Below are positions 1 to 64,000 of a stretch of DNA of 64,000 nt, in pieces. The position numbers and the translations under genes were made by a program. Position 1 is the first letter of the stretch. The number at the start of each line of letters is the position of its first letter. This DNA is from Protonemura montana. Its lineage: Eukaryota > Arthropoda > Insecta > Plecoptera > Nemouridae. The notes below the pieces were generated by a model. It searched no databases and was not told the origin of the DNA. It was given only the letters and a program-made list of their open reading frames with translations. The stretch is taken from positions 14,001,021 to 14,065,020 of the forward strand of contig OX387602.1 in the NCBI GenBank assembly GCA_947568835.1. Reading direction: 5' to 3'.

Positions 1-200
1 TTCGATTTGAATTTAGTGCACAATTGAAATTGAAACGGGTATGACCGTTATGAGTTTTGTGGCCGTAGGTAGACAAGACCGTGCTAAATTTAAAAACGTG
101 AGTGATGAGTGCCCAAGAAAGCTTTCGTGGAAGAGAGCAGAGACATTCAGAGGCATTCAGAGAGAGCAGGTAAGACAAACAACTACACAGATATACGTAC
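1..200. other. Intron of the M14 gene (partial)
   Basis: Sequence after the exon 3 donor, running out of the window. No coding or repeat signal is seen. Confidence 0.6.
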
Positions 201-362
201 CACCATCAATCCAAACGATAGGTTTAGGATCTCCGTTCTTCGCGAGCCCAGACGATATCTTGACGACCTTGAGAGGTTTCCCCAAGCTGGACTTCCCGAT
301 TGTCATTAGTTCGACTCTATTGGGGTACGCAACCGTTAAATAGTTCAAGTAGTTGAGCATAT
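201..362 (-). CDS. M14 carboxypeptidase exon 3
   Basis: Encodes the M14 segment with LNYLNYLTVAYPNRVEL and IVWIDGG. The preferred donor is GGTG|GTACGT at 200. A second possible donor, GTATAT, lies five bases further on, so the 3' edge is uncertain by 5 bp. The next exon should begin with the HxREW zinc motif, outside the window. Confidence 0.85.
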
Positions 363-3300
363 CTGTGGAATTATGTGCATATTGTTAAGTTTTGGAAGAA
401 ATTCCACGTGATCATTCAAATAACCTGTCAACAATAATTTACCAGCGTATCTGTGATAGCGTTTGAATGACATGTCATGAAGCTTTTCTTTCTTAGGTCT
501 GCTCTTTTGTTCCATCTTTTGTGGTGCGTGAAGTTGCGGGTTTTGTTCAGCAATAGCTTTCTGAAACAAAATAATTAATACATTTCAGAATTTTGAAGTA
601 TTACGCCCCGGCCCGCCAGTAAAGACGTCGTCTGACAAACTTTGCAGACAAATTTGTCGTGCGCTGAAAGTGACCAGCCACCAGCATATCGATTATATCT
701 TAAGCATGGCCATTTCCATGAATTGATGCGATAATAGCTTGGTCATTCCGTATAAAATGGACAGGAAATAGAAATAGAGTGTCGATGAGTGTAATATCGA
801 CAACCAACAGAAAAACAGAAAGAGTAAAAAGGCTTTTAGAGTGCTCTAGACATCGACGACCCTAGATGTGCTCTAGTTGACCTTTTGTGAACATCTATAG
901 TAGATGTTGCTATGTACACCCACTTTTTCAATACGTAATGGATATTAAATCACAAGTAACTTATAAAGTGCGTGCCTTAGCACGTATACTTGCACAACTG
1001 AACGTACAATTAGAAGGTAATTATTTGACTTTTACTAGTAAGGTGCGACATTTGCATGGCTGACTCGGATTTTGTCACAGAAATAGGCGAAAATACCAAT
1101 GAGTTCATAAGTATAGTCAGAGGGCCAGCGTTAATGTTAAAATTTCTGCTAAGCTAACGAGCCGGCTACACGTGGTAACTGTAGGTTCCACCTCATGGCG
1201 CGTGCGGCTATTCTTTTTAATATATCTTAATAATTAAATAATTACGACTCAAAATATCGCTACATTTAAATCAATCGTTGAGGTAAGCTTTAATAACGAT
1301 TGATTAATGCGTAAACCAGTCTCAAATGCGAGTAATCTGCGAGGGATAACAAAATGAAATTTCGTCAAAACGATGGTGACTCCATGCCTTGTAGCATCCT
1401 CATTTTTTGTCGGTACAGAAGTAATTTGGTGGTTATTTTTAGCGAAGGCTGTTTAACATTAGCGCTACGAAGGTAAGACAATGCAAAACTTTTCTTTCTT
1501 GGAAACTTGGATCAAAGATAAGGTATATAGTGATATTAAATAAGATGGCAATCTGCTCAAGGGTTGCAAGTATTCCCTGAAAACCACTTCAGTTCACTTT
1601 TTAGAGCGGAAAAATCGGGCCCTAATACCACTTCACTTTGCAACGAAAAAGTTTCACCAAATATTTTTAAAAATAGAAAGAGTGTCTTATTTGTCTTCGA
1701 AGGGTGATTTCCTTTTTTCCGTGCTGAGAAAGCATCAATAACCGAATGGCGCAATACAACTAACATGAATGCGTTGTTACGAATCGGTTTCGATCCATCA
1801 ACGTTCACAGGTACCATCCCTGCTAATGATAATGCTCTCTTTTTATATCAAGATCCGTTCTGAGAATCGTCAGGTCAATGGTTGTTTGGTTACATCGCTA
1901 TAAAATTGCGTTCCAGCCATTGTTGACTTGGGCGGTGGGGCGTATTGGTATGTGTTGTTGTACTCTGTTCCTCATTACGATTTGATCTAGTAATTTGCAA
2001 TTAGGCGTACATATTGCATGGCACGTCGAACAAGACAATGAAGGGTGTGTTTGTTTCAGACAAGGGATGAGTGAGAATAGAAGACGACTGGTTCCAAGTC
2101 CAACCAAATCAATCATTCCCAAATAATGGTACATTGAAAGTGACTTGGAGTTCAAGAAATGAAAACATTATTTCTAGCTTTGTGAAAAACTGACTTAAGT
2201 AGCGTCATATTGACTGCTTCGTGTAGGGAGTAAATTCCGCCTTGTTGCCCCTAATACTTCACCCTTTCTCTTAAAGCGATAAAACGATATGGTCAAAAAC
2301 TGAAAACTTATAATTGTTATTAATTCCATTGATTAGCAAGGACTTGATCGTTTAGCAATTTTTAATTCGCCTCAGTTCACGGTTGTTGAAACTTTTTCAC
2401 AAATTTGCTGACTGCGCGATGAGGGCGGAAAGAAGAGTTGCACAAATATGCAAGTCAGAATCGCTCCCCAAAACGCACAAAAAATTATTTAATGTAGTCA
2501 TATTTTTTCTTGATGTCGTTAAAGAGACCAAACTAATTATTTAACACTCTCCTTCACAAAGCAATTACCTCAAATTGTTTTTTTTAACACGTCAAGAGTT
2601 TAATTGTTTCACTATCTTTTTATCAAAATTCAGAAGTGTGACTAGTAATTAAATTATGTGGGACATTTATCATTCTATAGGATGCAGTGACGGTGAGATG
2701 CACATTCACCAAGAATGCATCCAACTGCAGTTTATACGACGAATACAAATTGCATTCCGCTTATGATGGTAATATATTTTTATTTATGCAGTAGCAATCC
2801 CAGAAACAAAAAATACAATACAATGTATATATGGTTACTCGTCTCTGAACCGTGAGCTGCAAGAACGTTACTGCGAAAACTTCAACCCCATTACTTAACC
2901 TGAATCTGACGGCGTATGGACGTCTGTCAAAGTTTTATTTGATTTTCTTTTCACATCAGCTACGGGAAAAGCATTTCGAAAGTAGAAACTGCTACATGTA
3001 AATTAGGACTATAACGTTCACATTCGATTTTCTATGGATTCCAACAATCCCGCTAGAAATAAGTTGCAAATTGCTCTATTAGACAGCAGACATCACAGAC
3101 ACAGCGTAATTGAGTAATGACACCATTCGCAGAATAATTATTCTTCTAACCCTAGCAAAAAATATTGAATGTTACTGTGAAAATCTGCATCCATAAAATA
3201 AAATACATTGTTAGATATGTGTGTCAGAAAGTTTTTTTTGCATTAGACACTGAAATCTTTAGTGGGGTAATTGTATAAATATTTATACATTTATTGTGGC

Positions 3301-4457
3301 ACAGCCGCACATACTGACACAAATGATGATTCCTCCCTCTTCAACATCAGTGCTTAAGTACAAAGCAATAACCATGAGTATGCCAACAATGCGAGTTAAT
3401 AGACTAGTTAATCTATGTACAAGTATAAGTTGTGAGTTCGAGGTTTGGTGTTCATACTTTCCTTGCTCTTAATTTTATTGAACGGTGAATCCAGAAATAG
3501 TATAACGCCAAGAAAAATGCACTGTGCTTATTGTTCATAGTGCTCAATCTGCGAGTGTATTTGCCGATTTTTCTTATGTCAATAGCGGTATTATCGTGCG
3601 CCAAGCTGTCTTATAAATGATTCGCATTAAAAATTGAAATCAAGTAACTGTAGAGTGGAATTGGACGTATTATACTTCGTCAACAACTGAGGCCATACGT
3701 GTACGAATTATACCTCCGGTTTAACGAACCACAACAAGAAGAAGAAAACTGTCATTTTTTTGACCTTGGTCATGCAAAATAGTGTCATTACGGTCATACC
3801 GAAATTAGAGTAAATCAGTGGTATTACCAAGAATGGCTTGAATGCAGAACATATCGAAAAATAGTACTTTAGATTTGCTCAAAAAACTTAATTTTTCATG
3901 CCAATGAACGAAACCGCGAGCTTTGTAATAAAAAATGTCACCTGTAGATCTTTGATAAGAACTTGAAACTCCATCCGGTTCTGTGCCAAGAAGGTCTTCA
4001 TTTGGCTGACTCTAATCGGAGGGACCATGACATCCGTGGACTGATTCTTCATCGGCTGCGTCCAGAAATGGACCCCTTCAAATTCTTCGTCTATACCCTC
4101 CAGACTTTCCATCTGATCTTCGGTACGCGGGTACAATCGAAACAACTGAAAGTTCTTATAACTCTTTCTCAATTCTTTCTCAACCTCTTTCTCAACCTCG
4201 ACGACTTCCGTATCACTGTCGTCGCCTTCACCGAAAAACGAATTTATTCCAGACGCGAAATACTTAGCGACTTGCTCAAACATACCAGACATGGTCCCGA
4301 AGAAAAATCTACCACCATTAGGATTTACTCCTCTCGCTTGTTCACCTTCATAATAAACACTTCTATTTCTGTACACTGAATTTTCGTATGAACCTGGAAT
4401 CGCTAAGCACAAAGCAATCACTGCGCCAAAAATCAAAATCACTTGATAGAGAATCAT
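201..4457 (-). CDS. Zinc carboxypeptidase A/B-type zymogen (peptidase M14), 5' part, three exons
   Basis: Secreted metallocarboxypeptidase precursor that would remove C-terminal residues from peptides. Exons on the minus strand are 4457-3942, 560-443 and 362-201; the rest lies before base 1. The start is the first in-frame ATG, followed by a hydrophobic signal peptide (about residues 1-22). Residues 100-172 match the M14 activation peptide (motifs YKNFQLFRLYP, FWTQP, TDVMVPP, VLIKDLQ). Exon 2 supplies the linker and the catalytic start (MSFKRYHRYA), and exon 3 ends in WIDGG, the strand just before the HxxE zinc motif of the family. The zinc ligands themselves are therefore not in the window. 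Introns are GT-AG with phases 0, 1 and 1. Unusual: about 77 residues lie between signal peptide and prosegment, with an FF-rich stretch (residues 50-76) and an acidic run. It lies head-to-tail, downstream of the monooxygenase gene. The family assignment is firm; A versus B specificity cannot be judged. Confidence 0.93.
443..560 (-). CDS. M14 carboxypeptidase exon 2: linker and catalytic-domain start
   Basis: A TTTGTTTCAG acceptor precedes codons KAIAEQNPQL. A lysine-rich linker follows, which would be the activation cleavage region. The exon ends HRYA plus one base at a GTAAAT donor, and the next intron is only 80 bp (363-442). Confidence 0.9.
561..3941. other. Intron 1 of the M14 gene
   Basis: A 3.4-kb intron between prosegment and catalytic exons. 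It is AT-rich with no recognisable gene. Open frames at 1557-1817 and 1898-2155 have no family features. Confidence 0.7.
3942..4457 (-). CDS. M14 carboxypeptidase exon 1: signal peptide, extension, prosegment
   Basis: 172 codons from ATG at 4457, ending DLQ at a CAG|GTGACA donor, phase 0. The upstream in-frame codons begin at a GTG, not an ATG, so 4457 is the likely start. A possible initiator TCAGTC lies on the minus strand at about 4538-4543. Confidence 0.9.
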
Positions 4458-7400
4458 GTCTGCGATTTTCGGCGGTACCGGCCGCGCGTTAGCTACTGGC
4501 ACGTGTTTGAAGCATGTCGATATGCGGAGCTAACTAGACTGAAGCTCGAGGAAGTCAAAGCCGCGCTAAGAGATACTCATGTGGGTCATCCGGTAGGCCA
4601 ATTGAAGGCCTGCGTTGATCGCCGAGGACGAGCCCGCGATCACGTAAGAAAGAGTCTTTGGAAGGAGTTTGTAGATACTAGTTGTAGATGTGGATGGTAT
4701 GATCATAGCAAAATCTAGATCGAGAGAAAAAAGTGATGATTTTGTAGTTTTGGTGTCAATAGTGCTTTGATTTTTATACCGCATGATTATTGATTAGTGT
4801 ACGTCAATTTTAATGTTATACTTTAGTGTTACGAGCTACACATTTCTATAAGAGAATGAGTATTGCAAATTTGAATCGATTGAATCGACTTCTAGATGAT
4901 TTAAATTAAATTTCCTGTTATTTTTATTGTTCGTTTTTATTCTCAAATTGTGTCTATTCAGAAAAGAGAATACGGTTAGGGCTGAAACATAAAAAAACTT
5001 CACTTAATATACGAACGAGCAAAAAGTTTTTCATGACTGATGAGATGACATTAGAAATTGCTATGCAAATTTATTCACGTTTTTTTACTCCCAGCAATTA
5101 TAATATTGAGCGAAGCGTCATATATTTTCGATAAAGCTATTGTAAAATTAATTCTGACATCTTTTTCCAAGCTTAAATCTGATAAGGCTTATGCTTATGG
5201 TTCACGTACACAGCAAACACACAAAAATACCAACATCCATGCTTTAAGCTGAGCTAAAAATCATTTAAAAGATAATAAAACAAACTCCGAAATAAATCAA
5301 AAACTTTCAAAAACTTTTAATCCCGCAGCATTTAAGCTGGTGGGCAAAAGCTTTAAATTTAATCAATTGGAGCACTGATAAAACTAATTTATTTACGCCA
5401 TTGGGATTACTGTGCTTTTTTGTTCTGTTTTGGAATTCATTTTATAGATATAAAAGCTAAAATGCAACAGAGAATCTATGCGAGGGTCATATAAAACACT
5501 TGGAAATTACAGAATGACGACAGGCAGGAGTTTATCGTTGCATAGCAGAAGGTAGTCTTTCAATTATAGACATTACGGGCACACAAATACCAAGTACATA
5601 CCTAATATTAGGCTAAATCACAATTGAAGCGGCACTGGGGCGTTAGCTATTTGATACATAGTGCGTTTCTATGTCATTTCGCTGAAGAATGGGGGCATAT
5701 TTTGGGCATGTTGGTAACTCGCAGAACGATTTTGTGGTTATGTTTTCTAACAAAAGAAAAACTCTCGCTGAAAACAATAAGCTTTGAGTAAGCAAGGCAA
5801 TGATTGTCATTTTTTAAAGTGCTCGTGGCGATGTACATTTTTGCCCTTGCACAGCATTAGTAATGATATTTCGAACAATTACAGGGAAAAAAATGAATAA
5901 CGGTGTTCATGTCATGAGACGTATAAAATTTGACCCAATTCGGGGATGTTTTATTCTTATCGACAACGATAAGTAGTTAATTAATTTACGTTCCTATATT
6001 TACAAAATACAGTGCTCTGTATCTCGTGCGACATTCAAAAAGTCAAAGTAATCCACCCCTTATTAGCAATATTTTAAGCAATTAAAAAAATTGACATCAG
6101 CTTAAAAACATTTTTCGTGTCACATAAAGTGACGCATATAAAAATGAATGGCTTTTCTCAAAAACACAATATATTTCCGTATTAATAGCAGCTGATTCAT
6201 GTGCAACAAACTTTGATGTTAGTATGGACACCATCGATACCCTCGGGAATTATGCTACAAAAAATATAGGACGTCTTTATTTTCGCAAAGAGATTCTGCG
6301 ATACTGATGAGACCAATTACCGCCGAGGTAAAACAAAAACGCTCTCCAAACTTTACGTAGTCCGCTAATAGATTACACACCAACATGATTTTAATGTTAT
6401 CGATGGCTTAAAGTTTAGTTTAAGCTATGTTTGGTAATCGAACTTGTGTAATGGCTACATACCGATTGCTGTGGCGATTTGCCAGCGGTTATTTGGTAAA
6501 CGGGCGAGCGACTTCAACATTGGATTTATGTTTATTTGGTGTCTGGCATAAAAAAAATGGAACCGCTAATCTAGCCTGCGGCGTAGATAGGTCTAGCGAA
6601 GAAGTGAAGCTTTTGAACAGACTTCTTGCCTCTTGGAGTAAAACACAGTAATGGTTACTCATAACTGTTGAAACTGGTCCAAGTTGTTCGCGTTTTTTAA
6701 AGGGGGGAAGGGGGGAGATTTTGGGCAGAAGCCAAAGTAATTTGGACACTTTGTTATGGTTGTAGGATTTATAAGAACTTGCAATAAAAAATTATAGACT
6801 TGGTAAATAATATATCTCGTAATTGTAGCGTAATTGCACTAAAAAAATGACTCGAGTACAGCATCAATACCCATGACTATCTTGCATTGAACGGGCGAGG
6901 AATGGTATTATAGAAAAACGGTACATTTTGGTTGACTCATGATATCTTGTTACTTTTTAGTTTTCTTTGAGTGTCGTACTTTTTTTTTTATGTCTGATAA
7001 GAAATTGTATCAATTTGCAAGTGAAAGGTTTTCCAGAGATACTGTTTGATCATTGAGAATTCATTTTCAGAGTATGAGAATCGAAAACTACTTGCTTGCT
7101 ATCTTACACCTGCGTCATTTACTAACCGAACGAACGTTTTTCTGGAAGCCTTCGTTCAGACCAAGTGTTTACATTCAAATTACCAAAATCTACTTTTTTA
7201 ACACATTTTTAAACCATTTTTAAGCATTCACTTACTGTGTGAACAATTAAAATTATTTTTTTCGAAAATCCATGGTTTTAAGATCAGTATGCATGACGTG
7301 CTTTGATATTCTCACCTCTTTGCGTGTTTTTCGAAAAGTTTTTTTCCACTGTTATTTCCTTTACACTGAGGATATTTTACTACTAGGATATTTTAAAAGA

Positions 7401-8155
7401 ATATGCGATGGAAGTTATTCTTCTTTGTATCGATTTCTGATACCCGACACTTAGAAATAGTGTAGCCATAAAGGAAATGCACGACGCTCGAATAGTGTCA
7501 GATTATAGCGCAAAGAGAAGAAATCGAATTCACAACGAAAAGTGTGTAACTTTTCAATGTCTTAAAATTATCTGACGTGACAAACTCACCCTCTTTACCC
7601 ATTCAAGAAGTTTTTCTAAGAGTTTTCGAGCCGATGAATTTCCATTTTGTTCTTTGTGTAGTTCGTTGTAATACTTTGCCAGCGAGATATTATTTGCCGA
7701 CATTTATAGAGATCAATTGAAGCTGGTAGTGCTACCATCCAACTCAAGCAAGGATTAGGAAAAGTGGGAATATTTGCTAGAAAAGTCACATGAATTTTTT
7801 ATAAAAAAAAATGTCTCACACAGTTTTTAATGACAATTCAGAACCGTATGTCATTACAATATAAAATATACTTATATTTATCACAGCTCATTTTTATAAA
7901 TCGTGCAGAACTACTTCTAAAACTTACCGGAGTTCAACGATGATTTCGTTTCAAATAATAAAAAAAAAAAAATACAGTGCCCTTGAAAATTCGCTCCAAT
8001 TCAGAGCAATGAAGCCAAAACGACATCGTGAGCATACAAAAATATACCGTAAAAAATCTGTACAAACGAGCTGAACGTATCAGAAATAGGACTTAACAAG
8101 TACTCCCAATATTTACATTCATTACAATAAGTTAAAGTTTTTCAACCAGTAGACA
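4458..8155. other. Spacer between monooxygenase 3' end and carboxypeptidase 5' end
   Basis: The first 250 bp (about 4460-4720) are more GC-rich and probably form the carboxypeptidase 5' UTR and promoter. The rest is AT-rich spacer. Small frames at 6427-6651 and 7272-7454 show no recognisable domain. ATTAAA on the minus strand near 7824-7829 is a possible poly(A) signal for the monooxygenase. Confidence 0.5.
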
Positions 8156-8317
8156 CTAAGTTAGCCTGAGCAACAGTAGTGCTGTCACAGTCATGGCAAA
8201 TGAACCGAAAACAGCACTCCCGCTGTTTTGGGACAGTCGACCAATTTTCTCCCTGCAAAATGTGTTATTGATCTCTGGAAGCTGCGTGAAATTCGGGAAA
8301 TTGAAGATGTCAGCAGG
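8156..8317 (-). CDS. Monooxygenase exon 10: C-terminal GPI-type tail
   Basis: 53 codons plus stop, from PADIFNFPNF to a final run of small and hydrophobic residues (SGSAVFGSFAMTVTALLLL) ending RLT. This fits a GPI-attachment signal with the omega site near SGSA. Acceptor TTTTTGCAG. Confidence 0.88.
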   Translation of the reverse strand, partial: PADIFNFPNFTQLPEINNTFCREKIGRLSQNSGSAVFGSFAMTVTALLLLRLT

Positions 8318-11300
8318 CTGCAAAAAAAGAGAAATTGTTATTTTTTTATAAAGTCTTATCTGTAAATCGATTTTCTCAAGCACCATTTGCGTAATATTGA
8401 GTATGTTAAGTGAGATTACAACCACACGAAAGCCAACGCAATCGACTTCAACTGAACTCATCTGGGCATTGAGATATGAATAAGATAACAATGGAGTTTG
8501 TTTTAGTTATGGAAATTGAGTTGATTTTAATCCACTTCCGATGGTGTTCTCACGAGACTTACGATTGCCAGTGTGTCGTCCCTTTTCCTACAGAAGACCA
8601 TGTGTTGCCCAGAGTAGAACGACTCCTCGATTCTCTGCGTCAGCAACCTCTCATCCCAAGGGTGCTCATACAAATGCGACATGAAGCTTTTGTTTCTGAA
8701 TTCCATTGGCTCTTTAATAACCAATTCCCCAAACAGACCACCACTGTTATCTACTTCTACAGTATAATCTTTCATGTTCTTCAATGCATTGATCGCTCTC
8801 TCATTCAATTCAGGATCCATCGCACTCGCTGGTGAAAAGTCACCGAAATTTGGGGCAGCACTGGTAGTCGTCGACGTTGTGATCGCATTACGGTCGTCAT
8901 CGTTTTGACTCGTTTTCAAAAACATTCTCTCGACGGCGTCCATGTCGGTGTTGTAAAATTTTCGCACGCCGAAAGACTCGAAGAAGTGTTTCACTGGTGT
9001 CATACTGTAGCAACCGGCGAGTTGCGTACGGGGGTAGTAGAGCACAAATGCCAGGCACATTTCTTGTTTCGTGGAGTATCCACCCTGTGAACATGTAAAC
9101 GTAGTGTGGTGTGAAAAAAACGAAAGTACTTACACTGACATAGAAGCACCTGCGACCGTGGAATGCAATTAATAGACGGGTCTTTGCAAAACGAAATGTT
9201 AACGCAGTACGTGGTACTAAATTGCGGGTAAAAGTGGTATTTGATGTGTAACTTGTGTGTGGATTCACTCAATTTCATGCAGTCTTTCGACTCTAGGTTT
9301 TCTTTCACAAATTCGGTATACAAGACGTGTTAAATTTGACAATCTATGTATGTTTATTTAGTATTTTCCTTGGTTGCTACTGGCTGGTGTGGAGAGAGAC
9401 TTGCCCTTTAGCATTAGGAAATTATTGAGTAAATACTACTGCCATGGAGTGTATTATCATGCGTTTAACCACATTATTTATCTTGCTTTGTTTATGCTCC
9501 ACATATATTGCGAAACTTCCTTAGTTATCTGGGTACCACAATTCATGTAGTATACATTTCACTAAGACATTTTAAACCCAGCATAAACCTTGCTTTTATT
9601 TGTTAATTGCCAATTGGCACCCTGGGTGCCAATTCATGTAAATGGTAAAAGAAGGTTTGGGAAGGTTGGAAAGATTTATCTCACATGGGAAATTCGCCAA
9701 CATTTGTAACACCTTAGGTTCGTTTAGATCTGCCCTCGAGCTGGTGTAGTTAGCCATCGGGATTAGGGAGAATTGATTGATAAAAAATCGATCAAATGAG
9801 ACACACCGACCTAAAAGTTTGTGATTGGTGTATTTCCTACCGGGCGTCAGAAGTTTTAGTGAAATGTAACGTGAATTAGCACTACAGATGACGTTTAGAT
9901 TTGGTCTAATTTTGGCGCCAATATACTTGTTTTTAGGTATTTACTTGTTTTGATCTCGCATCTAAAAGCTGTTGATTAAATAGATATTTGATTCGTGTTG
10001 TTACTTACGAAGGTCGGTTCTGTTCTGTTCGGTGTCTGGTAAACACATTCTGTGATCAGTTCGTCTCCTCGCTTGACCAGCACTTCTCGCGGCAAGACTC
10101 TGCTCTGCTGGTAGTTGAAGTCGTAGTGGTCATCCTCGGTAATCTTGGCCAGTTCCTGGCCGGCTCGCACGTGACGCAGACGCATCCTTTTTCCGGCTAA
10201 GTGAGAGTGAAGGACCACTGAGATGATCTTGATCCCGTCATCGGGAAGCATCTAAGGAACCAAGTCGATGATTAAGATGTGCGAAAAATACGGCAGCATG
10301 AGGAGAGTAAAAAAGAAAGATCGATGACAGGTTTATAATGACGGAATTATAAGGCCCCACGGTGTAACTTTACAAAAATTGAAGCATTTGTGCAGAGGTG
10401 CATAGTCTGAAATAATAGCTGACGTTCTTGCGATCCAAAATAAAATAGATACCTATCTTAGAAGAAAAAAGTGAAATTTGCAAAAATATTTTTCGGAAAT
10501 GGCGGTCTATTTTACACCATACAGTATGAAAACCTTATGACCTTAGTGACTTTCATGTGATACAAATAATTACCACTTATAAAAGATTCTATAGCGTACC
10601 GTAGGTCATTAGCCTTGCTTTGAGTATCAAAATGAACAAGATACTCTCCATCCCTTCAGCGCAGTGGTTCATGTTGCTGAGGGGTACAGAGGGTGACGGG
10701 GGATAATTGACGGGGGAACATATTCATTATGAAAACACTTTAAAGCTGAATCTGCAGCTGACGTTCTGAGCACTTTTTTAATTGCCGGTTGCGATTTTAT
10801 ATTTTCTGCAACTAGATTAAATCGACTCCACAATCAACTGCCACAACAAAGGTAACCAACGATTCGATATTCTCTTTGCCAAGTAATTACACTGTTATTA
10901 ATAATGCATACATACAAGTGCATGGATTATAAAGTTTAACAACTATCGGCCGCGGTGCGTTTTAAAGTGCTACGTTATTAACGAGATAAAGTTCGTGGCA
11001 ACTGGAAATGGCCGAACTTACAAAGCAAAATCTTCAAATACCGTCAGATTTTCGCCAAGCAAAATTTCTATTGGATAATCTATGTTAGATATGTTGCAGC
11101 GTTACATAGACATTTCACCAAAGATCTTAATCTGACACAATTTAAACAGAGTGCAAGCATTGCACAAGTAGATTTTCTATTTGTCGCCCATTTGATTAAT
11201 CACAATGACAGCGAGTCAGTAACCTAGTTGCATCCATTCATCAGGAAGTTAGCTCCACGTATGTTATCGCTGATCACTGATTTTCCCGGCGAATCGCGTT

Positions 11301-14300
11301 ACTATCCTTCCTTCTGTCTCGGCAATTAATTAATTCCTGGTTCGATATCGAATCAATGACTCGAACTTTATCGTTCCTCTCACACAAAAGACCAAGCAAA
11401 CAGCGAGCCTAGCTACATAGTGACTCGTGAACCAATGCATTTAAGGGATGATTTCTCGTTCGCGTTGCTTTAATATCTCTATGCTTTCTATATAAGGACA
11501 CGAGGGAAATCTGCTAATGTTACACATTCGAACGATAATTGGTCAACAGGGATGTGATTTCATTAAAATGTGGTAATCATGTGTCCACCCTTTCGATGAC
11601 CAGGGAAACACCCCATATATAAACAACGGTGTAGATTTTAGAAACACTAAAAATAATGGCATGTGAGTTATTTTATAAATCCTATGGGTCTGGGTGGTAG
11701 TGGCAAAGCTTGGTGAGATATTTTTGCAGCCATACCTTGTCGGTGCACTCGGAATTGCAGTAGCCTGCAGTTTTGTATTCCGGCTGTTTCGGAGGAATGA
11801 TGTGCAACGGTGACACCGTGATGCCGTTAACCATGATTCCGGCGTCGTGTTTTCGCAAATGTTCGGTGTAGAAAAGTCGTAGTCCGGGAGAGTAGCTCAC
11901 TGAAATTAAAGAAACGCATGTGTTTTTTTATTTTATCGGAAATTTCGTTTTTTTGCAACTTTGACGTATATAAACTTTTTGGTTATTAGTAGGTACATTT
12001 TTTTAGCCGATCAAATTGACAAGTTTCTCTGATTTTTTTAAAAATCTTAACTTCCTGACAAACAAATCCGAAAAACCTCACATTTTCAATCTCATTTCTG
12101 GTTTTTGCACTTTTTTTTTTCTTCAGTGAAAGTTGATTAATTGATTGTCACATCGATAATTACCTCGTCTGAACGAAGGGTTGTCAAAATGTACTTCCAT
12201 CATGAAGTATGTCGACCTCTTTCCTTCTCCCAGAGGCAAGCCTACGTGGTCTGGAAGAAACTCGCCTGAAACAAATATCGGAGATTTCTAAGCGCTTTTC
12301 CGGGTAGTGCAGTATTTTGCAAGTTTCCAGATATAGGAAAATACCGACGTTTCGAAGTCGCGCTGGAGGGCTCTGAATAATATCAGAAGTTGAAACTATA
12401 TACATCTCAGCTTCTGTGCTCATTCATGTGGAGGTGCCGAGAAACACAACTAGAAAATTCACCTACGTTTTCGGCCAAATTGAGAAGCGGTTTCACTTCT
12501 GGTTGTAATACGTAAAGTAAGCTTCGCAAAGTACATATAGCTCGCCCTCGGCAAAGCAGTTTAATCCACAATAATATAAAGTATAAATTCCTTTATCTTG
12601 TGATTTCTGTTCACAAGCTAGCTAATGTCGTAAATAACAGATTCATTCTGCATAACACAATGTTTTCTCAGGAAACACGGGTTTAAAAATGTGTTATACA
12701 TTCCAAGGAGTATTTTTTGCGTGCACTGAATCGGAATTTAAAGGAGCAGTGAACAGTGATATAAAGACGTAGGATCGAGACTTGCAAGCCTCCAGAGTAT
12801 GACACAAAGCGTGCCTATCACTCGCCTATCACAAGGAGACGACATTCTTTCACAGTGCGAATTGGCTTTTTGCGTGCACGGGTTTCGAAAAATAAAGCTG
12901 GGTCCAACAATTTCAAGAGAGAAGTGAAACGAAATAAAAACACCAACAAATGCCTCTTCCCCATTCCGTTTCCAAAAAAAAAACGAATTGCTTTATGCCT
13001 TTCTTTTATCTCATTTTCAGACGCCACTTACGACCTAACAACTTGTTTGTAGACAATTTTCTGGTTAGATCTTTGATTCCAGAGATAAAAATTGCGACCA
13101 AGTGAAATATAACCGTATTGTCTGGCCTGAAACGTGCCTCAGAAATACGTACAAATATTCTTACATGATGGTAAAAATGTAGTGCATACAATCGTGTGTG
13201 TGTGTAAGGGGGGTGGGGGCTGTTCTTATTTTATTTCATGACTGTCTGTACAACATTTTTATGTTTCTTAAGACAATGAACCAAATAATAATAATTTAAA
13301 AATGAAAATAACTCGACATTTCTTTTAAATTTGCTTGATTGTTTCTGGGGTTCTTTCTCTACAAATCGGCTTATTCTTAAATGCCTTGCAATACAAACAA
13401 TGCGTACTACCAAACGCGAGGTAAAAATTGTACAGTTTTGCTGTGAACTTGCAAAAGTTTGCCGTATTTCAGTGAATTTCTTGAATAAAAAAGTGGGTGA
13501 ACGGCAATTTGACAAATAAAATGTGTGTATACGCCGTAAACCAGCGTAAACCCGAGCACTGGATATGCACGGTATACATAGATCCAACAGACAGTGTACC
13601 AGATAAACCACAAATACGAAAAAATGACTGCCAAGAAATTTCACGGTTTATTAAAATTAATAAAATTATCACGAGATAATTCGTAAGTGTGGGGTGCACG
13701 TACCTTCCGAGCCGATCGCCCAGGTGACAATCGGGGTGAGACATTGGTCCCATTCGCGAGGCATCTCTGGAGAGTAGCAAGGAGCCCCCTTGTGCTCGTC
13801 GTACTGCTCGAAGACGCGCTCCTGCCCCTTGGGCGTTGCACACTCGTAGAGTAGCATGTGATGAACGTACCCCGTGTGTCCCGCTGAGAGTAAGGGCTCG
13901 TACTGAAACGTGACCATCGCAAGTCAGCGCTACGTTCTTGAGGTGCGTGACGCATGCTTTAGAGCGTCAATTATTCGCAATCAGAACTTGTGGTATTATT
14001 GGGTTTAGATAGTCAGAGTCACGGTGCTAAGCAAACGAGCATCCAGCATGTAGTAACGGTTGTGACCACCCGTTGGCGCTTGCGACTATCTTCTTTTTTT
14101 TTTTTGATAAATCACTACAACTTACAAATTACAACACAAAATATCGATACATGTATATCAATCGATGAGGTTAGCTAAAGATAAACGAGTGTAAGTTAGA
14201 ATCAAATGCTAGTGATATACAAGAAATCACGAAATGAACATTCTTAACATTCGAAATGACAATGACTCCACCTCTCGGCGGCGATCATTTTTTGTCGGTT

Positions 14301-17300
14301 AAGTAGTTGTCGGTTGCTAATTTTTGCTAAGACAATCTAATCATGGTCTGACATTAGCGCTGAGACTCACCCACTACATCTTAACTGCACACCCAATGGT
14401 GGGACGTAGAGTTGAGAGGGTTTTATTTTCAAAATTCTGCATTTGTTTGTACATGCTAGTTACAATGTTCTTGTTTTAGTATTTCATAACTGGGCACTTT
14501 TTAGTTTCATTGTAAGTGAAATGGAAAATCGGTTGGATATGCTAGGTATTTTTTTTAATTGAGGGAAAACAGTGGCTTGTTTTGGGGTACTTGCTCGTAG
14601 TGCATGCAATTAACACAGAGAATTTCATGACTTCGCATTTACCAGAAAAAATTGCGCACGCTTTTACATATATATTTTTTTTTAGTTTTAAATTATTTCT
14701 AGGAACGCTGATGTTTATTTTGTTTCAATGTTTTGAGGGAGCGTAAAAACAAAATGCTTACCCCAATGACGTGATGTTTTCTCTCTAGTGGTGGAAATTT
14801 GAATATTTTGCACCAGTAAAACGTATCCATTTTTTCGGGCACCGTGAACTGAAAGCAGAAGAAAATTACATTAGCAAAAAATGGCAAACTAACTCAATTA
14901 TCAACACCGCAAACAAGAATGCTTTGCTGTGGAGAATGAGCTCGGTCAATGTTTCCTTCGCGGGCCCAGGTCCCTATAATGTCTAACTCGTCCTGCGAGA
15001 GCGGTATTAAGTCACTTTGAGTCGGAGGCCTTTGGCGTTTTGGCTCGATAAGCGTAAATTATTTCCAAGCGTACATTTAGTGGGATTGTGGTGTAATCGA
15101 ACAAAGATCGACAAAGCTTTGCTGTCGGGACACCAAAATGTGAGCCGGCAATTGGTGTGCTGGTCGTTCTTAGAGGGTGTGAACATTAATTGGTGTAACG
15201 CTTAGAATTTAGTCAAACCACTATTTGGCGACATGGACTTTGTCGCTTTTTCCTCTCTTGGCGGTGCTTTTTTTGAACAAAACTTTCTTGCCAACTTGGA
15301 AGCACAAAAACGAAGTTTGACACGTTGTATTTATATTGATCAGAAAATGTTATGGAAACTAATTTTTTGTTTTTATTGATTTGCATGAACATTACATTAA
15401 ATTACATCGATTTCCGGGTTCAGAGTTCCTTCACTATTTTCCCAGTGATCGCATTTGATAAACTGTTTATAAAAGGAAAACTGAATAAGCTGCAAAAACA
15501 TGTCAACAAAGCTCGCTCACGTCGTTCTATCGCTCTATCGTTGACTTCACCCGCTCAGCATAGATTTCCGGCAGAGGCGCCACCGTTTTTTTTTTCGTTT
15601 GACATGCGAGGTTAGTCATTTTAAAACAACTCAACTCCGCTGATGTCCGCCATTTTCATTTTGCTCTAAAGCTTTTTTCGAGTGAAGATATTTTATTTTC
15701 AAGCTATTGTATCATAATTTGTCTACCCATTGCAACAATCTTGGGAGTTATTTTGCTGATGTAATAAATATTTTGAAATCCCTCCACTAAAATCATAACT
15801 GAAAGTTCATTGATGCGTAGGTGGCAATGCTGAGGGGCAGTCCTTGTCCTTGTAACTTCTCTCGCGGGCTAGAATGTACGGTATTTTAGTGACTTATAGT
15901 GCAACGATTTTTCCCCCAGGTGCGCTGCCTTCCTCACTGACTATTCCCCGGGAAATTTAAACATAATTTCAATTAGCGATACCTAAACTAATTGATACGT
16001 AACGACATTTGCATGCAGGTAAACAGAATTGTCTAGGGTCACGAACTCGACAAAAGACTTACATCGGTGAGGGCCACGTCCCATTGGCGCAGACCGGGTC
16101 GCGGTGTTTTCAGCGTTGTCGGTGGCTTGATGAGATGCAGACTGCGACCTCCGCGTCGATCGCCGTGCCAGTTTAACCCTTGTAGGTGCCCCGAGGCGTC
16201 TAGCGATGGATCCGAACGGTAAATTGCCCAAATCACGCGCACAGTGTCGCTCTGCAAAGAGAAATGACGAACCGTGATTAGACACCGCTCGTATTATGTC
16301 ATGGAGTACGTTTGAAATCTAATTCAAATAGCACAAACTTGCAATGGGCAGAGTATTTGATTATTATTTGATTATTATAAAATTGTTGAGATTTACTTCT
16401 CAAAAATATGTATCCAATCAGGGTCTCGAGCCATGAACCGCTAAAACCCTCGAAAGAAATTGTATTATTAAATTTGTATTTTTCTTAGAGATTATTAGTG
16501 GTAATAACAACAATACATTGGCATCAAATAAAGCTTAGTTTTTTGTTTTACCTAATGTCAATGTGTTTTTAACAGGAAAAATATGTTTCTTCATCAAAGT
16601 CTCTTTAATAATAAAATATCTCTGAATATTTACCCAAAATACACAGAAATATTGTCATCTGCGCAACGTGTATCAGCCACTCGGTCTCTGGATGCCATCT
16701 CTATACACATTCATTTCAGTGCAGCATTATTTACTCCTAACGGTCGTTTTTGATCTGTTACATTCAGCACAGCTAATTGTAGCAGTTGAATACAATTTAA
16801 TAATCACCATCTTGATTTGACATAATAATTTAAGTCAGTGTCAACTATGGCATGACATTTTTGATCGGCCGTCGTCGCTGGCACCCACGTCAAGGTTCTG
16901 TATACCTGAGCGTCATCAGCAGCTGACGCGTGGCTTTCGGAAAATCATAGAAAAGCGTAATTCACCTGCTTTGGACGTGCGCGGAAAGTTAATACTATGG
17001 CGCATTGTGACTATAGTTCATTTCATCTTAAGAAAAATAGTTTAATCGTTTTTTTTTCAAGAACCCAATGAGGACCAAACAGGGCTGAATACCTGCACAC
17101 CTGCGATATATAATTTTGTGTATTCAATTGAAAAGGTTAGTAGCTGATTTCTAGCAGTAGTAGTAGCAACAGTGAGTTTTCTTGGGAAATGAGGGGTTGG
17201 TACTAACAACCTAACACCAACAGTTACAAACTACCCCTGCCTATCTTGAGGAAACAAATAGGCTTTATGGCAAATGTTTTTAACCCTTGTCTGCTGATCG

Positions 17301-20300
17301 CAGTTAACGACACCGAGTAGGTACCTAACATGTGGCCAACTCCTTTACCTTCTCGTGTTGCAACGGAGTATAGACATAGTGCTGAGCTGCATTCATGATT
17401 TGGCTGTCCATTTTCCGCGAGCAAACGGAGAATAATGACAATTGCAGTTCACATACCAGACCAAGCCATTGATCATTTTATGCGTTCTGTTAGATTAGAA
17501 GGAGTGGTCGATGTTAAATTCTTTATTGTGAGGGAGGGTTTCTATCGATTTCAATGTGGTAGGCAAGGTACCACTTTGCCAAATTGTTATCGATTTTTAG
17601 GCTCAAAACTGAGCTCAAAACTGTTTGTGAGATTGTTGAGTATCCTGCCGAGAATTTGACGTCACTTTTTTTGACTCAACATGTTTTTAAAAGAACATGA
17701 ACTCATTAACCTTCTAAATAAAAAGTTAATCGCTTAGGAAGCGCCCCAAATCTCCTGTTTATCATACAAATTGAACCTGTAAGCACTGAAGTACATCAAT
17801 TACTTTAAAACTTTGCCTTGAATCTTGATGATTCTCCCAGATTGACGATTTGGTTTTGATTGTTAAAGTCTTAATGATCTTGACAATGACACTAGGATTG
17901 CAATCACCAGGGCCGTGAATAAGGGTGTTAAAAAGTCATTCACCATTAGATCGTTTTCTTTATTCAAAATCAGGAAGGCTGTGGATTCATGGAATTCAAT
18001 TAGTTTGGAGTTTTCTTAGAAGAATCCCAGCCAAGAAGCCGTGACTTGTTGCTCGATGAGATCAAGAGACGGGGGAAACGAGTCAATCACACCTGCTGTG
18101 TCTGACAGTTTAATGGCTACCAAGGACAACGTCCGGTGAATTCAAAATTCGATTGGTTCTGCAAATGCACAACTTTGGCAAGTCTAATCGACAGATTAAT
18201 ACTTGCAATGACAAAATGGTTTTTGTTGGCATTCTCTGCGGATGTCCGTGAATGGATCGCTATGGTTCGCCTGCATAAGTTGACAGGGATAACGTAAAAA
18301 AGTCTGGCACTATTCTGCTCTAGTTGCCGGAAATACTCAAAAAATATTTTGATATAATCCTCAGATCCAAAAATACCGAGTTGATAACTACGTTAAGAAA
18401 ACTTTATATCGCGAAGCATTTGATTACCATTCTGAATCCACAAACTCAAATGTTGTTATTTGTCAAGTAAGGGAAAATGATTGCAAATTTACTTCCAAAT
18501 ACCGGCAGAAATATGCAAGAGTTGTCTCGACTTTTGATAAGTTTCTTCTGCAACCTGTAATGAGCCAACCCCACAATTGCGACGTCTAGCATATAATATT
18601 CCACGGTGCTCACCCCCAGAGGCATGTCATTGTCGGTGTCGCAAGTGTCGAGGGCCCGGCGGAACCTGAGCACGGTGTGGCTGCCGTTTTGGCTGCCTCC
18701 CAGGAGGTCGTAGTTCTGCTCGGCGTCTTCCACCGGCGCCAGCGTCTTCGACTTGCCGTGACAGTCCTGAAACATGACGGTGCGGTCAGCTACTAATGCA
18801 CGTTACAATGTCTACTTTAGAGAGAACATCAAATTCTAGCCACATACCAAAAAGCATAAAAACTGCAGCCGTTTCTCCTGTACCACAGGAAAGACGTACA
18901 TATTTCACGTATAATCTTAGTACCTTAGTGCCTCGGTTTAGCATAGGTAGGTACTAGTTATTAAAAATTAATTTACTTTCCCTCCCAAAATTGCCAGCGC
19001 TACAGCTTCGGGAACTATATTCTTAGCTTGTTTCCGATTTTTAGCTACCACATTTGTGTTTTTGCAACAAGAAATTTACAAGCAACGCATTTGTTCTTTT
19101 TTCAACAAGACTGCCCTGTCATACACTTAAAGACATTTTGAATAGATTTTAGAACCAAAAATCCGAGGAGACTACAAATGAAAAACTGACCGTAACTAGA
19201 GTTTACTATCTGTCAACACAACTATGTTTCCGGCGAGATTGGATCTCCTACGGGACCCCCAGGGCCTCTGGACAACGTCCGGTCTCCCCGGGCGGGGCGC
19301 TCTCCAAAAAACAGGAACACGATGAGAAAAACCAACCACGCAATTCACAAGGGGGTTGCTTTGTGATACGAATTGTTAATTTCGCGTCTGCCACCGAAGC
19401 TGGCGAATTCATTAACCATGGGACTGGCTTGCAGCTGGTCACAAAGTTGACAAAGTTGGAGTTGGGGCTTTGAGTTTGGCCCAAAATATTTTGGGGCTGC
19501 AAGGAAAGAATGCATGTTGATGAAAGAATGGAGCATAGCGGGGGTGTTGTCATAGCTTTAATGGTAGGTGACGAACATTTGTGACGACTGGATAGCAATA
19601 TGTGATTTTGGTGGCACTTTCCGTATGATACTGCCCGCCTAGCATCGAGGTGATTAGATTGATCTGCAAGGGTGGAGGGGAGAACCGTTGCTGGTGTGTT
19701 GACTAACCAGTGTGTCGTTTCTCATACTACGGTCACTCATCCAATGTGTGGTCTTCAGAAGCGTTGCTTAATTTTTTTATCCCGTGGTAACGTTTTTACT
19801 TTGGGAATATTGTTTGATGGTACGGCCTGTTGATAGTAACCACTTACGTATACAGATGCTTGAAGTTATGCAATTTTAAAGGGTTCTGCAAGTTCCTGAA
19901 TAACATCTTTAATATCATGGTGATTATTTTCAGATTATTTCAAATTCGGCGTACCACATGGCATGAGCGATAAGGATCTTCATGACATATGGACTGGAAT
20001 AATTGGACACAATAAAACTTGTCTTACTAATCTGACACAGATTTCTTCGATTTATTGAGCAAAGTGGACGATTATATATCTCTTCATAAAATATCTTGTG
20101 ACGAGGTAATAAGATTTCACACTCTATTATTTTTCTGAAGATGTAACCAATGTTGAAGTTCATTAATGCGCTCGGTGTGATCTTCATAATTAGCTCAACA
20201 ACTTCTTAATTGCATTAAAAATGATAAAAAAGATAGGGTGATGCTTGCTTGCGTCTCTTTATGGGAACGTCTACAATTAGATTCGGTTGACAGAGCATTT

Positions 20301-23300
20301 TATATGAAAGAACATTCGGATACATCCTGTGCAGACTGCAAAGTCTCGTGTATTGCATGTTTCCTTCAGCATAGCAAAGCAGGCAGCCTAAACTGGAAGC
20401 ATGGAAGTTTCTTTACTGCTTGGCTACAGGCTGTAATTATTGCTCTCGGCGTAAACTCACCGCGGTCCTGCTCTTTCAGTTTCCTTCGCAGCTACCTACT
20501 GCAGGATGTTTGCTTTTTTTTTTACATTTCCTACGGATGATGGTATTTATTAAGTTCAATGGCAGCGTCTCGATCCGTGAACCGTTCTGACCTAGGTCAG
20601 GGCCAAATAATTACGAATGAGGCATTCAAAGAAAAAAAAAAAAACTGAAATTTATCTCACGCATCTTTCCATGAGAATATTTTATTAATTAGTAGTTGGC
20701 AGTCTTCTTTAAAAATTATGGTTTTATTGTTTCATTGTAGAAAGTTGCTACTTTTGAAGCACTGGGTTCGGCCTCCCGCTCATAACTTTTGTGGAAACTC
20801 TTTTTTAATATTTTTGTTGTGTCCAGTGTTACTTTCTGGACTTTCAGCTGCATAGCAGAGCCAGCCTTGACCTTAACATTTCCACGATTAAAAAAGCTAT
20901 GGTCTAAAACCCCTCCGTATGTGTCTTTTCTTTTCCCTGCGCGTAGGGTCGAGTTTACACGAGCTCCCCAAACCAAAATCAAACACTTAATCACTGAAAT
21001 TTCTTTGATCAACTCCTGCTGTTGTCAAGTCTGTTGGCGCGATCTTTCCCGACCGTTTCCATCTGTTGCCGGATAGATTTCATTGTCTCCCTCTGCTCTA
21101 AAACATCTTGAATCGTCAGGACCTTCGAAGCTCGCCGCCCTTTTCCAGAACCCCGGCACGGCGCGTGCCGCAGGAGGCAGTTGCTTTCCTCGACGCGTGC
21201 CTTTATCCTTGGTCTATCTGGCCATGTTCAGTTCGGCTGGTAGGCAGCTGCTCAAACCATGGCTCAAACCGGCCGGCATCTACCAATCCGAATCCGCCGT
21301 TATTACCTCCAGGTGCAACGTTCTAAATATTATCAACAATCCCCCTTCGGTTCTGCTAGGTTCCCCAACGACGACGACTGACGCCGACATGTTGACGAAG
21401 TTACGTGCGTTTTCTCAGCAGCTGCCGGAGATCGATGGTGGTTGAATGATGTTTTTATAGCTCTTCGATGTTATTCGATTACTTGGCATGTGCCCTATTG
21501 GAGATATATTTTTGCGATATCTGATTTGGATGGTTGTTGTACTGCCTAGTGCTTGTGACGTAGGTGACGGTGGCGTTCTTTGCTTATGGGGTTTGTCGAT
21601 ATTTTGGCGCCAAAAACGATGATCACGAACTTGTTTTGATGTGGGATTTGCGATTTCTGCACAATATCAATACAATTGCGAATGAAGAGTTAACTGGCAA
21701 AGTATAATCATAGGGCTCGTTTATAACATATTCTGATTTAGATACTATACAATTTCTAGAGATTATATAATTTTCATATCTCTTAATTACATCGCAATTA
21801 CTTACAAGAATTCAGTTTAATTTGTTCTGTTAAATCGCAAAACTGCACAGTGAAAAACGAATGTTCATAAAGGATAGCAGCAAACGAAATGCTTTATTGA
21901 AGTAATTAAACTTATGACACATTTAATTTAAATTTCTATGCCAAATGAGAAATGCCGGTAGCAAAGAAACGCCAGAACACCATCCGAAATACGAGTTCAC
22001 AGTGTTTTTCTTGAAGCTAGAACAAGATCCTTTGCTAAATACTTCAAAGTTGTTTTCTTCACAAGGCGTGCATTTACTTGGAGACTGATTTTCAAATACC
22101 TGCGGTGCTAGAAATTATTGACAAACGCTCACAATAAATGTACTCCTTCCGTATGGAAGATTTTGAACTTATTTCCATCCCCATGCTTTGATTGTCTTTG
22201 ATTGTCTACCAAACTCATCCTGATTGCGACTTTGAGTTTTCTTTAAGCGCACGCTCCTTGTTTTCCCTGCAATCGGTTTTCCACTTGTAATCAACTTGTT
22301 TTCGAGGTTTCATATTCGTGACAGCATTTGTTTTAACGGTTTCCTACACGAAAGTGTGGGAACGACGAATCTAGAAACAGGTTGCTGGTTTCCTGTCTGT
22401 TTTGTTCGGTGAAACGATGTATCAACATTTTATACGTGCATTCATTATCATAAGGGTTCCGTAGTTCTACTGCAGCTACTATTAGCAGAATTCCCAACGA
22501 CATCTTGGGAAAATCTGTCTCCTTTTATGTTTAGATACTGTTTAAAAAAAAATCGTCAATTACTTAGGCCTGTGAATGTTTAAAGAATAAGTCGACCCAC
22601 CTTTCCTCCGCCTCGTTTCGGATGTTCATAGGTATATGACATTATGATATTATGGGAATGTGCAGGTAGAGGACTTATGTTCGATGAATGCGGGGCTACC
22701 TTATATCGTGAGCCATCTGCCTTTCTTCCCCACGGTTGTCGCGACTTTTCTTATTTCACATTTTGTGTATTTGTCCAGAAATGTAGAATCCCATGTATTT
22801 GTTATTTGCATTCGTCTCAAAGCACCCCATCTTTTCGCATGCTCTTGAGCAAAGGGCCTAAGGGCTCTGCACCCTGCAGTAAACTGAGTAGTTACGATTC
22901 TCTCCAACTAATAACATTATAATCAAGTTCTTGTTCAAGTGAGACTTTACAGATCATAGTAATGCCAGTGGGCGTCAAATTCAAAAGCCATCACTTGCTA
23001 GCAAATTATCAAACACAAGCAAGCATCAATTGCGAACATGATTATTATTTCGCGTGTCCGGATCAACACCATACATACATATCAACTATGATCTATTGTT
23101 TCTCTTGCTATGTCGATTATTAATCATAGAGAAAATATTGTGAATTTACATCGTTATAAGTATCAGGTACCTAATTTATTATGCAACTTGTAAAGAACAT
23201 TATGCAGATACGATCTCAAGTACAATTCACATGACACGTTGTGTTTGGTTTCATACATTCTACACCTACTGTTATTGATCAGTGTTAAAAATGAAAGTAC

Positions 23301-24355
23301 TTCAAACCAAATTGGCGTGTCATCTGCACTGAAAAAAGGGGTTGCTTCTCAGTGTACGTTCTACTTGCCTAGACTCGGAACTTTGTTACTTGCGACCAGT
23401 AATGCACACGAATGGCTTTCCCTGCATGAAGCGTTGCTGCTGTCGGGAAATTCTGTACTTGTCCCCTCGAGATTTGCCGGAGAGCAAGCTTAGTTTATAT
23501 ACTTGAACGAATGTAAGGGCTGTGCTGGTTTTATATTAGGCTAATATGAATACTTGCGATGGTTGCAAAAGCGCAAGGGACAGTTAAAACAAAATCACGG
23601 CTGACTGTGACATACCATTCCTAGCAAAATTATTCGTCTAGCTTCCTTTCCATAGACATGAAAGTTGCAGGATCTCATTTTCCCCACAGTGACCACGTGC
23701 TGTCATACGGGCTATCTTACAGCGCCGGTAAAGTAACTTACAAAAATAAGAAGACGCTTACCACTATAAACGCCTTTCCGGTGTTATCGTCCACCCATCC
23801 CAAAACGATATCGGCTCCTTCCATGTCGCCTCGAGGCGAAAATCCGAGGCCCACATATCCAGTAGTGGGTGCTTCGATTTTGAAATCAACTTGATGATCG
23901 CGAATTGTCCAGCTCAGTCGAACATGACCTTCGTAATCCAGATTCACAGTATGCACCCACTTTTCACTGTCTACGATCACATTTTCCACCTCGTGCAAGA
24001 GATCTTCGACACTCTCGTCCACCACCTCCTCCACCTCGTAACTAGCAACACTTCGCTTGGACCGAAATCTCCTGTCCTCCCATTTCGCCTCGTATTGCGA
24101 CAATTTTGCGTTGTTCAAATTTCTGTGATGACTCGGATTTCCTTTCGCGTTTTGTTCGACTTCTAGCCGAGCTGTCAACGCCTCCTTTTGAGTAACCTGT
24201 TGCCGCCGTCCCTGATCAACATGCGCTACATACTGGTCCAGTAAATCGATCCTGTTGTTTTGCTCGTCGACTATATTCTCCGATCGTGATCGATAATTGT
24301 ATCCATGGACGGTAAAGAGGAAGACACACCCGAATACCAGCACTAGCCAGCCCAT
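8156..24355 (-). CDS. MOXD1-homolog / dopamine-beta-hydroxylase-like copper monooxygenase, ten exons, complete
   Basis: Type II copper, ascorbate-dependent monooxygenase precursor of about 804 residues, expected in the secretory pathway or at the cell surface; the substrate is unknown. Exons: 24355-23762, 18766-18614, 16251-16063, 14848-14762, 13902-13704, 12265-12164, 11899-11736, 10251-10009, 9084-8563, 8317-8156, all GT-AG with agreeing phases. Order: signal peptide (1-18), charged extension with dibasic RSKR (98-101), DOMON domain (about 135-255), Cu2_monooxygen N and C domains (about 300-615), Thr/Ser-rich linker, and a hydrophobic C-terminus (about 785-804) fitting a GPI signal. Copper ligands inferred from DBH/PHM are all present: His355, His356 (VHHM), His433 (EVHF), His511 and His513 (HSH), Met586 (EMC). 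It is longer than vertebrate MOXD1 because of N- and C-terminal extensions. Close alternatives are tyramine beta-hydroxylase or olf413-type paralogs; the GPI-type tail favours a MOXD1 homolog. Confidence 0.95.
8563..9084 (-). CDS. Monooxygenase exon 9: CuM methionine and C-terminal extension
   Basis: 174 codons starting GGYSTKQEMCLAFVLYYPR; Met586 is the CuM ligand. A Thr/Ser-rich linker (ITTSTTTSAAP) and about 100 further residues follow, beyond the usual catalytic core. Acceptor TTCACAG, donor ATC|GTAAGT. Confidence 0.94.
9612..9634. repeat. 23-nt palindrome
   Basis: Two 11-bp arms (AATTGGCACCC and its complement) around a single base, in intron 8 of the monooxygenase. It could be a dimeric protein-binding site or an RNA stem. 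Confidence 0.8.
10009..10251 (-). CDS. Monooxygenase exon 8: CuM HxH site
   Basis: 81 codons, MLPDDGIKIISVVLHSHLAG to NRTEPTF. His511 and His513 in HSH are two CuM ligands. Acceptor TTAG, donor TTC|GTAAGT. Confidence 0.95.
11736..11899 (-). CDS. Monooxygenase exon 7
   Basis: 164 bp encoding SYSPGLRLFYTEHLRKHDAG to CNSECTDK, with acceptor TTTCAG and donor AAG|GTATGG. This is the hinge and the start of the C-terminal copper domain. Confidence 0.94.
12164..12265 (-). CDS. Monooxygenase exon 6: third CuH histidine
   Basis: 102 bp, phase 1 on both sides, encoding GEFLPDHVGLPLG to MMEVHFDNPSFRR. His433 in EVHF corresponds to the third CuH ligand. Confidence 0.94.
13194..13220. repeat. (GT)n followed by G-rich run
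   Basis: Alternating GT of about ten bases followed by a broken G run, in intron 5 of the monooxygenase (12266-13703). Confidence 0.7.
13704..13902 (-). CDS. Monooxygenase exon 5: CuH di-histidine site
   Basis: 66 codons plus one base, YEPLLSAGHTGYVHHMLL to WAIGSE. VHHM supplies two CuH ligands (His355 and His356). Acceptor TTTCAG, donor G|GTACGT, phase 1. Confidence 0.95.
14762..14848 (-). CDS. Monooxygenase exon 4: Cu2_monooxygen N domain start
   Basis: 29 codons, FTVPEKMDTFYWCK to RKHHVIG. YWC and KHH are conserved in the DBH family. Acceptor CTTTCAG, donor GTAAGC. Confidence 0.94.
15566..15875 (+). mobile_element. Dispersed element copy 1 (single-unit form)
   Basis: Shares with copies 2-4 the ordered blocks CCGGCAGAGGCGCCACCG, ACATGCG, CGCTGATGTCCGC, ATTTTGCTCTAAAGC, CAATCTTGGGA, TATTTTGAAATCC and GGGGCAGTCCTTGT...CTTCTCTCGCGGGCTAGA. 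The last block is present once. It lies in intron 3 of the monooxygenase. No ORF, so non-autonomous. Confidence 0.8.
16063..16251 (-). CDS. Monooxygenase exon 3: DOMON end and linker
   Basis: 63 codons, SDTVRVIWAIY to DVALTD, with acceptor TTTGCAG and donor GTAAGT. VRVIWAI is the typical last DOMON strand. Confidence 0.95.
16352..16445. mobile_element. Diverged copy of the tRNA-like fold-back arm
   Basis: Shares TTTGATTATTAT, then CTCAAAAATATGTATCC and GGGTCTCGAGCC, with the left arm of the fold-back element at 34958-35192. B-box-like bases are partly lost. An old fragment of the same family. Confidence 0.5.
16446..18613. other. Intron 2 of the monooxygenase gene (most)
   Basis: Non-coding AT-rich intron. 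A frame at 17435-17659 shows no recognisable domain. A possible retroelement gag relic lies at about 18040-18300. Confidence 0.5.
18040..18300 (+). mobile_element. Possible LTR-retrotransposon gag relic
   Basis: Across shifted frames the order TLASLIDRLI, NDKMVFVGI, DVREW and HKLTG resembles the gag capsid C-terminal region of Gypsy-type elements (LxDxLIxDxIVxGI...VRExLL...LTL). Stops and frame changes show it is dead. Similarity judged by eye only. Confidence 0.3.
18614..18766 (-). CDS. Monooxygenase exon 2: DOMON middle
   Basis: 51 codons from DCHGKS to NDMPLG, with acceptor TTTCAG|GACTGT and donor GGGG|GTGAGC, phase 0 on both sides. DCHG and the RALDTCD stretch are typical of DBH/MOXD1 DOMON domains. 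Confidence 0.95.
18767..23761. other. Intron 1 of the monooxygenase gene
   Basis: About 5 kb. It includes a GC-rich stretch at 19220-19330, a GC-rich open-frame island at 20716-21445, and AT-rich filler elsewhere. A run of T at 20512-20522 and a run of A at 20631-20644 are simple tracts. Confidence 0.6.
20716..21445. other. GC-rich island with open frames on both strands, unidentified
   Basis: A 120-codon plus frame (21083-21445) and a 98-codon minus frame (20716-21012) lie in a stretch clearly richer in GC than its surroundings. A minus reading just upstream (IQDVLEQRETMKSIRQQ) looks coding-like and would need one frameshift to join the 98-codon frame, which ends within an AATAAA. No family is recognised. 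It could be a broken retrocopy, an enhancer, or chance. Confidence 0.25.
23762..24355 (-). CDS. Monooxygenase exon 1: signal peptide, extension, DOMON start
   Basis: 198 codons. The ATG follows CAGCTGCC. MGWLVLVFGCVFLFTVHG is the signal peptide, RSKR|S is a proprotein-convertase-type site, and the DOMON core includes GYVGLGFSPRG and GADIVLGWVDD. The exon ends FIV at GTG|GTAAGC, phase 0. Confidence 0.95.
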
Positions 24356-24680
24356 GGCAGCTGCTCACTGTTGGCTCGTACAGAACGACCGACGACCAAC
24401 CTTCAAGATGCACTATTCGCGACTGGCTGGCACGGCATGTGGTTCATAGCCATCGGCTCTCAGTCGCTACCGGCGGCGGCAGCGGCTGCCCCCTAACCCT
24501 CCACCTAGAAAGCCAGGCCGTCTACCGCGCGAAGAGCCACCAAACCGTGGCAGATCGCTTAACTTACCTTTGCTTTGCATTCAATTCTTACTTACCTTGT
24601 TCTGCTCGCTGGCAACAAGGCTGGGACACTCGCAAAGAATTGGCAAGTGTTGCACGTCGGAGGTGTCTCCTGACGTGGGT
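24356..24680 (-). promoter_or_regulatory. GC-rich 5' region of the monooxygenase gene
   Basis: CpG- and CGG/CAG-rich sequence immediately upstream of the start codon, fitting a 5' UTR or promoter. Two consensus donors read on the minus strand, AAG|GTAAGT at 24568/24567 and AAG|GTAAGT at 24596/24595, could end alternative non-coding first exons. Confidence 0.45.
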
Positions 24681-27600
24681 GTGGGAGACTGCTACGGAGG
24701 TGGAAGTGTCGTCTCAACGAATGTTATGCTTCTTATACTTGCTTGCAACGGATTAGCGTGGTTTAACCACTGCATAGACGCGATTTTTAAGATTTGTTTT
24801 CGTACAAGACTGTACAAGTGGGGTGATTGCAAGGAGGGGGACCGTAATGCAACAGAAAGAGAACGAGAAGTCGAGTGAAATGCAGTTGTAGAAGGATGTG
24901 TGAGAGTTGTGTGAGAGTATGAAATTGCTGGCAGTAAAGAATCCCATGAAAGGGTTGAAGTCTCAAACGTAAAATTGTGTGTCAATCGCTAGCAATTGAA
25001 ACTGCAACACACGGACTTGCAATCGGTCTAAACATATAGCGAACGCTCCAGACTGCTGACGGACTATTGTTATGGTTGACATGCCCTATAGCTAAGCAGA
25101 CAAAAAGGTGGAAGTCGATATTGAAAGGATTATTAGATTTTTTGAATAGAATAGATATTTTCCGATGCCGTGCTGGAATCAAAAGGTGCCCCCAGATAAA
25201 CCGGAAGGCACGTGCTAAGACGCACAGGAAGCCCGACCTCCTCGAGGCCTCCCACTTCCGACTGCTGCTCATCTTTAGAAAGGATTCGTATTCCGAGTCC
25301 CGGAGCTGGCATTGAAGTCTCCAGACATTGGGAGGAAGAATGCCAGGACAATGGAATGGCTCCGCATGACTCATTTAGTCGGCTCGGCTGGCCGGCACGG
25401 ACACTTGCTCCGCGTTCGCAGGCCTCCACCGGCTTTTGTCAGTTTGACCTGAAACGCTGCGTGACAAATCACCTTGCGACAAATTACTTGATTCCTGTCA
25501 CTGAATCGAGTTTTTAAAACAACAGCCCAACGGATTTCAGAAACGATTAGTCAAACAATACATTTGACGGATATTACTGATTCATTGTCTATAGTTTTTT
25601 TTCTGAAATATTAAACATCGAGAACGTGGGATTTGTCACACAGGAAAATGACGAAACAATCGATTTGCTAATGTATTTCTGCGAATCGGGGCACTGTCGT
25701 ACAATTCCTTGCGAATCGCTATCCCGGAGGAAGAGAGGGATAGCCTCTGGAGCGAGAGCCTGGAGTCCAATTTCACTGCAGCTCATTGCGATTCCCTGTA
25801 GACGCCAACTAATTTCCCAGACGCATACTATTTCAAAGATTTTCCCTGTTTATTGCCTCTTTTCATGACTAGCGGAAAACCCTATCCCTGGGTTTCAGAA
25901 AAGAAAATGTTCTCGATACTCTATGTGTATAGCTATAGGTAGGTATTTGACTTGATTCACATAACTTATATTTACTGGCTCTATTCAGTTGGAAAAAAAC
26001 ATTAAATACATTTCATAACAGGCTTTCGCGTTTTTTTTTCACAAATAAAATCGAACATTCACACAACAGCGCAAAAGATAATAAATAATAATACATCCAA
26101 ATCTCGAAAATAACACAAATTTTATCTTCAAGAATCGTGCTTTTGGCACAAGTTACAGAATAAACTTTTTATAAATTTAGGATACGAATTAAAGGGCTAG
26201 TTACAGCGCCTACACTCCTGAAAAATGGTGTTTCGCAACACAAATCAGTCCAGAATGTACTGAACATTCGAAGCTCAAATGCCACTAACTGACAAACAGT
26301 TGTTAATCATCCCTTTGCCTACACCCAGTCGACAAAGAAACCCAACATCTCACGACTTATCGACATGCAAAATGGGTTCCAAGCAGTTGCGCGTGGCCGA
26401 CTTCGCTCCAGCGGCAGATGCGTGCTTGAAGTAACCAAAGGTATTACATCGGCCACTTGATTGGCGGCTGGCGGCCGACCACGGTCTGCCGCCCCGGCCC
26501 GGACAACAGGTGATATTAATTACAGGTGACCGACCACCAGGACCAGCAGTACACCGTACAAAAACGACAGGTGAACAGCTCTGCACTCGATTCAGTGATA
26601 TATATCTGATCTGACAGAACAAAAAAAATATGATAAATTACTGAAATTTCTACATTTCGGATGAAAAGGTGAAATCTTGTGTTGGATTTACAGGCATGTT
26701 TTTTGGGGAAATAAACGAATAGAAGGAAATTTTAGTTGATTAATGTTAGTGACTTTCATTTTTGGTGCTAAGTTGATGTAAAGCGTCGCGACATTAGTTT
26801 AGATTTCAGTTCATGTCAGCTACGTGGTTCCGTACACAAGAATGGTGTAGTACTGTAGCAATTATAGCTAACAGGGTCCAACCCCGTGCTACCTGTGCTT
26901 TGTAGGGAACGGTTTGCTTTCCTAGACTGCTTGTATAGGAAGGTATACTTTGTTCAAATGGGTACACAACTTGAAGCGGAAATTAGATGCTGCGAAATTT
27001 GAATGCATGTTCGGTGGAATTGCATTTCGTTGAATTCTGAATGATGGCACACATTGGAAAATGGGTGATCGATTAAACATTCATCTTTAGTTAGCGCAGT
27101 GTGAGTATAAAGACATCGATTATATGTGTGTGTCAATAAAGAGCCGTGACAGGGGAGTTCAAGATTAAAGCTTTAGTCAGGGGGGGATGTGAGCGTTCAA
27201 GTAAATTTGGGCATTGGACGCTTAATCGATATCTACTTCTACCTGTTGATAAATTTGAGGCACTAAGCCTATTACAGCAGTGAACTTATCTTCAGGGAAT
27301 TATGGTTCATGAGAAATTAATTATCACAACAATATTTGATCTTGAGATATTGATCTTGAGTTATTTAATTAAGTTTTGCGAGACTTTTGAGTTGTGGTGG
27401 TTGTGGAATGTGGATATTTTCGTTTCCGATCAAGATAATTGCCTAGCATTTGCACAATGGAGTACGATTATTGATAATATGTGGAATAGGTTAGAAGAAC
27501 GTAATCTATATCGTAAAGTTTTCCGGGCTTGAATAGCACAGTGTGTGCCCAGGAAAATGTGAACTACGATTGTGCCTTTTACAGGTCATTTCACCGGGAA

Positions 27601-29674
27601 ATGCGGTGAACCCAACTCGAAATCTTTTCCTGATTTTTCAGCGTTTTTCATGCGATCCCAAACTAAAAAAACTCAAGCGGTTCTGTTTTTCTGGTGGTCA
27701 ACATTTCCCCATTTTGGGGTGAAAACTGCCTTTCAAAAAAAAAAGTAGCCGAATAAAATGACATTCTAATATGCTTGTAAAAATTAGGTCACATCTAAAA
27801 CAGAAAATAAACAAAACCACTGCGGTATCCGTGAATATTATACTGAATGTTGAATGTGATATCAATATCGAGGGATCCACTAGAAATATATTGCACTGGA
27901 GCAGCGATGTACATGTACGTTACTCTTTGAAATGATCTATTCCGAGCCCGTGTGCTTGAACTGCAACGGCATCCCCAAACAGAATCAAACAAGTTCCCAG
28001 CCGAAATAACCAGGTTACAGTTTTATCCAAACTCCATAAAACAAATATAACAATCTTACACCGTCTCGACTTAAATGACATCTCACGCTAAGAAGATACT
28101 ATAATACAGCGTAAGATGATGTGATTTACTTTCAGTTTATTCACTTTTGAAAGTCACACCAAGTAATTATTCAACAGATAATTACGTGTTTCAACTTCGA
28201 GGGAGAAACCGGCCGTATTATTTATCAGGAATAGTGGGGAAGCCAAGTGTTATTTGATTCGCTTGCCATGCGTAACGAGTGCATGTACTTGATTGATGTT
28301 GACTGCTAAGACGAGTGCTACTCCACCTCCCACCCGTTTGTCCCTCGCGTAGGGTGCGAGCATGGCGATGAATGCGAACAAGTTGCTGATATAATTTCAT
28401 GCAAAGTTAATTAGCACTAGCTTAGTAAAATACTCATCAAAGCTCAAGAAACCACCGAGTCGAGATAGCTCTCCATATTTCAAGTTTCCTTGTATTTGTT
28501 ATTGCTATATGCAAAATAATAAGAAAGCACGCCGTTGTTTTATGATTTTCATTCAGTGAGCTTGATTTCTCTTTGCTTCTTTATGTATACACATATTTAT
28601 CGTTGACTACCCACGTTACACCAGGTTAGGTTTAAAAGGGTGATGAAAAAATTGAATAGCATTCTTTTGGAATATGTATGTAACGATTTTGTGGGTTTAG
28701 CTTTCTAAATATACATGTACTGTAATTTTTAAGAAGAAGTTTGCATAAATGTCGCTCCCACGCAACGCTTTAAACTTTGTAAGACAAATTCAAGTTCGGC
28801 TGGCATTTTGAGAGACAATGGGAAGCGAACTGTATTCTCTTGCAAGCGAATAACGCGACAAGACTTCTCGTTTGCGTTGGATCGCTAGTGGGCCAACCCA
28901 AGACGGTTATGCGTGGGACGATCGAGATTGACGCTCAGAATCCAATGCAAACTTAACATTATTGACAGCATGGTAGAACTGTGCGTGATACGGATCCAAG
29001 ATTACTACTCGAAAAGTCTTTATAGATACGCTTTCCAATATCTAAGCTCCTTGCGAAAAGATGTTTAACATTGCATCCCAGAAAGACAAGGTTTCTTTGC
29101 TATTAAATGCTTCGCCTTGATAATCAAAGACAGTTGACGAAGACGATGTAATTGAATGAGTACGAAATGGTTTCTTTCTATTTTGGGCTGAAAGGATTAC
29201 TTAATTTAGCGGATTGAGTCAATTCTTGTGCATAATCGAGATGTAATTGATCGTATCGCACGAATTTAAATTGGTGCTGTCGTTGCTTTCTGTAAGATTA
29301 CCATGAATCGAAACTTGATTTTCCCTTAAGTTTTGAAAGCGAACAATGCCACTGTAGATCCCAAGTGATCTAATGAAGAAAACTACCTGGCCTCTGATTT
29401 TAAAACATTTTTACATGGCATTTATTGTTTTACCTACAAGCACTAATTTAATACAAATGTTTTCTTTTAAAAATTATACAAAAATATTTTTGAAATTTTA
29501 AGGAAACTAACTGCCAATAAACTTTCAGATCTTGTCAAAGTTTGGACCAATCACTACAGGATACATTGAGAAAGCATCGGGTATTTTTTCTCAATTATTT
29601 GGTCCAATTACTTTGAATGGAGAAATTTGGGTTGGGCGAAATCATTCGAATCACTCAATTAAAATCTGCCCAAT
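24681..29674. other. Upstream spacer of the monooxygenase gene
   Basis: Holds a moderately GC-rich stretch with overlapping open frames at 25190-25430 (no family recognised) and a GC-rich block at 26370-26580 with three CAGGTGA sites. Otherwise AT-rich, with no gene seen. Confidence 0.4.
26507..26574. promoter_or_regulatory. Cluster of three CAGGTGA E-boxes
   Basis: CAGGTGA occurs at 26507, 26523 and 26568, next to a GC-rich block 2 kb upstream of the monooxygenase start. CAGGTG is the core bound by Snail/ZEB and some bHLH factors. Function inferred only. Confidence 0.35.
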
Positions 29675-29745
29675 GTTACCAATCAATGCTACCAATCAAT
29701 GTTACCAATCAATTTTACCAATCAATATTACCAATCAATGTTACC
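29675..29745. repeat. 13-bp tandem repeat array with CCAAT cores
   Basis: About 5.4 units of NTTACCAATCAAT with small changes in the first bases. Each unit carries CCAAT. Confidence 0.9.
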
Positions 29746-32700
29746 TCTTTCAATTCTCATGGCTGATGACGGTCCACTGCGTCGAATATTTGCATTCTTG
29801 CCATTTCAGAATATTACGAACCCAAACTATCACGAATTTGTATAAAAGCGACACTAGCATAATATGACAATGATTTCAATTTCGAGTGCATGGTTTATTT
29901 TGAGTTGGTACAGCAATAGCGTACAGGAAGCTTTGAAGTGTTCTGCGGTTTTCGATTCAATCATTGAATGCGATCGCTATGCATCCCATTTACGTAAAAT
30001 CAAACCAGAATTCAAGTAATAGTGCAAGTTACTGAAATGTGATGTTAAATTATAAAATGTTATTATACTGAAAACTAAATCAATAAACGAATCACTGATT
30101 AACTTACACCAGACAACTGTAATTGATTGGACTTGAACTTCAATTATTCAATTATCTATTTATTTATAAGCATAACAAAGGTGAACGTAAATTACCTTTT
30201 CTCTCTAATTTGTCGAGAGACGCTCAGCGACATCATCAGCTGTCATTCAATTACCTGTAATATGATTTTAAGTGGTGAGTTTTCGTTTTCAATGCGTAAA
30301 TAATTATTTGTTATTTGAAACAAGTGACTGGGTGTTTACTCTGGAAATAGTTAATTAATGATTAGGTTTAAAGCTTTGCGGAAAATTGAGGTTAACACGT
30401 ACACTAGGTGCTATCTCTTTACAAAGGATCTTGGTGTTTCGCTGTGTTTGAAAGATCTTGGTCGGGTTACTCCGTTGAAGCCGATTTCACAGACTTCTCA
30501 AAGAAGGGTTAAAGGGTGCGGATATGTTTGATAGGTGGACAGGATATAGTTTTCTCGGGGTCTCAGGATATTAGGGGTTACTGCGGGGAAAAGGGAGCTA
30601 GTCTCAGATTGGAAAACGATGGAAAGCGGCTTGTAAGATGGGAGATATGAAAGAGCTGCTTACTTTGAAAACCTCAATACCTCTAAGCATGCCATAAAGA
30701 TATAAAAGCTATTCTTGCTAGATTCAGGAAGCTCGCGACGTTATACTTGCTTTGCTAACGAGGGTCTAGGCATTGAAAGATAAAACGTGTTTTATGCTGT
30801 AGAAGCTTTACAGAAGGCGAAAATCATGGAAAGGGTGTACTTTAATTTTGCTTTAGGATTTTTCCTCGCACGAAGTAAACATACTGTGTTACTTTCTGGG
30901 GGTGATTTTGTACATTTTTATTGAATCGGGTTTATATAATTCATGTTTCGCTTGTTTCTGACATCCAAGAAAACGAAAGGAATAAAAAAAAGGCTTCTCG
31001 TATTCAACATGTTGTGAGTGTTGATGTGAAGATATGACAGACATTAGACAGCTCTCTTGGGGTTTGAAAGAAAAAGGAAAATCATCCAGCCAAACAGAAT
31101 ATCCATTGACATTTCATAACAGGCAGTTCATGAGAAATTTTTCCATGGCCAAATCGTTATAATTTAGCGAAAGATTTTTATTTTAAGCGAGTTTTTTGGT
31201 TTTAGTGCCAGTCTTTAGCGATTAGTCTCGATCGCTTAGCGCGGTAATCTTTTAAAAGCACCATTTTACCGGAGATATTTTAATGGCTTGCAGAGTGGAA
31301 GCATCGTGAGCTGAAGGGCTGCAAAATTAAATCAAATTATCGGCGAGAATTTTAGAATCCTACATTAAACGAAAACAAGACCACCGGACTGCAGGACATA
31401 CGTAATATCTGGGGGAGGGGGGAGGGGGGGGGGGGGGGGGGACTCACAGCATTGATTTCTGTGGTTTTGTATTATTTTCACCATCTGTGCAGGAAATGTA
31501 GAACGATCCTTGCAGTAATCCAGAAATCGAATAATAGATAGAGATACTTCGACTGAGCCAAGCGTGGCTAAATTTATCGGAATCACTGGAATTTACAGAG
31601 AATTTGGAGAAAATGGGAAAATGTGCTCATCGTAGTGCAAGTAAAGATGGTTCTCATTTCAAACTCAATTCAAGATCAAGTTAAAAATATTTTTTAGACT
31701 ATTTACAAAAAATTTTTCGTCAACAGACAAGAAACGATGATTATCAAGTTAAAGTGAGATGAAAATAAAAGATGCTAGCAAAAGGACTTGCTCAAAAGCT
31801 TATCTATCAGACTATCGAGACACCGTGGTGATGGCACATATTATAACACCACGTAATTTGAGCATCATTTAATTTTCTTGACATCGATTCGCTCTTAGAA
31901 TTTAATGAACCGTGTAAGATGCTGTAAGACATGATAGGGTGCGAGTGGAGCAAGAGAGAGACGAGAATTATGTGGCGTACCCAGCAACCTATTCACCCAT
32001 GAAAACGTATGAATATTGCATGGGAAATATTGTGTCAACACGACAGAGAAGAAATCTGCATTGAAATGGCAGAGCTGCCAATTTTTTTTTTTTTTTTATC
32101 TTGAAAGGTAGTTGGGAAATGGAAAATAGGAATCATTTTATTTTGCTGGAGGCTTTAAAAATGTGCGTTCTACATTCTGTACACAAATATTCTAACTTCC
32201 ATCAAGAACCAACGTACCTTTAGTTACATTTAACAAATTAGTAAAAGAATATTGTAAGTTTACAGTGATTATGAAGCATTAACAAGACTTAAGTCGAAGT
32301 TATTTTAAAGTGTCGAGTATTTACAAGTATAGTTGCAACTTTGAAGCACATTTGGGCCACCGTATTAACCAGTAAATCACCAAAAAACTCAACTTCTTTC
32401 AGTGGTGTAACTGTGCTGCATTGTTTTCTTATGCCGGTCAGTGGAGCGCATTCAGAGGCCTGCATTTATCCTTATCACTCTTTCTCATCGCAGTTTGTTG
32501 TCTCGAGGCACCTTTGCCTGTCTCATGGCAGTTTCGGTGACGCGAAGGCCTCGGTTCGACCTCGGTCTGTCTCCCTGTAAGCTCCATTGAACATTCACGG
32601 TCCGTGTAAACGTTACCCAACGCCCATTGCCTGGCATATGGTGAATGCCCGTGGACTCGAGGAAAAACAAGAGGGAAATGTTCTGGTTAAATAGCACTGC

Positions 32701-34957
32701 AATGATAAGGAACAAATGGAAATACGATTTAGATATGCATCGAGAAAGTGCATTTTGGCAACATGTTCAACAGAACGGTCATTCATATTTGCTTTACAAA
32801 AGATCATATTTAAAACATAAATATCTGTGGCACAATACTTTTATCAAACTGCGAACAACTCCATCGTACGACTGGAATATTATAAGTAATTCCCGGAAGA
32901 GATGCCTTTTTTTTTACGAAAATTTTCTGTTTGCAGACGTGAAAATTAAATTAAACGACCATCGCGAGGCCTAATATGCATGTATGTTAATTTTCACGTT
33001 AATCTAAATCTTAATTAACTCGGGATGTAGAACAGCGATGGCTTACAAAATGTACTCACTCTTCACTCTTGGATAGAGGAAATAAATACAAATAAAACAA
33101 GCGACAACGGGGATCGCAATCACACCTGTTATCCAAATCTGATTTTACGTTCTATTTCTTAACGAAACCTCTAATTAAGATGGTACTCTAACAATCTTGA
33201 AATGTTCTGGGTGACGAAATATGTGTGAAAAGGCTACCCAAATGTGTCTGTATTATGTGCTATATTATTACGCCCTGATAAAAAGATAACAGCCCGTTAA
33301 AGACTCATTTTCATAGGCACAACCAATCAGATCCTTCCATTTTCAGCTTAATGGCACGTTATCTTTTCATCCTGACCTTAGTGACTCATGATTCATGAAG
33401 ATTCCAAAGCCGATATCTTCGTGCTAGTGACAAAACTACTTGCCGAACGAAATAAGGTGGCAGGAAACACGATTCACATATATTTTCGGTTTTCATTAGA
33501 AAAAAACTGCGGTTTTTGTGGAAAAACAGGAAGGAAAACTTCAGCAGGATCACGGTGAGGCAAAGCGTTAAGAAAACTTAGTTATGGGAGCTTTATACGA
33601 AGAAAAAAAAAGACCAGGAAGTAAAAAAAGCCATAAATATAAAATGCGCACACCTAATGTATTTCACGTTGAAAACATTTTCGTAATATTTGACGTGGTT
33701 GCCATGTACTGTGCGTAAGAAGCCTGGCTGAAAAGGAAAGATGATTGTTGAAATTTGAAAGTAGAATATTTTCACTGACAAAAAAATGTATGTTCTAACT
33801 TTTAACAACTACTTAGCGCATTCTCTTTCACAACAGAAACTCAAGTTCGCGAAGTAAATATACATGTGTTTCATGAATATCATCCACATGTAAATTCCTT
33901 TGTGTGGAATACATGGTGGATTGTAATAGATTGCCTGAAGCTGCTGCAACGTGCAGCGCTCACAAACCGCGCATATTGCATACACATCGGGCGTGTTAAG
34001 TTAGCGAGAACCTTTTTTTCTAGAAAAGGAAGATAAATTGAACGAGATTTCGATTCCAGACCTCTTAAATGCATAGAGCACATTGTTCTTGGCGATTTTT
34101 CTATCTGTAGTCAGCTTGGTTGTCTATCTGAAAATGTAAGGGGCGGGTCCACGCTTGTTCTACACATTCTCCGAGGAAATATATGGGTCATACATAATTT
34201 CCCAGCTGTTTGGAATTATCGTAAGGAAATAGGGTTGCTATTCTGTTATTGAAAATTTAGCAATTTGGGAAAGATGTGGTGAATCGTACACATTTTTTTG
34301 ATCCGTTCCGATCCTTAAAGACCCTATAACAATGTGCGTTGTTAGAAAATATAACAATCAAGGGAAGTTTAATTAGCTAATTGGTCGATTTTCTTACACT
34401 CTTATATGTTGCAAAATGTTCTAGGATTAGGGTATTATAGTTAATAGTATTATTTTTTTAAATAAGTAATGAAAAATAGATGCTTAAAAAAATGAAACAC
34501 TAACATTAAAAAAAAAAAATTTTCGCAATCCGCCTGAACGACCGTTAGCCTTCTCAATTGATTCTGTGATTTCATTCTTCTTGAAGTAAAGAAAGAGCAT
34601 AAGTGCCCAAATATTCTTAGTATACTTTGAAACCTCTTTAAACATGTATGCGTTTCTTGATGGTTGCTTTGTCATGTCAAACAGTTTACCTACTTCAAGC
34701 TGGGGGAAGCACGCTGATAGCGATTTAGAAATAACAGCGAGTTTTCCAATACCTCTCGCATGAAGCTCTTGAGATGAATTTCCCTGGAAATATTTATTGT
34801 GACGTTCAAGAGCGTATTTTCATAAAAATAAAATCCGCGCTGCTTCATTTCCAAGGTCAATAAATGTCACATTCTTCCGCTGGTCGGTTAAACAAGCTTG
34901 AAAAGAATGCCGAGTAAACAGGGCGGTGGATTGGGAATAAGGACAAAAGAGATTTAT
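29746..34957. other. AT-rich spacer
   Basis: No gene recognised. Contains the poly(G) tract at 31411-31441 and a T run at 32082-32097. Open frames near 32341-32974 show no known domain. Confidence 0.4.
31411..31441 (+). repeat. Poly(G) tract
   Basis: 31 bases, all G apart from two A. It is capable of forming a G-quadruplex on the plus strand. The length may be an assembly approximation. Confidence 0.9.
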
Positions 34958-35192
34958 TTGATTATTATGAACACCACTATTGTCTCAAAAATGTATGTCC
35001 AAACGGGGACTCGAACCCCGATCGCGGGTGTTGCTCTAACCAATTGAGCTACTTGGATTGAGCGTACTTTCCGTCTGATTCTAGTGACCCTATACCAAGT
35101 CACAACCAACCAAGCAACACCCGCGATAGGTGGAGATCGTGGTTCCCCTTTGGGCATACAATTTTGAGACGGTAGTAGTGTTCATAATAATT
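34958..35192. mobile_element. Fold-back element with tRNA-derived arms
   Basis: The left arm (about 34958-35035) and right arm (about 35112-35192) are imperfect inverted copies. Both hold ATTATTATGAACAC, GTCTCAAAA, TGTATG.CC and GCGGGTGTTGCT or their complements. The left arm reads as a tRNA-like unit on the minus strand; the right arm has lost its B box. It could be one MITE-like element or two head-to-head SINEs. Confidence 0.75.
34997..35058 (-). pseudogene. tRNA-like sequence lacking an anticodon arm
   Basis: On the minus strand: acceptor ATCCAAG pairing with TTTGGA, A box TAGCTCAATTGG (35040-35051), intact D stem GCTC/GAGC, and T arm CGGGG-TTCGAGT-CCCCG with an exact B box GGTTCGAGTCC (35007-35017). 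Only about 12 nt lie between D and T arms, too few for a normal anticodon arm. Probably the Pol III head of a tRNA-derived SINE rather than a working tRNA. Confidence 0.65.
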
Positions 35193-38158
35193 AAATACCC
35201 CGGGCATTGCAAGCGTTTGCAATTTAAATAAGATTTCAACTAGGTTTATTTGATTGTTTTTAGACTCATGTCTACTTGATGTAACCTTAGCACTAGTTTT
35301 TTTTTAGGTTTATTTGAGATTGTCATTTGGTTTTGTTGTCAAAACAAGTATTTTTTTTTTGTTTTGTTTAGTGGAAATCGGCGATTCACTTGAGAGGACT
35401 TAACAAAACTAAGCCTATACTTAGATATCAAGTTTTCGGAAATTAGTTTACACATTTTCAGTTGTATTCTGAAAAAGACTTGCTTTTATCCCATCCTCCC
35501 TTAAAATCCCTGCTCCGTTGACGTCTGCTTTTTGTGTCCGCTCATTCCATTTCTGCCACTTGACTCCAAAAAGACAGGAGAAAGAAATCAGTTATATTTT
35601 TCCGCGAGACCGAGCGCACATTTTCCCGAAGCCTACGGCGATTTCCTGGCCGAAGGCATCGGGACGTACCTATCGAGTTAAGCGGTAAACCTTTAAGCCC
35701 ATAAAACGTCAAGCGAAGGGCGAGTGAAATGTTTGTGAGGTGGCTGGACATTTCGACGAAGATTTAGAGGCTCATGTTGGAAGATGAAGTCTATAGTCTA
35801 TTTTGAAGAGGGGTAGACTGGCTGACCCGTACGTAAATCATGTAATTGGATTAAAATGATGTTGCCGGAGGCATGAAGTTATTTTATCAAGGCGTGTTAG
35901 AAACACTCGACGTTTCGTGCTGTTCGAATTGTGACGATGGTATAGTGGTCAGGCGACCCAGATGAGTCGGTCTTGGCGACAAGCTGGATTTGTATCAACT
36001 GTGAACAAATGGAATAAAAAAGAAATACGTCCGGAGGATTTCGACGTTTCTCGTCTTTCGCTGTCAAGTGCAGTTTGCACCAAGTTTAATAGAAGTTGCA
36101 TTGGCTTGTTGTTCAGATCAAAAGAAGGCAGCAATTTCAGTGCTCAAGATGATCGGAACGTCAAGTTCAATTGAGCAAAAACAGTGTACGGAAAAATGTT
36201 TACTGTTGGTAGAAGATCTTCGGTATCTGATCCGTTTTTTATTTTATTTTTGAAGAAAACAACATACTACTGTCTGCCGCCCACAGAAAGGATGGCTGAA
36301 ATGTAGGATTTTTTAGTTAATATTTTGCTGCGATGAAAAGTGTGATATTTTTTATTTGACATTGAACGTACACAAATATTATTGATTCGGAAAGCTTTAT
36401 CTGACAGGTATTGTTACATCGTGAAAGTCTTTAGGTGACAGTAAGATACTTTCAAATATACTCAAATGGGAATGTCACGAAATGTGGGCTGGTTTTGAGC
36501 TGCTTTGTTAGCGAACAGAATTGTGTTCTTAGACATCTGTCATCGCCTGTTGTTAGCAAACCTGCACACGTCATTAGATAGGTCAATATTTCCTCCCGCA
36601 TCCTGTTTATTTTTGGCTCCAGGGGGACGATTCCAGCTGGATGGACGTCGAGTGCTTCGAGTTATCGTAAGTAAGTATGCAATAAATTAACCCAAGTTAA
36701 CTTTGCTGCTTTAACTTTTCGCCGACTTATAGTGATAGAAAGTATTTGCGTTAAGGGTGAGGAAATCATTATTGCCTTTGCGTACATAATAACTTGATCG
36801 ATGTGGCACAGTTTCGTGTTGAAGCAATTCACATGTGGAGCTGTCAGAGAGACTCGCAATTGCCAAGAGACATGCCGATGCTTGTTTTTGCGAAACTCGC
36901 TGGTATATCAGTGTTGCCTTGGTTGTTAATGGCTCAGGCGTTCAGGATAAGTGCCCTATCAGCGTTAAATAGCGAGTTTCAGGTTGAGGGAAGAATACCT
37001 ATCTCTTGCGAATACTTTTTCGTGTCTCAGAACAAAATTGATCTAGAACAAGAAGCAGCTCATGGCTGTAGAAGAGAGGTTAGGAAGGAAAGAGAAGGTA
37101 TTTTTCCATTGATTATCAAATCGTTTGACACATTTTTTTGAGCGCTATGGAAAATGGGTACTTTCTGAAAAACCACACAACTGTGAAAGTAATTATTTCT
37201 TGTTGGGTGTTTCTGAGATATTTTTTCAGCTTTCGGCATAACTTTTAGATGTGTGTTGGTGTTTCGATAATTTAAAATAAGGCAACGATTTGCGTTTCCA
37301 ATTTCCCTCAAAGCTGTCACTTTATCATACTTTTATACACCACTGAATTGCTTTTTCAGTACTTTTGATTGCTACTAACTTGAGAAATTGACAAAATGTT
37401 ACCCGGAAAATGTCTATTCTTAGCTTAGACTTCATTTCCTCTGAAAGTACGCGTCGCTATTCAGATTTCTTGCAGAAACATCAAGAATATTGTAATGCCT
37501 TGGTATATCAAAACTGATATCTCAAACAATCCAAGGAGAGGCGCTGGAAAGATTCGGTGTGAGTATTTTAAGTTGATATTGGAATATTTTGATCTGTGTG
37601 CATAAGGATGAAAAGAAAATTGATGAGAAGTCATGATACCATAGTTCGAGCACGTGTGGTAAAGAAAGTAATGTTTACGCAAGAATTGGATTCTTGATTT
37701 CAATTTCGAAGATTTTAAAAAGAATACCGACAAAGGCTTATTTCAAGGAAAACGTCAAAGTGCTCTGTGCACACATAAAACCTGTAAAGCGGATTTTTTT
37801 GTTCAATGTTTCAAAACAAACATCGAAAAAAACAAAAACAAAATTGTAACCTGATGGCAACTATTCCAGAAAACAATTATTTGAATCCGATTTTCAAAAA
37901 GTCTGTTAAAACGGGATCACTGGAACAGAAGTTCAAGAGTGAGGGAAACGTCTTATGTTTAATTAATCTGCTGGTCTCTAAGTGTCCTGTGTATTTAAAC
38001 TTTTGACGAATTTCTACTTGCATCTCTTGACACCGTTCCCGTCAGACCGAAAGTTAAATTCTTGAAGCCTTCTTGTAATTTCAGCATCAAATCGCAAAAC
38101 TTGTCGTCAGTTAACGGTTGACAGGAGTAAAAATAAAGTAGCACTTTTCATAGCCCGT
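35193..38158. other. Spacer, no gene recognised
   Basis: AT-rich. Frames at 35962-36174 and 36794-37141 are open but show no family features, signal peptide or splice context. Confidence 0.4.
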
Positions 38159-38244
38159 TTATTTCACAGCAGGAAGCAGAATTGGAATGATCAAAGCAAG
38201 AATACCAGCAACTGCTGTGGTTTGGATTCGCGTAGGCACTTGAG
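38159..38244 (-). CDS. Candidate last exon with GPI-like hydrophobic end
   Basis: Acceptor TTTTTAG|CTCAAG; 27 codons plus TAA. The last 15 or so residues are hydrophobic and end in AVK. The poly(A) signal AATAAA (plus-strand 38158-38163) overlaps the stop. Confidence 0.45.
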
Positions 38245-40846
38245 CTAAAAATGCAAAATAAAACGAAAAGTTTGTATTAGTGCGGGAGAGCACTCAAAAG
38301 TGAAGACCGCTTCTGTTTGAAAGAAGTGCTTCGCTAAATTTCAGTTTTATCTAAACAATAAAATACATCGAAATAAAATATTTACTGTCTTTTACCTATT
38401 GTTCTGCTCGGTTGCATCATGGTGCACCAGACTAAGTGAGAACGCGAATTGATTCAAATTACATATATCTGTTAACTGAAGCATGACCCATTGGGATTCC
38501 CGATTTCGAAAGATATTAGAGTTTTAGTTAAAAGCATATTGTGTAATTACGAAATCTTACAGTGGTGCATAGACCAAGATTTAATTTAAGTTTGTATTTA
38601 TAATTGCGCGGACTACACAAAAAATGTATACTCTTCAATTAGACAGATACATTTAATTGTCACTCACGTTGCTTTTGAAGTAAGCAATTAAATTTGTTTT
38701 TAAATTGTAATTGTTCTAAGATTAGCATAAAACAATACATTGGCACAGCGTTACCAACAACAACCACTACCAACGTTACATAAATCATCATTGACAAGCG
38801 TATGCTAGACCTAGCCGATACAACGGATGTGGTCAAAGTGACCCTCACTGAACAGTTCAAAATGAACGATCTAAATTGGATGCGTTGGCTCCCAGATCTA
38901 AAGGATAGCCGCTATATAGATGCAAATAGACACTGCCGACAGACGGGCGAACATTGATAGAATAGTCAAGCGTGCCTTCAAATACAAGTCACAGCCGGAA
39001 AATGTGATTTCCATGGAAAATAGAATCAGTGTATACGGCCTGGCGAGATGTTATGCAGTCGTAGGAAAAGTCCGTGATTTGGAATTGAATGCGTTGGACC
39101 ACAGAGTGAAGCGTGACCTTGAGCTATGTCCGGCGGCACCTCCACCGAAAGTGTATAAGGTTTTTTGAGATGAAATCCGACCAATAACGCTGTAAAACCA
39201 AGGGATTCTCAGACAGGGATAAGAGACTGCTCGAGTCCCATAACGCACTTTTTGGTATTCCTGTCCACTCCCAAGTTATATTGCGCTCATACATTTTTGT
39301 AGAGCGTTTGAAATAAAGGAAGCTCCTGGAATTTTTAGCCTTTTTATCTTTACAGCATTGTCTTTTTTTCTACTTTAATCTCTTCCATTTCTCCCTGACA
39401 TTCTGCTTGACCGTATCATCATTCGTAAAAGTTATAAAATAACGCGTCTCTTCCACAATTCTGATCTCGTCTATAAATGCCAGACATGGCAGTCATCTCC
39501 AAATCTCTCCTTTCAAACTGGATTAAATTAATCTAAAACCTTGTGAGCCACAACTAATCGTATGAATATGAATCAAAGCATGAAATGCGGATATTTATGT
39601 TTGTTCTCTTGGCAAACTGTTAATTGAAACGTGTCCCGCCACTTTGATTAAGCCCGTCCATGCAGCCTCCGCCTTCGGGAGAGTTAGATCGCTACTCTGT
39701 CTCGTTCTTTTGACAATTGCTGCCCTCGGGGACGGAACAATGTCTGATTTTGCGCGGGTTAAGTTGGCGTGGACTTGTGTAAGTTAAGACACATTTGAAA
39801 GTGAGATTTGAAATTGATTGACGTTTTGAGATAACTGTAAGAGCTTACTTGCAGTTCAGAGTTCGCGAAGTATGTGTATAGCTGTAATTATTTATATGTC
39901 TCGAGGGAAGAAGCACACAAATTACTAGAATAATAATGGAGCTGTATTATTAATCCGCTAAGGACACATAATTATTGTTTTTCTTAATGCTGCTCGAAAG
40001 TCGGTGGCATTTATGTGGGGGATGGGGATAATTTCTTTCGAAGAAAATACTCCCTGGAGTTCGTATGATGTATTTGTTTTCCTCTGGCGTCATATGATCT
40101 GGCTTGGTAACCTTTACTGCTGTCTGCTTCCTGGACAAAAAAGTAACAAAGAAATAAAGTGTGAATATAGAGATAAACAGCGAGTAGAATCGGATTATTT
40201 TTCCTGTCAATAACCAATCGAACTTAGAAATGTTTTCCGTAGTCGGAAACGAAAAGTTTTATCAGTGCTCGTCCAGACTGTAACTCGATCAATTGAATAT
40301 TGCTCTCTGTCAAGCATACAATAATCGAATCAAATGGTATGATTGAGGATTTTCATCCATGTACCTACAAATAGAATCAATTCGTGGGTCGTACGTGACG
40401 TAAAATTTTGTATTGCACTTTATTAGAGCTAGTTTTGAAGTTTCGAAATCAAGTTTACAAGCGTTGAATGAAATTAAATGCCCTTTATACGCGGATAGAT
40501 TTTTGTTTGAACGAGAAATGAAATAGAAGACGTATAATTTGAACAACAAATCTACTTACCTATAAAATTCAACGAGACCGTTTGTTCTAAAACTTTACCG
40601 CTGTTGTCGTATTTTATGTTTCTGTGAAATACAACGAAAAATATTTGTTACATCAAAAGGGAACTGCTTGAAAATGGATACATTTATGAAAGGTAATATC
40701 TGCAGACAAAAGAGCTCTTTTCATCTCCAAAGCTTTTAACCACATTCAACTTGAGCAGCAACGGTGCGACTTCAAACAGATGGACGATTTCGTAAATATC
40801 TCCGTTATAGTTCCATTTCGTGCACTCGTCTGGAAAACTGTGTGGC
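38159..40846 (-). CDS. Unidentified gene, 3' exons, probable GPI-anchored product (tentative)
   Basis: Three exon-like blocks on the minus strand. Block A (40846 to about 40700) follows a TTCTCTTCAG acceptor and reads PHSFPDECTKWNYNGDIYE onward with no stop for 49 codons. Block B (40621-40560) has acceptor TTTCACAG and donor ATAG|GTAAGT, and reads NIKYDNSGKVLEQTVSLNFI. Block C (38244-38159) joins B in phase to give AQVPTRIQTTAVAGILALII and then a hydrophobic end with stop, like a GPI signal. AATAAA overlaps the stop codon. B to C fits a canonical intron; A to B does not, as block A has no GT donor in the needed phase. Family unknown. Confidence 0.45.
38802..39168 (+). other. Two overlapping short frames, unidentified
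   Basis: A 52-codon frame (38802-38960, starting MLDLADTTDVVKVTLTEQF) overlaps an 82-codon frame (38920-39168) in another phase. Composition is coding-like, but no family, splice sites or promoter are recognised. It could be a broken retrocopy inside the intron of the tentative minus-strand gene. Confidence 0.2.
40560..40621 (-). CDS. Candidate internal exon
   Basis: 62 bp between a consensus acceptor (TTGTATTTCACAG) and donor (GTAAGTAG). Only one frame is open, and it joins the candidate last exon in phase. Confidence 0.5.
40700..40846 (-). CDS. Candidate internal exon, 3' edge unclear
   Basis: Good acceptor at 40847 and 49 open codons with coding-like composition. The frame closes at a TAA near 40686, and no GT donor in the needed phase lies before it. 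Confidence 0.4.
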
Positions 40847-42300
40847 CTGAAGAGAATATAAGATGATCGGACGCACTTATGGATCTATAAGAAATTGAAT
40901 TTCAGACGAATCTAAGTATAAATCTATACATTCAATTCATGACGTTTTCGGTCGAAAATGTTAGTTATATATTGAATGTGATTCAGTTTCTTTTCTCTAT
41001 GAAATGGACGGCAGAAATAGATGATGGATGCGAGAGATCTTATGTTCCAGGATGATACTCCAAATCTTTGCTCCAAATGGTTTCCTTCGGTCGCAGCTGA
41101 CAACGAGCGCAGCTTGCGCAGCTATAAAGCGAGGACAAAGTCCACATGGAGCATGTTAAAAGATGGGCAGTGACTTCTCACACTCAAAACATCCATTAAA
41201 ATGTCCGGATTCTGTAATATTTACAAGAAATCAAGAGAAAACTTTGCTGTTTTAGCTGACGCTATAAACCTCCTGCTTTTCGGCACGCTTGTGATTTTGA
41301 ATAGTGTCATGTTGACGTCTTGCTAAAAGATGGCGTTTCATATCAAACCTGGACATTTTACGAGGGATTTATGGAAAATTGACTATCAATTGGGTCTTGG
41401 CGGTTTCTCTGGTGTGTTTCTAGCCTGGCTCTAATCAACTGCTACTTCCGGGTAGCACCTTGTATAACGCTATAGATTTAAAATATTTTGCTACAGAACG
41501 TATTACTTTCATGGAACCCAATGTCTTATGTCGCCTAGCAAATCATTTCTGGTCCACATCATTTCCTTCCTTATGTTGTTCTAAATTAACTAACTAAGTT
41601 GCTGGCACAAAACTAAAATTGCTACAAGGAATTTTTCGCAGAAATTTTGCATCAGCATGGAGAAAAAGTTGAGGAATTATTGCTTGAAGCAAAACATTTT
41701 GTGTACATAAACATTTTAATTGATGCACCCTTCAAAGACAATACGTATTATTTTAGGTAACAGTTATATAGGTCATGTTTTTCCATGCACAATATTATAC
41801 TCATGAATAGCATTTGTAAACAATAAAGACAGTGACAGCGAATATTTAAAACTTTAAAATATGCATTATACTTGCTACAACACAGTGCGACGATGGTGAC
41901 TAGAATTTTATTGAACATACATTATCTCATTTATCACATCAAAATATAATTTTATAGAATATATACAGACAATTTGAGTATACTTTATCTACACATTTGT
42001 GGCTGTACAGCCCACGACAGGCTGCTGTCCACGAGAAGAGTTTGCTCCGCATCGCAACAAATCGAGTTATATTTTCTTTATCCGAAAGTCTACATCAATA
42101 CAGCAACCACTCGAGTAACAGTAATCAGTTTATGAACAATGGCTTTCACTTTTCAGTATTTTTTTGACGACACTACGTCGTAAAATGCTTAGGTACAGCG
42201 GCCGCTCGTGAAGTTCCATCCCAAAGGTTCTTCAGCTCTGCAGCTATCCCTCGCGAGTCGCCTCTGGGATTGTACATGCATATATAATCGAATATCATAG
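40847..42300. other. Spacer and GPCR 3' flank
   Basis: Includes the probable 3' UTR of the receptor gene. AATAAA on the minus strand at 41912-41907, about 390 bp past the stop, is a plausible poly(A) signal. No other gene seen. Confidence 0.5.
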
Positions 42301-43578
42301 TTAGTTGTACGCAGCAATTCGTTCCGCTTTCTTTTTTCCGTCGACGTCGAGTACACTCCCGACGCCGTTGCCTCCGTTCATGGCCGTCGTGCAAACGGTT
42401 ATATCTTCCCGATGTTGCATCAACAGTTGTTGCGGGTTCCGACGAACGCTGTGGGTTTGGAATTGAGCCATGCTCGTCGAGTCCCAAGTAGACTTAGAGT
42501 TGAAACGTCGCGACGCCGCTCTATTCGACGCGTTCAAACTCATCGGCCCGCCACGTCCGTTACCATTCGTCTCCTCGTCGCGAAACCAACAGCAGAGTAG
42601 ATAGCGGTTGAAGTGTTTCCGGAAAGCTCCGCTGACGCAGTACAGTGCGATGGGGTTGATGCAAGAATTGATGAAGCTCAGACAGAATGCGATTATGCGG
42701 AAAGTGTGCCAGTATACGTTGTAGTCCTCGTTCATGTTCGGATTCGTGTGGAACCAGATCATGAACAGGTGATGGGGAAAGAAACAAATGGCGAAAATTA
42801 AGACGAAAGCCAAAACGAGCTTAGCCACTTTTCTGCGCGCGCGGATTTGTCGCACTTGTCCGTGCATTTCGCCTGGAATGTTGTGCGTGCTGTGGATCAG
42901 GTGCCGGGCCATCATCACGTAAAAGAAACCGATTATAACGAGGGGAATGGCGTAGTAGACGAAAAACTTCGTGATCACGTTAACTTTTGGATAGATTTCC
43001 CAGTCGAACGGAAACGGATAGCAAGCGACGAATTGTGGATTTTCGATAGGTATGTCTTGCAGATGTGTGAAGATCATCGTGGGGATAGCGCAAATCACAG
43101 CAAAGATCCAAATGCTGATGGCGGTGATGACCGTGAACTTGGTCGCCCGGCTTCCTCCACTATGAAGGGTGCGCATGGGATCAACTATGGCGAAGAAGCG
43201 GTCGGCACTGAGCGCAGTCAAAGTAAACACTGATACACCGATCGAGATATCTTTGACGCTTTCAGACACTTTGCAAATGATTTCACTGAACGGGTAAGAA
43301 GGAATGGTATACACCGTGGAGGTAAACGGCACCGAGGCCACGATTACCAGAAGATCGCCGACTGCGAGACTGAATATGTATGTGTTTGGTACGTTACGCA
43401 TGTTTCTGTGACGCAAAAATATGACAATGAGGGCGCCATTGCCGAGTACCCCGACGAGGAAAATGATCGCGAACACGACGGGCACTATGTAGGTTTCTGG
43501 TCGCTCTTCGTACGGGGTAATAACTTCGGTCCCATTGATGTCTGTGAGGTAGTCACTGGCGTTGAACACCTCATCCAT
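42301..43578 (-). CDS. CCHamide receptor-like neuropeptide GPCR (class A), complete, single exon
   Basis: Plasma-membrane peptide receptor of 425 residues in one open frame. N-glycosylation sites N6 and N15 precede TM1 (about 31-55). Class A landmarks: GN at 47-48, D75, C102 and C187 for the extracellular disulfide, DRF at 126-128 in place of DRY, W157, P212, CFFP at 265-268, and NPIALY at 308-313. Cys329 and Cys330 could be palmitoylated, and a Ser/Asn-rich tail follows. The segments NVPNTYIFSLAVGDLLVIV, VKDISIGVSVFTLTALSADR and the GAFRKHFNRYLLC end closely match the arthropod CCHamide/bombesin-type receptor group. CCHa1-R versus CCHa2-R cannot be decided. No intron interrupts the coding region; 5' UTR exons may exist. 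Confidence 0.92.
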   Translation of the reverse strand: MDEVFNASDYLTDINGTEVITPYEERPETYIVPVVFAIIFLVGVLGNGALIVIFLRHRNMRNVPNTYIFSLAVGDLLVIVASVPFTSTVYTIPSYPFSEIICKVSESVKDISIGVSVFTLTALSADRFFAIVDPMRTLHSGGSRATKFTVITAISIWIFAVICAIPTMIFTHLQDIPIENPQFVACYPFPFDWEIYPKVNVITKFFVYYAIPLVIIGFFYVMMARHLIHSTHNIPGEMHGQVRQIRARRKVAKLVLAFVLIFAICFFPHHLFMIWFHTNPNMNEDYNVYWHTFRIIAFCLSFINSCINPIALYCVSGAFRKHFNRYLLCCWFRDEETNGNGRGGPMSLNASNRAASRRFNSKSTWDSTSMAQFQTHSVRRNPQQLLMQHREDITVCTTAMNGGNGVGSVLDVDGKKKAERIAAYN

Positions 43579-45604
43579 ATTGGCTTGATTAAAGGATGTG
43601 TCTTGATGGTAATTGGCGGCGAGACTGAGTCAACGGTGGCTTAGAAAGACTGTTGAAGGGTTGCTTTAATTGTCGAGTCGAATCGGGAAAATAACGCGTC
43701 ATGCGTAGCGGTGCGTGTTTTCTCGGAAATTTATTCTTGGAGAGTGTTAAGTTTATAACCAAGTTACCTACGCGTGGTTTAGAAAAGATGACTGCATCTA
43801 GTTTTCTTCGGAAAGAAGTTTACCTGGAAAAGAGAGAATGTGAAAGATTAGTGGACTTGTATGCAAATATTTTGTGTCATCGAACAAAAATAGCTCTTGG
43901 AGCTTGCAAAGTGGCGTAAATAATTATATTCAATGAAAAGTTATATTCGAATGATTTGCTTTAGAATTGTTGATTTTGGATCGAAAATTTGTAAATATAC
44001 ATTTCAAGGGAAGTTTTCTGTAGTTAGCATTTGGAATATGAATTCGTCCAGTGTAAGCTAATATACACTGCAACTGACTTAGAGTTTTTACGCTATTAGT
44101 GCGCGACGCTGACTCTTGAAACGTCAACATTTGTGCAAAAAAATTTTAACCCAAAGCTTTAAAGTGCTAGGCGAGTAAAGATCTGCCTCGCAAATTCTAT
44201 TTGAACCTTGGTCATGTATACAAACGAGAAAAGTAACAGAAGAAATAAAAAATACATCATACGTTGTTTATGGTTAAGAGTTATTATCTACCTTTTCGGT
44301 AATGGATTGAACTTCATGAGCGCATAAGCACATCTAGATAAAAAAAAATCGTCACAGAGATCCACAAACTTCTACGGATAAATGCGAAATTACTCTGGAA
44401 AATTACATTTCCCCATTACTGTCCAGAAAAATCCAGGGATGTGTTTTTCTACCAACTGTTGCAACGTTCTGTGTAAATAGCACGCTCCTTTTAAAAATAC
44501 AAAACATGGAAATAGAAATTAATTTGGGAAATGGGTATTTTAACTCGCTTGTGGTTACTGTGGTTACGTAGAATTTAGGAGTTTTGATGTCGACACCCTA
44601 CGAAACTTCGTCTAGAGTTTAGATTCCAGTTTGGTACCACGAACTAGAAATAATCCACGCGTAGGCACTGTTAATTTAGTGCAGATACTGACCGCCACAA
44701 GGCTTTTGTAAAGCTTACCTTGGCAACGTGTTTAGGTCTTAGATTTCGTGAGCAAGGCTAATTTTACTACGGTGCAACGAAATGACTACAAGCTTTTCCG
44801 ACAGCTAGAGATGGAGTCAAGATGTGCCCCCCCTCCCTTTCCCGGATGGTAATTTGATATTGTTTAACGTCACATGCATAATTATATTTACATAGTTATA
44901 TCATTTACATTAAAAATAAGTTGTCACAAAAGTTCTAATGTACAAACATGCTCGACATCGCTTTCCGAAGCTGTTTGATTGATCAGGTAATATAAATGGA
45001 AGAGCTCAATTACAGAGGGAGCGATGTTTTACATGGCGTCTATCACGATGATTATGATGGGATTCTGATGATCTCATTTTAATATTATAATGAGGCAGTA
45101 AAAAAGGAAGTAGGTTGCACAGTTCTGAAAATTACTTCAGATAGGCGGAGAAAATGAAAGATTTAAAGAGCCAGAAAATGAGACGTTCAAGATGACTTCA
45201 AGATAAATCATCTGTTTTTATTCTGTGAAAACTGAATGCTTTTTCTAAGAAGGAAATGCACAGTTCTTTCGTTACGTTTTTATTTAAACTGAAAATATTT
45301 AGATAAAAAGTGCAATTTAGTTCCGTAAACGGCACGATATAAACGTGAAACACGTGATATTGGAAACACATGTCGGCTGCATCCAATTAGAGACTTCCTC
45401 GTCAGTATGGCTACTCATTTCCCACAGTAATTACCAATTAGTGTAAATTTCCATTACCGTTAATTATTTAATGGAGCCGGTTGTTTGATCACTTAGTGGT
45501 CATGAAGCATGCATTTATTTTACTAATCTTACAAGTTTTGTTAGAGTTTCTAGAAACTGACGGGAACATGACTATTGTGTATGTGGTCAGAGAATTTATG
45601 CTAC
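43579..45604. other. Upstream spacer of the GPCR gene
   Basis: AT-rich, with no gene recognised. It would include the receptor promoter, but no clear core elements are seen. Confidence 0.4.
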
Positions 45605-46375
45605 AGTCTAGCTCATGAGAGAAGATACCAGCACAAGGACTGCCCCCTGCATTGATACTGTCTAGCCCTCGAGAGAAGATACCAACACAAGGAGATGCCC
45701 CCTGCATTGATACAGTCTAGCCCATGAGAGAAGATACCAGCACAAGGACTGCCCCCTGCATTAATACAGTCTAGCCCATGAGAGAAGATACCAACACAAG
45801 GACTGCCCCCTGCATTGATACTGTCTAGCCCATGAGAGAAGATACCAGCACAAGGACTGCCCCCTGCATTGATACAGTCTAGCCCATGAGAGAAGATACC
45901 AACACAAGGACTGCCCCCTGTATTGATACTGTCTAGCCCTCGAGAGAAGATACCAACACAAGAACTGCCCCCTGCATTGATACAGTCTAGCCCATGAGAG
46001 AAGATACCAGCACAAGGACTGCCCCCTGCATTGATACAGTCTAGCCCATGAGAGAAGATACCAGCACAAGGACTGCCCCCTGCATTGATACAGTCTAGCC
46101 CATGAGAGAAGATACCAACACAAGGACAGACCCCACAGAAATGCTTCTAGCTTTGGCAGGGTTTCAAAATATTTTTTCTATCTGCAAAATAATCACCAGA
46201 TTGTTATAATTTGTAGAAAAATTCTTAAAATAGCTCGAAAAAAAAAGATCTTAGCAAAAACTTTAAAGCAATATGAAATGACGGACATTAGTGGGAATGA
46301 TTTGTAGTGTTTTAAACATGACAGTTGGCCCACATGACACCCCTTAACGACCAGTGGCGTTTCTGCCGGGAAAGT
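45605..46375 (-). mobile_element. Dispersed element copy 4, with internal minisatellite expansion
   Basis: Read on the minus strand: CCGGCAGAAACGCCACTGG, CATGTGGGCCAACTGTCAT, AACACTACAAATC, CTAATGTCCG, TATTGCTTTAAAG, ATTTTGCAGATAG and ATATTTTGAAACCC, in the same order as copies 1-3. These are followed by the CAGTCCTTGT...CTTCTCTC.TGGGCTAGA segment, repeated ten times here. No coding capacity for a transposase. Confidence 0.8.
45607..46130. repeat. 54-bp minisatellite, ten units
   Basis: Units start at 45607, 45661, 45716, 45770, 45824, 45878, 45932, 45986, 46040 and 46094; all are 54 bp except one of 55, and the last is partial. Because 54 is a multiple of three, 18-residue repeats stay open on the minus strand, but this is not a credible gene. 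Confidence 0.95.
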
Positions 46376-46377
46376 AT

Positions 46378-46385
46378 GTACTCTC

Positions 46386-46454
<69 letters not shown>

Positions 46455-46465
46455 GTATGTATGTT
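46378..46465. repeat. (CT)n microsatellite with CTGT and GTAT flanks
   Basis: About 70 bp of CT with a few CTGT units, then GTATGTATGTATG. It abuts the outer edge of element copy 4. Confidence 0.95.
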
Positions 46466-49400
46466 GTACGATGGCTTTGTTTTGACATTTGGAAATACCG
46501 CCAACAGCTTTAAAGCACAATAGAGTAAATTATCGAATACATGTGCAAATGGCATATGGTGAAATAGCTAATGACCCTCTTCAATTAATCCGTTTTTCTC
46601 GATATTGACACAAATTAATTTGATTATGTCGCAATCCGCTTATGGCTCGTGTTGCATCATACCCCATGTTCTCACTAATACCACAATTTCAACTTTTCTT
46701 TCACTAGTGCCCCATGTCAGAATTATGTTACTCCTTTTTTCAAATCAGATTTTTAACTCGTGAGTTTATTTTAAAGCTGTTACACTGTCATAAAGATATC
46801 AATATCATTTTCTATCCATGTGACATAAAATACATCAGCTAAACTATCGAACTTTGAAGTAGTTAGCATTGTAACTTTTTATGATTTACCCTGGTGGACA
46901 TGCAATTATGAATGCAGCTTGACTGCAATTTATGTCTAGACGAAATATGGTTGAGTTTCGCGTTTTACAAAGCTGAAAATCAAGCGTCAGAGCCTGCGTA
47001 AACCACTAAAGCATTCGCAGTGTTTAACTTTTTTTTAAAGCACATCTGACAAAAAGACAACAGTTCCACATCAAGTAATAAAGGAGTGTAATTATTTACG
47101 CTTCAAATGTAACGCCATGCACATTACAGAACAACTGCCGAGTATGTCGCACAACTTCTTTGACAAGAAACTACAAAGACATGCTATTATCTCATTTCAT
47201 TTTAGCATGAGACTGTCACCATTATAATTTTCCAACGCATCTCTCAGTGATGTTGTCTTAGTCAAAAACAACACCGAAAATTACCGAAAATAAGAACACT
47301 TAAGTGCATTTCAGTGGTTAATTTTCTTAATATTAAGCAGCTGCCTATAAAGATTTTTAATTAATGAAAAACGTCAGCTTGTTTGTGAAAAACAGTCGGG
47401 TTCCTAATTGAAAAGATAGGGAACACTTTCGCCGACAATTTCTCATCATTTTCATTAGGCTGAAAGCATTTTTGTTTGCTGAACAGATGCGTATAGTTTA
47501 GTTGTAGCGTTTTAAGCACTTTTTTTTAGTCGGGTTTACGTGAAATCTATTAACTCTTTTGGACAAGTGTCCGCCCATGTAATTAAAAATGCCACCTATT
47601 TGCACCCACACTTTCTGCCTTGGCACACAGGTTTTCTATAGGTATACACGACCATTGCAATTAGTGGTAATTTAGATTTCACCATACAGGCCTTGGGTGA
47701 AACATGTTTGAACGATGGGTGCATGTCAGCTCGGTCAAGCAATTAGACGAGCACCCTCCTAGTCTTCACCCACGATTAAAATTATTTTACATCATTAAGC
47801 AAGATATATTCCTTCTAATGAGGTCATTGTTTCTACTACCCTTGAATGCTAACGTTAAGGGTAAGCGTAAAAGCTAAGGGTAATTCGAAGTAGGACTGTT
47901 ATTTATTAGAGATCACATAAAAGCTTTGAGTAGAAAATTACAGATAATTAAGATATTTTTCAATAGTATTATTCAAATCAATTGCGGTCCATCTATTTAA
48001 TTTGTTTTTTTTTAGCTCATCGTTAACGAGCATACTCATTAATAATTCATTTAATTTCGTGTAGGAACTCTGATAAGTAAAAATGTCTTATTTTTGCAGC
48101 TGGTACATCTTAAACTTTCATTCATTTAACTTTCTTGTTTTAAACTTCATGTTGCATCGTCATAATAATTGCACCTCACGCTCCAAAAGTTACCAAACTT
48201 CGAGGGTCAAAAAAAGATGTGCATCGATGCACTTGCAACTGCAAACGGCGAACGAAAAATAGAATAAAGTGCCTTAAACGTTACCTATTGCAATTGCATT
48301 CACGTTTCAGTAAATTACATTGTTCCAGAGGGGCTTAAAGTTGTGCTTGAATTGCATCTGACTTGGCTTACTTTATGAGAAGGATTTATTGGTTTGAAAG
48401 TTTTGGGCTTGGCTTTGGGTTGGTCACTTCTATCTAGATCGGCCGACAGCCTTTTCAGTTTAGTAACAATTATAATCTATATTTAATGGAGCTGTAAATC
48501 ACTTTTTCCCCAGTATAACGGTTTGAACTACATATGGACTAAAAATTTGAATCTGCATTTGAGATTTTAACTGTTTTTTCTGTATAAAAAATGATTTACT
48601 TATTTCTACGTTTTTTTGTTACGTTTTAACTGTGCCTAAAAAAATGTTATTAAATAAATTTCCGTTGTCAAAAACTTGTGTTACTTCTGAATTTTGAAAT
48701 TATACTAATATAGAATGCACGTCAACGATCCACGGGATTGCTTTTAATGTTTAAAAAAAATACGCATGGGTTGAGGAAGGGAATAGGAACAATCAAAAGT
48801 AATAACCTCCCCTCGTTAAGTCCCATTAAACAATTTACGGCTAACATTCCAGCGAAGAGTGGGTGATGCTCTTTTGTAATTAGCCACCGTGTGGACCACC
48901 CCTTCATTCTGATTTCTCCACTTATTGATCTATCGCAGTTTAGAAGTTGTACGCCAACTTTATCTGACAGCTTCACGCACTGAATTTGAGAGGAAGAAAT
49001 TCACCGACCGCGTAAAGGGGGCAAAAATATTCGATAAACGCTTAGTGATGCTGTCGCTGGCGAAGGTAATGAAATTTCAAGCGGCTTACTGGCGGGAAAA
49101 GCGATATTTTTATCGAGGAAATTCTTTATAAGGTCACGATTATTATGTGAGTGTGTGCCATAGAACTGGACGTCGTTGGCGATTTCGTTTAAAAATAATA
49201 ATAACGACATAACTTTGTCCTAGTTTACGATGTCTCGTGGATACATGACTGGCAATCATGATCAGTTCGCCGCCACGGCATGACTCAATATCAACTCTTT
49301 ACGAGCTCAAAGATATTTTCATTGCAAATTAATAACTATTACATTTATGGTGTTCAATAGCAAGGTGTGTTTTTATTTTATGGATAGGTAATCCATCACA

Positions 49401-49493
49401 ACAAAGTACAAACGAATAGCTACTCAAAATTAATTGAAATTACACTGTTATTGAAGCTTAAATATGTTTATACTCCGATATTTATACTTTTTT
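46466..49493. other. AT-rich spacer
   Basis: No gene or clear repeat recognised. Frames at 48722-48976 and 48925-49131 show no domain features. Confidence 0.4.
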
Positions 49494-49850
49494 GGGCAGA
49501 GGTGCCCCGGATCGTTTTTGGATGACATGTGGGCCAACTGTCATTTAAAAAACACTAAAAATTATCTCCGCTGATGTCCGCTATTTTATTTTGCCCTAAA
49601 ACTTTTTTTCGTGCCAAGATGTTTTGTTCCTCTAGCTATTATAAAATGTTGTCTACCATTTGTGACAATCTTGGGAATTATTGTGAAGATATAATACTTA
49701 ATTAAGAATACCGCCACTGAAGTAACCAAAGAAACCAATGCTAAATAATAAAAAAATAACCATATCCAAAGTTGCAATAATCTTTGTTAGAAATGCCTTG
49801 GGGGAAATGGGGGGATTTCTTGTGTAGATCTTCTCTGACGGGCTAGATTT
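49494..49850 (+). mobile_element. Dispersed element copy 2 (single-unit form)
   Basis: GGGCAGAGGTGCC, GACATGTGGGCCAACTGTCA, AACACTAAAAAT, CGCTGATGTCCGCTATTTTA, CAATCTTGGGAATTATT and CTTCTCTGACGGGCTAGA, in the same order as the other copies. It is the copy closest in sequence to copy 4. Confidence 0.8.
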
Positions 49851-52800
49851 TAGGTTATCAAGATAATATATACATTGAACATAGATAGTCTCTATTTCTT
49901 TGTGACGTGTAGATATGAATTATAATATGATAGTGCAAGAAAATCCAAGTTCAAAGCCATAAAAAAAATCTTATTAGTTGTGTTTTAGGTGGAATTTGAA
50001 ACGTCTGCCAAAGAAAAGTCTCACGATATTCTAATGTACAACATGTTTAAACATTGGCTTTTTAAAGTATGTTTTTTTTACAACCCGACATGTTTTGAGT
50101 TCTCATAGCGCGGCATAGCTTGAGTTGTGCGACCATAAACACCTTGTTTATTGACCGGCCGGTAATAATATTATGAGATCGCTGGTGGAACGAGATGGGA
50201 CGATACGGGTATCATGAGATCAAATGAAAGATATTAATCTTCCTCCCATTTCTTGCGATGCGGCGACAGAAAGGTCACACGTTTCAACCGTCTCAATGTC
50301 ACGAGAAAACACACTTCAGGGAAATATATTTTGGTAGCATTTTCAGATGGATAAATGTGTCATCATTCCTAATCCGAAGTGATTGACATTTGAGTAACCA
50401 GCAATAAATCTAGATGACGGTGGATTTTAGTCTTAAATGGTTTTGTTTTACGTTTTAAATCTAGGAAATGCAAGTCGCTGCTGAAACAATTAAAATGGAA
50501 ATGAAATTCAAACGAGAAGTTTAAAAATAAAACTTGGGTTGCGAGAAGAAGCGGCTGTCTGGATGGCTATTCAACCCCATCATCTCCCATATACAGGGTA
50601 AAACCAACGCTAAAAAAAAACCTACCAAAAACCTATAATTCCCACAAAACCGCTAAAAACTGTACGTCTGAATTTTAATAACTGATTCTTGAAGCAAGCA
50701 AAAATGCGATTTTTGAAAAAGTGTTTGTGAATAGTTCCAAACGCCACTCAACTGAAAATCCTGCTAAGAAAAAAAATCTTCAAAATGTCGCACATTTGTT
50801 TGACAGCAACTCCGTAGAGCGAATCTGTAATTTTCATCCAGCCCACATTTTCTTTTTGTAGTACATTGTAACGTCCAGCACTTTTACCACAGCTTTTACT
50901 ATGGTAACAAAATAACCACAATTCAGCTAATCGTTCGGCTAAAGAAATGTGTCAACCTAACACCAACGCTTGTTAACGAGGAGCCTGGCAAAAAAATAAA
51001 TCTCCATTCACACACGTACCGGAGAATCGCCCCAATGATACAGATTAACATTTCCCGGGGACGTGAGTCCAGACTCGAGTCCATCTGTGATCAAGTTAAG
51101 ACATAGTTCGAGGCGGTGCAAGAGCCGAAGTTTTAATAGTAAATAAGTTAGCTGAGAAAGATCGTGCTGCGGGCTCTTCTGTCTTATCAAGAAAGCTCGC
51201 AAGTCAAATTGGTGACGACTCCTGCTCGACTACTATTCCACAACTACGTGACCCCACTCGATAAGATACTCACCCCTTGAACAACTTCACCTCCCCTCCG
51301 TGGTTGATAATGGACTTGTTTCTTTCAGAGAAACTCATTCAAGTTCAATTATTTGTCTTGCGAGGGAATTATATGATGACAGCATAGACCGGCTGCTGAT
51401 GGGACAAACTTTTCAACACCAGCTAATCGAGCGTCAGGTTACTAAAGCTCCTTTAAAAAGAATCTAATTTATTAACTCTTGGGTAGTTGAGCTCGTTTGA
51501 ACAAGAGTGGTCTAAATTTGACGTGGTATAATTAAATGTAACTAAAACTCAAAAGTGGCCCTGTATTGACCAATCAATTTGCTTAGGGTTCTGAAAACCC
51601 TTTCAAAATAGCACAGAATTTTCTTGAAATATTTTGTAATTGACGGTAATTACCCACATCGGTCCTTCTGTACCGAATCAAGAACGGCAACGTCGACCTA
51701 GGAAGAAAGCACGGCACCTACATTGCTCATCGTTGACGATGGAGGTGCCATGTTATTCCTCAAGGTCATTTTTACAAGAATCATCAGCGATGCAGTGAAC
51801 GCTCTTGTTTGCATTTCCTTCTTGCTGCAATCGGAGTGGGTTGTTTGTTTTAACGGCGTGCGATGGACCTAGGCGTCTCTATGCACATCTAGTGCACATT
51901 TAGCATTTAAAATTTCAATAAGTACATAATTAGGAGGTCTGCACTCTGTTTTAGCGAACAGCTTTCCTAAGATTAGCCAGGGTCATTTAGTACAATTTTA
52001 TTTATTTTTGGAATAACGTGTCTCAAGAGATACGATAATTTGATTTAATTTACATTCGTATACAATCGTTCATAAATATTCGTACGTACACATTTGAAAC
52101 TCAGAGTTGAGAAACACTGCCAGACAATTTCCAAACACCATATCATCGACTTCCGACTTCCTGAATAAAAATATTTAACTCGCTATTCCGGTCAGATTTT
52201 TCATTTTAACGTAGTGAAACGAGTAAATATATTTGAATAACTTGAAAAAAAAAAATTTTTTTGGGAGTTGACTGACCGGTGTGTGCTTAGACCACGGAGG
52301 AAAAGTGATCATTTCCCAATTATGAAACTTAATTAAGGCTGTAACAAAGCAATGTTTGCTCACTTTTAATATCGTCGTGCAGAACACAGAATTAGCAATT
52401 GAATGAACGTCCCGGCTTGACATGTCGGTTATGAATCCAGCAAAGGATTAAATGCCATTCGCTAACAACAAGCAAGCGTATTTTAGCACATTACCCTTTT
52501 CAACATTTCCCCCTAGAAACGTTTTATGTCCGCAGCTCAAACGTGGTCGTTGCGTCGGAAAGATTAATCTGGAAACGTTCGAGGAATGTAATGAACCTGG
52601 AAAATTCCACCTCAGATTTTCTGTTTTTGTGTGTGAATATTAAATCATATTTTTGAAGTTTAAATGAGGAGGAAAATTTGATTGAAATCACGTTCTTTGC
52701 AGCAGACTTCAAACAGAAGAGGCAACTTATATTTCAGATCAATGGCAAATAATATTCACATGCTTGTGTCTCCATGCCTTGCATATAGCAATTAGATATG

Positions 52801-54950
52801 AAGCCCAGTGCAACAAATAAAGAACTATTCACTGGAGTTGGAAAAGTGCTAGTAGACATTTATTTATTGCCATATTTTTGTTTGTTTTTAAATAGTTTTT
52901 AAATTGACCTGCTTTTCAGAGTGCTAATGCGCAGATGTGCATTCTTCACTGAGAATATTAAAAACTGTAAATTCAAATGTTTAACCAAATTTGCGCGAAC
53001 GACGTAATTATATTCTGTGTACATATCGTTCAGGATATAAGAAGTTAATATTAAAACACACGAGTGCGCCGTTTAATCAAGTTGAGAATCAAATGAAAAA
53101 TTCATTTTCCGTGAAACAGGAACTCGATACAACTATGTCAGCAATAATGTCATGCACAGTTGAAATATATAAACGCGATTTTTTGCATAATAATTCTCAA
53201 AAATTTCATTTTTCCATGATTAATTGCTAAACCATGACAAGCCGTGCAGGTTTTCTTCTTATTCTTGTGTCAGCAGCAGCAGCAAAGATTGGTTTATCGA
53301 GCTGTCCACGAAATAGGTGCACGAGACCATGCGCTCATCCCCTTGGTTTATGTGTACCACCAACCACGCTGTTGAAGGGGTGGAAAATAGTTTCTCCAAG
53401 CTACAAAGCGGTAATCTCAAACCTAGCAACAGGACTTGTCAAGAAGTTGGGTAATTAATCACTGGAACACGCAATATGTGAATACGTAACTTAATTTACT
53501 GTACCGACACATTTTATTTGGTAAATTGCTTGAGGGGAGAATATTTAAGTAATTTGAAGTAGTGTACCTTTTGTTGTGAACATCACAGGTTCATCATGGC
53601 TTTTTTTTAGATAGTTTATGATTAATTCTAAATAATTGATGCTATCCCCATTCAAATTTTCATCGAATACAATTCTTGCTTGCACTTATTTTTATAAAAT
53701 CGTTGGGTTTATTGGGCTACTGGGAAAGCAAGGAAATGATTTTTTTCATCATTGCTCCATTTTAAATCCCGGGACTTAATTAAAAATGTAAGCCCCCAAT
53801 TTATTGATGTGATTCCTTTGGGTATTCATTCAGGTAATTTGATTTTGATTTCGTACCAAGGTAGTAGAATCGGCAGCCAAACTTCATCAAAACATACAAT
53901 TCGGACAGTTAACGAGTTTTCTGTGATTACCTACTGCGTTTAAAAATACTATCCCAGTTCACGAGAAACTTTTAAAGCATTGTTATAAAATTACCGGTCA
54001 ATGAGTATTGTTTTTTTTTCACATCCCTTTCAAAGTATTTAAAACTTCTTCACGCATGGTTTGTGCAATTTAAATGAAAAAAGAAAAACTACACATTCAA
54101 TCACTTTCCAAACTGTTTTTGATATTTTTAAACGTTTGAACTAACTTGATGTTTCACAATACGTTTTGATTTCGTAGTTCGATTGGGTTGGGTTCAGCAA
54201 GGACCAGAGACTGTTATGGTAGTGCTTATAACTTAGTTTTAATGGCTTTCCATTTACAAATTGTGAAAAACCTGTAAAGCAAAACCAAATGCATTCTTTC
54301 AAAACTATGATTTTCTTAAACATTAAAGTACTTACTCAATGCTCTGTACACATGTGTTAAGAAACTTCAGAGATTAATTTGAAACCCCACTAGATGAAAA
54401 CTAAACATTTGTGAGTTGCTGTTTAAAATTTTGCCAATGCGTCTGTGATTTTGAGATCACAGCAAGCGGCAACGAAAAAGTATTTTATGGTTTTCACATA
54501 AATTTCACTCAGTCGTAGATTTTTATCTAGCGTTTATCGTTTTCGTAAACCGTACTTACATTCGAATTAGTACACCGTTGCTATTAACGTTGGTTGGAAA
54601 AGTGGTTTTTGCATTTTCCTCTCGTCGAATGGAAATTTTAAAATTTATCTCAAAACAGAATAAACTCAGAATGTCCTAAATAGAAGAAAACTGCAATTTT
54701 CTTCAAAACCACATAGTAATCCCAGTTCAATATTTACTCACAAGCGGCTCAGCCTGAAATTGAATTCAATTTAAAAAAAAATCCCACAAAGTTATATTGA
54801 AATCTTGAAAGTTATAAGTAGAGGGTGACACATACAATCTGTCTTAATATAAAAATCTCATGGCAACCTTCACTGAGACTAATAAAGTTTTGTCTGAAAA
54901 ACGATCCAAAGTACAAGCCCGCTGTACTTCATTCAGCAAGAGAACATATG
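49851..54950. other. AT-rich spacer
   Basis: No supported gene apart from a weak small secreted-peptide frame at 53234-53458. No promoter, tRNA or long repeat recognised. Confidence 0.4.
53234..53458 (+). CDS. Small open frame with signal-peptide-like start and four cysteines (speculative)
   Basis: 74 codons. Residues 1-17 (MTSRAGFLLILVSAAAA) resemble a signal peptide. Cys24, Cys29, Cys33 and Cys40 follow, with spacing CX4CX3CX6C, and then a basic C-terminal half. A CAG run codes the alanines. No homolog, splice sites or promoter recognised; it may be chance. Confidence 0.22.
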   Translation: MTSRAGFLLILVSAAAAKIGLSSCPRNRCTRPCAHPLGLCVPPTTLLKGWKIVSPSYKAVISNLATGLVKKLGN

Positions 54951-55463
54951 TTTCCGGTAGGGGCGCCACCGGTAGTTTTGGAGTAACATGCGAGCCAACG
55001 GTCATGTTTAAAAACACTAAAAATCAGCTCAGCTTCATCATCATCATCATCATTCTTCATTCAGCTTCAGCGTCATTTTAGCTTATATTCTCCATTTTTA
55101 TTTTGCTCTAAAGCTTCTGTCGTGATAAGTTATTTTGTTTTTCAAGCTACTTTAAAAATGATTCCACTAATTTTATCAATTTGTAAATTATTTTGCAGAT
55201 ACAATAAGTATTTTGAAATCCAGCCACTAAGGCCCGGTATAACAATATTTTCCAACTCAGAGCTAACCTTTTTACTCACAGAAACAGCTGAATTTTACTT
55301 CATTAGATTGGTTGTTGTCATGGAAATTGATGTAACTACCTACTTTATCTAAGAGTTAAGAAAATTGTGATAATGGGCATAAAATAAAATTCATCCAAGA
55401 GTTGGTAGCAATGCTAGGAGGCAATACGTATGCTAGTATCTTCTCTAGAAGGCTTTACTGTGG
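54951..55463 (+). mobile_element. Dispersed element copy 3 (single-unit form, with insertion)
   Basis: TTTCCGGTAGGGGCGCCACCGG, ACATGCGAGCCAACGGTCAT, AACACTAAAAATC, TTATTTTGCTCTAAAGCTTC, ATTATTTTGCAGAT, TATTTTGAAATCCAGCCACT, then about 150 extra bases before GCAATGCTAGGAGGCAATAC and TATCTTCTCTAGAAGGCT. A (CAT)n run at 55030-55050 is also private to this copy. Confidence 0.75.
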
Positions 55464-55495
55464 TCACTTTTAAAATATATTTACAGTCATGCACG

Positions 55496-55568
55496 CCCTT
55501 TCTAGAAAGGGTGACATTACTTTGCGTCGACGCGAGGCATTTTAGACGCTCGCTATGCGTCGCGACGC
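55496..55568. repeat. Cluster of three perfect palindromes
   Basis: CCCTTTCTAGAAAGGG (55496-55511), GCGTCGACGC (55524-55533) and GCGTCGCGACGC (55557-55568). The first contains TTCTAGAA, a heat-shock-element half-site pair. Confidence 0.75.
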
Positions 55569-56274
55569 GTGTAAATTAAGTGTCTTATCTAGAAATTATC
55601 TGTCAAGGGAATCTACTTGAGCAACTAGGTACCATAGGTACTTAGATATATAAAGCACAGGGCAAGACAATATCTTCTTCTACCTAATAAGAACCCTTTC
55701 GCGCATGAGATTATCTGCTTTGATCGTTTCAAGCTGTGGAAGGTAAATCTCACCCTGAGCTAGCCTGTCACCGACACTGTTTACAAAACGTTCAAATAAG
55801 AACGAAAATACTCGTTCTGTTGGAGTAGGGAGCTTCAAGATTACTCTCGGAGAAGCCACTCAGAAAACGAGGACCTAACGTGTTCTCTAAATTGGAGTCA
55901 GCGATGTTGAAACCGTCCGAATTAAATCCTTATAGATCAAAATGAAAATTGTAGTTCTTGCTGACGATTCTTTGTTGACCTTGAAAAAAGCAGAATATTT
56001 TGGCTTAGCCATGACCTTGAAGGCAACACTTTAGATTTGGTAATCGAAAAAGTGCGGTTCAGAAATACAAATTTTGTAGCAATTTTGTTCATGCAATAAG
56101 GCTAGATTGATAATTCTATAAATAAACAAATCAAGAGATAGTCTCTGTCAAAAATCTAACTACCTCAAAGGATATGCTCGTCTATTCACTGTGGAAAACT
56201 GTAAAAAGATTGCTTGTGATCATAAGGCAGTTAATGTTGTGCAGTTAGATCATGTGACAGTTAAGAGGAATGAG

Positions 56275-56997
56275 ATGTGAAGTAAAAGAAAGGGCTTATT
56301 TTGCTTAAGTGAGACCAGTGACGGAGTACGGAGCATTGGTAAAGGATCCCCATAAGAAATCAGAAATCAAGGAATTGGAAAAGGTACAAAGACTGGCAGC
56401 AAGAAGAGTGACGGGAAGTATGAAAAATACGAGATTGTAAGATTTTTTTCGGTTTTGCTCTGTGTTGAAGAGGTTTGCGGCCCTAAAAAGGGGCTAACGT
56501 CTCGACGTGATGACGAGGCACGGCTCGTCATCTTCAGGAGAATGATGAAACCACCACGCAACCAAATACGAGATTGTTTGTAAAGGATAATGGGGAAAGT
56601 GTAAGAATGTGGGAACGACCTTCAATTATGATGAAAGAATTAAGGTGGGCATCGTTAGAAGAAATAAGAAAATTTTAAAAGAGTTTAGTGAAAAGATAGA
56701 AATGGATGAAAACAAGTTTGGGTGCCACAGAGAACATGGAGAAAATATTGTTATGAAAAATATGAAGAACGACGTTGACAACTACTCTTTTTTTAATAGA
56801 ACGGGTAAAGATTGGAAAAGAATGAAGAAAAGTGCAATGGAAGGGACTGAATAATGTTAACATTTTGAGAAGAAAGATGTTAGAATTAGTAATAGAAGAT
56901 GGTTTAGGTAATCATTTCAAGTAATTTTTCTGCCACCTGTATTTAACATGCAAATTGCAGTTTTTTCTTGGAAAATATGAATAAATAAATAAATATA
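56275..56997 (+). mobile_element. Non-LTR retrotransposon (LINE) relic, RT C-terminus and 3' end
   Basis: A frame reads VKERAYFA, a stop, then VRPVTEYGALVKDPHKK and LEKVQRLAARRVTGSM, the standard end of the reverse transcriptase in Jockey/CR1-type LINEs. After a 125-bp insertion the same frame goes on with RLFVKDNGESVRMWERPSI and ELRWASLEEIRKF, matching the usual LGWxSLxxRR end. The in-frame stop and insertion show it is dead. An ATAAATAAATAAATA tail near 56980 fits a LINE 3' end. Confidence 0.85.
56425..56577 (-). mobile_element. 125-bp insertion flanked by a 14-bp target-site duplication
   Basis: AAATACGAGATTGT occurs at 56425-56438 and again at 56564-56577, bracketing 56439-56563. The insert has a T run near its left end (a short A tail on the minus strand) and a hairpin GATGACGAG-GCACGG-CTCGTCATC. 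Size, TSD length and A-rich end fit a LINE-mobilised SINE-like element. Confidence 0.8.
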
Positions 56998-58644
56998 TGG
57001 AATCATATGTGTGGGATCATAAACAAGAGACAAATAAATGACAGATGTTTTCTAGTTTTGGTAAAATGTAAACGAACCTAGAAAAGCCGACAGGTCATAA
57101 TTTACTGATAGGTATTCAAAATATTTTATGATCAACCATTTTGTAGTTGCTTTCAACTAAAAAAAATCGGTCGAGGGAAAATCGTGTAGTCACTGCATTA
57201 CTTATAGCTGCCTTATTTACATTTCCTGATTAGATCTATAGACTCGCTTCCGTAGAATGCAAGTTCTGAGTGCAATTTTCCTAAGTAACGTTCAGCTTTA
57301 GTAATCCTAGAGCACGAGCTAATTTTATGTTAACGCAGTTAGGGCCAATGGCAATGTGTCCGAGCTACATCGTCCAATAAATTCTTCATGGAATAGCCTA
57401 CTGTCCTAAAGGGAACTAAAATTACAATATCTGTGTACAGCTCCATGGTCCTATATGGTATATTTGCAAGGATTAAGATTAAGTCTCTTGGATGCCGCAG
57501 GGCTTGCAAATTACTAACGCGACGGTCACTGGTCAGCTGCGTTATAACGTAGATTATAAATAGCCTGCCATTTATCAAGTTGTTTTATAAAGTAGAAAAA
57601 CGTTAAGCTAAATTGTCTGCTTCTGAGGAAATTAAGAAGACAAATCACGACACCTTTCAGTCAACTGTTTTTTTATTGAATTGGAGAGCTCAAGTTTCTT
57701 GAAACACGTTAGTTTCCAATGAAAATAATTTAGCTTTTCAATAATTATATTAAATTATAATAGAGTTACAGGTACATCAACAAATACCTGTATTTTAAAT
57801 TAGTACGTTTTAATGTTTGGTTCCAAATAATGTAATAGTAATTCGATTAGTAAATCAATTATTTGATATTGCATTCCCCTGCCATGAAGAGCCAGTGGCC
57901 AGGGATTCCAACGGCAACGAGTACCGGACAACAGTTACCCCAAACCATAAACTAATCAGTGGCCGAGGAATTTCCACCAGGCACCAGAATCGCTGCACCT
58001 GATAGCAGCAATTTAATCAACAAAAAATGTGAAAATGAATATTCGTATTCATGCTCGCAGAAAAATAAGAAACAGCAGACGAAATATTTTGTTGCCACAG
58101 TCATCGATCCAAATTGTAATTTTTTGAAAATATCTTTTACCCACACGCATGTAGTTTTTAAAACTCAATAATAACAAGCAATATAAAAAAGTTTGATTGA
58201 TGGTACGATTCATCAATCAAGAGTCTTTCTGTGTTGACGATCTTATCCCGCGCCGTCGAGGTATCAGCCATTGCGTCTTTGGACCTAATCTCCTAGCTGA
58301 CAGCTTCGGGGCAGGGTGAAATTCCTGGCTCACGAGTAAACACTTCCAGCCTAGACTTGTAGGGATGAAGGGAGGAATCAAATTTCCGGAACAAATAGTA
58401 CATCCCGTCTCTAGGGGATATTTAAATTAACCATTAAGCCGAGTACAATGTACATACATTTATATACATCACAATTGAGAATCGTTACGTCAGGTTTATA
58501 GGACACTAGCTCTGATCAAAATGGTGAGTTGCACCCTTGTAAACAGTGAAATATGGAAATGTTTTGTATGAGTTAAAATATGGGAAAGGCCCTGTCTGGA
58601 CTTTTGCAGGAATTGATGGTGATTTTTTGACGTCCGGATCAAGG
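56901..58644 (+). repeat. Tandem duplication, copy 1 (about 1,742 bp)
   Basis: Runs from GGTTTAGGTAATC to ...GTCCGGATCAAGG. The next base begins copy 2. It contains the LINE 3' tail, an AT-rich body, a 10-bp-stem hairpin (58193-58220) and a promoter with a Met-only exon at its right end. Confidence 0.95.
58461..58523 (+). promoter_or_regulatory. TATA/initiator promoter and Met-only first exon, copy 1
   Basis: TATATA at 58461, initiator GTCAG with A at 58492 (31 bp downstream), a 29-nt leader, and ATCAAAATG|GTGAGT, a start codon immediately followed by a consensus donor. This is the layout of a short first coding exon with a phase-0 intron after Met. The downstream exon is not identified. Confidence 0.55.
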
Positions 58645-60388
58645 TTTAGGTAATCATTTCAAGTAATTTTTCTGCCACCTGTATTTAACATGCAAATTGC
58701 AGTTTTTTCTTGGAAAATATGAATGAATAAATAAATAAATGTAATCATATGTGTGGGATCATAAACAAGAGACAAATAAATGACAGATGTTTTCTAGTTT
58801 TGGTAAAATGTAAACGAACCTAGAAAAGCCGACAGGTCATAATTTACTGATAGGTATTCAAAATATTTTATGATCAACCATTTTGTAGTTGCTTTCAACT
58901 AAAAAAAATCGGTCGAGGGAAAATCGTGTAATCACTGCATTACTTATAGCTGCCTTATTTACATTTCCTGATTAGATCTATAGACTCGCTTCCGTAGAAT
59001 GCAAGTTCTGAGTGCAATTTTCCTAAGTAACGTTCAGCTTTAGTAATCCTAGAGCACGAGCTAATTTTATGTTAACGCAGTTAGGGCCAATGGCAATGTG
59101 TCCGAGCTACATCGTCCAATAAATTCTTCATGGAATAGCCTACTGTCCTAAAGGGAACTAAAATTACAATATCTGTGTACAGCTCCATGGTCCTATATGG
59201 TATATTTGCAAGGATTAAGATTAAGTCTCTTGGATGCCGCAGGGCTTGCAAATTACTAACGCGACGGTCACTGGTCAGCTGCGTTATAACGTAGATTATA
59301 AATAGCCTGCCATTTATCAAGTTGTTTTATAAAGTAGAAAAACGTTAAGCTAAATTGTCTGCTTCTGAGGAAATTAAGAAGACAAATCACGACACCTTTC
59401 AGTCAACTGTTTTTTTATTGAATTGGAGAGCTCAAGTTTCTTGAAACACGTTAGTTTCCAATGAAAATAATTTAGCTTTTCAATAATTATATTAAATTAT
59501 AATAGAGTTACAGGTACATCAACAAATACCTGTATTTTAAATTAGTACGTTTTAATGTTTGGTTCCAAATAATGTAATAGTAATTCGATTAGTAAATCAA
59601 TTATTTGATATTGCATTCCCCTGCCATGAAGAGCCAGTGGCCAGGGATTCCAACGGCAACGAGTACCGGACAACAGTTACCCCAAACCATAAACTAATCA
59701 GTGGCCGAGGAATTTCCACCAGGCACCAGAATCGCTGCACCTGATAGCAGCAATTTAATCAACAAAAAATGTGAAAATGAATATTCGTATTCATGCTCGC
59801 AGAAAAATAAGAAACAGCAGACGAAATATTTTGTTGCCACAGTCATCGATCCAAATTGTAATTTTTTGAAAATATCTTTTACCCACACGCATGTAGTTTT
59901 TAAAACTCAATAATAACAAGCAATATAAAAAAGTTTGATTGATGGTACGATTCATCAATCAAGAGTCTTTCTGTGTTGACGATCTTATCCCGCGCCGTCG
60001 AGGTATCAGCCATTGCGTCTTTGGACCTAATCTCCTAGCTGACAGCTTCGGGGCAGGGTGAAATTCCTGGCTCACGAGTAAACACTTCCAGCCTAGACTT
60101 GTAGGGATGAAGGGAGGAATCAAATTTCCGGAACAAATAGTACATCCCGTCTCTAGGGGATATTTAAATTGACCATTAAGCCGAGTACAATGTACATATA
60201 CATTTATATACATCACAATTGAGAATCGTTACGTCAGGTTTATAGGACACTAGCTCTGATCAAAATGGTGAGTTGCACCCTTGTAAACAGTGAAATATGG
60301 AAATGTTTTGTATGAGTTAAAATATGGGAAAGGCCCTGTCTGGACTTTTGCAGGAATTAATGGTGATTTTTTGACGTCCGAATCAAGG
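58643..60388 (+). repeat. Tandem duplication, copy 2
   Basis: Nearly identical to copy 1. The visible differences are few: the AAAT tail, one G/A in GTAGTCACTG, T/C and G/A changes near the end, and an extra TA in the TACATA run. Junction homology is only GG. The duplication is recent. Confidence 0.95.
60205..60267 (+). promoter_or_regulatory. TATA/initiator promoter and Met-only first exon, copy 2
   Basis: Same arrangement as copy 1: TATATA at 60205, initiator A at 60236, ATG at 60265 followed by GTGAGT at 60268. As the copy nearer the likely gene body it is the better candidate for the active promoter. Confidence 0.55.
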
Positions 60389-63300
60389 ACTTTGTTGAAT
60401 TTTACATTTTAACGAATGAAAACCGTGAAACGTAAACACGGGGAATTGAGTCGAATCCATTTGGGATTTAATTTATCAATACTAAATCTTTGGATTCGTG
60501 TGAACTTATTTTAAAGTGACAACAAAACAAATTATACGCGAAAAACTTTACTTGTACTTGAAGGCAAAGTGTTTGGGAAAATTTTGAATAATTTTCTAAC
60601 GTTTTTTCATGTCTCTGCGAATTACGAAACGATTGGAAAGTATTTGACACTTTTTTGTCAGAAAAATAAGTCATTTTTAGCTACCTGTCCAAAGCTAAAT
60701 TAATTAAAGGGTAGATTTCAGATTCAGTGAGGCATGTTGTAGCACTTTGCAAGGGCGACGGATAGAAAAGTTAAAACTGCATTTTCCTCGTAGTCCATCA
60801 CACCCACGTAGCAATAAAACGTAATTTAGTGAACTACGTTCGTCACCAATCACCGTCCGCGCAAAAAGTTTCCACACAATCCTTCGTAGCAATCGGCTAA
60901 AGTTATTTCTGAGAATTCTTTATGACACCGGAACAGGTATGACTTGCACACCTAATGTTGTCTTAAGACGCGTCATTAAAGTTTGACCTTAGGAAATAAA
61001 AGATCAGAAAAGTTTGTTCTTTTCCTCAACAGCGCGGCGTGGTTAGCGCGTCGTAAAAGCAATGATAAAACTCTTGGCAATTGAATGGCTCAATGTGTTC
61101 GACAAGCTTTTTACTTTTAGAATCGGCGAAACGTTTCAGACACGTCATTATTTGCTGCTGGCGCGAGTATAATTTCCATTTTTTTTTTTGTGTGTGCAAA
61201 ATATGGGTCCATATGGAAAGAACGTCGTTTTTTTATCCGTTATGTGTTATTTTCCTTTTTTATTTCTTTACGATCTAGCAGCTGGAAATTATTGTCAGGA
61301 TAATATGGTTTCGTAAGCAGATCTAGAAAATGCGTCTAAAATATATTTTTGATCGCTGGTGACCACCCTTTTATGCACGGTGCACTACGCTCTACGTTCG
61401 AGTGAGCTGAAATTATTTTTTAATTGTCAGGGGCCATCGCGATTTCATGTGATTTTTAGTGTTTCTTTTCAACTGGTGAAATAAGTGAAATAAGTAAAGA
61501 ATAGTGGTAAAAAAATGTCGGTATATGATTCGGTTATAACACACAAAAAAAATCCAATAATCCTCGAAAAAAAAGTATAGCAAAAGAAAGGGTTTTATAA
61601 CCAACATCAAAGAACTGTACCTTGAAAAAAGTGTAATTAAGAACTCACCATTTCCGTAGTTTTGAAAGTTATTCAGTGTTTGCGAAAAGTTTCTGCACTC
61701 AAACTTCCATAAGAACGCTCAAAACGCAACTTAAGCATTTACCATGGTCTTCCTGAGTTCTTTGCTTCAACTTCAAAATTGAGCAATAAATTAAACTCCC
61801 ACCAAAACTTCTTAAATTTGTTCCTTAAAAATAATTTCAAAACCAAAACAAGAAGAAAAAACACGTGAAATGACAGTAACTTGACTGAAATAAAATCTAA
61901 GTTGTTTCAAAATTGAAACGGGGCGTATCGTACGCAACTTGGTCCGCCGCTTGGTCATATATGTTTCTCCTCTGTGATATCAGAGCGCAGTCCAGGAGAG
62001 CCTCGAGGGACGCTGGTGCTGAGAAGACGATGAGCCGCGAACTGACGGCCTCGACATCGGGACTCTGCTCTGCTGGCAGAGGGAGCTCACGTGGAGGTGG
62101 AGGCGCCGTGACTGCCCTGCGCGTTGAGTCCGGCTCGACAATAACATTGCTAGGCGCTCGAAATAAGCGCCAGCGGTGGTAGGGACTACGACATTGTTTG
62201 ATGAGCGCAGATGGGAGCTTGGAGACACTATCATTTTCGGAGAAATTTGTTTCCCGAGGCTGCGTACAAAGTTTTTGTCATTGATTTATTTATATTAACT
62301 ATATTACACTCCGTTCTTTCATGGTGTTTTTAATAGATCCAAATATAGAACAAAAATATGTTATTATTTAAACAGGATGTCTTCAATTGATTTCAATCTG
62401 TTCATATTTGCAACAATTTATTGTTAAACTGACATAAGCGAAAAAACTATAAATCAATCAAATGGTGGCACATCGATGGTAAGAGGAAGTTTCAAGAATT
62501 TGCAAATGACAAAAACTCGAGATTTTTTCCCCTCTGAAATATTTTGGATAATAACTGTATCTGGTTGGTTACCATACAAGTAACTAAAACCTTCTCTAAG
62601 TTATAAGGCAAAGAGCAATGTCGAGTTGAAGAATGAGCGTATCGAGTGAAATGGTGGAACCAGACATTAATTACGTGTTTCTGTAAAAAATCAATCTACA
62701 GTAAACTATAGCGTAAAAGCTGTCCAAAATTGCTAGCAAAAAAAGAAAAATACAGAGAAAAATGGAATCCGTAGAAGCTTATAATGTTCAAGCATATTTT
62801 AGTGCCACCTCATGTAAGGTGCTTGAATGAGATTACTATATTTGTGAAGTTAAGATACGTTATTTTGCATTATGTGCATTCAATTATCTTCCCTGAGTGA
62901 AAATGTATCAGATGATGTAAGAGGTTTTGATAGTGTCTTGAACATTTTTCCCGAATCAGTGCAGTTATGACAGTATCTAGAGTGCAATTAAACAAACAGA
63001 AATAAAACAGTCTGCTTTTTACCGGCTAATCGAATTGAGTTCTGGCTCGCTCGCCACGCTCATTCAATTATGTGCAGGGTGTTAGCTATCTTTGGAGGTC
63101 ATACCTTTAGAAAATATCATATTCGTTCACTGCTACTGCGATACTAATATTTGGTTTTGTGCTAGTCAAATAATGAGCATACAACTGGTAATGCTCAAGT
63201 CATTTCTTTTTTCAGTATCGGTTACGCATTCAAGAAAGTAATTGTTTGTATACCCACGGCTTATGCCCACAACATAAACACAAACCACATGGCTTGCGTC

Positions 63301-64000
63301 TCTACTGTCCCCTGAAACCTTCGATTATTGTCAGCCGAAAAATAAGTCACACTCAAATTAATCCAATAAAATGCCACGTTTTAATTGGACAATTACAATC
63401 AATCATAATCTTAACGTAACTGGAGTACAATGGATGTGCGACGCCCTTGATCGCGACGGCTGGAGAGCCACACATTGAATGCTACACCATTGGTGACAGT
63501 TAAACTCCTTCGCTTATAATCGATACCAAACTTTTTCACGACAGTTGAAGAATATGTTGATTTGGGTAATAGCGTAGAGGGATGATAGCGACTGGTACAT
63601 TTGTCACGGAAAACTTTTAGCCTCGAAAGCCGTGGATTTTCCAATTTATGTAAATGGTTTGTATTTTCAGAGCTTATCGTTAATTGACAGAACATGTATT
63701 CCTGCTGTGACGTTGCCCTTGCGTTACTATTTGTATTTTAACTACTTTCCACAAATGTAGTTGACTTTACTGCACATTAAGTAACTTTACTAATGTTATA
63801 ATTCGTATTATGCATTGCAAGTTGAACAGTTTGCTCTTGAAAGGCGGAAAGATACAATTTTATTGCCGCACTTTGCAGACCCATTTTGGATTCAATAATT
63901 CACGAAATACTTCTGTTTTCTGAACAGCCCGAAAAGGAACCAGCATTAAGCACTTACTTTGAAAAAAAAATATTTGCCATTCTCTCGACACGACTGCTGC
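60389..64000. other. Right-hand spacer or long intron
   Basis: If the promoter at 60205 is real, this is its first intron. A GC-rich stretch at 61913-62234 is open on both strands but unidentified. A TTCTTTTTTCAG acceptor near 63213 is followed by a phase-0 open stretch of about 67 codons (YRLRIQESNCLYTHGL onward) up to a stop near 63419; it is a possible exon but has no signal peptide or family match. A 94-codon minus frame at 63411-63695 is also unidentified. Confidence 0.35.

Follow-up and report, generated by a model that had tools for sequence, protein, structure and literature searches.

How did a ten-unit minisatellite come to lie in one copy of a dispersed element, when the three other copies close by hold the same 54-bp unit once? 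The question is raised by a stretch of 64,000 nucleotides from Protonemura montana (the window, C1:14001021-14065020 of a 258-Mb assembly with 34 contigs), in which an earlier note, made from the letters alone, saw an internal segment of a mobile element, likened to Helentron-derived and some MITE-like families, expanded within its own copy. We consider it likely that the history was another one, and that an array made from the end of the element spread recently, by recombination, into relics that already carried the unit.

The window copy and the anatomy of the element

The ten-unit array that had been described was recovered with Tandem Repeats Finder at 45602-46134 on the minus strand (score 924, the highest among 8 rows, with period 54, 92% matches and 9.9 copies). 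The three other copies of the element in the window were located with BLAST and a profile, and each of them holds the unit once, in agreement with the earlier observation. The features concerned are as follows.

45602..46134, minus strand: ten-unit 54-bp array, the unit being the 3'-terminal segment of the element
46135..46384, minus strand: head (core and spacer) of the array-bearing copy, about 250 bp; profile match 1-337 at 46384-46085
46381..46450, no strand: (CT)n microsatellite over the 5' edge of the array-bearing copy
15558..15884, plus strand: single-unit copy near 15.6 kb, unit at 15825-15878
49495..49857, plus strand: single-unit copy near 49.5 kb, unit at 49809-49847
54939..55467, plus strand: single-unit copy near 55 kb, unit at 55405-55454

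The distal end of the array at 45602 is the element terminus, TACAGTC as read on the plus strand, and the 5' terminus of the same copy is unreadable because the microsatellite overlaps the 5' edge. The copy near 55 kb is split into three profile pieces (54939-55034, 55073-55233 and 55385-55467). The window also contains a direct tandem duplication of about 1746 bp with 99.5% identity (56901-60388), and a segment at 34955-35197 that matches itself in inverted orientation (71% over 255 columns) and includes an Rfam tRNA match on the minus strand (34996-35058).

When 28 copies were aligned with their flanks, 27 of them without an array behind the head and one array-bearing (L007, which was omitted from the profile), a block of about 345 columns stood out, with values of 0.75-0.90 in the five 60-column rows inside it and 0.34-0.43 in the rows outside. 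The element is about 345 bp in size and non-coding, and the 54-bp unit is its last (3') segment, which means that the repeated segment is terminal and not internal as first described. Of the two matching inverted end segments, one lies in the unit: the 5' end of the element is TATACTCCGTTCAGCGAGAGAACATAC, the 3' end, reverse-complemented, is TACAGTCTAGCCCGCGAGAGAAGATAC, and 19 of the 27 end positions of the consensus match in inverted orientation (counted by eye). The array is in register with the unit of the element, and array units join at TA. TA is also the commonest terminal dinucleotide at both ends, found at 14 of 44 5' ends as placed by local alignment and at 22 of 35 3' ends (background 6.7%), and the flanks beyond it vary.

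The element, including the minisatellite unit, is dispersed in many copies, and both states occur genome-wide, which upholds this part of what had been proposed. A genome search with the window head gave 792 candidates, of which the best 40 were scored, and returned the query and at least 39 other places at 75-79% identity; among the 30 loci kept from this search, an array lies behind the matched head in three (the window copy, L013 and L037). A 30-base piece of the core occurs 466 times in the genome with at most three mismatches (227 + 239; control 0 + 0), and an exact 26-base junction between units occurs 4511 times in the 258 Mb (2308 + 2203; reversed control 0 + 0). As both sequences are abundant and the controls are 0 + 0, chance is excluded. 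The arrays are head-to-tail repeats of one monomer family at many loci, as in a satellite or minisatellite, with 3 to 85 units in the fetched loci.

Empty sites were sought with 25 joined flank pairs, and in the best 40 of 51 candidates, which were scored, no match of more than about 8 bases ran across the junction; nor did the joined-flank search find a sister locus from before the proposed seeding. Local BLAST of the joined flanks against the fetched loci gave, among the matches listed, only unit remnants and one 17-base match between different loci. The left flank of L010 (C2:7046154-7046200), by itself, proved to be repeated in the empty-site search; it is 100% identical at 11 other places up to the element edge and ends at the element in AAT repeats, resembling the tail of a recent retroelement.

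According to the available text of PMC4067079, HINE/DINE families have subterminal inverted repeats of at least 11 bp that are identical within the family, a short palindrome or hairpin near the 3' end, and insertion at TT or T-rich sites with no target duplication, and in mite HINEs the subterminal repeats lie about 2-4 nt from the 5' end and 38-60 nt from the 3' end. The inverted end segments found here share 9 identical bases (GCGAGAGAA), then one mismatch, then ATAC (in the consensus, by eye), so that the identical stretch is shorter than 11 bp. They lie 13 nt from each end with TA counted (by eye), which is not the spacing of the mite HINEs. Folding of the two consensus ends and of the unit was no better than that of shuffled sequences (z 0.40, 0.55 and 0.52), and a hairpin role for the 54-bp unit was rejected on that ground. 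The ends are TA and not TT or T-rich, the target being read from the ends with no empty site found. None of the four HINE features tested was thus present, and the Helentron identity suggested in the earlier note was abandoned. The element does have traits of a Tc1/mariner-type MITE, being short and non-coding with terminal inverted repeats, and a TA-flanked MITE fits better than a Helentron. It is probably an old, non-autonomous and MITE-like DNA element, now extinct, with imperfect 27-bp inverted ends that start with TA.

Ages of heads and units

Arrays were taken in two sets. The first is the 13 array loci that together account for the opening 100 junction places of the listing (C1, C2 and the first of C3), and the second, the long-array set, is 18 loci from a hand count of 38 further clusters. 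With the head defined as profile positions 1-258, the first set has 4 of 13 arrays with a full head, 6 with a partial one (in L051 from a weak match, E 7e-4), 1 with only the unit-adjacent spacer and 2 with none, and the long-array set has 7, 1, 4 and 6 of 18, respectively. It had been said that a majority of arrays outside the conserved core would speak against an origin within the element; the first set has no such majority, whereas the core is retained in a minority of the long-array set. Distal ends lie at most 3 nt from the element terminus in 16 of 34 arrays (p 1.4e-6; one further array ran off its locus), and four of these 16 are headless (L059, L060, L067 and L068). Most array loci were found via the exact consensus junction or likeness to the window array, the exceptions being the window copy itself; L013 and L037, found by the head alone; and L019 and L033, which lay near a core by chance. 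Because loci were mostly chosen by unit similarity, old arrays of divergent units are under-sampled.

Some loci have features of their own. L049 and L050 on C2 have a 55-bp spacing and G23 in 9 of 9 and 14 of 15 inner units, and form a separate subfamily. The 3.2-kb locus L037, with its 17-unit array of the 54-bp family, contains another tandem repeat as well (L037:1-645; 12.4 copies of period 52).

The tree of heads contained 49 heads, 16 of them labelled as array-bearing; for one of the 16, L059, the label is wrong, because a distance of about 1.8 kb separates head and array. The tree, in which 3 of 46 inner branches are starred, has a star-like shape, and the array heads are scattered across it. 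Since the 12 label changes are near the level of the shuffles (13.6, with 97 of 500 as low), the array-bearing heads are not one clade, and the idea that they are one young subfamily is unsupported by the tree.

The 854 inner units of 34 arrays differ by 3.5% from one consensus, with a mean identity of 0.941 within arrays and 0.931 between arrays. In the 15 array copies with both parts measured, the median divergence is 19.4% for the head and 3.1% for the inner units. The same gap is present in the loci found by the head alone, where inner units and head are at 3.0% and 11.6% in L013 and at 1.2% and 16.8% in L037. In 26 single-unit copies the head is at 13.3% and the unit at 16.0%, the 13% being biased low, as these copies are the best matches to the window core and also built the profile. 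The sole age claim made across these two groups is that array heads are not younger than single-unit heads. Most of the examined arrays look much younger than the element copies that host them.

Source of the inner units and probable spread of the arrays

If an array has grown in place, its inner units are expected to carry the variants of the resident unit. Among 80 first-unit variants in 17 headed arrays, 24 are present in any inner unit and 2 in at least half of the inner units, and both of these widely shared variants belong to the window copy. L013 has no informative first-unit variant, and in 15 of the 16 informative headed arrays no such variant reaches half of the inner units. Two arrays, L047 and L063, supply 34 of the 80 variants, and their first units are so altered on the left that the alignment there is doubtful; without these two arrays, 2 of 46 variants are shared. 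The proposal that the array arose inside its own copy thus fails for 15 of the 16 informative arrays, and for the window copy itself local expansion is possible (2 of its 6 variants).

First units are chimeras, old on the left and consensus-like on the right. Their divergence by nine-base bin is 0.29 and 0.24 in the first two bins and 0.02-0.05 in the last three, or 19.8% in the left half and 3.1% in the right half, with the left half more diverged in 16 of 17. Single units are diverged by 29.1% in the left half and 18.7% in the right half. The right half separates first from single units (3.1% vs 18.7%, p 2e-7), and the left half is also less diverged in first units (19.8% vs 29.1%, p 0.006). 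A model in which the array was inserted at TA beside an intact old unit was rejected, the first units being chimeric. In last units the final nine bases are raised (0.137 vs 0.013 inside), and a half-by-half test of last units gave no right-side excess (5 vs 7 of 16). Edge decay is known in arrays homogenised in place, according to the available text of PMC5139131, and because it is expected also under such homogenisation, our argument rests on variants and ages and not on edges alone.

The window array has inner units 8.4% diverged behind a head 11.8% diverged from the consensus (221 aligned positions), and T1 is found in 7 of 8 and T41 in 6 of 8 inner units. Position 8 is T in the first unit, likewise in 21 of 26 single units, and A in the inner units, likewise in most array units. 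The window copy may belong to the same array set, either as an early member or as one that expanded again locally, and L049 and L050 are, like the window array, more local in character than the other arrays.

Growth of each array in place, with slippage or unequal crossing-over multiplying the one unit of the host copy, is compatible with the existence of both states, with the register of array and element unit, with the small old multi-unit copies L046 (3 units) and L048 (4 units), and with the 2 of 6 first-unit variants that at least half of the inner units in the window array share. We regard it as unlikely, as these two are the only ones shared of 80, identity within arrays is barely above that between arrays, inner units are far less diverged than heads, and all but one of the informative arrays contradict it. 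An element of Helentron type that carried the array along in transposition would agree with a unit number that differs between copies and with the subterminal inverted segments GCGAGAGAA.ATAC near both ends; with array-bearing heads that are old and form no clade, and with the tested HINE end features lacking, this seems very improbable.

Steady interlocus gene conversion, which would keep units alike without a recent spread, predicts the same low divergence between arrays together with old heads, and some single-site variants are indeed found in several arrays. Outside six columns, 344 of the 854 inner units equal the consensus, and they occur in 29 of 34 arrays; outside positions 8-13, five of 34 arrays (L009, L040, L045, L049 and L050) show a departure from the consensus that most of their inner units carry. 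Haplotypes with one difference are common to more than one array in 40 of 79 cases, below the 58.6 of column shuffles, and those with two differences in 3 of 111 against 8.2; for three differences the count is 0 of 28 and the shuffles give 0.05, hence the comparison is uninformative. Derived variants are mostly private, as 40 of the 43 recurrent haplotypes with at least two differences occur in one array only. At 110, 140, 170 and 220 bases, multi-unit blocks common to arrays were no more frequent than with the unit order shuffled. Derived variants have mostly stayed where they arose, and one recent spread is therefore favoured over steady conversion. The single-unit copies, which have remained unconverted, also speak against conversion, and we give it a low probability.

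In the recent spread that we favour, copies of the element would have spread first and then decayed to about 13-19% from the consensus (in the copies measured). The 3'-terminal 54 bp of the element would have become a satellite monomer, and much later one array variant would have spread genome-wide and entered unit-bearing relics by recombination within the resident 54-bp unit. Such events would leave the arrays old at the left edge and fresh in the inner units, and about half of them bounded on the right by the element terminus. The vehicle may have been satellite DNA, perhaps circular, used in homology-directed repair. Several points speak against this reading: the choice of most loci by unit similarity, the more local character of the window array, L049 and L050, the lower left-half divergence of first units than of single units, the half-by-half result for last units, edge decay that homogenisation in place would also produce, the lack of excess in common multi-unit blocks, the 6 headless arrays among the 18 long ones, and the failure to find a sister locus. 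We infer that the old copy came before the array, that there was one burst and not steady exchange, and that satellite DNA was the vehicle.

The arrays are unevenly distributed over the chromosomes. C1 and C2 (62.9 Mb, 24% of the genome) hold 98 of the 4511 exact junctions. In a count with one rarer junction variant, covering the first 100 listed of 122 places, the 137 Mb of C1-C5 have 7 array clusters and the 68 Mb of C11-C14 have 48 (rate ratio 14). For perfect core matches (n=20) the numbers are 13 and 5 with a rate ratio of 0.8, and for the 40 best-scored head-search places 28 and 11 (hand count). It is possible, and we put it forward tentatively, that relics of a dead transposon acted as homology landing pads throughout the genome, and that a satellite made from the transposon's own end recolonised old single-unit copies in one recent burst, recombining inside the resident unit, with an approximately 14-fold chromosome bias that the element itself does not share.

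Other repeats were seen near arrays and at contig ends. A 91-bp tandem repeat, 5S rRNA-like by eye, adjoins two 54-bp arrays on C14; it is present in L053 (4058-4178), which has an Rfam 5S rRNA match of 43.8 bits, in L003:2523-2983 and in L006:3154-3530. At least 11 assembly contigs are 13 Mb or longer. (TTTGG)n lies at contig ends of C1 (L076, right end) and C13 (L071, C13:1-500) and (TTAGG)n at a contig end of C16 (L085, C16:1-60), and the two motifs are interleaved in L066:161-849. TTTGG is the proposed telomeric motif of the weevil Sitophilus oryzae in the available text of PMC12134996.

Comparison with known systems

An array and the site that it occupies can seldom be given separate dates, which makes it hard to follow how satellites move from one scattered site to another. 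In the present system many arrays have a neutral clock next to them, the decayed head of the host, and the order of events can therefore be worked out for each locus. Given one or two related genomes, seeding into single-unit sites could be directly visible and its junctions readable. The system is also a warning that an array inside an element need not have arrived by transposition. A literature search on titles and abstract openings, with most subscription papers outside its scope, gave none announcing dated host heads with chimeric first units, which is weak evidence of novelty.

The Rsp-like satellite of the Drosophila simulans complex has reportedly been studied by Sproul et al. 2020. It resembles the present case in a recent spread to new euchromatic sites inside existing repeats and in a strong chromosome bias, but its hosts are described as 1.688 satellite arrays and not as copies of the parent element of the satellite (available text of PMC7919458).

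In the beetle Tribolium castaneum, fossil non-autonomous elements, which the authors of that study compare with mariner/Tc1, include the TCAST monomer in their terminal inverted repeats. The dispersed arrays show no clustering by array or by chromosome, and the same authors suggest that rolling-circle copies were reintegrated through homologous recombination. The likeness is in a satellite monomer that is part of the terminal inverted repeat of a fossil element. In the description as available, however, TCAST arrays and transposon-like elements are separate forms, whereas here young arrays lie in register inside old copies and have chimeric first units (PMC3411249). The monomer of miDNA4, a Xenopus MITE of the Tc1/mariner type (Scalvenzi and Pollet 2014, as told in PMC12628747), is likewise single or in arrays of variable number. 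In that account an internal repeat was reportedly captured and then expanded within the MITE, whereas here the segment is terminal and the arrays are much younger than their hosts.

In Tetris/TIR-220 of Drosophila virilis, too, units of a terminal repeat became long satellite arrays, but these are 220-bp repeats in long foldback TIRs, and their variation is ascribed to unequal crossing-over within the element (available text of PMC4079207). Cg_HINE of Crassostrea gigas is similar in that short satellite-like arrays are dispersed with a non-autonomous element; it differs in having central repeats, oligo-T insertion sites with no target duplication, and arrays carried by transposition, as far as described in the available text of PMC7492417. 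Each part of the case made here has precedents, and the head as a local clock makes it sharper.
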